Assembly: GCA_028753945.1 (NCBI GenBank)
Contig: JAPNXP010000015.1
Coordinates: 2,790,001-2,854,000 of the forward strand
Origin: Hexactinellida sp. DTS-2022
Lineage: Eukaryota; Porifera; Hexactinellida
Direction of reading: 5' to 3'
DNA: 64,000 nucleotides
Position numbers and translations under genes: made by a program. Positions within the stretch are counted from its first letter, which is position 1. Every line of letters starts with the position of its first letter. Below are positions 1 to 64,000 of this stretch, in pieces. The notes below the pieces were generated by a model, which searched no databases, had not been told where the DNA came from, and was given only the letters and a program-made list of their open reading frames with translations.

Positions 1-710
1 TTTACACAAAATAGGTAAACAAATTAATGAAAATTCAAAATCAACCTAGAAGTTAGCTTCCAACGGGTATTATAGGTAAACAAGTATGCTGAAGACGAAT
101 TTCGCGTTTATAAATTTCTCATATTAATATTTGTGTTGTTGTTGTTTACACAAATAAGAAGCAAATTAATGAAAATTCAAAATCAACCTAGAAGTTAGCT
201 TCCAACGGGTATTATAGGTAAACAAGTTTGCCGAACACGAATTTCGCGTTTATAAATTTCTCATATTAATATTTGTTGTTGTTGTTTACACAAATAAGAA
301 ACAAATTAATGAAAATTTCAAAATCAACCTAGAAGTTTGCTTTCAACGGATATTATAGGTAAGCAAGTATGCTGAACACGAATTTCGCATTTATAAATTT
401 ATTATATGAATATTTGTTGTTGTTGTTGACACAAAATAGGTAAACAAATTGATTAAAAATAAAAATCAACCTAGAAGTTAGCTTTCAACAGGTATAATAG
501 GTAAACAAGTGTGCTTACCTCGAAATTCGCATTTATAAATTTATAATATGAAAAAAAGTTAAAACTATGGAAATTTTCTAAATGGATGTATATAACTCAC
601 TTTCTGCCATTTTCCATGGTAGAAAGGGTGAGGAGTAAGGCCGCATAGCGGCCGTTAACTTGAGGTGCGTACACCGATCCGTCGCAAAGCGACCGAGACC
701 GAAGGGCTCG
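1..710 (+). mobile_element. Helitron-like element, 3' part, with ~130-170 bp internal tandem repeats
   Basis: About four diverged copies of a ~130-170 bp unit (shared words: AATCAACCTAGAAGTTAGCT, GGTAAACAAGT, TTTATAAATTTCTCATATTA) run from base 1 to ~545. They are followed by a hairpin-rich tail with GGCCGCATAGCGGCC and GTCGCAAAGCGAC, ending CTCG at 710 before a T. The same tail occurs inverted at 17161-17250 and 14912-14975. A stem-loop 10-17 nt before the end, and insertion before a T, resemble Helitron 3' ends, but the terminal tetranucleotide is CTCG rather than the canonical CTAG. The 5' end lies outside the window. Classification is inferred from structure only. Confidence 0.5.
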
Positions 711-1175
711 TAAATATAATCACTTAATCTGTCGTTGATGTGGAATGTAAAATCTTAGGTTGCAAATAGAAAATAGAAGCCTACTCGATCGCACAAGTTG
801 AATCAATATAATTATTACAAGTTGAAACAATAGAATTGGATTTAACAGTTTTATTGAAATTGAAGTGCGAGTAAACAAAGGAAATTTGCAACTCAATTGT
901 GGCACAATCTAAGCCCAATTTGAAAATTCGTGCACTGTGAAAAGGTGTAGAATTTAATTCTCTATCCGTACATGTAAATTTTATCAAGCTCAATTTTAAT
1001 TATTTCATGTTATGAGCCATAATTAGTTTAAATAGGTGTTGAAATCATTTGATAAAAAATCCTAACCCCAGGTGCAAATTAGACGGTCACTCCGCAACTA
1101 CATGCCAAGTTTCAGCCCTCAATGTATACAGGTGTGGCCAGGGCACCTGCTACAGAGAAAAAATAATAAATAAAA

Positions 1176-1300
1176 AAAATCCAAAATTGCAGCCTGTGCC
1201 GACGCATGTTCCTTTGGGGGCACTATATTTTGGTTGTGGTTTATTGATAGTGCCTCCAAAGGAACATGCTGTCGGCACAGCTGCAATTTTGGATTTTTTT
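1176..1300. repeat. Fold-back hairpin MITE, first of seven copies in the satellite
   Basis: A ~50-nt arm starting CCAAAATTGCAGCCTGTGCC and containing GCATGTTCCTTTGG is followed by a ~20-nt spacer and the inverse arm (CCAAAGGAACATGCTGTCGG, then GCTGCAATTTTGGATTTTTT). Equivalent hairpins lie at about 2371-2500, 3655-3783, 4503-4627, 5701-5827, 7023-7149 and 8087-8210. Diverged solitary copies at 39553-39640 and 39665-39757 show that the hairpin is a separate mobile unit captured by the satellite. Transcripts would fold into a long imperfect hairpin. Confidence 0.75.
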
Positions 1301-4300
1301 CGCCATGTCATCATCACTATGAAGGTGTTAAATTATTTCAGAAAGGTGTTTCAAAAGGCAACGACCCTTAGTGAGTTGGAAGTTTCGATTTAGCTCACTT
1401 CATTTCAAAGATATTCAAGTTTCAGTAGAATTTAATTAGTGATGAGTCAGCATTTTTTATGTGCGTGTTGGGTGATCACCCAACACCAACCAACCCATTC
1501 GAAATATAGAATTCACAAAATTGTAGAAACACATTTTTTTATCGATGTCATCATCACCTCAAGGTGTCAAAACCCATTTGTAGAGGTGTTAGGTGGCATA
1601 TGGATCAATTGATAAATTTGAAGTTTGTTTCTAGCTTGTATAATCTCTGAGATTAATTCCATGAATCAAATTAGTACAAAAATTATTAATTTATTAACAA
1701 TTTAACACCATTATTATGTACTGCAAAATAAATGAAGTTCAATTATTTGCAATTATTATTAATTTTAGTTTAATTTCACAATCATATTTGATTTCAGCGC
1801 ACTCGATTACCCCGATAATCTAATTTGAACCGTCTCTATAATTTAAACACAGAGCAAATTAATTTGAATTAAATATGTCATGTATCCATTGTGCAAGAAT
1901 ATTCTAAGCAGAAGTAAATATAATCACATAATCTGCCGTTGTTATGGAATGTAAAATCTTAGTTTTCAATTTGAAAATAGAAGCCTACTCGAACTCACAA
2001 GTTGAATCAATATAATTATCACAAGTTGAAACAATAGAATTCGATTTAACACTTCAATTGAACTGAAGTGTTAGTAAACAAAGGAAACTTGCAACTCAAT
2101 TGTAGCACAAATGAAGCCCAATTTAAAAATTCGTGCACTGTGAAAAGGTGTAGAATTAGATTCTCTATCGATAGCATATAAATTAAATATTCGCGCACTA
2201 TTTAATGTTCCTTTTCTAATATTAAACAGGTGCAAAAATGTGTCCAAAAAAATTTAATAAAAAATCGTGACCCCAGGTGCACATCTGTAACCCATGAGAC
2301 ACATATCCAGAAAATTTGGGCTCTTAGTTAATAATACTCTGTTCTGTGGAGAGGATACGGAAGGATAATAAAAAAATCCAAAATTGCAGCCTGTGCCGAC
2401 GCATGTTCCTTTGGTGGCACTATATATTGGTGGTGGTTTATTGATAGTGCCTCCAAAAGGAACTAGCTGTCGGCACATGCTGCAATTTTGGATTTTTTTT
2501 CCGCCATGTCATCATAACTATGAAGGTGTTAATTTATTTCAAAAAATGTGTTTCAGAAGGCATCGACCCTTAGAGTGGTGGAAGTTTCCTTTTAGTTCAC
2601 TTCATTTTAGAGATATTCAAGTTTGAGTAGAATATAATAGCTGATGACTCAGCATTTTTTATGTGAGTGTTCGGTCATCACCCAACATCAACCAACCCAT
2701 TTTAAATTTAGAATTCACAAAATTGTAAAAATAAATTTTTTAACGATGTCATCATCACCTCAAGGTGTCAACACCCATTTGTAGAGGTGTTACGTGGCAT
2801 AAGGATCAATTGATAAATTTGAAATTTGTTTCTATCTTACATCATCTCTGAGATTAATGATATTTAATTAATTAGTATAAATATTCATTAATATTTATAA
2901 TATAACACCAATTTCAATGTCAACTTACAATAATTAATTTAAATTATTTTGCCATAAATAATATATTATTTATTTCGAATATCAAATTTCAATTCCGCAC
3001 ACTCGATAAGTTATCCCTAATACGTAATCTAATTGGAACAGTCTCTATAAGTTAAAGACAGATCGATTAATTATGTCAGTGTATCCATTATCCAGAATAT
3101 TCACGCAGAAGTAAATATAATCAAATAATCTGTTGATGTTATGGAATGTAAAATCTTAGTTTTCAATTATTAAATAGAAGCCTACTCGATTTCACAAGTG
3201 GAATCAATATGATTATCGCGAGTTGAATCAATAGAGTAAGATTTAACAAGTTAAATCAATATAATTGCTACAAGTTGAAACAATGGAATTAGATTTAACA
3301 GTTTTACTGAAACTGAAGTGTGAGTAAACAAAGAAATTTAAACCCCAATTTGTGGCATAAATTAACGTAAAGTTGAATATTTTTTATTTTCCAAAAGGTG
3401 TAGAATTAAATTAGCTATCCAATATGAAAATTTTATCAAATTCACAAGGTATTATTTCATGTAATAACCATAATTAGTTTAAATAGGTGTTAAAATTATT
3501 TGATCAAAAATCGTAACCCCAGGTACAAATTATACGGTCATTCCGAACCTACATGCCAAGTTTCAGCCCTCAATGTATACAGGTGTGGCCAGGGCACCGT
3601 CTACGGGGACAGAATTATAAAGGCAGTAAGATTAGATACTGTGTCGGCACAGTAAAAAAATCCAAAATTGCAGCCTGTGCCGACGCTGTTCCTTTGGTGG
3701 CACTATATTTTGTTGGTGGTTTATTGATAGTGCCTCCAAAGGAACATGCTGTCGGCGCAGGCTGCAATTTTGGATTTTTTTTTCGCCCAGTCATCAACGC
3801 CTCAAGGTTGTCAAGAACCATTTGTTAATTGGTCCGAGTCACAAGGAGCGGTTGATAAATTTGAAGTTTGTTTCTATCACAAACCATCTTGAGTTTAATG
3901 TCATTCATTCATTTTGTATTGATAATAAATTATATTATTAGTTATTTATTTTAGCAATGTTATCCACGGTGATTTGAGTAAAGACAATAAATTCTTTATA
4001 TTATTATATTTTATTTAATCCATTGTATAGTAATACTACAATTAAATAGAAGCCAGCTGGAATTTATAAGTTGAATCAATATAATTATCGCGAGTTGAAT
4101 CAATAGAGTAAGATTTAACAAGTTAAATCAATATAATTGCTACAAGTTGAAACAATAGAATTAGATTTAACAGTTTTACTGAAATTGAAGTGTGAGTAAA
4201 CAAAAGAAATTTCAATTCAATTGTGGCACAAACTAAGCAAAATTTGAAAATTCATACACTGTGAAAAGGTGTAGAATTTAATTCCCTATCCAAATATGCA

Positions 4301-7300
4301 AATTTTATCAAGCTCACTATTTATTATTTAATGTTATGAGGAAGATTAAATAGGTGTTAAGAAATTTTGAACGGAAATCGTAACCCCAGGTGCAAATTAG
4401 ACGGTCACTCCGCACCTACATGCCAAATGTTAGCGCTTAATGTATAAAGGTGAGGGCAGGGTACCGTCTACGGAGAAATAATAAAAATAATAATAATAAT
4501 AAAAATCCAAAATTGCAGCCTGTGCCGACGCATGGTCCTTTGGTGGCACTATATTTTGTTGGTGGTTTATTGAGAGTGCCTCCAAAGGAACATGTTGTCG
4601 GCGCAGGCTGCAATTTTGGATTTTTTTCGCCAAGTCATCATCACTATGAAGATGTTAAATTATTTCAGAAAGGTGTTTCAAAAGGCAAGGACCCTTAGTG
4701 AGTTGGAAGTCTCCATTTAGCTCACAAAAATTTGGAGATATTCAAGTTTCAGTAGAATATAATCTGTGATGACTCAGCATTTTTTAAGTGCGTGTTGGGT
4801 ATTCACCCAACTCCAACCAACCCATTCTAATTCTTTAATTCACAAAATTGTAAAAATACATTTTTTTGACGATGTCATCATCACCTTAAGGTGTCAGGAT
4901 CCACTTGTATAGGTGGTACGTGCCATAAGGACCAATTGATAAATTTAAAGTTTGTTTCTATCCTATATCATTTCTGAGATTAATGAAATTTAGATAATTA
5001 GTATATATATTTAATTAATCTATTAATAATTTAACACAAAAATTATGTACATCAAAATAAATTAAGTTCAATTATTTGCAATAATTATTAATCTAAATTG
5101 AATTTCACTATCATATTAGAATTCAGCGCATTCGATAACCCCACTAATCTATTCGGAACCATCTCTATAAGTTAAACACAGAGCGAATTAATTAGAATCA
5201 ACTTCGTCATGTATCCATTGTGCAAGAATATTCTAAGCAGAAATAAATATAATCACATAATCTGTCGTTGTTATGGAATGTAGAATCTTAGTTTTCAATT
5301 GGAAAATAGAAGCCTACTCGATCTCACAAGTTGAATCAATATAATAATAACGAGTTGAAACAATAGAATTAGATTTAACACTTTCAATTGAACTGAAGTG
5401 TTAGTAAACAAAGGAAACTTACAATTCAATTGTGGCACAAACTAAGTACAATTTGAAAATTCGTGCACTGTGAAAAGGTGTAGAATTTAATTCTCTATCG
5501 AATGCAAATAAATTTAATTTTCGGGTACTATTTATTGTTCCTGTTTCAATATTAAACAGGTGCAAAAATGTGTCCAAAAAAATGTGATAAAAAATCGTGA
5601 CCCCAGGTGCACATCTGTAACCCATGAGACACCTGTCCTGAAAATTTAAGTTCTTAGTTGATTGTGCTCTGTTCTGTGGAGAGGATACGGACCAATAATA
5701 AAATCCAAAATTGCAGCCTGTGCCGACAGCATGTTCCTTTGGTGGCACTATATTTTGGTGGTGGTTTATTGATAGTGCCTCCAAAGGAACATGCTGTCGG
5801 CACAGGCTGCAATTTTGGATTTTTTTCCGCCAAGTCATCATCACTTTGAAGGTGTTATATTATTTCAGAAAGGTGTTTTAGAAGGCAACGACCCTTAGAG
5901 TGGTGGAAGTTTCCATTTTGCTCACTTCATTTGAGAGATATTCAAGTTTCAGTAGAATATAATCTGTAATGACTCAGCATTTTTTAAGTGGGTGTTGGGT
6001 TTACACCCAACTCCAACTAACCCATGCGAATTATTTTATTCAAAAAATTGTAAAAATACATTTTTTTGACGATTTCATCATCACTTTAAGGTGTCAAGAC
6101 CCATTTGTAGAGGTGTTACTTGGCATAAGGATCAATTGATAAATTGGAAGTTTGTTTCTATCTCGTATAATCTCTGAGATTTTTGATATTTAATTAATTA
6201 GTATAAATAATTATTAATTTATTAGTAATTTAACACCATTATTATGTACAGCAAAATAAATGAGGTTCAATTATTTGCAATTATTATTAATTTAAATTAA
6301 ATTTCACTATCATATTTGAATTCAGCTCACTCGATAACCCCAATAATCTAATTGGAACCGTCTCTATAAGTTAAACACAAAGCGAATAATTAGAATTAAA
6401 TATGTCATGTATCCATTGTGCAAGAATATTCTAAGCAGAAATAAATATAATCACATAATCTGTCGTTGTTATGAAATATATAATCTTAGTTTTCAATTAG
6501 AAAATAGAAGCCTACTCGATCTCGCAAGTGGAATCAATATAATTATTACAAGTTGAAACAATAGTATTAGATTTAACACTTTCAATTGAACTGAAGTGTT
6601 AGAAAACAAAGGAAACTTGCAACTCAATTGTGGCACAAATGGAACCCAATTTAAAAATTCGTGCACTGTGAAAAGGTGTAGAATTAGATTCTCTATCGAA
6701 TGCATATAAATTTAATATTCTCGCACTATTTATTGTGCTTTTTCTAACATTAAACAGGTGTAAAAATGTGTCCAAAAAAGTGTTATAAAAAATCGTGACC
6801 CCAGGTGCACATCTGTAACCCATGAGACACATATCCTGAAAATTTGGGCTCTTAGTTAGTAAAACTCTGTTCTGTGGAGTGGCTACGGATAAATAATAAT
6901 AACTAACCAAAGCACTAAGACCAATACTGGGCCACTATACTATAGTATAGTCGGCACAGTAATAATAAAGGCAGTGATTCCAATACTGGGCCACTATACT
7001 ATAGTATAGTCGGCACAGTAAAAAAATCCAAAATTGCAGCCTGTGCCGACGCATGTTCCTTTGGTGGCACTATATTTTGTTGGTGGTTTATTGATGGTGC
7101 CTCCAAAGGAACATGCTGTCGGCGCAGGCTGCAATTTTGGATTTTTTTCGCCAAGTCATCAACGCCCAAGGTGTGAAGAACCATTTGTAAATTGGTCGTT
7201 GTGACAAGGAACGGTAGATAAATTTGAAGTTTGTTTCTATCATAAACCATCTTGAGTTTAATGCCATTCATTCATTATGTATTGATAATAAATTATATTA

Positions 7301-7560
7301 TTAGTTATGTATTTTAGCAATGTTATCCACGGTAATTTGAGTTTAGTCAACAAATTCCTTATATTATTATATTTTATTTAATCCATTGTATAGTAATACT
7401 AGAATTAAATAGAAGCCAGCTGGAATTTATAAGTTGAATCAATTTAATTATCGCAAGTTGAAATAATAGTGAAAGATTTAACAAGTTAAATCAATATCAT
7501 TATTACAAGTTGAAACAATAGAATTAGATTTCACAGTTTTATTGAAAGGGAATCCTTATA

Positions 7561-7714
7561 CAGAGCTGAGCTTTGTAGAGTTCAGATTTTTTCCCATACT
7601 AAAAGCCCAGGCTTACTTTCTAAAGGTCAATTTCAAACTCTGGAAAAAAACTGACCTTTCTCAGTGCCTGAATACACATAGTGAAAAACTGAACTCTACT
7701 AGAGCTGAGCTCTA
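7561..7714. mobile_element. Short inverted-repeat element inserted in a satellite unit
   Basis: The termini are inverted copies (CAGAGCTGAGCTTTGTAGAG on the left; CTCTACTAGAGCTGAGCTC on the right) flanked by TA. The neighbouring satellite units lack this segment, so it is an insertion. The TA flanks suggest a Tc1/mariner/pogo-type MITE. The right boundary is uncertain by a few bases because the end is itself palindromic (GAGCTGAGCTC). Confidence 0.45.
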
Positions 7715-8899
7715 TATAAGTAATCTCTTATTGAAATTGAAGTGTTGAGTAAACAAAGGAATTTCAACTCCCATTTATGGCAGAAATTAAACGAATTTTC
7801 ACAAATTTTCTTCTCCCATCAGCCGCAGAATTTTAAGATGAATCTAAATATCAAATAAAATTTTGGGGTTTATTAAAACATATTTTGAGTTATGGACCAG
7901 ACAAATTTTGAAAGGTGTTAAAGATGTGTCAAAAATTTCTTAATACAAATTCGTAACCCCAGGTGCAAATTAGACGGTCCCTCCGCAACTACATGCCAAG
8001 TTTCAGCCCTTAATGTATACAGGTGTGGCCAGGGCACCTGCTACGGAGAAATAAAAATAATAAAAATAATAATAATAATAAAATAAAAATCAAAAATTGC
8101 AGCCTGTGCCGACGCATGTTCCTTTGGTGGCACTATATTTTGGTGGTGGCTTATTGATAGTGCCTCCAATGGAACATGCTGTCGGCACAGCTGCAATTTT
8201 GGTTTTTTTTTTCACCATGTCATCATCACTATGAAGGTGTTAAATTATTTCAAAAAGGTGTTACAGAAGGCATCGATCCTTAGAGTGGTGGAAGTTTCCA
8301 TTTAGTTCACTTAATTTTAGAGATATTCAAGTTTGAGTAGAATATAATAGCTGATGACTCAGCATTTTTTATGTGAGTGTTGGGTCATCACCCAACATCA
8401 ACTAACCCATTTTAAATATCGAATTAACAAAATTGTAAAAACACATTTTTTTAGCAATGTCATCATCACCTCAAGGTGTCAAGACCCACTTGTATAGGTG
8501 GCACGTGCCATAAGGACCAATTGATAAATTGAAAGTTTGTTTCTATCTTCTATTATCTCTGAGATTTATGATATTTAATTAATTAGTATGAATAAATTAT
8601 TAATATTATTTATAATTTAACACCAATTTCAATGTCAACTTATATTTATTAAGTTTAATTATTTTGTCATAAATAATAAATTAATTAATTTGGCTATCAA
8701 ATTTCAATTCCGCACACTCGATAACCCCTAATAAACAAATTGGGAGCATCTATACGTATAATAGGTGACTGTAAAAGTGAAATTCCGGACATCCTTAGTG
8801 AACTCATGTCTCTTAGCTTAGATTCTAGCTTTTTAACCTGAACTTCAGTAACAGTTTGGAGGATCGAACAGTCTATATAAACGGATAGTTCGACCTACT

Positions 8900-9125
8900 C
8901 ATTGTACAATGAACGAACTGACTAAACGAATTGAACGTAATGAACGAACTGAACAAACTGAACAAACTGAACAAACTTAATTGAACGGATTGAACGAACG
9001 CGGGTTAGCCCGTAAACGAACTGAACGAACGCTGGTGGAGCTGAAGTTAGGATGTGAACTTGAACGAACTGAACGTGCGTCAATTTAAGATGAACTGAAT
9101 TGCGTCAATTCAGTCCGTTCGTGAA
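8900..9125. repeat. Degenerate short tandem repeat based on GAACGAACTGAAC
   Basis: Many imperfect copies of the words TGAACGAAC, GAACTGAAC and GAACAAACT occur in tandem. The last copy is inverted (CAGTCCGTTCGTGAAC). Just upstream is a TATATAAA word (~8874), possibly the promoter remnant of an element. No coding frame is supported. The surrounding stretch 8760-9764 holds nothing else I recognise. Confidence 0.6.
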
Positions 9126-9764
9126 CCTTTCATTCCCTGGCTGATATCGAATATCAGGAATCCTCCAAATTCAGACCAAATATCTAGCTTTCTCAATTGC
9201 AGTTCTTAACGTCCAAAAATTGGCACAGTTGACCCGCGGGCGCTTCCCAACGGCGTCCACAATTCTAAGGCCCAACCTTGGCCATTGCACCCCCCCAGAT
9301 ATTTTGTGCTGGATTCATCCCTACTGGGGATCTCACATGGGGGTGACGAAGCAAAATAAAATGACAATTTTGATATCAATGGACTGGATTTTTGAATTTT
9401 GTATAGTCAAAGTGCTAAACTTAGGTCTAATACCGAGATTTACATGGAGACATACTACATAGCAGGCTTTCATCCAGGAAAATTACCCCGCTCTATGATT
9501 TTGTTAGAGCTCGTTCAGTTTTCATTTTATACGCCTAGATTAGTCATCTTGTATTAGGTATATGGGAGCAACTCTCGATATTGTAGGCCTAGAATCAATT
9601 TTGTACGCCTAGATAATAATCCTGCCAAATTAGGGTCCTTTAGGCGCGCCCAGCACGCACACCCTGCTACATAGCCAGTTAAAAGGTTATTGCATGTATA
9701 CTGTAGGATAAGATATGCTTCAAATCCCTTAAAAATTGCTAAAGAATGGACCTCCCATGGTGAC

Positions 9765-10143
9765 CAGGGTTGGGGCCGATTACTTTCAGATGATTACGAT
9801 TACGATCTATATATTTTAAACGATTATGATTATGATTATGATTATGATTATGATTACGATTACGTACTTTCTATAATTTTAAGCGATTACGATTACGATT
9901 ACAATTACTATAAACTTGTATATGATTACGATTATGAAATGAACCCAAAATATATACTAAATGCAGTCTGGCTAAGTCTGATAAATTCGAAAAAAAGTAC
10001 TAACAATAAAATAGCATGATTACGATTACGATACGATTACACTCTAACAGAATCATCTGATTTCGATTACGATTACGATTACAGCGAAATGTGTAATCGA
10101 TTACAATCGATTACGATTATAATCGTAATCGGCCCCAACTCTG
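9765..10143. mobile_element. hAT-type MITE whose interior is (GATTAC/GATTAT)n
   Basis: Left terminus CAGGGTTGGGGCCGATTAC and right terminus GTAATCGGCCCCAACTCTG are inverted copies with one mismatch in 19. A perfect 8-bp duplication ATGGTGAC flanks the element (9757-9764 and 10144-10151), as expected for hAT insertions. Almost the whole interior is hexanucleotide repeat GATTAC/GATTAT, a motif already present at the inner edge of each terminal repeat. There is no transposase, so the element is non-autonomous. Apparent Tyr-Asp-rich reading frames here are repeat artefacts. Confidence 0.85.
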
Positions 10144-10544
10144 ATGGTGACAAATGACGTGGGAATCTATAAAAGGCTATTACATTAAAAGTATAGTCCC
10201 GAAATGAGTTGAAATTTTCAGTGCAGCTGGTACTTATTGTACTGTTCAAAAACACTCTAATCTCAATTTCCGAAATGTTCAGAGAGGGGCCTTAATTTTT
10301 CAAAATGATTGACGGAGGCCCTTTGAATGTTCGCTATAAAAAAGTTTACCCAAATTTTCGAGACCGGAATGGGTGCTTAAATCGCGAGATATACCCTAAA
10401 GTATCAGAATTAGGCATAAAACTTAACTTGCCGAGGTTACTCACGGAATCTTAGATTTTGACCCTATAATTTAATCCAAACTTTCCTAGAGTTAATATAC
10501 CGCACTTCCTATTACTATAGTATAAGTCATATACTGACTGAATT

Positions 10545-11060
10545 AATTATAATTAATTACGTCAGTATATTAACAGTGCAAGAGTATTCTTGCAGAAGGA
10601 AATATAATCACATAATCTGTCGTTGTTATGGAATGTAAAATCTCGGTTTTCAATTAGAAAATAGAAGCCTACTCGATCTCACAAGTTGAATCAATATAAT
10701 AATAACGAGTTGAAACAATAGAATTAGATTTAACACTTTCAATTAGAACTGAAGTGTTAGTAAACAAAGGAAACTTGCAACTCAATTGTGGCACAAACAA
10801 AGTACAATTTGAAAATTCGTGCACTGTGAAAAGGTGTAGAATTTAATTCTCTATCGAATGCATATAAATTAAATATTCGCGCACTATTTATTGTTCTTTT
10901 TCAAATATTAAACAGGTGCAAAAATGTGTCCAAAAAATGTAATAAAAAATCGTGACCCCAGGTGCACATCTGTAACCCATGAGACACCCAACCTAAAAAT
11001 TTGGGCTCTTAGTTGATAAAACTCTTTTCTGTGGAGTGGCTACGGATAAATAATAATTAC
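10545..11060. repeat. Partial copy of the ~1.2-kb satellite unit
   Basis: The landmark words found at ~1916-2360 (AATCTGTCGTTGTTATGGAA, GTGCACTGTGAAAAGGTGTA, GTGACCCCAGGTGCACATCT) recur here in order. The hairpin is missing; where it would be, the ~57-bp palindromic repeats begin. Confidence 0.7.
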
Positions 11061-11345
11061 CAACCAAAGCACTAAGACCAATACTGGGCCACTATACTAT
11101 AGTATAGTCGGCACAGTAATAAAGGCAGTGATTCCAATACTGTGCCACTATACTATAGTATAGTCGGCACTGTAAAAATAAATGCAGTAAGATCAATACT
11201 GGGCCACTATACTATAGTATAGTCGGCACAGTAATAAAGGCAGTAAGATTAGAACTGGGCCACTATACTATAGTATAGTCGGATCAGTAAAATAAAGGCA
11301 GTGATTCCAATACTGGGCCACTATACTATAGTATAGTCGGCACAG
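11060..11345. repeat. ~57-bp tandem repeats carrying an ACTATACTATAGTATAGT palindrome
   Basis: About five copies of a unit reading roughly 'aatactgggcc - ACTATACTATAGTATAGT - cggcacagtaataaaggcagt'. Two more copies lie at 6915-7018, directly before a hairpin copy, and fragments occur at ~3650 and 33920-33945. Every unit has a near-perfect 18-bp palindrome. There is no coding content. Confidence 0.75.
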
Positions 11346-12195
11346 TAGAAATATACCTGGAGGATTTTGAAAACAATAAATTATGCCATGGTAAAGAAAG
11401 TTAACTATCTTATTCCTGGCTAATAGATGTTTCTTTAAATTTGAGTACAACACATGAAATAAAATAACAGTTTAGGGGACATAGATTGTTTAACAGCAGA
11501 TATTCACTTGTGAAGTTTATTTGTCATTGAGCCCTCTAGAAATGTGTTCAGGTATTATTTTACTAGTGAAAAGAAATAAATGAATTTGCTGACTAAGTAA
11601 ATAAAATACTAGTTGATATTCGGTTAGGAACCGAGTATTCAGTTGATTAAATTCTTTTTCGTACTTGGCTAATCATAAATAAATTCAGTTGACCAAATAA
11701 TACTATTCAGTCCATCAATGATAACAGGGATGCCAACCTCTGAAAACCAAAAAGTGAATTTCGTCCATTTGTAGTATCACATTGCGTTGCCTATGGCTAA
11801 ATTTGGAAGTTACCTTTCCTTTAAAATTTCTAAGTAATCACCATCAATACCCATATGCTTTTTATACCAATCAAATTTCATCGTGAGGCAAGATTAAGCA
11901 ATTCGATGATTGAATAAGTCAGTATAAGCAGGTGATTCCATGAATTTTAGTGAAAATACTTGAGTTAAAAAATTAAACCGTAGACGACATCTAGCATTTA
12001 TCAAATTTGTCAGTTGCCCCACTAAAAAGTGGAATCAACACTACTGCAATGTAAATTATCTATGTCTAGGTGTATAGAGTTAACATAAACAAGCTTAATT
12101 TCACTTTCGAGTTCAGGGATAGCAAGTTTTTATTGTTGTTAATAGAACATCCAGTTTGAGAGTTATTAGTTTGAAGTAGTGAAAATTGGGTTGGG

Positions 12196-12985
12196 CATGG
12201 CATGGCCTACTTAATATACGGCCGTGTATGTCACCGAGAAGGCCAAAAAAATAGAAGGCCAGTTTATAAATTTAATTCTAGGATAAATTATGCCTCCTAT
12301 TGTTATTATTTGGGTTGTATATGGGGTAATCAACCATTGCGAGTCCAATGGAACCACTTTTGAGAATATCAGATTTGTGGTTAAGCTGTTTAGGCGCCAT
12401 TTAATGATGACACAACAAATATACAAAATATACAATTCGAGTCTAAAGAACTACGAGAAAATGAAGATAATTTGCTAATATACTTAGTTTACATTTTCCG
12501 AATATATAATGTGTATGAATATGTATAAACCAGCAATTATAAACGTTTTATGGACGAAAATAGTAAGTTGTAACTCGGATACCACTTGTAATTTAGCATG
12601 TGGTTGCTTTATAATTTTTTAAAAATTTTAGAATGTCGCCATTTTGTGATTTAGTAACCTTTGGGGTATGAAATATATTCCTATTTAGTATTCCTATTAT
12701 AAAATTATTAGAAAGTAGGAAGAAAATGAAATTTAAGATATTTGAAATTTTTTCATTTTACCATAAATTGTTACCGTCACCATGAAATGGCGCCTAAACA
12801 GCTTAACCACAAATCTGAGATTCTCAAAAGCGGTTCCATTCGACTCGCAATGGTTGATTACCCCATATACAACCCAAATAATAACAATAGGAGGCATAGT
12901 TTATCCTAGAATGAAATTTATAAACTGGCCTTCTATTTTTTTGGCCTTCTCGGTGACATACACGGCCGTATATTAAGTAGGCCAT
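12196..12985. mobile_element. Element with ~200-bp terminal inverted repeats
   Basis: The left arm (12196-~12405) is the reverse complement of the right arm (~12783-12985) with a few percent mismatches. Both contain GGCCTACTTAATATACGGCC or its inverse at the outer end and GGCGCCATTT at the inner end. An 8-bp repeat GGGTTGGG flanks the element (12188-12195 and 12986-12993). Long arms with an 8-9 bp duplication resemble Mutator-like non-autonomous elements. The 378-bp interior is AT-rich with no recognisable coding sequence. A ~64-codon frame in each arm is the same sequence seen twice. Confidence 0.65.
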
Positions 12986-13419
12986 GGGTTGGGTTTTGTC
13001 CAGTCCAAAACTGGTTTGGACGGACAGTGGACAAAACCCGGAATAAAACTGGACAAAACTATTTTAATTGTTTATATTAATACATAATATATAATTTTAA
13101 CCTAATATAGTATAATATGATGTTGGGTCGATCTATTAGTGAAAAATGTATTACTCAATGGGATACAAGGCAAATATATATTCATTCCTTTCATCTGTAA
13201 ATCTATGTGGAGGCGAGTAGTGAGGGTATTGGCTACTTCTGACTTCCTATAAGCAATAAATAAATAATATCGTAGGAATTAATGTTGCAGATAGTTAGTT
13301 TTATGTTGCAGTTATTCGTCATGAATGTATATACCGTATCAATCGGTCCCTCTTCAGCTTCATTGAACTTGTCATGTTTCCACTTCCCCTCTTCCCCTCT
13401 CCCTCTCGACTCTCTATAG

Positions 13420-13849
13420 ATGCGGACAGTAGAAGGACTTTTTCGGAACACACCGATACCCAGTTCAGGATTTCTTGACCTATTACAGATAAAAATACCC
13501 AACTATAAATTTTATATCGAAAAAGCGTACTCAGTTATTGCTCCAAGGCTATGGAATGCAATCCCTCCGAGCATTAGAAATAGTAACTCGATTGAGATTT
13601 TTAAGAAACGTTTGAAGACTCTCTTATTTTAAATCTGACGAACATATATTTTGGACTTGTTGAAGACTTTTACTACTATCACCTGTATTATTTCTCTTTT
13701 TACCAGTATTATTTCATTATTCCTACAACATTCAAGTAACTTTAAACTATCTAGATGTACTTATATTATACTTTACTGTACTATATATTAATTTCACTTT
13801 GATCTTGTAAAGCGCATTGAGACTTTGTGAACTGCGCTTAAGAAATGCT

Positions 13850-13912
<63 letters not shown>
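13420..13912 (+). pseudogene. 5'-truncated non-LTR retrotransposon: reverse-transcriptase C-terminus and 3' tail
   Basis: The frame 13420-13632 ends in AYSVIAPRLWNAIPPSIRN followed by FKKRLKTLLF and a stop. This is the typical C-terminal end of CR1/L2/Rex-type LINE polyproteins (pattern: S-V-A-P-R-L-W-N-x-L-P, then F-K-x-x-L-K-T-x-L-F). A ~220-bp 3' UTR follows and ends in a (TAT)n tract at ~13848-13912, as is common for 3' tails of such elements. All upstream reverse-transcriptase and endonuclease domains are absent, so this is a dead 5'-truncated insertion. Confidence 0.75.
13848..13912 (+). repeat. (TAT)n microsatellite, LINE 3' tail
   Basis: About 20 uninterrupted TTA/TAT triplets directly follow the LINE 3' UTR (motif ...GAAATGCTG then TATTATTAT). 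It is most likely the terminal repeat of the retrotransposon. Confidence 0.85.
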
Positions 13913-13914
<2 letters not shown>

Positions 13915-14911
13915 GTAAAATCTGCTAAAGGTTACTCTATAGTCTATACAACGGTCATTTGTACATAGGCTAGCGGCCAGCTATTATAATTGCCATTTTG
14001 GCGGGAGTTTTACTAAAAAAGCGGGAGGTCTAGGTCAAAGATGAAAAAGCGGGAAATTCAAAATATATGCTATTTCTTTGAATCTAACAAGAATAGAACG
14101 ATACAATATGATTAATTTTTATGTTTGAATATCTACAATTAGGAAACGTTTATTTTTCTAGTTCTATCTATCAAATTTCTTCGAGCGTATCCCGTATTCA
14201 GTGCTATTCACTCAATGTATGCAATAACACAACAAAAACGAATTAGCTAGATTAAAGAATTTAAAAAATTCTACAAAGTATATTTTTTAATTAGATATAC
14301 GTAGATGTAGCTGATTTTAATATCTTCAAAAGTTCTCGTCATTTATGGACATTTTTCTCGAGATTTTAAGGAATTTCATGACGATCATAAGGGGGCTAAA
14401 TAATATTAACTAACTTACAAGTATGTGAGTAGAACAAAACTTGGTACTCGTTCTAGACTAATTTTAGCAAAAAATAAAGTTATTTTACTTATATATGTAT
14501 AATAAAATCTAAATATAGGAACAATTTCCAAAAAAGCGGGAGTTTGAAATGTTTGGCTGGGATGTCGGGAGGATGGGAGAAAAAAGACCAAAAAGCGGGA
14601 GGGTTGGCAACCCTGATGATATTCAATTTATTATGTAAGTTACCTCGTGCTAGGCTTGTCATAAATGCACTAGTAGTATCTACGATTCTACATCAACAAG
14701 TTCTATGTTCAGAAAACTCTCAAAATTAAATGTTTATTATCAATTCGAAGCAGAACAAAACCACATACGTGTACATATGTTGTTGTGTTGTTTAATAATT
14801 TTAACGCAAATTATATCGTAAATAGGCCCAAATAGTTATATTAAAAATTTCATCATTCGATAATGAGTAAGCATATGATAATATGGTGACCAACATGTTG
14901 CATCATTAATA

Positions 14912-15249
14912 CGAGCCCTTCGGAATCCGTCGCTTCGCGACAGATAACTCAACCTCTACGCGGTCTTGCTGTTTCCAATAGACAATAAATATTAACATAA
15001 AAATTTGAAAAAAGTGAATTCGTCATCAGCATCAAAAACAATAAATATTCATAATAAAAATATATAAATGCGAAATTCGAAATCAGCATACTTGTTCCCC
15101 TAGGTCCTAGTAAGTTTATCATATTTGGAAGTTAGTTTATATCTCGAATATTTTTGCGGTTTCTTTCCCCCCACATCTCTTTAATACAATCCGGACAAAC
15201 AAACATACAAACACACACTAACCCAACAATCGAGATTTAATAATATAGA
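14912..15249 (-). mobile_element. Short Helitron-like element
   Basis: Read on the minus strand, it starts TCTATATTATTAAATCTCG after an A. It ends with hairpin GTCGCGAAGCGAC, then ATTCCGAAGGG and CTCG before a T. The 5' start closely resembles the canonical Helitron at 60234 (TCTATATTATTAAGAGAG), and the A|T insertion context is kept. The end is CTCG rather than CTAG. The interior shares the AACTTCCAAAT and ACAAGTATGCTGATTTCGAA words with the 1-710 and 17161-17542 copies. It is non-autonomous. Confidence 0.55.
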
Positions 15250-15545
15250 TAGATACATGTTCTTTTGATTTTCAAATTATTCAAACAGACAAATATGACG
15301 GTGCATGACCCACGACTCAGTTCTACCCCTAATATTATTGTAATCCAATCAATCAATAAAATTATAAACAAACAAGCACAATATAATGTAGGTATCCACT
15401 GCCCTTGATTTAGAGCTAAGAACAAAATATTGATCCGGAAAAATAACAAAAGAGATAAATAATTTTATAAACTAAAATAAAAGCTAACCTCGAAAATTAA
15501 CTGCTCAATTAAGAGTAGTACACACGCTAATACTTGTCATACTGA

Positions 15546-16835
15546 TTAGTATAGGTATAAAAATTTCACCGCTTGTTCTTCTATAGTACATTTGTCGAAT
15601 ACCTCTCCCTCTCTCTTTCTAATTGCACGTAGCAAATTGACAAATGCAGGTCCTAGTTTCTCGCGAAATAAATCACCTGCTCCAGTTTCCAACAGTTGGA
15701 CAGCTTCACCTGTACTGGTTGGTAGCCGCACTATTCCTCTAGTCGCTCTCTCCTCTTCTGAAAAGTTGATTGGGTCTGTACACACTTGTTCCGGAAGAAG
15801 GAGTTTCCCTCTAATTCCGTCCATTCCAGCTGTTATCAGAGCCGCCATTGCTACATACGGATTAGCACTAGCGTCCATCAGCTTAAATTCAAAGTTGGTT
15901 GGAGACCCGTTGTCTCCTGTTGATGTGAGTCGGACAGGAGCCTCTCTGTTGTCCACCCCCCAGCACACAAATGCCCCGCTGAAACATCCGGGCACCAGAC
16001 GTGTGAAGCTGTTCGGAGAAGGCGCTGTGAAGTTGGTTAGCGCTGGGAGATGCTTCAGTACTCCAGCCATGAAATTCTGGCCTAAATTAGATAAACCATA
16101 CTTCTCTTTGGGATCTGGAAACACATTCTTTGGCGAACCAGTCTTCCTAAAGCTCACGTGTGCATGATTACCATTGCCAGCTCCTTTGGCGGAGTACTTT
16201 GGTATGAAACTTGCCTTCAGTTGATGCCTCATCGCAATCGCTACGATAGCAGTTCTAGCCAGCAGCAGCTTATCACACATCTCCAATACAGGTTTGTATT
16301 GGAGAGCAAACTCATATTGACCACATGCGCTCTCCTTATGGAATTGTGTGACTTTAATTCCCATGTCTTTCAACGCATGATACATATCGTTCAATATAGG
16401 CATAGCCTTGTCTAGAGCAGTCACTGAGCTGTAGAGGAAATCATCAAAGAGAGTATCATCTTGTTTGAAAAGCTGAAATTCAATTTCAAATCCAACGTCC
16501 AACTCCAACTGAAACTCTTGCGAGAGAGAATTAATGCATTTTACCAGTCCACCTCTTGGACAGAACTCCCATGGAGTGTTATCTTCTAACGTAAGCATAT
16601 CTCCTAATCCGCACAGAGTATCAGGGTCCCATGGGAGTCTGACCAACGCCTTAGGGTCGACAGATAGTAATATTTCACCTACGATATCCACACCTGTTTC
16701 CGGGATTAACACATCTTCAAACACAGATAATCCCATCACAGCATTTACCATCTGCATCCCTTTCTTGGTCTGTGAGTGATAGAGCTCTTTCGGCATAACT
16801 TTACATCTTCTCCCTCCCGAGCCATCACATAACAT
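15546..16835 (-). CDS. FluG-like / type I glutamine synthetase-family protein
   Basis: The single open frame codes for 429 residues. By family it resembles the C-terminal glutamine-synthetase domain of FluG and related bacterial GlnA-like gamma-glutamyl ligases, not the animal cytosolic GSII enzyme. Visible features: a metal-site E-x-E (GFEIEF, ~116-121), a second acidic pair (ESACGQYEF, ~168-176), the ATP/metal-site GNGNHAHVS (~220-228), the substrate-loop NREAPVR (~297-303) and EFKLMDASANPY (~316-327). The catalytic set looks intact, so an ATP-dependent ligase acting on glutamate and an amine is plausible; the substrate is unknown. The frame stays open and family-like upstream of the first Met (KPEYIRI precedes MLCDGSGG) with no in-frame ATG before a stop. 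The true start probably lies in an upstream exon joined near 16860 (acceptor-like ATCATCAAG on the minus strand), or the start has shifted to this Met. Confidence 0.85.
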   Translation of the reverse strand: MLCDGSGGRRCKVMPKELYHSQTKKGMQMVNAVMGLSVFEDVLIPETGVDIVGEILLSVDPKALVRLPWDPDTLCGLGDMLTLEDNTPWEFCPRGGLVKCINSLSQEFQLELDVGFEIEFQLFKQDDTLFDDFLYSSVTALDKAMPILNDMYHALKDMGIKVTQFHKESACGQYEFALQYKPVLEMCDKLLLARTAIVAIAMRHQLKASFIPKYSAKGAGNGNHAHVSFRKTGSPKNVFPDPKEKYGLSNLGQNFMAGVLKHLPALTNFTAPSPNSFTRLVPGCFSGAFVCWGVDNREAPVRLTSTGDNGSPTNFEFKLMDASANPYVAMAALITAGMDGIRGKLLLPEQVCTDPINFSEEERATRGIVRLPTSTGEAVQLLETGAGDLFREKLGPAFVNLLRAIRKREGEVFDKCTIEEQAVKFLYLY

Positions 16836-17160
16836 TATACGGATGTATTCGGGTTTAGACCTTGATGATATAGAATAGCTAACTATGTACGTGTAAATAG
16901 ATAGTTAATTTAAGTTCGATTACTTTCAATAACTATTGAAATATTTTGGAATTATGAATTTATTAACCGATGTAAGTCATGCCAAGGGCAGCGTGGAATC
17001 TGAGCTATTAATGTTTGAATTGTGAAGACTTAAAATGTTTAATTAAAGATTAATTACATGGCCGGATCATGGGTCTCTGGGACCATAGGCTGGGTAGAAT
17101 TAAGGGCCCCTTCCCCCTTCAACCAAAATATGGATCACAAAATAACTTTATTTAAGTGTA
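16836..17160. other. Intergenic AT-rich stretch upstream of the glutamine synthetase-like gene
   Basis: The first ~30 bases continue the glutamine synthetase frame and may be coding after splicing. The rest shows no confident promoter element or gene. Confidence 0.4.
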
Positions 17161-17542
17161 CGAGCCCTTCGGTCTCGGTCGCTTTGCGACAGATCGGTGC
17201 TACACACCTCAAGTTAACGGCCGCTATGCGGCCTTACTCCTCACTAAACAATTGATTACAGAGTTAGTAGTCCATACTTATAATTTGTTTACTTATAATA
17301 CCCGTTGAAAGCTAATTTCTGGGTCGATTTTGAATTTTCATTCATTTGTTTACCTATTTTTGTAAACAACAAATATTCATATTAAAAATTTGTAAATTCG
17401 AAATCAGCATACTTGTTCACCTATTATAACATTTGGAAGTTAGTATATATCTCAATTATAAATGAGGTTTCCATTCCCCCATCACTTTAATACAATTCGG
17501 ACAAACACACAACAATTGAGTTTTAAACTTTTAATAATACGA
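17161..17542 (-). mobile_element. Short Helitron-like element, second minus-strand copy
   Basis: On the minus strand it begins TCGTATTATTAAAAG and ends with hairpins GGCCGCATAGCGGCC and GTCGCAAAGCGAC, then CTCG before T. It is the inverse of the tail at 600-710 and related to 14912-15249. Its 5' base abuts CCAAGGGCTCG, which is itself the terminal sequence of another copy, so elements may be joined end to end. Confidence 0.5.
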
Positions 17543-18293
17543 GCCCTTGGCAACCTTGATTAAACCTAATGAAAACGTAGTTTTCATCTACTAAACCACC
17601 AGAAAATGATTTATTCAAGAAAAAAGAAAAAATGCAATTATCCATATTTTAGTTGAATTTGTGATTACTCAGAAATAGATATAGTATCGATATCTAGACC
17701 ATTATCTATATATTTATTCCATTAAAAAAGAAATGGCAGAATTCAACTGGTAACGATATTTATACTGTAAAATATGAAATTATGGGGGACAATCTGTGCA
17801 CAAATTATCATTATATCCAATAATGATATCACTATAACCAATAAAATTAGTATGGGATTCATTTGCTCGGGGACACAACTAAAGAAGCAAAATTATCACT
17901 ATATCCATTATGACTGTATAATAGCCCAGTTTTAAATCACTGCTTTATTTTTACAATGATTATCTTATATAATAACATGTTAGCGTAAATACATGACAAC
18001 GAGGGACAGTTAAATCAGTAACAGTGTTACGTTTTTGATTGGAAATGTCTTAAACCTGCTCCTTCAAGGGTCTGGGAAGGCCCAATCAAGTAGACATGCA
18101 ACTTTAATTTAACTAATTCCAGACCACCCAATTGTTTTTTTTTATTCAATTTTCAATTGACATCTAAACTGATAAAGATCTTCTTGAAACTCTCATGAAA
18201 TTCCATTAAGCTGTTTTATACAAATCGTAGGTAAATTAGTGTGATGTACCACGGATAGATGTATTAGAAAATACGATCTGATGTTCCTACTAT
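17543..18293. other. AT-rich spacer
   Basis: No gene is supported. It contains short inverted words of the TTATCACTATATCCAAT type at ~17805-17915, also seen in the small element at 31493-31602, suggesting a decayed MITE. Confidence 0.4.
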
Positions 18294-21200
18294 AAACCAC
18301 GACAACTTGAGTTAAAAATACGCCAGAAAAAATAGTATTTGAAATGAATATAGATAAGAAAATGCATGCAAAATGGAATAGGAAGATAAATATAGGTTTA
18401 AATGGATGGGTAAAAAATAGTAAATGCAAAATTTTTAAACAAAATTACTACGACGAGTAAAACAGTCCGTGTCCTTTTAACCACAGAAAGTCCCTTTAAC
18501 CGCTTCATGTCCCTTTAACCGCTTCGTGTCCCTTTAATCGTATCATGTCCGTTTAACCGCTACATGTCTCTTTAACCTCTTCGTGTCCCTTTAACCGCTA
18601 CATGTCCGTTTAACTGCTTCATGTCCCTTTAACCGCTTCATGTCCGTTTAACCGCTAAGTGTCCCTTTGCCATTACATATCCCTATAGGCAATAACCGAT
18701 ACATGTCCCTTTATTCGCTTCATGTCCGTTTAACCGCTACGTGTCCATTTAACCGCTACGTGTCCCTATAACCGCTACATGTCCGTTTAACCGCTTCTTC
18801 TCCCTTTGCCATTACATATCCCTATAGGCTATAACCGATACATGTCCCTTTAATCGCTTCAAGTCCCTTTAACCGCTTCATGTCCCTTTAACCGCTTCAT
18901 GCCCCTTTAACCGCTTCATGTCCCTTTAACCGCTACATGTCCGTTTAACCGCTACATGTCCGTTTAACCGCTACATGTCCGTTTAACCGCTACATGTCCG
19001 TTTAACCGCTACATGTCCGTTTGACCGCTACGTGTCCCTTTAACCGCTACATGTCCCTTTAACCGCTACATGTCCGTTTAACCGCTACATGTCCCTTTAA
19101 CCGCTTCATGCCCCTTTAACCGCTTCATGTCCCTTTAACCGCTACATGTCCGTATAACCGCTACATGTCCGTTTAACCGCTACATGTCCGTTTAACTGCT
19201 TCATGTCCGTTTAACCGCTTCATGTCCCTTTAACCGCTTCGTGCCCCTTTAACCGCTTCATGTCCCTTTAACCGCTACATGTCCGTTTAACCGCTACATG
19301 TCCGTTTAACCGCTACATGTCCGTTGAACCGCTACATGTCCCTTTAACCGCTACATGCCCCTTTAACCGCTTCATGTCCCTTTAACCGCTACATGTCCGT
19401 TTAACCGCTACATGTCCGTTTAACCGCTACATATCCGTTTAACTGCTTCATGTCCGTTTAACCGCTTCATGTCCCTTTAACCGCTTTGTGTCCCTTTAAC
19501 CGCTTCATGTCCCTTTAACCGCTACATGTCCCTTTAACCGCTTCATGTCCCTTTAACCGCTTCATGCCCCTTTAACCGCTTCATGTCCCTTTAACCGCTA
19601 CATGTCCCTTTAACCGCTTCATGCCCCTTTAACCGCTTCGTGTCCCTTTAACCGGTTCATGTCCGTTTAACCGCTTCATGCCCCTTTAACTGCTGCATGT
19701 CCCTTTAACTGCTACATGTCCCTTTAACCGCTACGTGTCCCTTTAACCGCTACATGTCCGTTTAACCGCTTGATGTCCGTTTAACCGCTTGATGTCCGTT
19801 TAACCGCTATATGTCCGTTTAACCGCTTCTTCTCCCTTTGCCATTACATATCCCTATAGGCTATAACCGATACATGTCCCTTTATTCGCTTCATGTCCCT
19901 TTTACCGCTACATGTCCCTTTAACTGCTGCATGTCCCTTTAACTGCTTCATGTCCCTTTAACCGCTACGTGTCCGTTTAACCGCTACATGTCCGTTTAAC
20001 CGCTTCCTGTCCCTTTAACCGCTGCATGTCCCTTTAACCGCCACATGTCCCTTTAACCGCTTGATGTCCCTTTAACCGCTACATGTCCATTTAACCGCTA
20101 CATGTCCCTTTAACCGCCACATGTCCCTTTAACCGCTTGATGTCCCTTTAACCGCTACATGTCCATTTAACCGCTACATGTCCCTTTAATCGCTTCATGT
20201 CCATTTAACCGCTCCATGTCCCTTTAACCGCTACGTGTCCCTATAACCGCTTCCTGTCCGTTTAACCGCTTCTTCTCCCTTTGCCATTACATATCCCTAT
20301 AGGCTATAACCGATACATGTCCCTTTATTCGCTTCATGTCCCTTTTACCGCTACATGTCCCTTTTAGCGCTACATGTCCCTTTAACTGCTGCATGTCCCT
20401 TTAACTGCTTCATGTCCCTTTAACCGCTACGTGTCCGTTTAACCGCTACATGTCCGTATAACCGCTTCCTGTCCGTTTAACCGCTGCATGTCCCTTTAAC
20501 CGCTACATGTCCATTTAACCGCTACATGTCCCTTTAATCGCTTCATGTCCCTTTTACCGCTACATGTCCCTTTAACTGCTGCATGTCCCTTTAACTGCTT
20601 CATGTCCCTTTAACCGCTACGTGTCCGTTTAACCGCTACGTGTCCGTTTAACTGCTTCATGTCCGTTTAACCGCTTCATGTCAGTTTAACCGCTACATGT
20701 CCGTTTAACCGCTACATGTCCGTTTAACCGCTACATGTCCCTTTAACCGCTACGTGTCCCTTTAACCGCTTCAAGTCCCTTTAACCGCTACATGTCCGTT
20801 TAACCGCTTCTTCTCCCTTTGCCATTACATATCCCTATAGGCAATAACCGATACATGTCCCTTTATTCGCTTCATGTCCGTATAACCGCAACATGTCCGT
20901 ATGACCGCTACGTGTCCCTTTAACCGCTTCATGTCCCTTTTCCGCTAAATGTCCCTTTAACCGCTACGTGTCCCTTTAACCGCTTCTAGTCCCTTTAACC
21001 GCTACATGTCCGTTTAACCGCTTCTTCTCCCTTTGCCATTACATATCCCTATAGGCAATAACCGATACATGTCCCTTTATTCGCTTCATGTCCGTATAAC
21101 CGCAACATGTCCGTATGACCGCTACGTGTCCCTTTAACCGCTTGATGTCCGTTTAACCGCTTGATGTCCGTTTAACCGCTATATGTCCGTTTAACCGCTT

Positions 21201-22472
21201 CTTCTCCCTTTGCCATTCATATCCCTATAGGCTATAACCGATACATGTCCCTTTATTCGCTTCATGTCCATTTAACCGCTACATGTCCCTTTAACCGCCA
21301 CATGTCCCTTTAACCGCCACATGTCCCTTTTACCGCTACATGTCCCTTTAACTGCTGCATGTCCCTTTAACTGCTTCATGTCCCTTTAACCGCTACGTGT
21401 CCGTTTAACCGCTACATGTCCGTTTAACCGCTTCATGTCCGTTTAACCGCTACATGTCCGTTTAAACGCTACATGTCCGTTTAACCGCTACATGTCCGTT
21501 TAACCGCTACGTGTCCATTTAACTGCTGCATGTCCCTTTTACCGCTACATGTCCCTTTAACCGCTACATGTCATTTAACCGCTACATGTCCATTTAACCG
21601 CTACATGTCCCTTTAATCGCTTCATGTCCCTTTACCGCTACATGTCCCTTTAACTGCTGCATGTCCCTTTAACTGCTTCATGTCCGTTTAACCGCTTCAT
21701 GTCCGTTTAACCGCTTCATGTCCCTTTTTCCGCTACGTGTCCCTTTAACTGCTTCATGTCCGTTTAACCGCTACATATCCGTTTAACCGCTACATGTCCG
21801 TCTAACCGCTACGTGTCCGTTTACCCGCTACATGTCCGTTTAACTGCTTCATGTCCGTTTAACCGCTTCATGTCCGTTTAACCGCTTCATGTCCGTTTAA
21901 TCGCTTCATGTCCGTTTAACCGCTTCATGTCCGTTTAACCGCTTCATGTCCGTTTAACCGCTTCATGTCCGTTTAATCGCTTCATGTCCGTTTAACCGCT
22001 TCATGTCCGTTTAACCGCTTCATGTCCGTTTAACCGCTTCATGTCCCTTTAACCGCTACATGTCCCTTTAACTGCTTCAATCCGTTTAACCGCTTCATGT
22101 CCGTTTAACCGCTTCATGTCCGTTTAACCGCTACGTGTCCCTTTAACCGCTTCATGTCCCTTTAACCGCTACGTGTCCATTTAACTGTTGCATGTCCCTT
22201 TAACCGCTACGTGTCCCTTTAACTGCTGCATGTCCCTTTAACTGCTTCATGTCCCTTTAACCACTTCGTGACCTTTTAACCTCTTTTTCTTCATTCATTC
22301 ATTCTCACATGTATTTTTTAATTCTTTAATTTGTTTTCATTTATTTTAGTTGAACTATTTTTTTCTTTGTTTCCCTACTTATTTTTCATTTAGTTTTGCT
22401 TGTACTATTTTAATTTGATTAAATTTACTATTTCTAAATCTCGTGTCCATTTAACCGAAGTTGTCGTGGTTT
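18294..22472. mobile_element. Inverted-repeat-bounded element filled by a 19-bp satellite
   Basis: The left end AAACCACGACAACTT (18294) and the right end AAGTTGTCGTGGTTT (to 22472) are perfect inverse copies. Just inside the right end is GTGTCCATTTAACCG, which is the repeat unit of the interior satellite. AT-rich shoulders of ~150 bp lie on both sides of the array. No transposase frame is present. A clear target duplication is not visible (CCTACTAT left, CCTAAAGT right). Class unknown. Confidence 0.6.
18468..22280. repeat. 19-bp satellite (CATGTCCGTTTAACCGCTA)n with higher-order insert
   Basis: About 200 tandem copies vary mainly at CCC/CCG (TCCCTTT or TCCGTTT), GCTAC/GCTTC and CATG/CGTG. 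About seven times the register is broken by a ~60-bp variant block beginning TCCCTTTGCCATTACATATC and containing CCCTATAGGC (near 18665, 18805, 19835, 20275, 20815, 21030 and 21210). This shows expansion by multi-unit duplication. Low-complexity frames here are not genes. It is not a CRISPR array, because there are no unique spacers. Confidence 0.9.
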
Positions 22473-22544
22473 CCTAAAGTAATTTACCCTCGATAATTAC
22501 ACTGATTAAACATCTACCCTCTTTACATGAATGTAATTCATAAT

Positions 22545-22718
22545 CAGTGTTGCTAGACAAATTCATGCTAAAACACTCAAAAGTTCATGAAAAGTTGAAG
22601 CCAAAATTATACATACATAAGTGATAAGTCATGTTAATGCAAAGTTTTATGCCAAAGTTCATGCCACCTCTCCAAAGTTCATAGATCTATGATCTTTATT
22701 CATGATCTGACAACACTG
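22545..22718. mobile_element. hAT-type MITE
   Basis: The terminal inverted repeats are CAGTGTTGCTAGAC on the left and CTGACAACACTG on the right. They are flanked by TTCATAAT and TTTATAAT, seven of eight matching. The interior repeats the word AAAGTTCATG in several variants. There is no coding sequence. Confidence 0.7.
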
Positions 22719-23150
22719 TTTATAATATTTCCTGAGAAAGGATTATTTTTACTAATTTTCCCCATGTTTCAGAAATTATTGTTAACAAACACAAAATTTA
22801 ATTTTTAATTAAACATCCATCGATTGCCCAAAACTACGTACATATAAGAGACTATATACATCATTTTTGATTATCGCAGTTGTCAATAACCTATAGGTCA
22901 CTAATAATTTACAGAGGTGTAACTTCAACACTGTTGCCTATTTTCACTTTACTTGTGCGTGTATAAATGATTGAGTTAACACCAACATTAAGAACTAAAA
23001 AATATTTGGTCACCACAAGTGGCCAAGAACCTTAATTTGGGGGAAGCACAAATTAAATTTGATATTAATTACAATAATTTTGATTTTTGATTAGAGTGAC
23101 ACATGTTGCGTTATACGATGCGGAAAATACAAGAAATTCTTAAACTTGAC

Positions 23151-23553
23151 CAAGGGTGGGGTTGGCTAACCGATCTGAGGCAACGGTTACAATTCGATTT
23201 CTCGCCACGGTTAACCGGTTAACCGCCCATCCTACTCAATACAATAAATCCTTTATAAAAATTTGATTATACTACAGAATAAGACTTAGGTGTATAAAGT
23301 ATAACTGCATAAGTATATTAACTGATACATTTCGTGCTTTAGGTAAATTTAAATCAATGTTGTCCAATAAAATTTATTAAGTGGTGATGAGAAATGGATT
23401 TAGGACTACATATTCTGATAAAATTCAAAAAAATTAATACTTTATACATTAATTTCCCAATAACTCTGCTGTTATTCAACAGACCGGCTGACTGGTTAAT
23501 AAAATCTCTAACCGTTAACCGATGTCAGCAACGGTTAACCGAATCCAGCCTTG
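23151..23553. mobile_element. hAT-like MITE rich in GGTTAACCG words
   Basis: The left end CAAGGGTGGGGTTGGCTAAC and the right end GGTTAACCGAATCCAGCCTTG (inverse) share the CAAGG-TGG-TT-TAACCG pattern. Direct repeats ACTTGAC flank it (23144-23150 and 23554-23560). Several CGGTTAACCG-type palindromes lie near both ends. No transposase is present. Confidence 0.65.
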
Positions 23554-23880
23554 ACTTGACATTGACAAAATATACCCATACCTATCACTACATACAGTTC
23601 TTTACCCAAAAATTCAGATGAATAATTCTTTAAAAATAATTTCGATTGGGAACACCGTTTGTAATTACCGTTAAGATCGAACAGAATTACGAACTTAAAT
23701 ATTAGTGAATACGACCAAGGTAGTATTACAAGACACAAATGCAACTAAAAAAATAAATTAAGTAATCGAAATATTAACTAGTAATACATAAATACGTTAA
23801 ATATAAAATTAATTAATAGATAACTATTAACTATAGAGTAAGCAACGAAATAAAATAAGGAATTAGAAGAAATGAATCCA

Positions 23881-25215
23881 CTATGTTGATAAGAAATTCT
23901 CCAATGAATCATCCATAGCATGCAACCAATCAGTATGAGGGAGAGAACCAGTTGTGCCGGTTACGGGTGAAGCAAAAGACTTATCACGGTAAGTTAAAAT
24001 ATTTTCAACTTTGTGGTGTTCCCATTCCTTGAGATTATTGGCTGCTAAATCGATGTCAAATTTTGGACAATCAACAGTAGAAGGGAAGAGGTCTTTCAAA
24101 TAATCACTCTGAAAATCAATCTGTTCTATTGGATTCAACAATTTTTCATCTCTCGCAATCCATTTATCTATATCCTGCTGAATTTCAGTGTTAGGTGGTA
24201 GGGATATTCTACCCATTATCACATCACGCACATACCAAGCTTGAACGTCGAACATCGAGAATGTATAGAACTGGTCCTGCATCCCAAGATAAAATAGCTT
24301 GGGATTTTTCTGAAATACTACTCCTTTGTATAAGCCAGGACCAAACATTCTGTTTGTTGTCTTCAATTTCAGCTTATCCTCCATGAAAGGGAAATAGTGC
24401 AGGTAACCAGTGCACAGTATAATATCATCTGCCTCTTGAACGTGTCCGTCTTTGAAGTAAGCAGTTTTACCGTCTAGATTGTCTAAATAATGCACTTCCT
24501 TCACACTAGGAGGCCAATTGAATCCCATTGGATTGTGTCTATATCCGATACACACAGACTTAGCTCCGTACTTATAACACTGAAGGGCGATATCTTCCGC
24601 AGAATAGCTACTTCCTAGAACGATGAGATTTTTCCCAAAGAATTCATCTGCACTTCTAAAATCATGCGAATGGAGTATACGGCCAGGAAAAGTGTTCATT
24701 CCCGGATAATCAGGGATATTAGCAACAGAGAAATGGCCTGATGCAACTACAACAAAGTCAAACTCTTCTGTATAGATATTATTATCTAATTTGTTCCATA
24801 TATTGACACTGAATTTGTCATTATCAAAAGTAACGCTCTGAACAGTTGAATTGAATCTGATATACTTCTTCAAATTAGACTTCGTAGCACGACCTATGAG
24901 ATAGTCATGCAATACAGCTCTTGGGGGGAATGAAGGGATTGGTTTACCGAAATGTTCATCAAATGAGTAGTCTCCAAATTCTACACATTCCTTAGGACCA
25001 TTAGACCACAAGTATCTGTACATACCATTGTGTACAACATCACCATATTGATCTGTCCCTGTTCGCCAAGAAAAATTCCATAAACCTCCCCAATCGTCTT
25101 GTTTTTCGTAGCACACAATTTCAGGAATCTGATTACTGCTACTTTCTGCATGTTTGAAGGAATGTAACATAGATAGGCCACATGGACCCGCACCAATAAT
25201 AGCCACTCTTGACAT
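23881..25215 (-). CDS. Trimethylamine monooxygenase-like flavin-containing monooxygenase
   Basis: An intact 444-residue frame from ATG to stop, with no intron. It has the FAD-binding GAGPCG (8-13), the WGGLWN and MYRYLWSNGPKEC blocks typical of Tmm, the FMO fingerprint F-x-G-x-x-x-H-x-x-x-F (FPGRILHSHDF, 176-186), the NADPH-binding GSSYSA (201-206) and LCTGY (267-271). Known relatives oxidise trimethylamine to trimethylamine N-oxide using NADPH, O2 and FAD in the cytosol. Its length and the lack of a C-terminal membrane anchor match bacterial-type Tmm rather than ~530-residue vertebrate FMOs. The AT-rich base composition matches the surroundings, so it is a resident gene, not obvious contamination. 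Ancient horizontal transfer is possible. The substrate is inferred, not shown. Confidence 0.9.
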   Translation of the reverse strand: MSRVAIIGAGPCGLSMLHSFKHAESSSNQIPEIVCYEKQDDWGGLWNFSWRTGTDQYGDVVHNGMYRYLWSNGPKECVEFGDYSFDEHFGKPIPSFPPRAVLHDYLIGRATKSNLKKYIRFNSTVQSVTFDNDKFSVNIWNKLDNNIYTEEFDFVVVASGHFSVANIPDYPGMNTFPGRILHSHDFRSADEFFGKNLIVLGSSYSAEDIALQCYKYGAKSVCIGYRHNPMGFNWPPSVKEVHYLDNLDGKTAYFKDGHVQEADDIILCTGYLHYFPFMEDKLKLKTTNRMFGPGLYKGVVFQKNPKLFYLGMQDQFYTFSMFDVQAWYVRDVIMGRISLPPNTEIQQDIDKWIARDEKLLNPIEQIDFQSDYLKDLFPSTVDCPKFDIDLAANNLKEWEHHKVENILTYRDKSFASPVTGTTGSLPHTDWLHAMDDSLENFLST

Positions 25216-25369
25216 TATATCCAGTAGGATGTGAATAACTGTGTGTCAAAAGTAGTTTGATAGAACTAGAAAAAGTATTAGAGCGTTAATTAAAGCCGAA
25301 TCAATAGTATTTCTGGTTAAAAGTTTGTATTGCTTATTCAGCAAGCTCTATTGTTCAGTTTATTCACAC

Positions 25370-25515
25370 AACAACCGCAAAGCGGATGTTGTGTGGAGTG
25401 CGACACGTCGCGAACGACCGAGCAATCGTAGTATAATCAATTGTATAAGTGTGTGGTTGTGTTCGGTCGCGAACGGTCGCGAAGAGATCTAGCTAGCAAA
25501 GCGCGCTAGTATGTA
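25370..25515. repeat. Hairpin-rich GC block
   Basis: Several short palindromes lie in a row (CCGCAAAGCGG, GGTCGCGAACGGTCGCG, GCTAGCAAAGCGCGCTAG) upstream of the monooxygenase gene. The texture resembles the hairpin tails of the Helitron-like copies, but I cannot define its ends. Confidence 0.35.
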
Positions 25516-25939
25516 GAATGCCATATCTACTAATTCGAATGCTTAGTTATATCTATATGTACTACATTCGCCTATCAATTGACTTTTTGAGGGCAAGTCG
25601 CCGCGCGGGGTACCTCCCTATTTCTTGCCTTATTTTCATACCAAATTTTTTGCCCCCTGACACGTGACACCGTGAGAATTTGAACCACTAGTCCGATTTA
25701 CAAAAACTCAGCGGTTTTCGATAGAAACTCGCGATTAAGTGGAGCAGTTTTAAAACAAACATACTACTAATGATCCATAAATCTCAAATTTTAGATTTAT
25801 TTCTATCATACGTTCAGGAACAGGGGAAATCTTTGATTTTTATAGTTATCAATGAGTTGTTGCACTTAATCGATCAATTGGCAGTCAAATGAGTTATTTA
25901 AACACTAAACACTAATAAAGAAAATATATTATTTTTGTA

Positions 25940-26034
25940 ACATTGTCATAATATACTAAACTATTAATTAATACAAACCCTATGTAAATTGTTAAATTGG
26001 CACCATAGGGCTTGTTCATAATAAGCAGACCTGA
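25940..26034. repeat. Dispersed repeat, MITE-like, one end CTGACTG|TA
   Basis: The segment running from AATACAAACCCTATGTAA to TAAGCAGACCTGACTG recurs inverted at ~35605-35690, and its end recurs at 28469-28500. It ends next to TA. It is probably a decayed Tc1/mariner/pogo-class MITE. Confidence 0.45.
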
Positions 26035-26149
26035 CTGTATTGAATTATTTGAAGTTTTTTGTTTCTGTTTATAGCTTATGAATAGAGTGTTTGTGTTTAC
26101 AAATAATATCTATAAGTTAATCACACAAATCATCCTATCTAGAAGATTA

Positions 26150-26290
26150 AATCACTTCTTTATAAGCGGAATTTCGTTATACTTATCCATTTCGGTGTAA
26201 CCAAAGTTTTATTAATGTAATAAGATAGAATGATTTCCCGACCATTGATGACTTCGTTATATCCGACTTGGTTATAACGGGAGTTGACTG
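26150..26290. mobile_element. Pogo-like MITE, partly decayed
   Basis: The right end GGTTATAACGGGAGTTGACTG abuts TA and matches the ends of the elements at 46202-46384 and 56624-56790. The left end (TTTATAAGCGGAATTTCGTT) is only partly recognisable. Confidence 0.45.
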
Positions 26291-26406
26291 TACTAGTAGT
26301 TTGGTATTTTGTGAGTAATTATTTACTTGTCAATTTATTCAATTTTGGAGTCACACTACCGCTCCCATAGTTATAAATTGAGCAGATCACCACTGGGTAT
26401 TAGGTA

Positions 26407-26508
26407 CAGTCGAAATCGGGGTTTTTTGCCACGGGTTTTTTTGCTTATTGGGTTTTTTTGCCTCTTTTGTCGTGCATTTTGGGGGGCAAAAAAACCCGAT
26501 TTCGACTG
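26407..26508. mobile_element. 102-bp pogo-like MITE with TA duplication
   Basis: Terminal inverted repeats CAGTCGAAATCGGGGTTTTT on the left and the inverse AAAACCCGATTTCGACTG on the right are flanked by TA on both sides. The element is nearly palindromic throughout. Confidence 0.75.
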
Positions 26509-26614
26509 TAGTTCATACCAAATTACGGAACCGATTGACTTGAAATTTCGGTGTTTATTCGCACACCAGCGTAACGGCCAAAAGTGCAATCAAATTTAAT
26601 TAATCTAATTACTC

Positions 26615-26716
26615 AGTAAAAATCAACTTAAGTTGAGTTCTCTGATTATGAAGTCTCTATATTATCAACACAATTTTGGTCCCTTGAATGTTCATAATAA
26701 GAACCTGACATGACTG
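26615..26716. repeat. Dispersed MITE-like repeat, copy A
   Basis: CTTAAGTTGAGTTC..ATTATGAAGTCTC through AATGTTCATAATAAGAACCTG to a terminal GACTG|TA. A second copy lies at 38870-38958. It is probably a pogo-class MITE. Confidence 0.5.
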
Positions 26717-26788
26717 TAGTAAAGAATATTTAGTGGATGTATAATTAAGGAAAAAATATGAAAAATATATTTTTACAACAAAAAATAA

Positions 26789-27973
26789 TTATTGACAAGA
26801 AAAAATTTGTAGTTCGTAGTTATTATTCTCAGACACAATTATTAATTTCATATTTTCAGTTAGAACTATTCCTCTAGGGCCATAAAGCATTCCCACTTCA
26901 TGTCCTGGTTCCCCTTTAGTGTGGAGGTGTGTCCCTTCTTTCGAGAATATTCTAACTTCATTATTCAACCATTCACTGATCAGCAAATTCTGTTTTCTGT
27001 CCAAACAGAAGAAGCGAGCTACTCCTATCTGCATTCCCATACCCCATGTGATTAGGGAGCGTATCTTCTCTCCTGCGTGAGAGAATACGAGTATGCAGGG
27101 AGAGCCATTACATAGCACGTACACCTCATCTGGTGTCAGTTTAACGTCTTTCGGGTGTTTCATTGTTTGGTGCCTTATGGATCTTTGGAAGTGTAGGGAG
27201 TCATCTAGAACTTGGATTATGTGGTTGTAATAACCTGCTACGAACACATCTCCGTTGGTAGAGACGGAGAGTCCGCTAGGCCAATTGAACTGTCCCACAC
27301 CAGATCCCTTGCTCCCTAGGCTAGCGACGAGACGCATGTCAGCCTCTATTTTGAATTGGAACACAGCGTCTACTCCTGTGTCAGTCACATACAGGTTGTC
27401 TCGATGGATCGCTATACCGTATGGCGCTCTCATATCTTGGTTTGTGAAAGTATTCAGGAATTCGCCTGTCTCCGAGAAGATTGAGACTCTACAGGAACCT
27501 GATTCAGCGACATAAATTAGGTTTGTGTTCTCATCGATAGCGACACCTTGAGGATTCCAGAGCTCTCCAGGAGCATGTCCTTTCTTCCCGACAGCTACAA
27601 TCGGTCTCATCTCTTCATATCGGGGTACAACGGGCACCTCCTCCTCGACTACCTCTCCCACACCTGCGATCACCTGCTCCAGGTGTCCACAGGTGCCTCG
27701 GAACACCACGCGTGTCTCTGGCTGGGCTACCCTCACCTCTGCTAGCGCTTCTTCTAGTTCCGCTAGGATTCGCTCCTGGGTCTCTCTCAGTTCGTTCATT
27801 TGGAGACGAGCCTCGGTTTCGGTTTTCAGTGCGATCAGTTCTTCTTCTTTTCGCGCGCGGGCTATGGGCCTAGCGGCTATTTGGTCACGTGTGTCGCGGT
27901 ATGTGGTTATGAGTGCCACTCGTCGCTGCTGGACACACATAATTATGCGGTCGAATAGTTGGTGTATTTCCAA
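26789..27973 (-). CDS. Coiled-coil NHL-repeat protein (TRIM-NHL-like, no RING or B-box)
   Basis: About 394 residues. Residues ~15-95 form a charged, heptad-like coiled coil (Arg/Glu-rich, with ETEARLQMNELRETQERILA). From ~125 to the end there are about six NHL repeats with the usual G-x-F/L..P.G.A.D....Y..D..N..I.IF spacing (for example GELWNPQGVAIDENTNLIYV). NHL propellers bind RNA or protein. There is no RING or B-box, so ubiquitin ligase activity is not indicated. The frame stays open upstream of 27973 (a TTG codon) for about 22 codons, including KIVVRFPDPIHPVDPVEL, but contains no ATG before a TAA. The first in-frame ATG is about 12 codons downstream of 27973. The gene may have a 5' exon, a lost start, or be a decaying duplicate. 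Confidence 0.75.
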   Translation of the reverse strand: MEIHQLFDRIIMCVQQRRVALITTYRDTRDQIAARPIARARKEEELIALKTETEARLQMNELRETQERILAELEEALAEVRVAQPETRVVFRGTCGHLEQVIAGVGEVVEEEVPVVPRYEEMRPIVAVGKKGHAPGELWNPQGVAIDENTNLIYVAESGSCRVSIFSETGEFLNTFTNQDMRAPYGIAIHRDNLYVTDTGVDAVFQFKIEADMRLVASLGSKGSGVGQFNWPSGLSVSTNGDVFVAGYYNHIIQVLDDSLHFQRSIRHQTMKHPKDVKLTPDEVYVLCNGSPCILVFSHAGEKIRSLITWGMGMQIGVARFFCLDRKQNLLISEWLNNEVRIFSKEGTHLHTKGEPGHEVGMLYGPRGIVLTENMKLIIVSENNNYELQIFSCQ

Positions 27974-28038
27974 CTCGACAGGGTCTACGGGGTGTATCGG
28001 ATCAGGGAATCGAACGACAATTTTGTTATTATTTGCAA

Positions 28039-28670
28039 GTTAGCTAGTTAGTGCTATTTAAAGGAAAGTAGTTTGTTAGTAGAATGCTATAGAGAATGTG
28101 TCTCGTATCTTATAGCAGAGCTAGGTGGTGGAACTGAGTGGAATGTGGCATCTGTTTGTGTGCCGCCTCTTCTGATGCACATGGTGACTCCATCCAGTCA
28201 GGAATGTAGTGAAAGGAAATACTTACATTTGTGAATAATTAGTTAATGCAGAGACAACTTTGCTAGGATACCAAATGGCTCAAATGGAATGTGGCACAAC
28301 CCAGTGCAAAGTACTAAATTACTTTCCTAGCTTAGTATCAAATTTCTTACAAAAACATTTTATTTTATATAAAATAATTGTTATCGTTATTTACTATTTA
28401 TTTATCATTTTTTAATTCTATTATTATCTTATTCTTATGGTGTGCATTTCATTTCAATTTTATAATTACAGTCAGGTCTGCTTATTGTGAACAAGATTTC
28501 GTCTGCTTAAGAGTTGTTTAGCCTTTGGTTATTATCTAAGTATATAAACAAAGAAATGTAGGCTATTTTGAATTCATATTGACAATATTGTTCAGTAACG
28601 CTTCAAAGTGAAACTATTCAAATTTCTATGATTATCTTGCATTTTTCTGATTCAAACACTTACAACCATA
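28039..28670. other. Spacer between the NHL gene and the KDZ-like transposon
   Basis: No gene is supported. The end of a dispersed MITE (CAGTCAGGTCTGCTTATTGT after TA at 28467) starts at 28469. Confidence 0.4.
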
Positions 28671-28679
28671 TAGTAAAAG

Positions 28680-28885
28680 GTCGAGTGTGCATGCACATAC
28701 AGTCGAGTGTGCATGCACATACAGTCGAGTGTGCATGCACATATAGTCGAGTGTGCATGCACATATAGTCGAGTGTGCATGCACATATGGATAGTCGAGT
28801 GTGCATGCACATATAGATAGTCGAGTGTGCATGCACATATAGATAATCCAAAAAGTATGCACATATAGAGTAGAGTGTGAGTAAA
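28680..28885 (+). repeat. Left terminal array of the KDZ-like transposon
   Basis: Seven near-identical units of GTCGAGTGTGCATGCACATA spaced at 22-26 bp are followed by a degenerate unit ending TAGAGTAGAGTGTGAG. Each unit has a TGTGCATGCACA palindrome. Such arrayed subterminal units are plausible transposase-binding sites (inference). Confidence 0.85.
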
Positions 28886-28949
28886 CAGATTATAAATAAA
28901 TAATAATTTAATATTTCTGTTATTTATAATTCTTATTGTTTGTTATTCT

Positions 28950-29118
28950 ATGTCACATGAAATTATATCTACATTTGTAACTATTCCCCAAGCGAAGAGG
29001 AAAAGAAGTGATATTGAAGAAACAACAATCTCTCAGTTGAGCATCAGATCACAAATTAGGGGCGAGGATAATGTTTCTACTGAGCTCCTAACCGATATAG
29101 AAATTAATCCCAGAACAA
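28950..29118 (+). CDS. Possible first exon of the KDZ-like transposase gene
   Basis: The frame from ATG 28950 codes for 56 residues with a basic stretch AKRKRSD that could be a nuclear signal. It meets a donor-like AA|GTAAAT at 29119. The reading phase does not join cleanly to the next clear exon at 29312, so it may belong to a missing intermediate exon or not be coding. Confidence 0.35.
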
Positions 29119-29311
29119 GTAAATACATATAAATAATATTCGAGTAAAATCTTAATTAAATTAAACGTAGACTGAATTCTATAAATTCGATGCGAATATA
29201 CTGTGCCAAAATTGGCACTGTTATACTTGTGTATTACACATATAACAAAGTGTCAATTTGGGCTTGTAATCATTTTCGAGAATCTCGTATTCAAAAATTA
29301 ATCTTTTAAAG

Positions 29312-32298
29312 CTTATTATTTCGAATCGCAATGATTGTCAAGGGCCCACTTTAGAGAAAATTAGTTCTCCACCTAGTTTTTTTTGTCCACCTAGAGAACA
29401 TTTCAATGTATATAAATTAATGGTCTATTATTTAGGAAATGATTATAGCGCCTGTTTAACTTCGCTTGATGAGGAAGAGGAATTAACGGTAACAATTTCT
29501 ACCTTTGATCAATATATTTCACTCCTGATTGTCGAATCAAAGTCCTGGAAGCTTGATGATTCGCAATTTGCAGTAGTCGCTGATTTTGAATTCAATAAAG
29601 CAGGTAAATTATTATATTTTCTTTAATACTTTACTGTTGCATGTTGATTATAGTGATCTATAAAATCTTTAGGAAAAGTAAAGCTAACTAAAAGAAAGGT
29701 TATTATTGATGTCACTGCTAGAAAATGTTTAGAATGTGATCACAATTGCATCCATTATGAAGCTTTTGAACATTGTTCAAACACTGAATAGTGAATATCT
29801 TAAAATATGTCAGCCTAATTATCTCAAGAATTATAAATTCTTCATTCTCAATCAATCAACCATCTTTCTAGATGATAATGAAGGTTTTCATTGTTTTTAC
29901 AATGATGAAATGAAGTGGTTCTGTGTCACATGTTTGGGAAAGTGTAATAAATCAGCTACCTTACAAACCATTTTACCAACATGTAATTTCGATTTAACCA
30001 CAGTTTTCCCAAAAGAGATTGATTATTCCACAATATCCACTCAACCTATACCCGTATTTCTTGACGAAAAAATGGCTAGTGTTTACAAAGAACAACAACA
30101 ATGCCAATTTCAGAACTTGTCTGCTGAATTACTTACAGAAAAAGAGTCTTGTGAACACGGATATCAATTTAACACTGAAAACAACGTTCGTTTAGAGAGA
30201 AAAGGAATAATTGTGTACACTGCAAACGCTGTTATTGAACTTGCTGAACATAAAGGTATGTTGGATCGTGGATTCTAATATATTAAAAATTTATCTAATA
30301 TTTTGTATTTTTCCTTATTATTCGATAGTCTATAGTTCTGTATGCAATGGCCCATGCAACTGTAAAGCATCTTTCGACGGGAGATCCTGTCTACTACTTA
30401 ATATCAATAACCGCTACTTCCTACATTACGACACACTCTATGAGTATAGCGAATTCATGACTTCATCGAGAAACACACTTCGTGGGTATTTAAGGTTCGT
30501 CCAGATTATAAAATAGGTATTTCTCAGTCATAGTTGTCTATTGTTCTAGTGACTTTCTAATTTTATAGAGCGAAAAACAGAACCCAAGAGAGGCTTGGAA
30601 GGAAAGACAGATATCAGTACCATATTTTCCAACACGGATGGAATGCATATTTAAGGATGATTGATCTTAACTATCAAACAAGTTTCACTTGTCCTACTTG
30701 CAAGGACAACCCCGAAGTAGTAATAATGGATGGGATTACACTAGGAACTTTGAAACGAATACCTGAGACCCCTCATTTAATAGATGAATTTCAAAACTTC
30801 AGCGTGATCCCGACTTCCAATCGTGTATTTATTCCAAGCGCTAAGACAAGGAAGATGTTGAAAGAATTTAGTTCTATGGGGTTAAGAAAGAGCACTTTCA
30901 ATGAAATGTTAACTTGTATCGCGGTTGAAGAGTTTGTTAATTATATTTTATACACCACTGTGGAGTGCAATGGTTGGATTAAGATTAATGAAACTTACCC
31001 TGGTGTGAATGCTGTTTTAACTCGATTAAGTTATCCATCTCCATTATCTGGAATATTCCAATTTTCTTTACTAACGAAAACAGAGCGAATACTTTTAGTA
31101 AAATTATCAAATGGAGAATTTCTTTCCACAAACGATCTCCACAAAATATTCATCAAGATAAACTCCGTCCAACTGCTCTTTGACTCGCTTCCTCCAAGAG
31201 TAAATGAGGGAAAACATGTGTCTTTGAACCATATTATTCAACCACTTTTGACAATAATTCTAAGGAAAATTGATGCTCTATTTAAACATCCTACAAGAAA
31301 ACTTGTTGAGTATTCGTCTGAAACTAATGACTACTTCAACTATTTTCCAGCCTTTCCGGTCCACTACAAGTATGTAATGTGTTTTAACTTTTAAATTAAT
31401 TCTTATAGATTTAAATACCTTACAAGTACCAAAATATACGTATACTGGTGAAATACATTTGTATCCTTGTTAATCTAATCACTCACCTACTACTGTACAT
31501 AATGGATAATGTAGTGATATTGGATATAGTGATATATTGGATAATAGTGATAATTTATCCCCAATCCCCACCATTATCACTATATCCAATACATATGTAC
31601 TGTAACAACAATAAAATGCACATATTATTAATTAATACTGATGTGTTAGATTTATTTACACTTAACTTTATAAATGTCTTCTTATTTGAATTCATTTTGA
31701 GAGGATCAAATTTTATTCTATAGATTACCAAAATATGAGATTGGAAAAGCAGATGCAACTTTCCAATGTTCAAAGATCTACCCCAAACACAATAAATTCT
31801 CTCCAGGAATGCTAGTTCTTACATGTCAGCACAAGATTTGTTATGGTTTTGAGATTTTAAGAGAACGAGAGTCCACGGTTATAGTATATAACATGCTAAT
31901 CAGTATTTTCAAGAAACCTCCAAAGATTATCATTTATGATAATGCGTGCAATTTGCATACTACATGTCTAATGAGGTAACATTTAGATTATTAATTTCGA
32001 AGCTACTATACTTAATAAATTGACTAAATATTGTTCTTTGTTTAGGGACCCTACACTATTTCGCGACACTGCGTTTTTAGTTGATAGGTTTCACTCTGTG
32101 AACCATAAATGTAGTCCATCATACTCAATGAAGTCAATTCAAAGCGAACATATCAAAAAGATCAACTCACAAGCTTGTGAACAGATTTTCTCTGTACTAA
32201 GACGGATCTCCACGCAAATAGCATATATGCGAGTAGAGAACGTTTTCTTTAATACTAGATATTTTTTTAGCTATTTTAAATGCACAAATGATATCTAA
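29312..32298 (+). CDS. KDZ-superfamily-like transposase, multi-exon
   Basis: Exons inferred by GT-AG signals and phase: 29312-29603, 29673-30255, 30329-30494, 30569-31369, 31724-31975 and 32046-32298 (stop). All junctions from 30255 onward keep frame. Cys-rich segments come first (CLECDHNC, CVTCLGKC, CNGPCNCK). Then come GWNAYLRMIDLNYQ, FTCPTCKDNPEVVIMDGITL (first catalytic Asp), PPKIIIYDNACNLHTTCLMR (second Asp), FLVDRFHSVNHKCS and INSQACEQIFSVLRRIS (candidate catalytic Glu). This order and these motifs are those of KDZ transposases and HMGXB3-like relatives, presumed RNase H-fold DDE enzymes acting in the nucleus. The reading frame changes at ~29789-29815 (CSNTE then stop; QPNYLKNYKFF resumes in another frame), which no ordinary intron explains, so this copy may be broken. 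The intron 31370-31723 carries a MITE. Confidence 0.8.
31493..31602. mobile_element. 110-bp MITE in a transposase intron
   Basis: The ends CTGTACATAATGG (left) and CATATGTACTG (right) are inverted copies flanked by TA. The interior repeats CACTATATCCAAT words. It lies wholly inside the intron between 31369 and 31724, so splicing could remove it. Confidence 0.6.
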
Positions 32299-32383
32299 AT
32301 TTAATTAGTAATGAAATCTCAATATTAGTTATAAAGTGATATAATATTATGTATTACGTAATGACAAAAGATTAAATATAAAT

Positions 32384-34288
32384 TTAATTGCAAATAGGAC
32401 AAGCGAACAACATTATTTGCTCAGTGTTGTCTAGAAAACCAACACATGGCTTGTGAAACCATTTTGTGCACTTAGTGCACTCGACCATATTTCTGTACGC
32501 AAATTGGGGTAATCTACATAGGCACCAGATTTCAATGTTAATGGGTTCAGATTTTTGCATTGTCATGATGCCTTGTGGTTTAGGTACTCTGATGGTGGGA
32601 AAAGGTTCCAAAGTTTCATTTTCGATGCACTTTCGCAAATGTTTGCGCATATTCGATTGGCGCCACCGATTATTAACGGGATCATCTCCAGACGCTATCG
32701 CGAGGCAGACTGCTGCAGCAAAAACTCCACAGTCTGCTCCACCACGTTGTTGTTGTATTGGCATAACAGTAACTGTGAGAGAGGGTTCGTTAGTGGCATA
32801 TAACAGTGCTAGTTGAACATCCAGTTCCTCGCTAGTACGTCCTGAAAACGCTGAGTCATATAAGTAGACACCGTTAGCAGTTTTTCTGGAGCATACCCAG
32901 TGCAAGTTTCCATCGTGATGGATTTGTAAGCTGTTTTGTGGAGGCTTTACAAACTCACGATTCTACAAGAAAATATCGATCAGTCTCATTTCCACAAACA
33001 TTTCAATTAATCTCGTCTACAATTACTGCAGAATAAGCTACTTAGATTAATATTAATTTACCTTAGATAAAATTGTGTCTTGTAGTCCAGACAGACTTGG
33101 ATAGGATACTTTTAGAAGCTCCTAAATGTAACATGGATGATTGTAATTTGTAAACAAGAAAGAAAGGACAGGTATTTAAGAAATCACTTACCATGAAACA
33201 GTTTATGGAAGCTCCAGATAAAAAAGCATTAGTATTGGAGAGCTGTTTGATAAATTCTTCTTTAACTCTTTTGTCAATTACAGTAAATTTTATCTTCAAT
33301 GGGGAAATTGGGCGCGTATTTATTAGTTCAGCCAGCGTGGGTGAAAATGGAGGTGTAGAATCTGACATTTGTGGCGAAGTGCTCTCGGGTTGCTGATTAC
33401 AATCTTTAGTCATAGTGGAAGATTCACAAGTAGATAGCCCAGGTAAAAATGAATCATTTGATGATACGTCATATGTATTATTGAGAATATTTTGTTTTAG
33501 AGATCCAATTTGGACTGAAAACAGACCCGTTTCAACACGGTTATCTAATTGCAAGTCGTCATCATAATTGGTTTCCATGTTGTCATCATATGGCAGTTCT
33601 GTTTCAAAATTGTCGTCATATGGCAGTTCTGTAATACTTCTGTTTCCAAGTTGTCATCATATGGCAGTTCTGTTTTAAAATTGTCGTCACAAGGCAGTTC
33701 GGTTTGCAAGTTGCCAACCGGGCTCGTTCGTAGCGAATCGGTATTTGCATTGAAATATCTATATGCATTTATGATCTGAATAAGGTGTGTTCTCTTAAAT
33801 GTTTTTCGAGCAACGTTTGAGAAAGGGATGTCTTCTGGCCACCAAATGGGTTTTTTATCTTCTTTACCCCAAAAATTTCGAGTTATCCCTAGAAAAATTG
33901 TCATTGATTAAGTTCGGAATTAAATATAGTATAGTCTGCACAGTAAAAACTTAACATTACAAAACATACCTACTGATTTTTGAATTAACCACGATATAAT
34001 TCTTCGTAATGTGTTCACATTGCATCCAGTTAGATCACTCTCTATTTTCGCAATCATTTCGACATCGTGTGCTGGGGTAGACTCTAGTGAAATAGGACAA
34101 TTGGCAAGACTCTTCCAAATCACATCCTTATTTGCATTTATAAAATCAGTGAAGGGACTATTTGCTAAAATAGATAGACCCCCTTCCCAGGTAAAAACAG
34201 CACCGATTCTTTGGCCAGTTACCTGCTTAAACCTAGATAAAGTTCTTTGGAGCATCTGTCTCGCATTACCTTTCGTCATCTGTGGCAT
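32384..34288 (-). pseudogene. NRF-1/EWG-like DNA-binding domain + Ulp1-type protease + PHD finger, frameshifted
   Basis: Exons inferred on the minus strand: 34288-33970, 33888-33192, 33121-33062 and 32962-32384, all GT-AG. The first ATG in frame (MPQMTKG) is at 34288. Residues 1-~160 resemble the NRF-1/Erect-wing DNA-binding region, with the near-invariant KPIWWPEDIPFSNV at ~120-133. A stretch of 10-residue repeats (x-TELPYDDN-x-E) follows. Then comes a C48/Ulp1-like protease with His (GNLHWVC), Asp (YLYDS), Gln (IQQQRGG) and Cys (GGADCGVF) all present. The C-terminal PHD finger is Cys4-His-Cys3 (IWCLCRL, VECTKCTKWFHKPC, FACPIC). An 11-nt insertion at 33632-33642 within the 30-nt repeats breaks the frame; without it exon 2 would join exons 1 and 3 in phase. 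The product may direct the element to GC-rich sites and remove SUMO-like modifiers; this is inference. An intact total length would be ~547 residues. Confidence 0.75.
33560..33712 (-). repeat. 30-nt coding tandem repeat inside the minus-strand transposon gene
   Basis: About five imperfect copies of a unit starting GAAACAGAACTGCCATATGA encode ten-residue acidic repeats. The 11-nt insertion at 33632-33642 lies between two copies and looks like a slippage event. Confidence 0.75.
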
Positions 34289-34544
34289 AATGGTAATGGT
34301 GGTATGTAATATGTATGTTAACGGGCTTTGAATCAATGAAGCAGGTCACGAAATTTCTAAATGTGTCTACAGTAGATGGATATGTCTTTATACATATTTA
34401 CATAATATGATATTGCAAGGATGCACAATTGTCAACAAGTGCCTGTGCCTAATTCAATCAAACTATTAACTATTAAAAAAACACGCTTGTGGTGTGTTTG
34501 TCAAGAATTACGAGAGCTAAAATGTGTATGCAAACTCGACTTTA

Positions 34545-34633
34545 TGTGGATACACACTCTATATATGCATGCACACTCGACTATCTATATGTGCATGCAC
34601 ACTCGACTATCCATATGTGCATGCACACTCGAC
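34545..34633 (-). repeat. Right terminal array of the KDZ-like transposon, inner block
   Basis: Three copies of the inverse unit TATGTGCATGCACACTCGAC follow a degenerate copy ACACACTCTATATATGCATG that mirrors the inner left end. Its last CACTCGAC (34626-34633) is one half of the target duplication of the hAT MITE. Confidence 0.85.
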
Positions 34634-35219
34634 CAGTGTTGTAAATCAAATCAAATATTTCAAATATTTGATTTGATTTGATTTGATTTAAGAGAATTTG
34701 AATTATCAAATGATTTGATTTGATTTGATTTGAAATTATTTGAATCCTCAAATGATTTGATTTGATTTGATTTGAAAATATTTGAATTCTCAAATGATTT
34801 GATTTGATTTGATTTGAAATTATTTCAAATCATTTTCAAATCATTTTCGAATCATTTTTCAAATCATTTTCAGATCATTTTCAAATAATATTCGGTAAAT
34901 CATTTTCAAATCGTTTCCAAATCGCTTTAGTATAATTTCACGTCATTTTCAATTCAATTTCAAATATATAAGATCATTTTCAAAATTTCTATACATTTTG
35001 ACAGTGGTTCAGAAATGATTTGAAAGTTTCAAATATTTCAAATATTTGATTTGATTTGATTTGAAATTATTTGAAATTTCAAATATTTGATTTGATTTGA
35101 TTTGAAATGATTTGAAATCTCAAATGATTTGAAATGATTTGATTTGAAATAATTTTAAATCTAAAATGATTTGATTTGATTTGATTTGAGAAAAAAAAAA
35201 TGATTTATTTACAACCCTG
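34634..35219. mobile_element. hAT-type MITE filled by (TTTGA)n, inserted in the KDZ terminal array
   Basis: The ends CAGTGTTGTAAATCAAATCA (left) and TGATTTATTTACAACCCTG (right, inverse) match well. The 8-bp duplication CACTCGAC is perfect (34626-34633 and 35220-35227) and consists of transposon-array sequence, so the hAT MITE inserted after the KDZ element. Nearly all of the interior is TTTGA/TTTGAAAT repeats, a motif already present at the inner end of the terminal repeats. Confidence 0.88.
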
Positions 35220-35293
35220 CACTCGACTATATGTGCATGCACACTCGACTGTATGTACATGCACACTCGACTATATGTGCATGCACACTCGAC
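35220..35293 (-). repeat. Right terminal array of the KDZ-like transposon, outer block
   Basis: Three inverse units of TATGTGCATGCACACTCGAC end at CTCGAC, 35293, followed by TTTTTATTA that mirrors the left flank. This is the outer boundary of the element. Confidence 0.85.
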
Positions 35294-35296
35294 TTT

Positions 35297-36355
35297 TTAT
35301 TACCTCTTACAACAATTATTTTCATTTATTGTGAGTATCGTAACTACAGAGCTTGATCTATATATGATCTATATGCCTGAAGTCTAAAATTACTAAATAC
35401 ATTTAAGAATTTTCCTCAAAATGGGTGCATGTATGTATAGGTTTTGACTTTGGAGAAAAATATCTGTTTATTTATATTATAATACTGTTTATCTATATAT
35501 ATATACACTCCATTCAGCAGGAATCTTAAATAGTGGTTATATAACAATGTTAAGTAAGTAATAATATGCAATGGTTTAATCTTAAGTTGTTATACGTTAG
35601 GTATTAATATGAAGATTTTTATTATGAACAAGCCCTACGGTCCCAATTTAACAACTTACATAGGATTTGTATTAACGGTATCGCCGAAAAGACGAAAATG
35701 GTAATTTTCAGTGGAAATAACATTTCGAGGCAATAATTTTTTTTCCTGCTAATTTATTCTTAGGCATGTCTTGTTTCATGCTAGGTGCTAAAAAACATTT
35801 TTTGGTCAATAGGAATGCACTTATGCGTCATAATATAGCTCCATATTTGGTCATTTTCCGAAATAACTCGGATTTTTTTGAAATTTTGTTATATCAATGC
35901 CCTGACATAGATCATTGTTTTTATGATGAAAAAAGCTTCAATATTTATAAATTATTGATTTTATCATCTCCACATTGGAATTCTTACTCCATATCATTTC
36001 CATGGTTACCATTGCCATAGATTGTAATGTTTGACACAATTCAAAAGTGTAATGTGTAATGTGATTGTAGTATTGTTGTAATTAGCGTATATTGAAAACC
36101 TGATACTATAGTGTAATTATACAACTGAAATCTGATGCTTTATTTATTGTTTCAGATGTCACAATATCTTATTATATAAATCATAGTCGTTTCAAATAAC
36201 TTTATGTAATAATAGTATGTGAAATATGCTACCATTTTTGCATTGTGTTATGTGGCTGACTATATTAATCTGGCAGAAATAGATATGTGGTTGATCATAG
36301 TTATATGGTTGACAATAGTTATGTGGTTGATTTAGTTTTTGCTATAAATAGTAGA
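35297..36355. other. AT-rich spacer
   Basis: No supported gene. ~35605-35690 is an inverted copy of the dispersed repeat at 25940-26034. The end of the stretch has several TATGTGGTTGA words (36245-36330). Confidence 0.4.
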
Positions 36356-36359
36356 GCAA

Positions 36360-37165
36360 ATGTAAATGGGGCCGGGAATGGGCTGGGTAGAGCCGGGAAT
36401 GGGCCGGGTAGAGCCGGAGTGGGCCATGAATGGGCCAGGTAGAGCGGAGTGGGCCGGAAATGGGACGCGTAAAGTCGGGAATGGGTCGGGTAGAGCGGAG
36501 TGGGCCGTGAATGGGCCGCGTAGAGCCGGGAATGGGCCGAGTATTGCCGGAGTGGGCTGGGTAGAGCGGGGAATGGGCCGAGTAGATTCGGGAGTGGGCC
36601 GAGTAGATCCGGGAGTGGGCCGAGAAGATCCGGGAGTGGGCCGAGTAGATCCGGGAGTGGGCCGAGTAGATCCGGGAGTGGGCCGAGAAGATCCGGGAGT
36701 GGGCCGAGAAGATCCGGGAGTGGGCCGAGAAGAACCGGGAGTGGGCCGAGAAGATCCGGGAGTGGGCCGAGAAGATCCGGGAGTGGGCCGAGAAAATCCG
36801 GGAGTGGGCCGAGTAGATCCGGGAGTGGGCCGAGAAGAACCGGGAGTGGGCCGAGTAGATCCGGGAGTGGGCCGAGAAGAACCGGGAGTGGGCCGAGTAG
36901 ATCCGGGAGTGGCCCGAGAAGAACCGGGAGTGGGCCGAGTAGAACCGGGAATGGGCCGAGTAGAACCGGGAGTGGGCCGGATAGATCCGGGAATGGGCCG
37001 AGTAGAGCCGGGAGTGTGCCGGATAGAGCCGGAAATGGGTCGGATAGAGACGGAAATGTGGCAGGTAGAGCCGGGAATGGGCCGAGTAGAGCCGGGATGG
37101 GCTGAGTAGAGCCATAATTTGGCCGGGTAGAACTGGGAATGGGCCGCGTAGAGCCGGGTGGGTCC
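36360..37165. repeat. 21-bp minisatellite, unit GGGCCGAGTAGATCCGGGAG(T)
   Basis: About 38 tandem copies, most regular between 36590 and 36950 and more diverged at both ends. The unit length is a multiple of three and lacks stops in several frames, so long low-complexity frames appear on both strands (heptad-repeat proteins). There is no start context, splice signal or codon bias favouring one of them, so I treat the array as non-coding. Confidence 0.9.
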
Positions 37166-37174
37166 ACGCCAGGG

Positions 37175-37350
37175 TATATTATAAGCCCATTTTTTTATTC
37201 CTAGCCCATTTTTTTATTCCTATTTTCATTTTTTTACTCCCTTGAATAGTGAGTTTTTATCGTCTGATATCCATTTCAAGATTCCATTTCTACCGAAAAT
37301 ACATTTTTTTATTCCACGAAAACATTAAAAAACATTTTTTTATTCCTTAT
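37175..37350. repeat. Short degenerate repeat of CATTTTTTTATTCC
   Basis: Five or six copies of CCCATTTTTTTATTCC-type words directly follow the 21-bp minisatellite. No gene. Confidence 0.55.
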
Positions 37351-38029
37351 AAAATACTCTGGTCCACGCCTACGGCGACATCCCTGGTCCAATATTAATC
37401 GTAATTGTTCATAAGAGGTTGGATAATAGCACTAGGAAGTATTTGTCCCTTGACCAATCACTCATACAGATAAAAACCCCAATTTATATCCTGTGCTGAG
37501 ATGTATAAACTTTGAATGCGTTTCTCTCAGAATATTGTATTTGACCTGAGTACATATCCGCGGATAAACGTAGTGAACGCTATTTCCGCCCAAAATAATA
37601 AGGAAATATAAATTGCTCGGATTTTGACGATATTTTTACAGACACTGCGGAAGGATGGTATCTATCGAGGGGACTTGGGTTTTCATCGATCCGATCATTA
37701 TTTCCAGAGTTATGACCGTTTTAGTGGAGCGAAATTTAATATTAAAACGCGGTTTTATAACTCCAAAGGTGTTGCCCACGTTAAAATAACTATTTATTGT
37801 ATTTACAACGTTTCAATATTCAGACATATGATAGTCTAACAAAATATTTGCACAACTCAACAAAAACTTTTAGATAAAAGTGGAAATTGCAAAAGTTATA
37901 GCCCTTCGGCGGTCTTCAGGGTACGGATTCTTGACTAATTTGTAACTCAGAGAGGAAAAGAGATAAATTAAAATTAGACTAGTGAAAAATGATCAGAATA
38001 CATGGTTTCCCATATGCAAATAATACATT

Positions 38030-38345
38030 TTGTAAGCCTAGGACGCACCGTTTTCATAAATGCCCTATATGGTAGTGTGAATGTGACCAATTTTGATGAC
38101 ACATGCAAATTTGTATCTCCTAAATGGGAGACTCTAAAGCTTAGCTCTAAATTACTAATCACATTGACATATCATTTCTAAATCATTGCAAATTTAAAAA
38201 TCACTAAAAACTAAATGGTTACCTTGCTATTAAGCTCCAATGCCCATATATGGAGGTGTCATGTGACCATCAAAAGAGAGAAATCCAAATTCGAAAGTGA
38301 ACTAGAGCTTAGTTCTAACTTTTAGACACTATCAGTGATTGAATT
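38030..38345. repeat. Diverged dispersed repeat, copy 1
   Basis: Word order shared with ~55660-55960: CCAATTTTGATGAC, GCAAATTTTGTA-like, AGCTCTAAA, ATGCCCA.ATATGG.GGTGTCA, AGAGCTTAG.TCTAA. It contains internal near-repeats of the TAGAGCTTAGCTCTAA palindrome. Family unknown. Confidence 0.5.
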
Positions 38346-38869
38346 CCTGCTAGATGGCCGATTTTAATTCCTTCCCGGATCAATATTCTTCGCTGTAGAC
38401 GTGTCGAAAATCCTCTCTGCCACCTGAAAACCACCGTAACTAATTATAGCATGCCACTATTTTCAAAGCTTAGTTTTGGTGAACTTTCTGAAGTTTTATC
38501 GCTGAGATTTGGAATATAACACTATAATAAGTAAACTAAGACCTGTTACAGTTCCGATTGTCCGATTTCGTACTTAATTAAAATCTAGACACCTTTGGGA
38601 GCAAGAATGTGGCTCAAATGTGGGAAAACCGTCCGTTTTTTCTAAAATAGACCAATCCCGATGAAAAATTTGACTTTTTGATATTACCACCTTCCTTGGC
38701 AACCTCAAGGGGATGTGGTAGAATGGATTTGACGGATTCAATGTTTTCTAATCTTTTTCAATTCTTCAGAACTAAGCTTTTGGTACTACATTATTCTCTA
38801 TGGGGAGCTTAAATATAGAATTTCAAAAAAAATCAGTACTTAGAAGCCTTGTATTAGAGCTCTAGTGAT

Positions 38870-38958
38870 CTTAAGTTGAGTTCGCTTATTATGAAGTCTC
38901 TATTATAAACACAATTTTTGGTCCCTTAAATGTTCATAATAAAAGAACCTGACTGTAT
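38870..38958. repeat. Dispersed MITE-like repeat, copy B
   Basis: A second copy of the 26615-26716 repeat. It ends AAGAACCTGACTG next to TA. Confidence 0.5.
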
Positions 38959-39262
38959 TTATCTATAAATATAAGTATTATTATATTAGCTGGTATAGAC
39001 ACAAATATTAGTTATAATTGGAACTATTTACTGTTCGGTTTATATTAGTTGTGCCATCCAATTTATTCCTTAGAATAACCAAATACTTCTTAGAATTTGC
39101 TGACATTCCTTTCTACATACACTGTTGTCGAGTAGGAATATAATCTTCCAATAGATTATAATTACGATGTCTCAAATTACTAGTAATAGAATAATTTACT
39201 CTTGTATTAATTAACTCCACTTTTTCTCTTAAAATCCTATTTAAAACATACTCGATAAATTA

Positions 39263-39430
39263 CAGTGGAACCTCCACAAACGGGGTGCCAGGGACGCAAG
39301 TTCTTAGCCACCCCAATTCCCAATTTCTTCCGATTCCCCGTTTGCGGAGGTTCATTTATGTGGGACTAGGAATTTGCTGATTTTTTTTAACCCAATTTTC
39401 AGAGGATCCCCGTTTGTGGAGGTTCCACTG
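39263..39430. mobile_element. Pogo/Tigger-like MITE
   Basis: Inverted ends CAGTGGAACCTCCACAAACG and CGTTTGTGGAGGTTCCACTG, TA on both sides, 168 bp, no coding sequence. Confidence 0.8.
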
Positions 39431-39552
39431 TAGCTATATTTAATTGTGTGGCCGTTCAAAGTTCAAACGTTACGTAACGCCAAATTCCCGAAAAATAGAC
39501 ACCCCTAGCCCTCCCTAAGTCACGTTTTTTACCATTTTGAACAATCTAAAAT

Positions 39553-39757
39553 TACAGCTGTGCCGAAAGCATATCCTTTGGAGGCACTTTATTTTGGTAG
39601 TTGGTTAATTAATAGTGCCTCCAAAAGAAAATGCTGTAAAATAACTGGTTGAATAAAAACTCAAATTACAGCTGTGCCGATAGCATGTCCTTTTAAGGCT
39701 TAGGCACTATATTTTGGTCGTTGGTTGATTAATAGTGCCTCCAAAAGAAAATGCTGT
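39553..39757. repeat. Two solitary copies of the satellite hairpin
   Basis: Two tandem diverged hairpins (39553-39640 and 39665-39757) begin ATTACAGCTGTGCCGA, contain GGAGGCACT/AGTGCCTCC arms and end ATGCTGTAAAAT. They are related to the seven hairpins at 1.2-8.2 kb. Confidence 0.7.
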
Positions 39758-39918
39758 AAAATATCTGATTGAAATCACTGATGGAATACAAATAACATAT
39801 TGGATGCATGAATATACTCTCGAGTCTCGACCAATTAAATTACAATATACCAAGGCAGTAAGATCAGAACTGGCCCACTATAAATGTCACACATTGGTTA
39901 ATTAATTAATAAGTTATA

Positions 39919-40102
39919 CAGGTAAACCTCCCAAAGCGGCACCTCCGAGTAACGGCAACCTCCGAGAAGCGGCACAAAACCATTCTCCCGATGAGTGCCG
40001 CTTTGGGAGTTTTACCTTACGAGCAACCTCCCAAAGCGGCAACCTCCGAGAAGCGGCACAAAATCATTCTCCCGATGGGTGCCGCTTTGGGAGGTTTACC
40101 TG
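39919..40102. mobile_element. Pogo-like MITE, internally duplicated
   Basis: Inverted ends CAGGTAAACCTCCCAAAGCG and CGCTTTGGGAGGTTTACCTG with TA on both sides. In the middle (~39998-40035) a second pair of the same terminal sequences lies back to back (GGGAGTTTTACCT then ACCTCCCAAAGCGG), so the element is a fused tandem pair. Confidence 0.8.
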
Positions 40103-40484
40103 TATATGTATAAAGTTATTAATTAAAACCCCACCCTAAATCATCTCTGAATCATTGTCTTAGCTACTGAAAATATAAAGCTTGGTCATCGCTTAGACTT
40201 CTGTGGTTTGTTTGGAAAATTGCCGCAAATACTTTCAGTTTCAAGGAGGTATAAGAATTTAAGTGGAACATTACGCGAAATAATTATACTCCGTCACTTG
40301 AAGAAATATTATATTAGAAATCAATTTGGTATATGTAATCAGTTTAGAAGGATTAAACTGTTATAACTATGGATTAGATAGGAAAAATCAAGACTGCGAG
40401 TTGAGCCTTTAACTCATAACTCTTGTAAATATCGATGGAGTTACTAGGCTTCAACAAAATGAATTTACAAAAATAGTGCAACTA

Positions 40485-40586
40485 CAGTATACTCCGCTTA
40501 ATAGAGCCACCGGTTAATAAATTTCTCCCCTTAATCGGATCAAAATTACCTGGTCCCGAGGTGGCTCTATTAAGCGGAGTCGACTC
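40485..40586. mobile_element. Pogo-like MITE
   Basis: Left end CAGTATACTCCGCTTAATAG, right end CTATTAAGCGGAGTCGACTC, TA flanks. The right terminus has point changes. Confidence 0.7.
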
Positions 40587-40735
40587 TAGTTGTAAATGAA
40601 ATTTATTGAAATTTTCCACGACCATACGAAAAAAACGAATTTGGTTGTTCCACATATCTGCTATGTACAGCAACTATCTTATCCTGGGAGAACATATGAA
40701 GAATACAAAAAATTAAATCCTGTTGAATTCAACTA

Positions 40736-40877
40736 CAGTAGAACCTAGTTAATACGAACACCAGGGGGCCGCAAATGCATTCGCCTTATCCAGAATTCAT
40801 ATTTTTAATCAATGGTTTTTTATTGAAACGGCTTTGAAGGGGACCGAAATAGTGTTCGTATTAACAAGGTTCTACTG
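40736..40877. mobile_element. Pogo/Tigger-like MITE
   Basis: Ends CAGTAGAACCTAGTTAATAC and GTATTAACAAGGTTCTACTG, TA on both sides. Same family as 46905, 48953 and 53699. Confidence 0.8.
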
Positions 40878-41536
40878 TAGTTTCAAGCTGCTTGGTGGTA
40901 ACATTATCTCCCGATGCCTCTTTCAGCCTTCAGCCCTCAAAGCTAGAGATAATGAAAAGCAATAATAATAATATAATGCACTGATAACGCACTGGATAGG
41001 AGTTTGTATAACTTCTCTTTCTACACACTCTTTTCAAACTGGAAAACGAAAAATTTTGACGAAGGGGGATTGTTGAGAAAGAAGTATACCTACCTGGTTT
41101 ATTTAACCATCTTCAATGGAATTTTGAAATTTATTTTAATTAGATAAAAATTTGTAACTTGTATCAATTACTACGTATATAAATTTGGAGTTGTTAAAAT
41201 TGTATCTTAGTTAATTAATTAACACATTTTCTGTGTAGTTTACAGCCTGGGAATGTCACTAATTCAGGCGTATCCAGGGTGGATTGTATGGGCTCCTCAA
41301 AAGTTCAATTGGGCATGTTTAGATAAATTTACATTTCAGAAATATATTTGCCCCTTAAAAACTTTTTGGCCTCCCCCATAGTATATTTTTGGGCTGCTAC
41401 TGATTCACTCTAATTAGCAATGATTTATCACATTCAAAAGGTCAAGTTAATAATATTTACCTATACGTATTACTATTGTTCTCAAAATCGGATTTATCGG
41501 GAGCTTACTTACATATTGAAATTGGTTTGATTTAGG

Positions 41537-42490
41537 ATGACAAGTTCCATACAGTCCCCTCTCGATATCTTCAGACAGAAGGAGTTTCCGACTTTGCGTT
41601 GTAGCAGATTAGGTTCCAACAAAGAGGAATTGCTAGCACCAAAAGGAATAGCAGTGGACCCATTCACTGATAACATTTTGATAGCAGACGAGGGGAATAA
41701 CAGGATTCAGGTGTTTGATCGCTTAGGAAAGCATTTGTTCTTCTTTGGAAAAGACCTCTTCCGCACAGTACAATTACCGTATGGCATTAAAGTGGTCGAT
41801 GGATTAGTGTTCGTGTCACTATATGCTAAAAAGTGTGTGTGCACATTCACCACTAGCGGTGAGTTTGTATGTAATATTACGAATCCGTTGTTCTTCTGGC
41901 CTACGGGCTTGGATGCGGTGCGTATGCCAGATGGAGATATCTGTTTGTATGTTTGTTCCTCGGCGAATAGCTGCGTGTTGGCCCTCAGTAACCATGGAAA
42001 TAGAGTGATTTATGGAACGAAGGATGGACCGGCGGGAAAGTTTGTACAGCCAAAGGATGTGAAGGTGCTTCAGGACAAGTTGGTTATCCTTGATCTCCGA
42101 GACCCGTGTATACATATGTTCTCGCTCGACGGAGAATACCAGAAGAGCATCGTTAGCAATGGCATAGGAAGAGACGTAGCAGGGCCTCTGTTCTTCTGCG
42201 TAGATCCGTCGGGGATTATTATAATAGGAGACAACCAGTCCAGCCTAGTGAAGGCGTTCTCTGTTGACGGGGCACTCCTACACAAAGTGGGTGTGTATAG
42301 TGGAGAGTCTGAGAGGTTTGTGAGGAGTTCCTCTCTCATGAGCCATCTTGTTCACCTAGGGATGAATCCGAGAGGGACGAACTCCAGCATTGAAGGACTG
42401 GTTAAATCTCCCAGGGGCGTAGCTCTGGACTCTAAGCGGAGACTGGTGGTAGTCGGTCTCATGGCTGTGGATTGTCTACAGATTTTCTAA
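41537..42490 (+). CDS. NHL-repeat protein
   Basis: 317 residues. About five or six NHL repeats span almost the whole protein (for example LLAPKGIAVDPFTDNILIAD then GNNRIQVF; VKSPRGVALDSKRRLVVV), expected to fold as a beta-propeller that binds RNA or protein. No RING, B-box or coiled coil is visible in this exon. The ATG follows a splice-acceptor-like TTGATTTAG|G, so it may be an internal exon of a longer TRIM-NHL-type gene whose upstream exon I cannot identify. Its architecture resembles the propeller of the gene at 26789-27973, but sequence identity is modest. Confidence 0.75.
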   Translation: MTSSIQSPLDIFRQKEFPTLRCSRLGSNKEELLAPKGIAVDPFTDNILIADEGNNRIQVFDRLGKHLFFFGKDLFRTVQLPYGIKVVDGLVFVSLYAKKCVCTFTTSGEFVCNITNPLFFWPTGLDAVRMPDGDICLYVCSSANSCVLALSNHGNRVIYGTKDGPAGKFVQPKDVKVLQDKLVILDLRDPCIHMFSLDGEYQKSIVSNGIGRDVAGPLFFCVDPSGIIIIGDNQSSLVKAFSVDGALLHKVGVYSGESERFVRSSSLMSHLVHLGMNPRGTNSSIEGLVKSPRGVALDSKRRLVVVGLMAVDCLQIF

Positions 42491-42699
42491 TTTGTTATTT
42501 TGGATTATTTTGGTTGTGATATTTTGTACAGTTTCATGCTCTCACCTTCAATTGTATGCTTTTTATAAAACAAATATCCGAAATCCGGTTGCTTGTGTAA
42601 TTAGCTAATTATAGCCATAATTAGCTAATAACACAAAGTTGAAACATTATTCAGTACATAAATACCATATTTTCTCAAACTATATGACTAGTGTCATGA

Positions 42700-42985
42700 G
42701 ATAGGCCGACATATAGTATGAAGACTATACGCTATCTCATCCCCACCTCAATGGGATGCCATATGGATGGTTTCGTCCCATTGCAGGGACTCATCAAGAG
42801 GGTAACCCTCGACCACCATGCGTACTGTCGCACCTAGCTCCACCCACACATGGGTTACCAGTCGTACTGTCTGGCAATATACGGCATGTTCCTCGTAGTG
42901 CCCGTACTTGCCACTACCGCCCCTCCCAAGGGACGTACTCCCAAAGGTCAGTGATGCGCTCATCACAGTAGGATCCTACTATAAC
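42700..42985. other. GC-richer island of unknown nature
   Basis: A ~280-bp stretch of balanced base composition lies just 3' of the NHL gene. On the minus strand it carries a 72-codon frame ending in VRMVVEGYPLDESLQWDETI. I do not recognise a family. It may be a gene fragment or the end of a mobile element. Confidence 0.25.
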
Positions 42986-43868
42986 GTTTTTACTAGAAGA
43001 AGCACACTAATATGTTAAAGTGTTATTGAGAAACAATGGATAAGATCAAACACATTTTTTGCTGACACCCACCCATAAGGTTTGAATACTTATAGACTTA
43101 TCTTAACTGATCAAATTGAATGGTCCGTTTTAATTATTATTTCTTTATGCATTACGATTTATTTTCACATTTATTTCTCAACTGTTTTAGATCTGTCCAG
43201 AATACATATGTCTGTGGTATAATTTGTTTTATTTCATGATATATTTCATCTACATTTCACTCAATAATAAATTGATTGATAATGGTACCTTAACAGTTAC
43301 ATTTGTACTTTTCTCCACGAATACTCTTGACTTGCAAGCTTACACCATCGATAAGCTATTTGTAATTCCTAAACCGTCCAACCCTCCAGAAATCCCTGGA
43401 TTATCCAGAAATTTCAATATTTTTCATTGGCATTATTGTAAATACTTATTCATCCATGGAATTATCGAAAATCCTGTGTACGAGACTTCATACCAGGAAT
43501 TTAGAACGATTATATTGGCTTAGAGTTCTTATGCATTATGAGTACAAATTATGTTATTCTTCCAGAAAATGATTCGACAGTGTTATAGAAACTATATTAC
43601 TTTAGCAATGAAATCCAGGTATTTTGGCAAAAATATTCAGGCAAATTTTTGAAGGTTTGGTAAATATTTGTATTTATGATATTTTTAATTCAACAAGAAC
43701 ACCATCCATACTACAGAGCGGGAATATTATTCGCTCTTATAATATACTAAATGAACCCATTAAATTAATACGATAATCAAGAAGGGACAAACTATTCTTT
43801 TTTGGCTCAACAGTTTTAAATACAATTTTCAAGTGGGTTCTATAACTTCTATAGGTTTATTGTACATA

Positions 43869-44011
43869 CAGTGCAATCTCAATTATACAAACTCGTTTGG
43901 TTTGGAGTCAAATAAGTTCGGATAATTTAAGGCTGGACTATTTCATGGAATAACAATGGGACCAGTCAGGTGTGTTCGGATAATAAAATTCGGAAAATCG
44001 AGGTTACACTG
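43869..44011. mobile_element. Pogo-like MITE
   Basis: Ends CAGTGCAATCTCAATTATAC and AAAATCGAGGTTACACTG, TA on both sides. Related to 53874-54014. Confidence 0.7.
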
Positions 44012-44933
44012 TACATATATTTTTTTAGATTGAAACTATTTATATATAATTTTGTTAGTCTATTGAATAATTTATCTAAGATTTTCAGAAAGGGAAAAAT
44101 AATATTTGTACTCTTGTTCTATGAAATTATTCTCTCTGCCTTTATTTTACCGTGGCTGGACCATGTTGTACTTTAAAAAAATAGATAGCTTAGATAGCTG
44201 TTCGTTCCTAGTGAGAGTTCCATTTTATAGTATTTAGGGCAGTTTTAATGTTAATATTGTTTCAGCTCCACACGAAGTCTATCTGAGGATGCGGGTGGAC
44301 TGCATCTCATTATTTAATTATCAATTGTCGTAAGTTATTATCCTTCATAAGGACTAATAAAGTTGGCATAATGTCTTAACTTGTCATAAGACCGCCATTA
44401 AATTGAGGTTAGAATTCTAGACTATTTCAACTCTATCTTTAATAGTAAATTAAACCTCCCATATGTATGTAACGCCTCTAATCAAGCAACTCTCTGATAT
44501 GAATGATTTTCCGGTCAACAAAATTTGCTATAAGGTCATTGTTCGTGATAAACTTGTTTCAGCATCATAATATTTCTACCGAACTTTATTGTCATTATTG
44601 TCATTATTGCAATTTGAAAGTGAGAATAATTATTATCACACTCTAAGATAGCTTTAATTAGCTAGTAACAAAAGCAGAAATTATGACAAACATTATTACA
44701 CAACGATTGCATATTTTAACAAAAGCAGAATATTTGCAAAGAGTATTATTAACTTATGCCGTCTATTTACCCGAAATTTAGTAACATTCTTCCATAGCGA
44801 ATCTTCAGGAGCCCTGATTTCATAGATGCAATCATGAAATTCTGTCTCTACCATGGATATTCTTGATTTCATATATTTTATTGCTAATACTTTTTAACAA
44901 ATTACACTAATGTTTTTCGGTTTCAAGACAATA

Positions 44934-45107
44934 AAGTAGAACCTCGTTAGTACGAACACGATTAAAAATTTCTGTTTATAAGAACACTATTTCAGTCCAC
45001 TTCAAAGCCTTTCAATACAAATGATATTTGTTCAAATATTAATTCCGGATACGACGGACGCATTTTGACTGTCCCCTGGTGTTCGTAATAATTTATTCAA
45101 CTATAGT
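44934..45107. mobile_element. Decayed pogo/Tigger-like MITE
   Basis: The left part AGTAGAACCTCGTTAGTACG matches the 46905/48953 family. The right part (CTGGTGTTCGTAATAATTTA) is degenerate. Confidence 0.6.
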
Positions 45108-46201
45108 TAAGTTATTTTAATATCCACAAAATAGATATTCCTTTCGACTGAGCATCTTATTTCTGTTCAAAGTTTTAGTATATATATTGTCAAAACGAAG
45201 TTTACTGTATTTATTGTGGAGTCTCTTACAAACCCGTTGGAATGTTAGATATAAGTATTTCTTGTTATTTCTAATGTATAGCTTGTTTTGTGTGTTCAGT
45301 AGATCTCCTTCTGGAGATGCCTTGTGACCTATCTCGTAGCTATGGCTGCTCGACTTTATTGAAGCTAGCTATAACTGAACAGCTCCATATAAGTACTGAG
45401 ATATGTGGTCTTGTGCGCATTTTTCATTCAGTGCTCACTGGCTTCACTTCAAATACAATCTACCTAAGATTACCCCACAACTAAATCTATACTTTTTAAC
45501 TTGTCCTAACTATTGGGTATCAATAGAGTGTTTATGTATTCAGTTTACACTGTATCTATTGAGTCCATTCACATCTCGAAACTCCATTCACATAAACCAG
45601 GCTTATTCTATATTGTATGACTTGTAGCGATTATTAATGACACGACTATTAATACTTACTAGTATTTTTAATTGTGTGCGACCATATAAATTAATAGGAT
45701 TTAGCTATGAACAATTGTGTACATTCTAGGAAACCTTGGCCGAACATTTTGCTTGTTGAAGGTCCATATTGTTGAAGTTCTCAGCAACATCTGTTGGCTT
45801 CAGCTTACCAGGAACTGAGCAGTAATTCCAATCAATTTCCTTCTATTCTTAGACATAGGAATGCTTGGAAGCCTGAATGCCATTCAGGTTCTAACCTCAA
45901 GATAATCACTACAAGCCACTGCGACCACAGCCATCGCGAGCTGTATAGGCGCACTCAGGGATTCCATTCAACCACTCTTGTAACCGTTATAAGCACTGTA
46001 TCTACTGATTCTTTGTTTATTTAATTAATTAGTAAAGTGATCGATTGTGATATCCAGCAATTGTATTGGTAATTTGTTATTGTTATTGTTTATACATTTT
46101 CAGATTATATTAGATTTGATAATTTGTATTCTAATATGAATTTTGCCTCAGTTAGAATTCCTGGGAAACTTAGCAATAATTATTAATTTATTTATTAATT
46201 A

Positions 46202-46384
46202 CAGTGGATCGTGGACTCTCTTACGTGGACTCTCTTATAACGAAGTGCTTGGGACCTATAAATTCCTTCGTTTATATTTCCGGATATTCTTTATAAGCGG
46301 ATAATAATTAATGCATTTAGTCCTCTCCATTTCGTTATTAGCGGTATTTCGTTTATCCGACTTCGTTATAACGGGAGTTTACTG
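46202..46384. mobile_element. Pogo-like MITE
   Basis: Left end CAGTGGATCGTGGACTCTCT, right end CTTCGTTATAACGGGAGTTTACTG, TA flanks. The right end matches 56624-56790. Confidence 0.7.
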
Positions 46385-46748
46385 TAATAAGGAACTTTAT
46401 CTATGAACCCAACCTTATTTCTTATATAAAACCTGCATAGTAATGGTAGATATCATTTATTCTACCCGAATTATTAAATTTTAAGTCCATCCAATGACTG
46501 AAAGTAGTTGGTTTGACGATTAAATAGCTTGATGGCGGTGATATTCTTATTATCATTTCCTAATTTTAAGCTAGCGTTATATAATTATTTAATAATAATG
46601 CTACATGGTCACAAAGAGGACTGCCGGGCCTCAAAGCTTTATGCTATATAATAAATAGCTTAAGTAGTTACTTATTATATACCAATTCGCCATGATAACT
46701 GTGGGTCCCTTTGCATACACTATTCCACTGATCTCTTCAGGCTACCGG

Positions 46749-46861
46749 CAGAGGCGTAGCCAGGTTGCGGCACTTGGGACACAGGCCGCTCCCCAAAAAG
46801 ATTTTTGGCCACCAAAATTCCCACTAGTATAATACTATAGTGCGGAAATGCCGCGCCTCTG
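46749..46861. mobile_element. 113-bp hAT-type MITE
   Basis: Ends CAGAGGCGTAGCC and GCCGCGCCTCTG. Flanks GCTACCGG and GCCATCGG match at six of eight bases. Confidence 0.65.
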
Positions 46862-46904
46862 GCCATCGGGTCTATTTAACTCTGATTGTCTCAGATAAAA
46901 TCTA

Positions 46905-47071
46905 CAGTAGAACTTGTTAGTACGAGCACCAGGGGACCGTCGAAATGCGTTGCCTTTTCCGGATTTAATGTTAACCAATATCAATTGAAAAGGTTTTGAA
47001 GGGGACTGAAATAATGTTTGTATTAACCAGAATTTTGTATTATCCGTGTTCGTGCTAACGAGGTTCTACTG
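46905..47071. mobile_element. Pogo/Tigger-like MITE
   Basis: Ends CAGTAGAACTTGTTAGTACG and GTGCTAACGAGGTTCTACTG, TA on both sides. Confidence 0.8.
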
Positions 47072-47259
47072 TAGTCAATTATGATTAAAAAGAATATTAC
47101 ACATTACTCTAGGTGTTGTCCATATCAAAGACTTAGACAATTGTATCTAGCTGTCATTTGAAAATCTTGCAATTCCCAAAACTTAATAAGTAATTCATTT
47201 TGAATTACTTACTCTCATAAATTTTTACTTTATACATATGAGCCAGTGTGCAAACATAG

Positions 47260-47911
47260 CAGTGCTGCCAAGTCTCCGTAAATTTACGTAGACTACGTAA
47301 ATATGACCCCTATCTACTTGTCTACGTATGAAGACTTATTTCTACGTATTTCTAGCGAAATAAATTTAAGACTTTTTGTTTAACATTTAACTGCGTTTTC
47401 TTATAAATAGTGAACCATCTAATCATTATTTATGTTTTATATTATGTTAAATAATAACTTTATTAGTGATAGGTAATTGCAATCACAGAATACTCATTAC
47501 TATTTCTCTTCAAATTATGTTAGATTTGGAAGATAGACTCAACTGACAAATTTCACATTCAATCTTTAAACAGGACTTGAGCCTAATTCTCTAGTAAATC
47601 TAATACTATCATACAATGTTTGTTTCTAGTTGATTTAAAACAGTTTCACAATTCAAAATTAGAAAAATTAAAAATTACTTTGATAGTTTGTTACATGCTA
47701 TTAGTGAGTATATCTTATTGTTTACAACGTCAATATATCTACCTTTATAAATGATATTCATACAAAGTTGTTAGTTTCTGTTATTTGTAGAAGCAAATTA
47801 AGACCTTTTGGGTTATACAGGGAATTTTAGAATACTCCGTAAAAAATTTGTTTCTCCGTAAATTTTATGGTCAATCTCCAGGAATTTATCTGAACTCACT
47901 TGGCAGCACTG
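47260..47911. mobile_element. 652-bp hAT-type MITE
   Basis: Ends CAGTGCTGCCAAGTC and ACTTGGCAGCACTG with a perfect 8-bp duplication AAACATAG (47252-47259 and 47912-47919). Internal ACGTAGACTACGTA and TCTCCGTAAATTT words occur near both ends. No coding sequence. Confidence 0.88.
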
Positions 47912-47918
47912 AAACATA

Positions 47919-47960
47919 GGGGGGGGGGGGGGCGTGCGCCCCCCCGTAAAGTTGAAGGGG
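47919..47960. repeat. Poly-G/poly-C palindrome
   Basis: A run of about 14 G is followed by CGTGCGCCCCCCC, capable of a very stable hairpin or quadruplex. It abuts the hAT MITE and is probably the edge of another repeat. Confidence 0.55.
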
Positions 47961-48141
47961 GGCAACATTAATGGTGCGGGTATTACCGTGCCCTCTGGAT
48001 AAAGAATAAAATGTTCAATATAATTTAGGATAATAAAATATAAGTATAATTCATTAAAAAATGTCATTTGTTGCAATCAAATTTTTTACAAGAACATGAT
48101 AGATTATTAGTTAATTTATTATTCTGATAATATTACTAATA

Positions 48142-48284
48142 CAGTGGATGCCGGATATAAGCACATTGTCGTTGTCTGCACTAAATGTGCTTATAACCGG
48201 CATGTTCTTATAACCAACATAAATTATTAGGGTATATGGCAACCGTTTTCTTATAACCGGTATGCTTATATCCGACATCTACTG
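48142..48284. mobile_element. Pogo-like MITE
   Basis: Ends CAGTGGATGCCGGATATAAG and GCTTATATCCGACATCTACTG, TA on both sides. Same family as 49298-49441. Confidence 0.8.
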
Positions 48285-48952
48285 TACACAATAATGTGGC
48301 ACCATGAATAAGCAAGCAAGTATACTTCTGCTTGCGATACACATTTGGAAAAACACGGATAATTATAAGACTAACCTACGTTTAGTGAGTATCATTTTCA
48401 GATCCATAATACTAGGGTATTAGACGATCCTGAAAAAAAGATAAAGATCCTTTTTACGATCCTTTGAAAATTCAATCAGACAGATATTGACCGTCTAGTC
48501 AGTTTGGTTTTATATTTTGATACAAAAATGTACCAAACTACTACGAATAGATGTCAAAATATATGATTCTCAATTACAGATATACATATAGAATTTTTTG
48601 TCAATTAATGATTAAGAAGAAAGTAATTTTGATATCTTGTAAATTGGTTTGTATATTGTATTAATCAGAAAAAGGATCTGATCTTTTGCTGGAAATTTTC
48701 GCTCAGATCACGATCCTCAAAGGATCGCGTTACGGATCGTACGATAATGGACCGAAATATCCTAATGCCCTACAGAATACTTATATGGAGCTAAGTTAAT
48801 AGTAACTGAAAACGTTTTGAATTTTTAAACTATCATAAGCTGAAAAATGAAATTATACATACAGGTATATAATATATAAATAAAATCCATTCCGTTCCCA
48901 GTAACTCAGTTCCATACAAGTTAAAGACCACATACTTGTCCAAATGTATATA

Positions 48953-49107
48953 CAGTAGAATCTCGTTAGTACGAACACGGTTAATACGAACACTATTTCG
49001 TTTCCCCTCAAAGCCTTTTCAATACAATGGTATTGGTTAATACGAATTCAGGGTATGGCGAACGCATTTTGACGGTACCCTGGTGTTCGTATAACGAGGT
49101 TTTACTG
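48953..49107. mobile_element. Pogo/Tigger-like MITE
   Basis: Ends CAGTAGAATCTCGTTAGTAC and GTATAACGAGGTTTTACTG, TA on both sides. Confidence 0.8.
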
Positions 49108-49173
49108 TATTAGATCTAAATAAACTCCATTTATAACGCAATATGTTCTAATATAAAATTAAACTGTATATGG

Positions 49174-49268
49174 AGCCGTTCAAACGTTACATAACACTTC
49201 CAAGTTGGGGGGGGGATAATTATATAACTTATCTAGCAATGCGTTACGTAAACTGGTTGAACGAACCC
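49174..49268. mobile_element. 95-bp MITE with 7-bp direct repeats
   Basis: AGCCGTTCAAACGTTACATA (left) and the inverse-like TTGAACGAACCC (right) are flanked by TATATGG on both sides (49167-49173 and 49269-49275). A G-run lies inside. The superfamily is unclear. Confidence 0.55.
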
Positions 49269-49297
49269 TATATGGCAATATATACACATCTAGTATA

Positions 49298-49441
49298 CAG
49301 TGGATGCCGGATATAAGAACATCGTCGGGAACTGCAAATAGTGTTCTTATAACCGGCATAAATTATACAGGGTTTATGGAAACCGTATTCCAATATAGTG
49401 TTCTTATAACCGGTGTTCTTATATCCGCTATCTACTTACTG
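49298..49441. mobile_element. Pogo-like MITE
   Basis: Ends CAGTGGATGCCGGATATAAG and the diverged CTTATATCCGCTATCTACTTACTG, TA on both sides. Confidence 0.75.
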
Positions 49442-51417
49442 TATTACTAAATATGCAAACAATTGATTTTCATCTTGGAATAATATTAAACTGTAGCCCA
49501 CACACCTAATTAATTTGGTTTATATTTAAACCCTACTTCTGCTATTCCAGCAATTTATTGTTTACATTGCAAACGAATCAGTGGAATTATACTTCAGTTA
49601 GACGTAATTCCTCAATTACTTATTTATGTTAATGCTAATCTATTGCGCCTAAAATAACTCTAATCTTTTGATATTTTCTTTTTAAATTTATTCAATCAAT
49701 TAATATCTTGCATTAATTAATAACAATTACATATCAAAACTACCATATCCTAAACTTGGTTATGAATACTAACCAACAGCCAACCCTATGGTTGCCCAAG
49801 AGTTAGTCAATGCATACGTAGAACTATAGACAAATCTTCATAGTAATAGTTTGTAATAATTAATCACAGTCTGACCAAATTAATATTCGCTCATGAATAC
49901 CCAATCATATAAATACAGCATTTTCGTCTTAAATTGGTTAATCAGCATTTTCATTTCAAACAGCCATTACTAATTTGAATAAGATAAAGTACTGTTTGAC
50001 ATGTACAACTCAGCATGCTATTTTATTCTTGTACGAACATGGAGCAATATTTTACCAGTTTTAAATTTATATTGGAATGTGAGTTATTTTAATTTCTTTT
50101 CACAAGAATTAGATTTACAGAACTAGTTTAGATTAAATATTTAAATTCTGTCACGAATTGATAAATAAAGTAAACTCGCTATCCATAGCCGCTATGAAGC
50201 AATTAAGATTCGATTACCCAATTGTATATTATAACGTACCTAATTAGAAATACAATTGCTAATTGGTTAGGAAATTACATAAGTACCTATTAACCCAGGT
50301 GCTTAGCGTAGTATACCGAGTTCTACTGTATTCAAAACCCAAAGCTAATGCAATAAATGTATTAATGGCACTTTATGCTGTATTGATGTTATAATGTGCG
50401 TGGTATATTGTACGGTGATGCAGACATGTTAATCAATTTATATTATTGTGAATGATAGTTATGATTTCCACTTTGTAGCAATTACAAAATTCCTTAAGTT
50501 AATTAGTGACACTACAATATGTCAATATACTAACAAGTCTAATTCCCTTTGAGTATGCGGATCTCGTTATGATGACGTCATATATAAATATAATGTGTAT
50601 TCGCTTTGCAAAAATTCACGTGTGAGTGCTTGGCGATACAATATGCAGTTGTTATGAATAAATAATGTTTTTCATGTTTTGTAGTAATTAGTATACTATA
50701 AAATTATGGCAATTATAGGAGGGTTAAAAGTTAATATTACGTAGCACCCAATCACAATTAAGTTTGGCAGGAATTATTGTGCCGGCAGTTAGTTAAACAT
50801 GTTTCTGCTGTATTTCTATACACTATGATAGATTGAATTGAGGTTTATTCTATTACGTTTGCAACACATTGTAGTAACCTCGTTTTCCTCGTTATGTTTA
50901 ATATATAATTTGATTCATTAGCATTTCTAATGCAAATATTAATTGAAACTAATGCATAAATAATTAGTTGATTTAATTAATATATTATATGGGCTTGACT
51001 ACACTGACATTTTGATGGTTTTGCCGCAATCTAACCTCAAATTTATAGTTAGGCTTTATGAATCCTTTGTATTTATTGCATACTTATCGAGCTCGACACT
51101 AAATAACGAAATGTGCGACAAATATGAATTTGTGATATTTCCAATTAGTTTTTGGTTAATTTCGCTCGAATATTTCGTAATTATAATTTAGTTTAATACT
51201 ACTGTCCTGTGAGAAAATTGACTTCAATGATTTGTTCTATTCAATTCCCAGGTGGATTAATTGCCCACATCAAAGTTCTAAATACTTAAATTGAGATAGA
51301 AGAATTACTTAATAATTCTGAATGTGGTTTGTGCGTTATGCAGCTGTGGTGTAATCGAGTGGTTGCTTACAGGAACAATTGATTAATAAATTAACTTGGA
51401 ACATCTCGACGGCTGGA
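49442..51417. other. AT-rich intergenic stretch
   Basis: No gene, RNA or element I can support. A short (TTAAT)-rich texture runs throughout. Confidence 0.4.
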
Positions 51418-51424
51418 TATAAAA
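51418..51424 (+). promoter_or_regulatory. Possible TATA box of the FKBP gene
   Basis: TATAAAA lies 151 bases upstream of the FKBP start codon. In an AT-rich genome this may be chance. Confidence 0.25.
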
Positions 51425-51574
51425 TAGATTTTGGTATTCAAATAGACATTCAGTTATCTTCAAAAATTTTTGTTTTTAGCTAATTATCGAATGTAAATCA
51501 AGACTTACTGCGCCAAACTATTCGTACAGAAGGCTAATCGACCTCACTTATTATTCGATATTTACACAGAAAAC

Positions 51575-53077
51575 ATGTTTTGGGGAATAATTTTAAAACC
51601 AGGTCAGGAATACCCTCAAATCGTAGCAAAGCCGTTTAAAATAACTATGGCAGTGTTAGCAGATGGGCAACAGCTGGAGGAAGATAGCAAATCCGAAACC
51701 TCACGTGTCAAACTGGATTATAACAACCAAACGTTTTTCATTTGTAGACTGCATCCGTCAAAGTCGCCACAAGTAGCTCTAAATTTAGAATTCTCGGTCG
51801 GAAGCGAAATCAAATTCTATGTTGTGGGTCCGTATGAAGTGCACTTGAGTGGTTTCACAAAAGAGACGCTCTATAGAAGAACTCCATCTGTCTCAGAGGA
51901 TTCTGACCCGAGAAGATTATCCGGATTCGACCAAGTTTACAAATGCAGAATCCACTCAGAGTCTGACGACACGACACACATTCCAGGTCCCACTATCGTT
52001 GTCCCGATTAGTGATACATTCGACACTCACATTCTCAGGGACAAACCCACATCTTCTATTTCCAAAAGCCGCAAGCGAACAAGCGTGTCAGATTCCGTGC
52101 TCGAGGCTAAATTCGGGAAGATAATGATCGAGAGAGAAGAAGAGAGACTGAACAGTTGCACTCCGGAAGTTGTCGAGTGTAGAAACGAGAATTCAAGACA
52201 GCACAGTGTAACAGAAATAAACTCGAATACACACAGCGAGGGCTCTGAAGCGGGTAACGTGTTTCTGGATCCCTCATCCTCTCCTGACGTCATCAGGAGT
52301 CAGGCGGCTAAGACCAATGCCTCTTCGGATTTAGAAGAAATTCTATGTACAAACATACGTCAGAATTCACAGTCGCTTCCCTCCTCCCCCAACCCCGCTA
52401 ACAACCCCCTACTGGCTAAGGTAACCTCGCTGCACAACAACACTGATGAGATTGTCGCACGGAAATTCCAGTTAGAAGCTCCTCAGGTCACATTCCCGCA
52501 AACAGTCTTCATAGCAACCTCTCCATTCCACGCGGTTTTCTCGCCAGCATTAGGCAAAGCCAACTTAGCAGTCAAACCGATCTCAGTCGCCACAAGCAAC
52601 TCTATCCCCGAGTCCTTGTACACAACCACTAAGCCGCACGCGGGCCCCGCCCCCTGTACGATAGCGCCGCACTCGGGGATCCCAGATAACCACCCGTTCC
52701 TGACGCTAGCACTGGAGCACTGCGGGAGGATCAGCGAGAAGAGAACGGACAACAAAACACTTGTGGAGGACATTAACTTCGGACAGGGCAAGAGGGCCCA
52801 GAAGGGACAGCGGGTGTTTGTGCGCTATATCGGGGTAGTAGTGCAACTGAAGAAAGTTATCGATTCAAATTTAAACGCAAAAATGCCATTCTCATTCCGT
52901 CTAGGCATGGGAGAGGTTATCCATGGTTGGGACGCGGGTTTGGAGGACATGCGGGTTGGGGGAACACGGAAGATTGTAATTCCATCAAGCAATATATACG
53001 GCAGTAAGAGCTGCCATCCTGATATTCCTACTGATACAGACATGATATTTATCGTAAAGTTGGTCGGTTTGAACTAA
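51575..53077 (+). CDS. Nucleoplasmin-like FKBP peptidyl-prolyl isomerase (FKBP39/46 type)
   Basis: 500 residues, no intron. The N-terminal ~100 residues begin MFWGIILKPGQEYPQIVAKP and look like the nucleoplasmin-like fold of insect FKBP39/46 and yeast Fpr3/4 histone chaperones. The middle (~125-410) is long, Ser-rich and disordered, with a basic nuclear-signal-like SKSRKRTSV near 163. The C-terminal FKBP domain (~412-500) has VRYIG, EVIHGWDAGLEDMRVGG and SSNIYGSKSCHPDIP. Pocket residues equivalent to Tyr26, Asp37, Val55-Ile56, Trp59 and Tyr82 of FKBP12 are visible; Phe36 is replaced by Ile. The expected role is nuclear proline isomerisation and histone handling. A polyadenylation-like AATAAA lies at 53317. 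Confidence 0.92.
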   Translation: MFWGIILKPGQEYPQIVAKPFKITMAVLADGQQLEEDSKSETSRVKLDYNNQTFFICRLHPSKSPQVALNLEFSVGSEIKFYVVGPYEVHLSGFTKETLYRRTPSVSEDSDPRRLSGFDQVYKCRIHSESDDTTHIPGPTIVVPISDTFDTHILRDKPTSSISKSRKRTSVSDSVLEAKFGKIMIEREEERLNSCTPEVVECRNENSRQHSVTEINSNTHSEGSEAGNVFLDPSSSPDVIRSQAAKTNASSDLEEILCTNIRQNSQSLPSSPNPANNPLLAKVTSLHNNTDEIVARKFQLEAPQVTFPQTVFIATSPFHAVFSPALGKANLAVKPISVATSNSIPESLYTTTKPHAGPAPCTIAPHSGIPDNHPFLTLALEHCGRISEKRTDNKTLVEDINFGQGKRAQKGQRVFVRYIGVVVQLKKVIDSNLNAKMPFSFRLGMGEVIHGWDAGLEDMRVGGTRKIVIPSSNIYGSKSCHPDIPTDTDMIFIVKLVGLN

Positions 53078-53316
53078 ATTATATCCGAATTAGTGAAAGC
53101 CTAAATCTACTCACTACACTCCCTTACTGTACATATTTAGAGCTATTCACTTTTCATATTTTGTTCATTTGTATATATTCGTTTATTCCTGGGTTTATTT
53201 TCACATGTACACAATCTTACAATAGAAATTTTAGAATAGAAGTTCGGTTGATGTATATGTTGAGTTTTATATCTCGATTTCTTCTCTATCTTTCTGTTTC
53301 ACCCGATTGCAATGTC

Positions 53317-53322
53317 AATAAA
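53317..53322 (+). terminator. Polyadenylation signal of the FKBP gene
   Basis: AATAAA lies ~240 bases downstream of the FKBP stop codon, in the expected position and orientation. Confidence 0.5.
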
Positions 53323-53698
53323 TGATTGAAGAACCCTATATCCTTGTATATTATTTTAATTAACACACTCTAGCCCGGTATTCTTACCACTTCCAAGAGT
53401 GGTCTCGCCAAATTACACCTGATAGTAAATTAATCTGGGAGTACGCCAATTGACAGGTGGATAAACTTTTTAAAAACTGTCTTATTCTCCAGGAAAGCTG
53501 TCCTATTCTCCAGTCGAAAACAAATAAATATATTGTATATAGTTTTATCTTGCAAGGTGCTGTTAGAAGTGCCCGATTATCTCAAAAAGTGTGTTATTTG
53601 AGTAAACTTAAAATTTCTCTTATAATGAATGGAAAAGCCTGGCTTTCTGTTTGAAACTGTCCAATAAACTCAAGATAAAAGGACAGTTTAACAATATA

Positions 53699-53862
53699 CA
53701 GTAGAACTACGAACAACAGGATACCGTCAATATATGTACTCCTTATCCGGAATTCGTATTATCCGGTGTCATGTGCATTGACTAAGGCATCTAAAGACTG
53801 AAATAGTGTTCACATTAACAGTAATTTAGTATTAACCGTGTTCGTACTAACAAGTTCTACTG
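53699..53862. mobile_element. Pogo/Tigger-like MITE
   Basis: Ends CAGTAGAACTACGAACAACA and GTTCGTACTAACAAGTTCTACTG, TA on both sides. Confidence 0.75.
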
Positions 53863-53873
53863 TATATACTATT

Positions 53874-54014
53874 CAGTGCAACCTTGATTATCCGAACACA
53901 CCTGGCTGGTCCCAATGTTATTTCATAAATTAGTTCAGCCTTAAGTTATCCGAATTGTAGATTATCCGAACATGTTTAACTGGTCTCAACGAGTTCGTAA
54001 TCAAAGTTACACTG
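53874..54014. mobile_element. Pogo-like MITE
   Basis: Ends CAGTGCAACCTTGATTATCC and TCGTAATCAAAGTTACACTG. The right flank is TA, the left TT (point change). Confidence 0.7.
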
Positions 54015-55655
54015 TACATATATATATTAATGGTACGGCCACATGAACGGATATGCCGCACCTGCTCTTACAGTATTGTACAGATAAGATTGTTCAGGGG
54101 AAATGTTCATAATAACTTCATATCACAATTGTGCTAGTATAAATCCTATAAGAATTGTGATTTCTAACCTAGTACACTTATAACTTATAATTCAGTGAAT
54201 CATTTGGGATATCTGCGGTATCGGATGTGGATATGTGTCCCGCTTCGCAAATGTTGCAATTAAGTTATAAGCTAGTCTACATGGTGTGACACAGTTTGTG
54301 GCGACTAAGTTAATTAATAGTAAATTAGAATAATGAATAGTTTATTTTAACAATGCATGAAATTAGTCATTAAGTTTTTTATTTATTTAAATGGCAAACC
54401 AACAATTTTCTCGTTCTCAAATTACGTATCCTCTCTGCTCAGTAGACTAAACAATTAAATAATTTGATAATAAGATAGCATCACTATGATATTAATTTCC
54501 GTATTTCTAGCAGTCAACACCGCTTAAGGGTAATCTGTATTGATATTCGGGCGTTCACGGTGAATCTCAGAATTGCATAATTTACTACTAGGAATACTCT
54601 AGATGTGATAGAGATTGACTTCTATGATTTTTTTTTTCTTAATTTTCAATCAAGATGGTGTTTTTTAATAAAATAAGACGTCGACTTCCTTATATGGGCA
54701 TGACATTTTTTCAAAAATTGTTGAATCTTTTTGAATTTTTGAACATATTATTATGAGACTATTTCCTCTCAGTAATAATTTTTATTTTATTTATTTTTGC
54801 AGAAGAAACGATGCTAAAGGGCATTTTTTCAAAATAATCATAAAACGCAGTCGTGCACTAAACTATCGTTATAAAATGTTAGAAGAAAATTTTTTCAATT
54901 CTAGTTCAAGGGTCTGAGGATGCATCATGTGTTACCCCAGAGAAATTTTTTGACTTTCTGATTATTATTTTTGGTTTTATAAGCATTCTAAGGCTGCGGC
55001 CCACGAATTTTGCCGAATTTCAACATCAAAAGAGGTGATAAAATTCTACACTGCCATATATTGTTCCCAAAATTAAAAATTTCGGAATCTACAGGTCAAA
55101 ATATACAGGTTCACGTCAAAAAGTTCAGGAATATGTCAAAAATTAGGAAATTAGGGGCATACAAGAATATGAAGGGTATGCAAGTACCCGGTGATCATAT
55201 ATTACTGTGGGAAATTGGACAGCAGAATAATTCTGTTATTCTTCATAAAAATGCGCCAGCTTCTTATCTATGCGTAGCATTTGTTTTCAACACTTTTACA
55301 ATAATATATCATGAGTTATGACCAATTTATGACTATGGTTTTGTCTGTTTTGTCATATTTTCACACCTCAAGGCCCTCAAATATACAATAAAGTATTATA
55401 TAAAACACCAATTTGGTAATACAAATATGGAAATAGCATTTGCGCACAAAATGAGACGTTACACAACACGATCCAATCATTATTCGATAAGTTATGGACT
55501 TTTGGGCCACAGAAGGGGGCAAAAAATCTGACATTTCACACCTGTTGATATTTCAGAAACGCTTTGAGATAAAATGATCATAGGCATTAGAAAATACTGT
55601 AAATACCTGACTTTCTATACGTTTATAATACATTTTAGGACTCTAGGTGTCACAC
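54015..55655. other. AT-rich intergenic stretch
   Basis: No supported gene. A 103-codon frame at 55010-55321 has no recognisable motif and lies in low-complexity sequence. Confidence 0.35.
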
Positions 55656-55659
55656 TTTT

Positions 55660-55960
55660 TAACATGACCATATATGGTAATTTGATGTGCCCAATTTTGA
55701 TGACGAAGCAAATTTTGTAACTCTTGATCTCTGGACAGCAGAGACTAGCTCTAAAATTCTAGTCACATCATGATACTATTTCTTACTCATTGGATAAACT
55801 TTTGGGATTATATTATAATTCGAATGATGTGTTCTGATAACAAATGCCCAAATATGGTGGTGTCAAAGTGGCAATATGTTAAAAAGCTGACAAAAATCCA
55901 ACTTCTGATCCAAATGAGATAGAGCTTAGCTCTAAATTTCTAAAAATAGTATAATTCAAT
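55660..55960. repeat. Diverged dispersed repeat, copy 2
   Basis: Matches the word order of 38030-38345 (CCAATTTTGATGAC, GCAAATTTTGTAACTC, ACTAGCTCTAAA, ATGCCCAAATATGGTGGTGT, TAGAGCTTAGCTCTAA). Confidence 0.5.
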
Positions 55961-56623
55961 TTCAAATGACATTATCTATTTTATGCAGTTTAGGAACTCC
56001 TTTTCCTCGCACTTTCATATTCTGGACTCAGCCACTTCGACACAAATTAATTAAATGCTAATTATGAAGGTGTAAAAAAAGACCATTTGGGCATATGGAT
56101 GTAAAAAAGAGAATTTTTATTCTAGAAAGTCAAACTTTTTTTTAAAATGCTTAGTATAAGTAGGCGCATGTTTTAAAAGCGGGCAGTTTTGGCAATATAA
56201 TACAAAAAAATTGAATTAGTATACTTTTAATGAAAAATAGTGGGTTTTTTTTGACCAATTTCACAAAAATGACAATAACATAGAGTAGATTAAAGAAAAA
56301 GCATATTTCGGTTCGATTTAAAACATTGAGTATTGACTCAGGTATATTTTATAATTGACATGTTTCGCGCTAAAAACTAACATAAAATTTTTTTGTAAAT
56401 ATTTGGCTAGTATGGATTAGGCCTATATTGACATTGTCTAGTTCATAACTAAGGATATATACATAGTAGAACTCTAATATTTTCAGGGATATCTTAGATA
56501 TATTAGTACTATCCAAAAACGCAATAAAAACATTAGGTCGTCGGGTGTCAAAATATCAGTACAGAGTACCCTTAATTCGGACAAACTGCAACATTTCCAA
56601 ATTATGTGAGTTTATGTAAACTA

Positions 56624-56790
56624 CAGTTAACTCCCGTTATAACGAAGTTGGGTATAACGAAATAACTGCTTATAAGCTTATTTTCCCCAGATCACTAAAT
56701 TTAGCTAAATGTATCAATTATTATCCGCTTATATCAAATATCCGGATATAACGAAGAAATTTAAAGGTCCCAAGTAACGAGAGTTGACTG
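56624..56790. mobile_element. Pogo-like MITE
   Basis: Ends CAGTTAACTCCCGTTATAAC and AAGTAACGAGAGTTGACTG, TA on both sides. Confidence 0.8.
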
Positions 56791-58956
56791 TATATGTAGA
56801 CTTGACTTCCATGGAAATAAATTAAAATTGAATTGAATTCGATATTATATACTACCTCTCTAAAATTCTCACAAAAGTATCTAAATTTGTATCATGCAAT
56901 GCAAAACTTTTACGTATATATTGAGTAACTCAAAGTAAATAATGGTTAATTACTAATAGACTGAAACTAAATCTATAATCTTGAAGGTTATGCTATTATG
57001 GTTTAATTCTATTTTCTTCCTTGCTGATTATGTAATTTGTCTGATCTGTCGTGTGACTTGAAATTGTCAGTCAGAAATTATAGTTAATGACTTGTTGTTT
57101 ATATTACCTTGGTACTATATGCAGAAATTTTTGCTAACAGTCCGCGGTAATTTTTATAATATTTGACAAGGATAATTAAATTACCACAGTTGTCGTTGGG
57201 AAGAATATTTACATTCTCAATCAACAGAATTCTCACAAAATTCATTGAAATTAGAAGCTCCAGAATCCCATAGATCAGCAGTTGCTTATAACTGAGTACA
57301 AATATGGGATATGTATACGTACAGTAAAATTTGATCTGTAATATTTATAAGATAATTTCCACAATCAAATATTCAAATGAATTTTAGAATTCTCGGACAT
57401 CTCATGAGTCATTTGTAGTGGTAATTACCGTTTGAATTTCTGTTGAATTAATAATAGTGTGTATATACGTAATAATACTTTATTTATGAAAATCTAATAA
57501 TCATACAAATGTATCGACAAACTCGCCTCTAGTGGTTGCCACTTGGTTTCATTGTAATGCACTCATAATGGGAACATAAATTTATTATCGAGTGCATCTG
57601 TCTGATTACAACTGTTATCTGATCAATTTAATTAATAATTCGATAACTTATACTGTTGCCACGCGAATAATTACTTAATTATTGAAAAATATGACATTAC
57701 AATGAAATCTCCGTTATATTCCACTCATCTAATGACCTATATTAATTCCTAATAACACACCTGGGTAATTTGCCCACTGGTAGGTAGACTGTTAGAATGA
57801 ACTGATTGTACCGAAATGGGATATTTCCATATTTGCATTGTGCAATATCCATTGGATATTGCAAGTTCTAATTATATAATTATCCCACTTATAATCAATG
57901 GAGATACTTTTGAATTATGCGGGTACAATTTCCAAATTCGTTGCTCAAATAAATAAATAGGTTGAATATTATAGAAATCGACCAATAATATGGAGCCATT
58001 AAATCAGTGCTGATATTTCAATCATTTAGAATCCCCTGTCTCCAATCTCCGTTCTAACCGCACTATTCTTATATATGCTAAACTATACAAACGTAATCTC
58101 GTATACAAATTTCTAAGCAACATTTGGTTGTGAGTCACTAACTATTGTGGTGGCCAATTACCCTATGTATCAGGTAGTATTCATTTCTGCGATACCATGA
58201 CAATGCTGTAGATGGTTTTCTACTCATTTACATTTAGCAATAACTACATAAACTACATAGTTAAAAACCACTGTCCTTTCACGATCAGTTCAAACACAAA
58301 TACACATTATTGAATTATTTCATGTTCCAGGTTTTTCGTTTAGTTCCTCCATCCCTGAACTCGATCGAATTACCTAGTACATTTTTATAAATTTACTATT
58401 AGTTAAAATATATAATTCCAAATTGATAATAAGTTAATAACTCAATTTGTAACTCAATTTGAATTGGGGATATCATATGCACAAGTGCCAGCTGGTACAA
58501 TAAGAAAATACCTTAATTCTAAAGGTCTTATTAAATTTAGTAATTAATTCCATCCAAAAGAACATCAAGTCTTATAAACTAACCTATAATATGAGCCTTG
58601 TTGCAAGGCTGGACAGGTTAACCGCTGCATGTTGGTTAACTGTTACATATTTAATTGACTAATTAATGTTATTATATTATTGTGTAAAGAGTAAATTTAA
58701 TGCATTTGTTCAAACTAAACATAATAAAATTTTATGCATTAACCCATTGTCTAATGGCATATTTAGTTACAAGGTTATTTCTAAGTTGCCCGAATCTCGA
58801 ACTACTAATATTAATTAACTGTACTTAGGCTAGAGCTATGTCTTATTCAGTAATAATTATAAAAAATTTATAGGAAATATTTATCTCATTCGCGTTGCTC
58901 ATTAAAATACTGTAATATTATTACCTAGATGCTTCCAAACACGCCATTTACAAATA
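56791..58956. other. AT-rich intergenic stretch
   Basis: I see no gene, RNA or complete element here. Confidence 0.4.
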
Positions 58957-59143
58957 CAGTGGTGTTCGCCTAATAGCAAGTCGCATTTTGCACGAAATTT
59001 CCTTGCTAATAGGCGAACTTGCTATTAGAGGAACAAATTTAACATTAAATGCTCGCTTGGGGACAAAAAGTAACTTGCTAATAGAGCAATATTGCTATTA
59101 GACAATTGCTATTAGAGCAATTGCTATTAGGCGAACACTACTG
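58957..59143. mobile_element. Pogo-like MITE
   Basis: Ends CAGTGGTGTTCGCCTAATAG and CTATTAGGCGAACACTACTG, TA on both sides. Internal repeats of TTGCTATTAGAGCAA occur near the right end. Confidence 0.8.
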
Positions 59144-60077
59144 TATAAATTGCATTTTATAGCTCACTTATTTACTTAATTAACTTAATTAACTGCTGAC
59201 ATGTGATATAATACTAGAACGGGGTTAACACTTTTACTATACTTTAAATAGTTTTGCTAAAATATTGCGACACATTTGTACTAAGTGAATTTATCTTGCA
59301 TATAAATCAACGTAGCTGCAAAAGTTCAATAACACGGTTGGATCAGTTAATTAACGAATATAAAGAATCATTATTTAGTATTGTATTTGATTATTTATTA
59401 TACATCTTAAATTATGAATGTTTAGAATAATTACATATTACAAAACGAATTAATTGCTACGTAGGCATTAAGTAAACTAGATGATTTGACCAATATGATT
59501 CTAGTTTGCAATTTTACATATACGTACACCAATTCTAATTTCTAGTAAAGCAACAAGAGTAAAATTTCGCAATTAGGTGATAATGCATCGAGTTCATGTT
59601 CAATCCTAAATTACATTAATGTTAATTTAATTAACTACAATTGTTGTGATTTTCAATCATCCTATCTCCTTTGCAGCGACACGTTAATGTGTACGACTTA
59701 GTATCAACAATTACTACAAAGTTACATGCTCTTATTGATATACTATGATGTCTCTAAGACTTATCGCCCATGATACGATATCAATGGTATAGTGCTGTTT
59801 TGACTTCTTTGGTGGGTAATAAACTGATTTACATCTTTCGCTCGGTTCTAACGCATTATTAATATGGAGTGTAAGTCCGAATCAAGTCAGAAATAATGCA
59901 ATGCAAACCATGAATATAGCACCTCAATTGAAAAGTTCCCACTCATACTAGTGTATTAACCATCTCACCACTACATTTTGTTTGGGACATTACACAAATG
60001 TTACACAAGTTTTTTACAAAGTTCGGCCCAGTAAACCATTCCTGCTGTTTACAAGCTGAATTTATCCATTTATCAAT

Positions 60078-60232
60078 ATGCTTTACAAGAACAAGAACAA
60101 CAACAAGAACAACAAGATAAACAAGAACAACAACAAGAACAACATGCAACATCAACAACAAGAACAACAACAAGAACAACAACAACAAGAACAACAACAA
60201 CAACATGCAACTACAACAACAACACAACAATA
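60078..60232. repeat. (AACAACAAG)n low-complexity tract
   Basis: Purine-rich AAC/AAG triplets ~150 bp long end at the A that precedes the Helitron. The leucine-rich frame on the minus strand is an artefact. Confidence 0.85.
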
Positions 60233-60233
60233 A

Positions 60234-61030
60234 TCTATATTATTAAGAGAGCTTGGTCCGTCCGTCTGTCTGTCCGTCCGTCCGTCCGTCCGCCCCTGTA
60301 ACTCTTTGCTACATTACCAGATCCTGACGAAATAAATATCAATCGAAAGCTCTTCCAAGGGAGACCTCGGGAAATATACTGGGTTCCACTAAAAGGTGTT
60401 AGTTCCAGAATTACACGGCATTTTGGGTTTACTTACTAATGTGCATATATAAGCCAATTGTTAATTAAAGGTCTAATCCTATTGGCTATTGGCTACTGCT
60501 GGGATATTAATCCTATTGTGTACTACCAATTGCGGTGCCTAAAATAAATCAATTTGTTAAATTTTACTTAATCATTTACTACATCATGCATGTAATCCAG
60601 TCAGACAGTTCACCCACACACCGTTTCCGGCCGGATTGATAACAACCCTGAATCCTGCAATCATGCAATGTAATAAGTCTACAAGGCAAAACGAATGCAG
60701 ATTCCAAAATGCATGGTTGTCCTCGAGGGGCTTACATTAACGTGGTTGGATCCCGCGTTGGCGACCCGAGGCCATCCGGTTCGTCATAAACCAGGAAGCA
60801 TAAAAACTACCGCTGATGGCAGAAGCATGGAGGAAGGGATATGCAGAGAAGAGTACCATACAGTTTGGTTAGAAAGCTCGGGAATGGCTCTATATGACTA
60901 ATATTGTATATCGGGAAGTATTTAACAGCTAAGCTGCAACCCGTAGCATTATAAGAGGTTATATTTGGGGGTCGCATCCCAACTGTTTATGCCGACTAAT
61001 TCGTCGCAAGGCGACGGGTCACTTGGCTAG
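60234..61030 (+). mobile_element. Non-autonomous Helitron
   Basis: It starts TCTATATTATTAAGAGAG, has hairpin CGTCGCAAGGCGACG at ~61002-61016 and ends CTAG 14 bases later, all canonical Helitron marks. Flanking A (60233) and T (61031) fit A|T insertion without target duplication. A (GTCC/GTCT)n tract lies just inside the 5' end. It has no Rep/helicase. A 68-codon frame at 60695 has no recognisable domain. Confidence 0.85.
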
Positions 61031-61069
61031 TAATATTATTAATAACAAAAAAGAGTTATCAGCTGTTTA

Positions 61070-61223
61070 CAGTGGCGTCGTGCTTGAATACATTCTGGGG
61101 GGGTACAGAGTGTCGTAGTTAGTGACCAGGATCCAGATCAATGTTTTTCGGGACAAGCCTCTAAAAAAGGGGGGGGCACAGGAAATTTGGGGGGGCCCGG
61201 GCCCATAGAGCACGACGCCACTG
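61070..61223. mobile_element. 154-bp hAT-type MITE
   Basis: Perfect inverted ends CAGTGGCGTCGTGC and GCACGACGCCACTG, flanked by GCTGTTTA and GCTGTTTG (7/8). Contains several G-runs. Confidence 0.85.
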
Positions 61224-61753
61224 GCTGTTTGTTCACTAGGTACACCAATATATATCTCATATGTGGTCTCAATTTAATTTTTTAATATTCTTGTAATACT
61301 GACTTGCAACTTAAGTTATTTCCTAGAATATAGTAGTCTAGTCAAATGATTAGTAATTTTGCTCCTCAAATAATGCATAATGAATTGAATGAATGGTAAT
61401 AATCTATAGGTGTACTTATTTAGAATTACCATTGTTCTTATTCCAATAAAATGACTTAAATTTTTAAATTCTTCCTCCAGGCTCCACCCAGTGACTAGGA
61501 TCTACAAGTTTGGTAGTGATATTATAGCATTGCTCTCTACAAAAATTATGTATTACTGGAAATATTGCGACACTGCTCATTATTTTCAATCTTGCAAACA
61601 TAAGCAGTGCAATTATCTCTAAGTAAAGTACACGTAATCAAAATACATACACACCTCTTTATAACGTAATTATTATTGTATACTGTTATATGTATACGTA
61701 TTTGTAATCTAGATATCAAATATAACTAGCGAGTTACTGATTTGCTCACTAAT
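61224..61753. other. Intergenic stretch upstream of the Mind-bomb-like gene
   Basis: AT-rich, no feature recognised. It probably contains upstream intron or promoter sequence of the next gene. Confidence 0.35.
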
Positions 61754-61847
61754 CATATATTGAAAAGTCGAGTGCGCATGCGCATAGGGTCGAGTGCGCA
61801 TGCGCACTCGACCCTATGCGCATGCGCACTCGACTTTTCAATATATG
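61754..61847. repeat. 94-bp perfect palindrome built from KDZ-like terminal units
   Basis: The palindrome runs from CATATATTGAAAAG to CTTTTCAATATATG around a core GTCGAGTGCGCATGCGCA and its inverse. The unit equals the KDZ terminal unit except that CG replaces TG/CA at two sites. It looks like two fused termini or a minimal derivative of that transposon family. It lies ~30 bp upstream of a splice-acceptor-like TTGTTTTAG of the next gene. Confidence 0.75.
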
Positions 61848-61920
61848 GATGTATGTGATTGATGGAATTTGTTTTAGGCAATTCGTCTGAATTCATTATA
61901 TATTGACTGCCACCGAACAA

Positions 61921-64000
61921 ATGGCAGAAATGTCCGGATGGCAGATTGACGAGAAGGTGTCCATCTTGCTGGACGTGGAGACAGTGCAGCTCCTGCAGGA
62001 GAGCCACGGGGGGTGGCGGCCCGAGATGGCGCGGTGCATGGGTCGGATCGGTAAGATCGTGTCTGTGGGGTACCACACTGTGGACGTGGAGTACGGACCT
62101 GGAGAGGTGTGGGCTTTCAACCCAATTATTCTGAGTCGGGTTATGCCTTTCCAGGTTGGGGACAAGGTCAAGGTGTTGGACGACGAGCGGAAAGTGAAGG
62201 AGTTGCAACGGGACCACGGGGGGTGGGTGGACGCGATGTCCAACACGATCGGACAGGACGGAGAGGTGAAGCGGGTGTTCGCAGACGGAGATCTCCGCGT
62301 GGAGGTCGCAGGCAGCAGTTGGACATTTAATCCAAACGCTCTGATCGCGCTCGGGCCCCCCACCTCCCGGCCCGACCCCGCCCCCCAGCAGCGAGCGGTG
62401 GCCTACGGACCCGACTCTCTCTTCGAGTCAGTGGCGAACGGAGAGCTGGACAAAGTGAAGGCGATCGCGCAGAGCCATCCGCAGCTGCTGAAGGAGCAGT
62501 CGAACGGAATGAATGTGCTGCACATCGCGTGTAACGCTGGGAATGACGAGATAGTCTCCTTTCTTATGGGACAGGGCCTGGACCCGAACATGCCTGACAT
62601 ACAGGGCAAGACGCCGCTCATGTTCTGCTGCGAGGTGTTCCCTAACCCTCTCTGCGTGCGGCACCTGTTACAGGCGGGGGCTAATCCCAACAACGCCGGT
62701 AAGCTTAACAACAAGTACCCGCTGCTACTGGCCATAGAACGGAACCTGAACGAGATAGCTAACGAGCTGCTCGAGTCTAAGAAGTGCAATGTGCAGGTGC
62801 GAGACAGCTTTACACAGGACACAGCGCTGCACATCTCCGCTCAGTTCTCGAACCTCAACGCCATCATGCAGCTGCTGGAGGCGGGGGCGGACCCGGAGCT
62901 TTGTAACGGGGCGGGACTAACCGCGATGCACGTGGGTGTCATAGAGAACAGCCGCAAGGTGCTGGGGTACCTCCTGGAGCGGAGACCGGAACTGGTTAAC
63001 TTGAAAGCTCAGCGCGGGCGGTATGACGGGCTCTCCCCGCTGCACATGGCGATACTGAAGGACCACCCGGACTGTCTGCACCTGTTGCTGGAGTGCCAGC
63101 TGGTGGATCTGGACCAGAGAGACGACACGATGCACCTGACTCCCTTCCTGTTCGCAGTCTACGAGAAGAAGTTCCATCTGCTGGACGCGCTCTTTGAGAA
63201 GGGCTGTGACGTGTACACGCACGATACACTCGGTAATAATGCGCTCCACATCCTATTCAAAACCAACTGTGAGAACTACAACCTGAGTCAGCTGAGCAAT
63301 GCCACCACGCTGCAGAGCGTGTACAGAGAGGTGGAGCAGAGGTTCGGGTCGCACATACGAATAGCTCTCTGCAGCTACCTCATCAAGATACGAGTCCCGT
63401 ACCAGAAGAAGAACATGGCAGGCTTGTCTCCCCTGGCAGAGCTGAACCCTGACGTCAGACGCTACTGCGAGGACAACGCGCCCCCCCAGCTGCCCGACTG
63501 CACGCTCTGCAACAAGATGGCTGAGTTCATGAACGCGCCTTGCGGTCACGTGACTTACTGCGTGGTGCACGCCATAGACGGGTCTCGGTGCTACACCTGC
63601 AACGACGAGGTTACCAAGTACAACCCGCTGGCTCCTTTCGCTAACCAGAGACGCTTTCGAACTCGAACCGGAAGTACTAGAAGGCCCCCGCCTCAACCGA
63701 GCAACCCCAGGCCCCTCCCCCCTCCCGTACTCACACCAGTTATAACTGAGACACAGGATATATATGCCAACCAGCACCTATTGTCATCCATCCCTGCTAG
63801 GGACCCACCTATGCCTGTGCCTGTAGCGCCAGCGCCAGCGACGGTAGCGGTAGCGGTCCCAGCTGATGAAGAAGGCACGAATGAATGCGGCATCTGCTTT
63901 GAGAGTTATAAAGATGTGACGCGAATAGCAATTGACCCTTGTGGTCACATGTGTTGTAGGATTTGCGCTGAACATCTGAAGGAATGCCACATCTGTAGAC
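61921..64000 (+). CDS. Mind-bomb-like E3 ubiquitin ligase (partial; runs off the window)
   Basis: Open from ATG 61921 to the window end (~693 codons). An in-frame TAG, which is also part of an acceptor-like TTGTTTTAG, lies 43 bases upstream, so this exon starts the protein or follows a 5' UTR exon. Two MIB-repeat SH3-like units come first (~8-75 and ~78-145; motif HGGW then FNP in each). Ankyrin repeats follow (~165-500), then a RING-like CTLCNKMAEFMNAPCGH (~525), a Pro-rich linker and a C3HC4 RING CGICFESYKDVTRIAIDPCG (~655, cut by the window end). Mind bomb ligases ubiquitinate Notch ligands. Here the usual N-terminal MIB/HERC2-ZZ-MIB/HERC2 module is absent from this exon. The GC-rich, CpG-rich codons contrast with the neighbourhood. 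Confidence 0.88.
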   Translation, partial: MAEMSGWQIDEKVSILLDVETVQLLQESHGGWRPEMARCMGRIGKIVSVGYHTVDVEYGPGEVWAFNPIILSRVMPFQVGDKVKVLDDERKVKELQRDHGGWVDAMSNTIGQDGEVKRVFADGDLRVEVAGSSWTFNPNALIALGPPTSRPDPAPQQRAVAYGPDSLFESVANGELDKVKAIAQSHPQLLKEQSNGMNVLHIACNAGNDEIVSFLMGQGLDPNMPDIQGKTPLMFCCEVFPNPLCVRHLLQAGANPNNAGKLNNKYPLLLAIERNLNEIANELLESKKCNVQVRDSFTQDTALHISAQFSNLNAIMQLLEAGADPELCNGAGLTAMHVGVIENSRKVLGYLLERRPELVNLKAQRGRYDGLSPLHMAILKDHPDCLHLLLECQLVDLDQRDDTMHLTPFLFAVYEKKFHLLDALFEKGCDVYTHDTLGNNALHILFKTNCENYNLSQLSNATTLQSVYREVEQRFGSHIRIALCSYLIKIRVPYQKKNMAGLSPLAELNPDVRRYCEDNAPPQLPDCTLCNKMAEFMNAPCGHVTYCVVHAIDGSRCYTCNDEVTKYNPLAPFANQRRFRTRTGSTRRPPPQPSNPRPLPPPVLTPVITETQDIYANQHLLSSIPARDPPMPVPVAPAPATVAVAVPADEEGTNECGICFESYKDVTRIAIDPCGHMCCRICAEHLKECHICR

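What the first reader, a model, noticed from the sequence alone, without database searches (positions are those of the whole stretch)
32384..34288. Transposon-borne fusion of an NRF-1/EWG-type DNA-binding region with a Ulp1 protease and a PHD finger
Seen: KPIWWPEDIPFSNV preceded by a region of matching layout to NRF-1, then His/Asp/Gln/Cys of a Ulp1-type protease (HWVC, YDS, QQQRGG, ADCGVF), then a C4HC3 PHD finger, joined by GT-AG introns all in compatible phase. Known: Ulp1 proteases accompany KDZ/Zisupton elements; NRF-1/EWG proteins bind GC-rich palindromes such as GCGCATGCGC. I do not recall this domain trio described. Notably, the transposon's terminal unit contains TGCATGCA, and the sister palindrome at 61754-61847 contains GCGCATGCGC, which matches the NRF-1 consensus. 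The element's own NRF-1-like domain may therefore read its own terminal arrays.
Basis: partly seen in the sequence, partly recalled or inferred. Interest (0 to 1): 0.92.

Follow-up and report, generated by a model that had tools for sequence, protein, structure and literature searches.

The report
Transposon carrying an NRF1-like DNA binder
A family of jumping genes in this animal-like genome encodes a protein that joins an NRF1-type DNA-binding region to a SUMO-protease-like part and a histone-reader-like finger, and the ends of many of these jumping genes are rows of the very DNA word that the animal gene switch NRF1 reads, so the element most likely recognises its own ends with a relative of that transcription factor.

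Summary
The window holds a 6.6-kb KDZ DNA transposon (28667-35305, 8-bp target duplication) with two convergent genes: a KDZ transposase (+) and an accessory gene (-) encoding an NRF1/EWG-type DNA-binding region, a Ulp1/SENP-type protease and a PHD finger. NRF1, KDZ and PHD parts pass Pfam cut-offs; the protease rests on catalytic residues, relatives' profile matches and fold. The window copy of the accessory gene is frame-broken in exon 2; some relatives are open. One search scored 150 related stretches genome-wide. The striking result is in the ends. Terminal arrays carry one 10-bp palindrome per 21-26 bp unit at a fixed offset from the terminal inverted repeat: in several families the exact NRF1 consensus GCGCATGCGC, in others variants (GTGCATGCAC here). 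Genome-wide, 57 of 62 termini have CATG at that offset and 24 of 62 the exact NRF1 site. The pattern fits the NRF1-DNA structure: the R206 equivalent and the base it reads stay fixed, while residues 242/244 and their bases vary. Residue-base covariation is suggestive only. Binding is inferred. No description of such an element appeared in the paper listings seen; a eukaryotic protein database could not be queried.

The parts
28659..28666 (.). target site duplication, left copy CTTACAAC
   Evidence: identical 8-mer at 35306-35313
28667..35305 (.). KDZ transposon with NRF1-Ulp1-PHD accessory gene, 6639 bp including a later insert
   Evidence: inverted arrays plus 8-bp duplication
28667..28686 (+). 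left terminal inverted repeat (20 nt before the first palindrome), a variant of CATATATTNAAAAGTNC
   Evidence: family motif
28687..28836 (+). left terminal array, 7 GTGCATGCAC palindromes spaced 22 or 26 bp, upstream of the transposase gene
28950..32298 (+). KDZ transposase gene, several exons; start codon inferred; apparent frame change near 29780 in this copy
31724..31975 (+). KDZ transposase domain, first exon
   Evidence: spliced with the next exon: PF18758 33.8 bits, cut-off 26.6; borders
32046..32298 (+). KDZ transposase domain, last exon with stop codon
33970..34288 (-). accessory gene exon 1: NRF1 dimerisation-domain-like part and helix with the R206 equivalent
33192..33888 (-). accessory gene exon 2: KPIWWPEDIPFSNV (NRF1 linker2 with the N242 equivalent) and linker; frame-broken near 33640 in this copy
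33062..33121 (-). accessory gene exon 3 (ELLKVSYPSLSGLQDTILSK), start of the protease part
   Evidence: borders; like exons in L012, L016, L017, L022
32384..32962 (-). accessory gene exon 4: Ulp1-type protease core and PHD finger, stop codon
34565..34626 (-). right terminal array, inner part, 3 sites (one ATGCATGCAC)
34634..35219 (.). hAT-like non-autonomous insert inside the right array, 8-bp duplication CACTCGAC at 34626-34633 and 35220-35227 (not part of the element proper)
   Evidence: superfamily by recalled look of its ends only
35233..35286 (-). right terminal array, outer part, 3 sites (one GTACATGCAC)
35287..35305 (-). right terminal inverted repeat
35306..35313 (.). target site duplication, right copy CTTACAAC
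61754..61847 (.). tiny non-autonomous sister: inverted repeat CATATATTGAAAAGTCGAG around three GCGCATGCGC sites (the L016 family unit)

Best explanation
The element is a KDZ-class transposon whose second gene encodes its own end-binding factor. SHOWN: the factor's N-terminal region is homologous to the DNA-binding region of NRF1/EWG and is joined to a Ulp1/SENP-type protease and a PHD finger; both ends of the element are arrays of a 10-bp palindrome that equals, or is a near variant of, the NRF1 site GCGCATGCGC in the families where arrays were read, one per about two helical turns, at a fixed distance from the terminal inverted repeat. INFERRED: the factor binds each palindrome as a dimer through the R206-type helix and the WWP-N linker, as NRF1 does, coating both ends in phased rows. 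It thereby marks the ends for the transposase and, since the arrays lie about 115 and 280 bp upstream of the (inferred) starts of the two genes, probably also controls their transcription. The tethered protease then removes SUMO locally (most likely from silencing factors or the transposase), and the PHD finger, which resembles H3K4me3 readers, ties the complex to active chromatin. Families have drifted to variant palindromes along with variant recognition residues.
For: NRF1 homology. Protease: 52, 56, 69, 70, 76. PHD: 8, 56, 76. Transposase: 75. Genome-wide family: 11, 12; NRF1-like exons beside 28 of the 30 Ulp1-PHD loci held with flanks (L011-L040; none in L029 and L040). Arrays: pairs of GCGCATGCGC 8 to 20 bp apart are counted at 150 places against 0 for the reversed-pattern control, pairs of GTGCATGCAC at 18 against 0; shuffled array units give the exact NRF1 word in 1 of 68,000 and any core palindrome in 272 of 68,000. 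Anchored on the terminal motif, 8 of 9 families have a perfect palindrome at offset 21-30, the ninth matches in 8 of 10 bases; genome-wide 57 of 62 termini have CATG at offset 24-27 and 24 of 62 the exact NRF1 word. Structure logic from PMC10810270: R206 reads C6/G9, N242 reads G3, R244 reads C4 and G5. Here the R206 position is Arg in 18 of 18 aligned sequences and base 6 is C in 20 of 20 families tabulated, while bases 3, 4, 5 and residues 242 and 244 vary. Residue 242 ranks 3rd of 137 columns for association with base 3.
Confidence: 0.78

Rival explanations
1. The arrays are bait for the host's own NRF1: the transposon borrows the host factor as a promoter activator, and its own NRF1-like domain binds something else or competes.
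For: The host has an NRF1 gene with the R206 and N242 equivalents and Lys at 244; NRF1 activates unmethylated retrotransposons in mouse germ cells (PMC12420836, abstract). GCGCATGCGC families could be read by both proteins.
Against: Several families carry sites changed at C4 or G3 (GAGCATGCTC, GTGCATGCAC, TCGCATGCGA, CCGCATGCGG), changes that weaken human NRF1 binding 4- to 7-fold singly and more when symmetric (G3 to C was modelled there, not measured), yet keep perfect palindromes in phased arrays. These families were found through their own NRF1-like or Ulp1 genes.
Confidence: 0.12
2. The palindromes are bound by the KDZ transposase itself through its N-terminal zinc-binding motif, and the resemblance to the NRF1 site is chance.
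For: The transposase gene has a conserved C..C...C.H type motif, and transposases usually bind their own ends (recalled).
Against: The exact 10-bp NRF1 consensus stands in arrays of elements that encode an NRF1-type domain; it arises in 1 of 68,000 shuffled units. The R206 equivalent is invariant and so, with the bias stated above, is the base it would read.
Confidence: 0.07
3. The NRF1-like region is a degenerate remnant of a recent capture of this host's NRF1 gene, without a role at the ends.
For: Only 34 bits to the profile against 176 for the host gene.
Against: Over 42 aligned residues the window domain has 21 identities to human NRF1 but 11 to the host's own NRF1 (human-host 16). The Arg is kept in 18 of 18 divergent sequences.
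Confidence: 0.03

Closest known systems
NRF1 / EWG / P3A2 transcription factors (Pfam PF10491)
   Same: DNA-binding region with LR helix and KPIWWPEDIPxxN linker; palindromic site GCGCATGCGC; predicted helix-strand-strand-helix layout of exon 1 as described for the NRF1 dimerisation domain
   Different: carried by a transposon and fused to a protease and a PHD finger; R244 replaced in 19 of 20 families; sites occur as terminal arrays of the gene's own element
KDZ transposons (Kyakuja, Dileera, Zisupton; Pfam PF18758)
   Same: KDZ transposase domain over cut-off, accessory gene beside the transposase, 8-bp target duplication (8 bp for Zisupton is recalled)
   Different: accessory gene with an NRF1-type domain; fungal Kyakuja in PMC12730594 (passages seen) have 7-bp duplications, no TIRs and TET/JBP accessory genes, and that text has no occurrence of Ulp1, PHD or NRF
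En/Spm TnpA-TnpD transposons (recalled, not tested)
   Same: two-protein logic: an accessory protein binds subterminal repeats for the transposase and controls the element's promoter
   Different: unrelated proteins and repeats
Ulp1/SENP SUMO proteases
   Same: catalytic His-Asp-Gln-Cys order and predicted fold
   Different: with a C-terminal PHD finger and an N-terminal DNA-binding region; Pfam score of the window copy below cut-off

Membership tests
NRF1/EWG family (PF10491) | profile score over the curated cut-off | tested here: met
   34.4 bits, cut-off 23.5, window spliced N-terminus; L016 26.0, L012 31.5; L022 at 21.6 falls below
NRF1/EWG family (PF10491) | base-reading residues R206 and N242 | tested here: met
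   window has both; Arg in 18 of 18; Asn242 in 13 of 20 families, residues read by hand into
NRF1/EWG family (PF10491) | base-reading residue R244 | tested here: not met
   Ala in the window; Arg in 1 of 20 families; Lys in the host's own NRF1
NRF1/EWG family (PF10491) | MADS-like dimerisation domain | tested here: inconclusive
   predicted helix-strand-strand-helix, mean pLDDT 70.4; SRF/MADS chains among weak, non-significant matches
NRF1/EWG family (PF10491) | binds GCGCATGCGC-type palindromes | not testable with these tools
   such sites are present in the element's own arrays; no binding assay
KDZ transposons (PF18758) | KDZ transposase domain over cut-off | tested here: met
   33.8 bits, cut-off 26.6, after joining two exons; the single exons stayed below
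KDZ transposons (PF18758) | element ends with target duplication | tested here: met
Ulp1/SENP peptidases (C48) | His, Asp, Gln, Cys in order | tested here: met
   invariant in 12 of 12
Ulp1/SENP peptidases (C48) | Pfam score of the window copy over cut-off | tested here: not met
   13.4 of 20.7 bits; 12 of 12 copies match at E up to 0.1, best 2.4e-5
Ulp1/SENP peptidases (C48) | fold | tested here: met
PHD finger | C4HC3 ligands and profile over cut-off | tested here: met
   26.6 bits, cut-off 24; six ligands invariant, the last two lost in L024 only by the alignment of 12; PHF2 first in the PDB
PHD finger | H3K4me3 binding | not tested
   only resemblance to PHF2, PHF8 and BPTF; their ligand is recalled

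The most novel reading that the evidence does not exclude
The animal transcription factor NRF1 and its genome-wide site GCGCATGCGC descend from a transposon's end-binding protein and its terminal repeats (or both descend from one ancient end-binding module), so that NRF1's CpG-rich, methylation-sensitive site is a fossil of a KDZ-type terminus, and the present elements form a natural library of NRF1-type proteins matched to altered palindromes.
Probability: 0.25. Interest if true: 0.95.

Novelty: new variant of a known kind. Interest (0 to 1): 0.85.

Why it matters
NRF1 is a major activator of animal promoters whose way of binding DNA was called novel by those who solved it (PMC10810270), and I know of no settled account of its origin. 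A transposon family that encodes an NRF1-type domain and whose ends are rows of NRF1 sites gives a concrete origin hypothesis, and some twenty natural protein-site pairs with which to work out the recognition code. It also offers a two-gene transposition system in which end binding, SUMO removal and chromatin reading would sit in one protein, a testable model of how a transposon might counter SUMO-dependent silencing.

Tried and rejected
Considered and rejected: (a) chance match of a 14-residue motif: rejected by the spliced profile score and the NRF1-only significant PDB match. (b) Frame of exon 2 rescued by a further intron: the extra 11 bases lie inside the repeat unit, and open relatives have no intron there. 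(c) A simple one-residue recognition code: Lys at 244/245 with C at base 4, and Tyr or Phe at 244 with A at base 5, look good by eye, but the grouping is post hoc, the pair L035/L038 contradicts it and the Mantel tests are weak, so I claim only positional agreement. Searches used 20 families each but not the same 20: L038 is in 66 only (dropped from 82 for its broken frame), L079 in 82 only; L081 and L082, whose sites are mixed, were coded as mixtures in 66 and by one letter in 82; L007 and L093 were left out of both as redundant or lacking exon 2. Residues and sites in both calls were typed by hand. (d) Fold search of exon 1 gave no significant match and NRF1 chains were not among the rows listed. 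(e) A profile of exon 1 alone finds no NRF1 in the PDB. (f) In one search the terminal-motif search over all sequence held gave 22 rows; 6 that do not begin with CATATATT were dropped as chance matches; of the other 16, one per family (9) went into; the motif itself was seen first in array-bearing flanks, so searches are the fairer test. (g) Paper searches on KDZ, Ulp1, NRF1/EWG/P3A2 and transposons listed, in the parts shown (at most 20 papers each), no paper on an NRF1-type domain in a transposon; PMC10027918 on transposon-derived transcription factors has no occurrence of NRF1, P3A2, KDZ or Zisupton. The PNAS paper that named KDZ is not held.

Full report
WHAT THE WINDOW HOLDS. The window is a stretch of an unnamed 112-Mb genome in 18 contigs. 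The genome has its own NRF1 gene (C1:12370499, PF10491 176.5 bits, open frame of 510 aa), so it is probably an animal or a close relative; that is inference. Positions 28667-35305 are one mobile element: inverted arrays at both ends, flanked by an 8-bp direct repeat CTTACAAC at 28659-28666 and 35306-35313. An unrelated insert (34634-35219, duplication CACTCGAC) splits the right array. Inside are two convergent genes.

TRANSPOSASE. On the plus strand the exons 31724-31975 and 32046-32298, joined at their GT-AG border, match the KDZ transposase profile at 33.8 bits (cut-off 26.6), E 3.5e-8; unspliced pieces had stayed below the cut-off. Upstream, a zinc-ligand-like motif C..C...C.H, open in relatives such as L042, is followed in the window copy by a frame change near 29780.

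ACCESSORY GENE. On the minus strand: exon 1 33970-34288, exon 2 33192-33888, exon 3 33062-33121, exon 4 32384-32962, all introns GT-AG. The first 176 residues match PF10491 at 34.4 bits, E 2.3e-8, cut-off 23.5, along profile positions 76-177 of 213. Against PDB sequences the only significant matches are NRF1 (8k3d E 2e-8, 8k4l E 5.2e-8). In an alignment of 12 copies of exon 4 the protease residues and six zinc ligands are invariant; the last two ligands are missing in L024. The model is closest to SUMO proteases (pLDDT 69.9); the best PDB relatives of the finger are PHF2, PHF8 and BPTF. Pfam C48 is below its cut-off for the window copy, while 12 of 12 copies match at E up to 0.1, best 2.4e-5. 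The window copy is broken in exon 2 by a frame change in the ELPYDDN repeats; relatives such as L022 (538-aa model) and L024 are open through exon 2.

A LARGE, DIVERSE FAMILY. One search scored 150 stretches related to exon 4 (239 candidates; some stretches are pieces of one gene, and low-ranking ones in long open frames may be other Ulp1-type genes). One search lists 142 stretches related to a transposase exon. Many pairs lie 1-2 kb apart in convergent order, read off the two lists. NRF1-like exons were found in 28 of the 30 exon-4 loci held (L011-L040; none in L029 and L040). Exon 1 of 17 other sequences is 33-59% identical to the window; the R206 equivalent is Arg in 18 of 18.

THE ENDS ARE ROWS OF NRF1 SITES. 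Human NRF1 binds GCGCATGCGC as a dimer; R206 reads C6/G9 and stacks on the central T, N242 reads G3, R244 reads C4 and G5 (PMC10810270; abstract, passages and section 18 read). The terminal arrays have this word. In L016, L019, L021 and L024-L027 the array unit contains GCGCATGCGC. Genome-wide, pairs of this word 8-20 bp apart are counted at 150 places with 0 for the reversed pattern, with quite different spacers in different families (neighbouring pairs of one array count apart). On contig 1, the only contig listed there, they flank six exon-4 hits and also stand alone. The window family has GTGCATGCAC (pairs at 18 places, 0 control; sites). Other families have GAGCATGCTC, GCACATGTGC, GGACATGTCC, TCGCATGCGA, CCGCATGCGG and GCGCTAGCGC.

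CONTROLS. Of 110 array rows of period 17-30 in all sequence held, 34 have a 10-bp palindrome with a C-A/T-A/T-G core: 32 rows, partly redundant, are of the terminal type by my judgement and 2, both of L038, are an unrelated AT-rich unit; 10 further rows have some other 10-bp palindrome. Shuffling the 34 units gives a core palindrome in 272 of 68,000 and the exact NRF1 word in 1 of 68,000. Anchoring ends on the terminal motif instead: in 9 loci, one per family, the ten bases at offset 21-30 are a perfect palindrome in 8 and match in 8 of 10 in the ninth (choice of loci told under Tried and rejected). Genome-wide the motif CATATATTNAAAAGTNC occurs 62 times (reversed control 0); 57 of the 62 have CATG at offset 24-27 and 24 the exact NRF1 word at 21-30. 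Many of these ends belong to near-identical copies, so they are not 62 independent cases. The unit length of mostly 21-23 bp is about two turns of DNA, so successive sites would face the same side (inference).

DOES THE VARIATION FIT NRF1 GEOMETRY? In the 20 families tabulated base 6 is C in 20 and base 7 A in 19; bases 3, 4 and 5 vary; residue 242 is Asn in 13, Cys in 4, Lys in 3; residue 244 is Ser in 10, Lys in 5, Tyr in 2, and Ala, Thr and Arg once each. Arrays were recognised partly by their core, which favours a fixed base 6; the figure least open to this is 57 of 62. One variant, GCACATGTGC of L080, is a change at which NRF1 itself still binds (about 4 uM, against about 0.3 uM for the consensus). 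Residue 242 ranks 3rd of 137 alignment columns for association with base 3, 4th for base 4, 29th for base 5; two exon-1 or exon-2 columns rank above it for base 3, and 244/245 were not scored. The overall residue-site correlation is weak (Mantel p 0.04; with relatedness removed p 0.08), and the Cys242 group is probably one clade. I call covariation suggestive only.

WHERE NO SITE WAS SEEN. By my own grouping, by eye, 28 families with the NRF1-like region were looked at. In 22 a site was read, with these limits: L017 a single site; L022 and L039 only through the genome pattern searches; L079 a half-site only; L081 and L082 imperfect; L015 on the far side of the gene. In 6 none was seen (L012, L036, L085, L088, L089, L092), in some because little flank is held.

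MECHANISM. Arrays at both ends, upstream of both genes, together with an NRF1-type domain, point to an end-binding accessory protein that also acts at the element's promoters. The fused SUMO-protease-like part and H3K4me3-type PHD finger suggest local removal of SUMO-dependent silencing and contact with active chromatin; this step is inference from domain knowledge. Sites without CpG, such as the window's, would escape the methylation sensitivity of NRF1 (PMC12420836, abstract); also inference.

ORIGIN. Over 42 residues the window domain shares 21 with human NRF1 but 11 with its own host's NRF1, while human and host share 16. That speaks against a recent capture from this host. Whether NRF1 came from such elements or the reverse is open, since no eukaryotic protein database could be searched.

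Noticed in passing
window 34634-35219: AT-rich hAT-like non-autonomous insert made of ATTTG-type repeats, inserted into the right terminal array with 8-bp duplication CACTCGAC
   Followed up: partly
window 61754-61847: 94-bp near-perfect inverted repeat with three GCGCATGCGC sites and the terminal motif of the L016 family: a minimal non-autonomous element
   Followed up: partly
G000:C1:14820615 and 14824941; C1:15117184; C1:11492501; C1:3942018: GCGCATGCGC pairs with no exon-4 match nearby: deleted or different elements that use the same site
   Followed up: no
L009 / L090 (G000:C4:1202311-1207402): two different element families lie head to head with their arrays about 0.6 kb apart
   Followed up: no
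window 29700-29800: transposase zinc-ligand motif followed by an apparent frame change in this copy; open in L042 and others
   Followed up: partly
window 18490-22281: 19-bp minisatellite of about 198 copies (GTCCCTTTAACCGCTACAT)
   Followed up: no
window 36371-37158: GC-rich 21-bp minisatellite (CCGGGAGTGGGCCGAGTAGAT), about 31 copies in its main part, 1 kb from the element
   Followed up: no
window 26792-28039 minus: NHL-repeat protein gene (Pfam 76.5 bits) near the element's left end
   Followed up: no
window 33548-33907 minus: weak match of the WWP region to the fungal YDR124W-like helical domain (PF11001, E 0.011 to 0.019), a possible deeper relative
   Followed up: no
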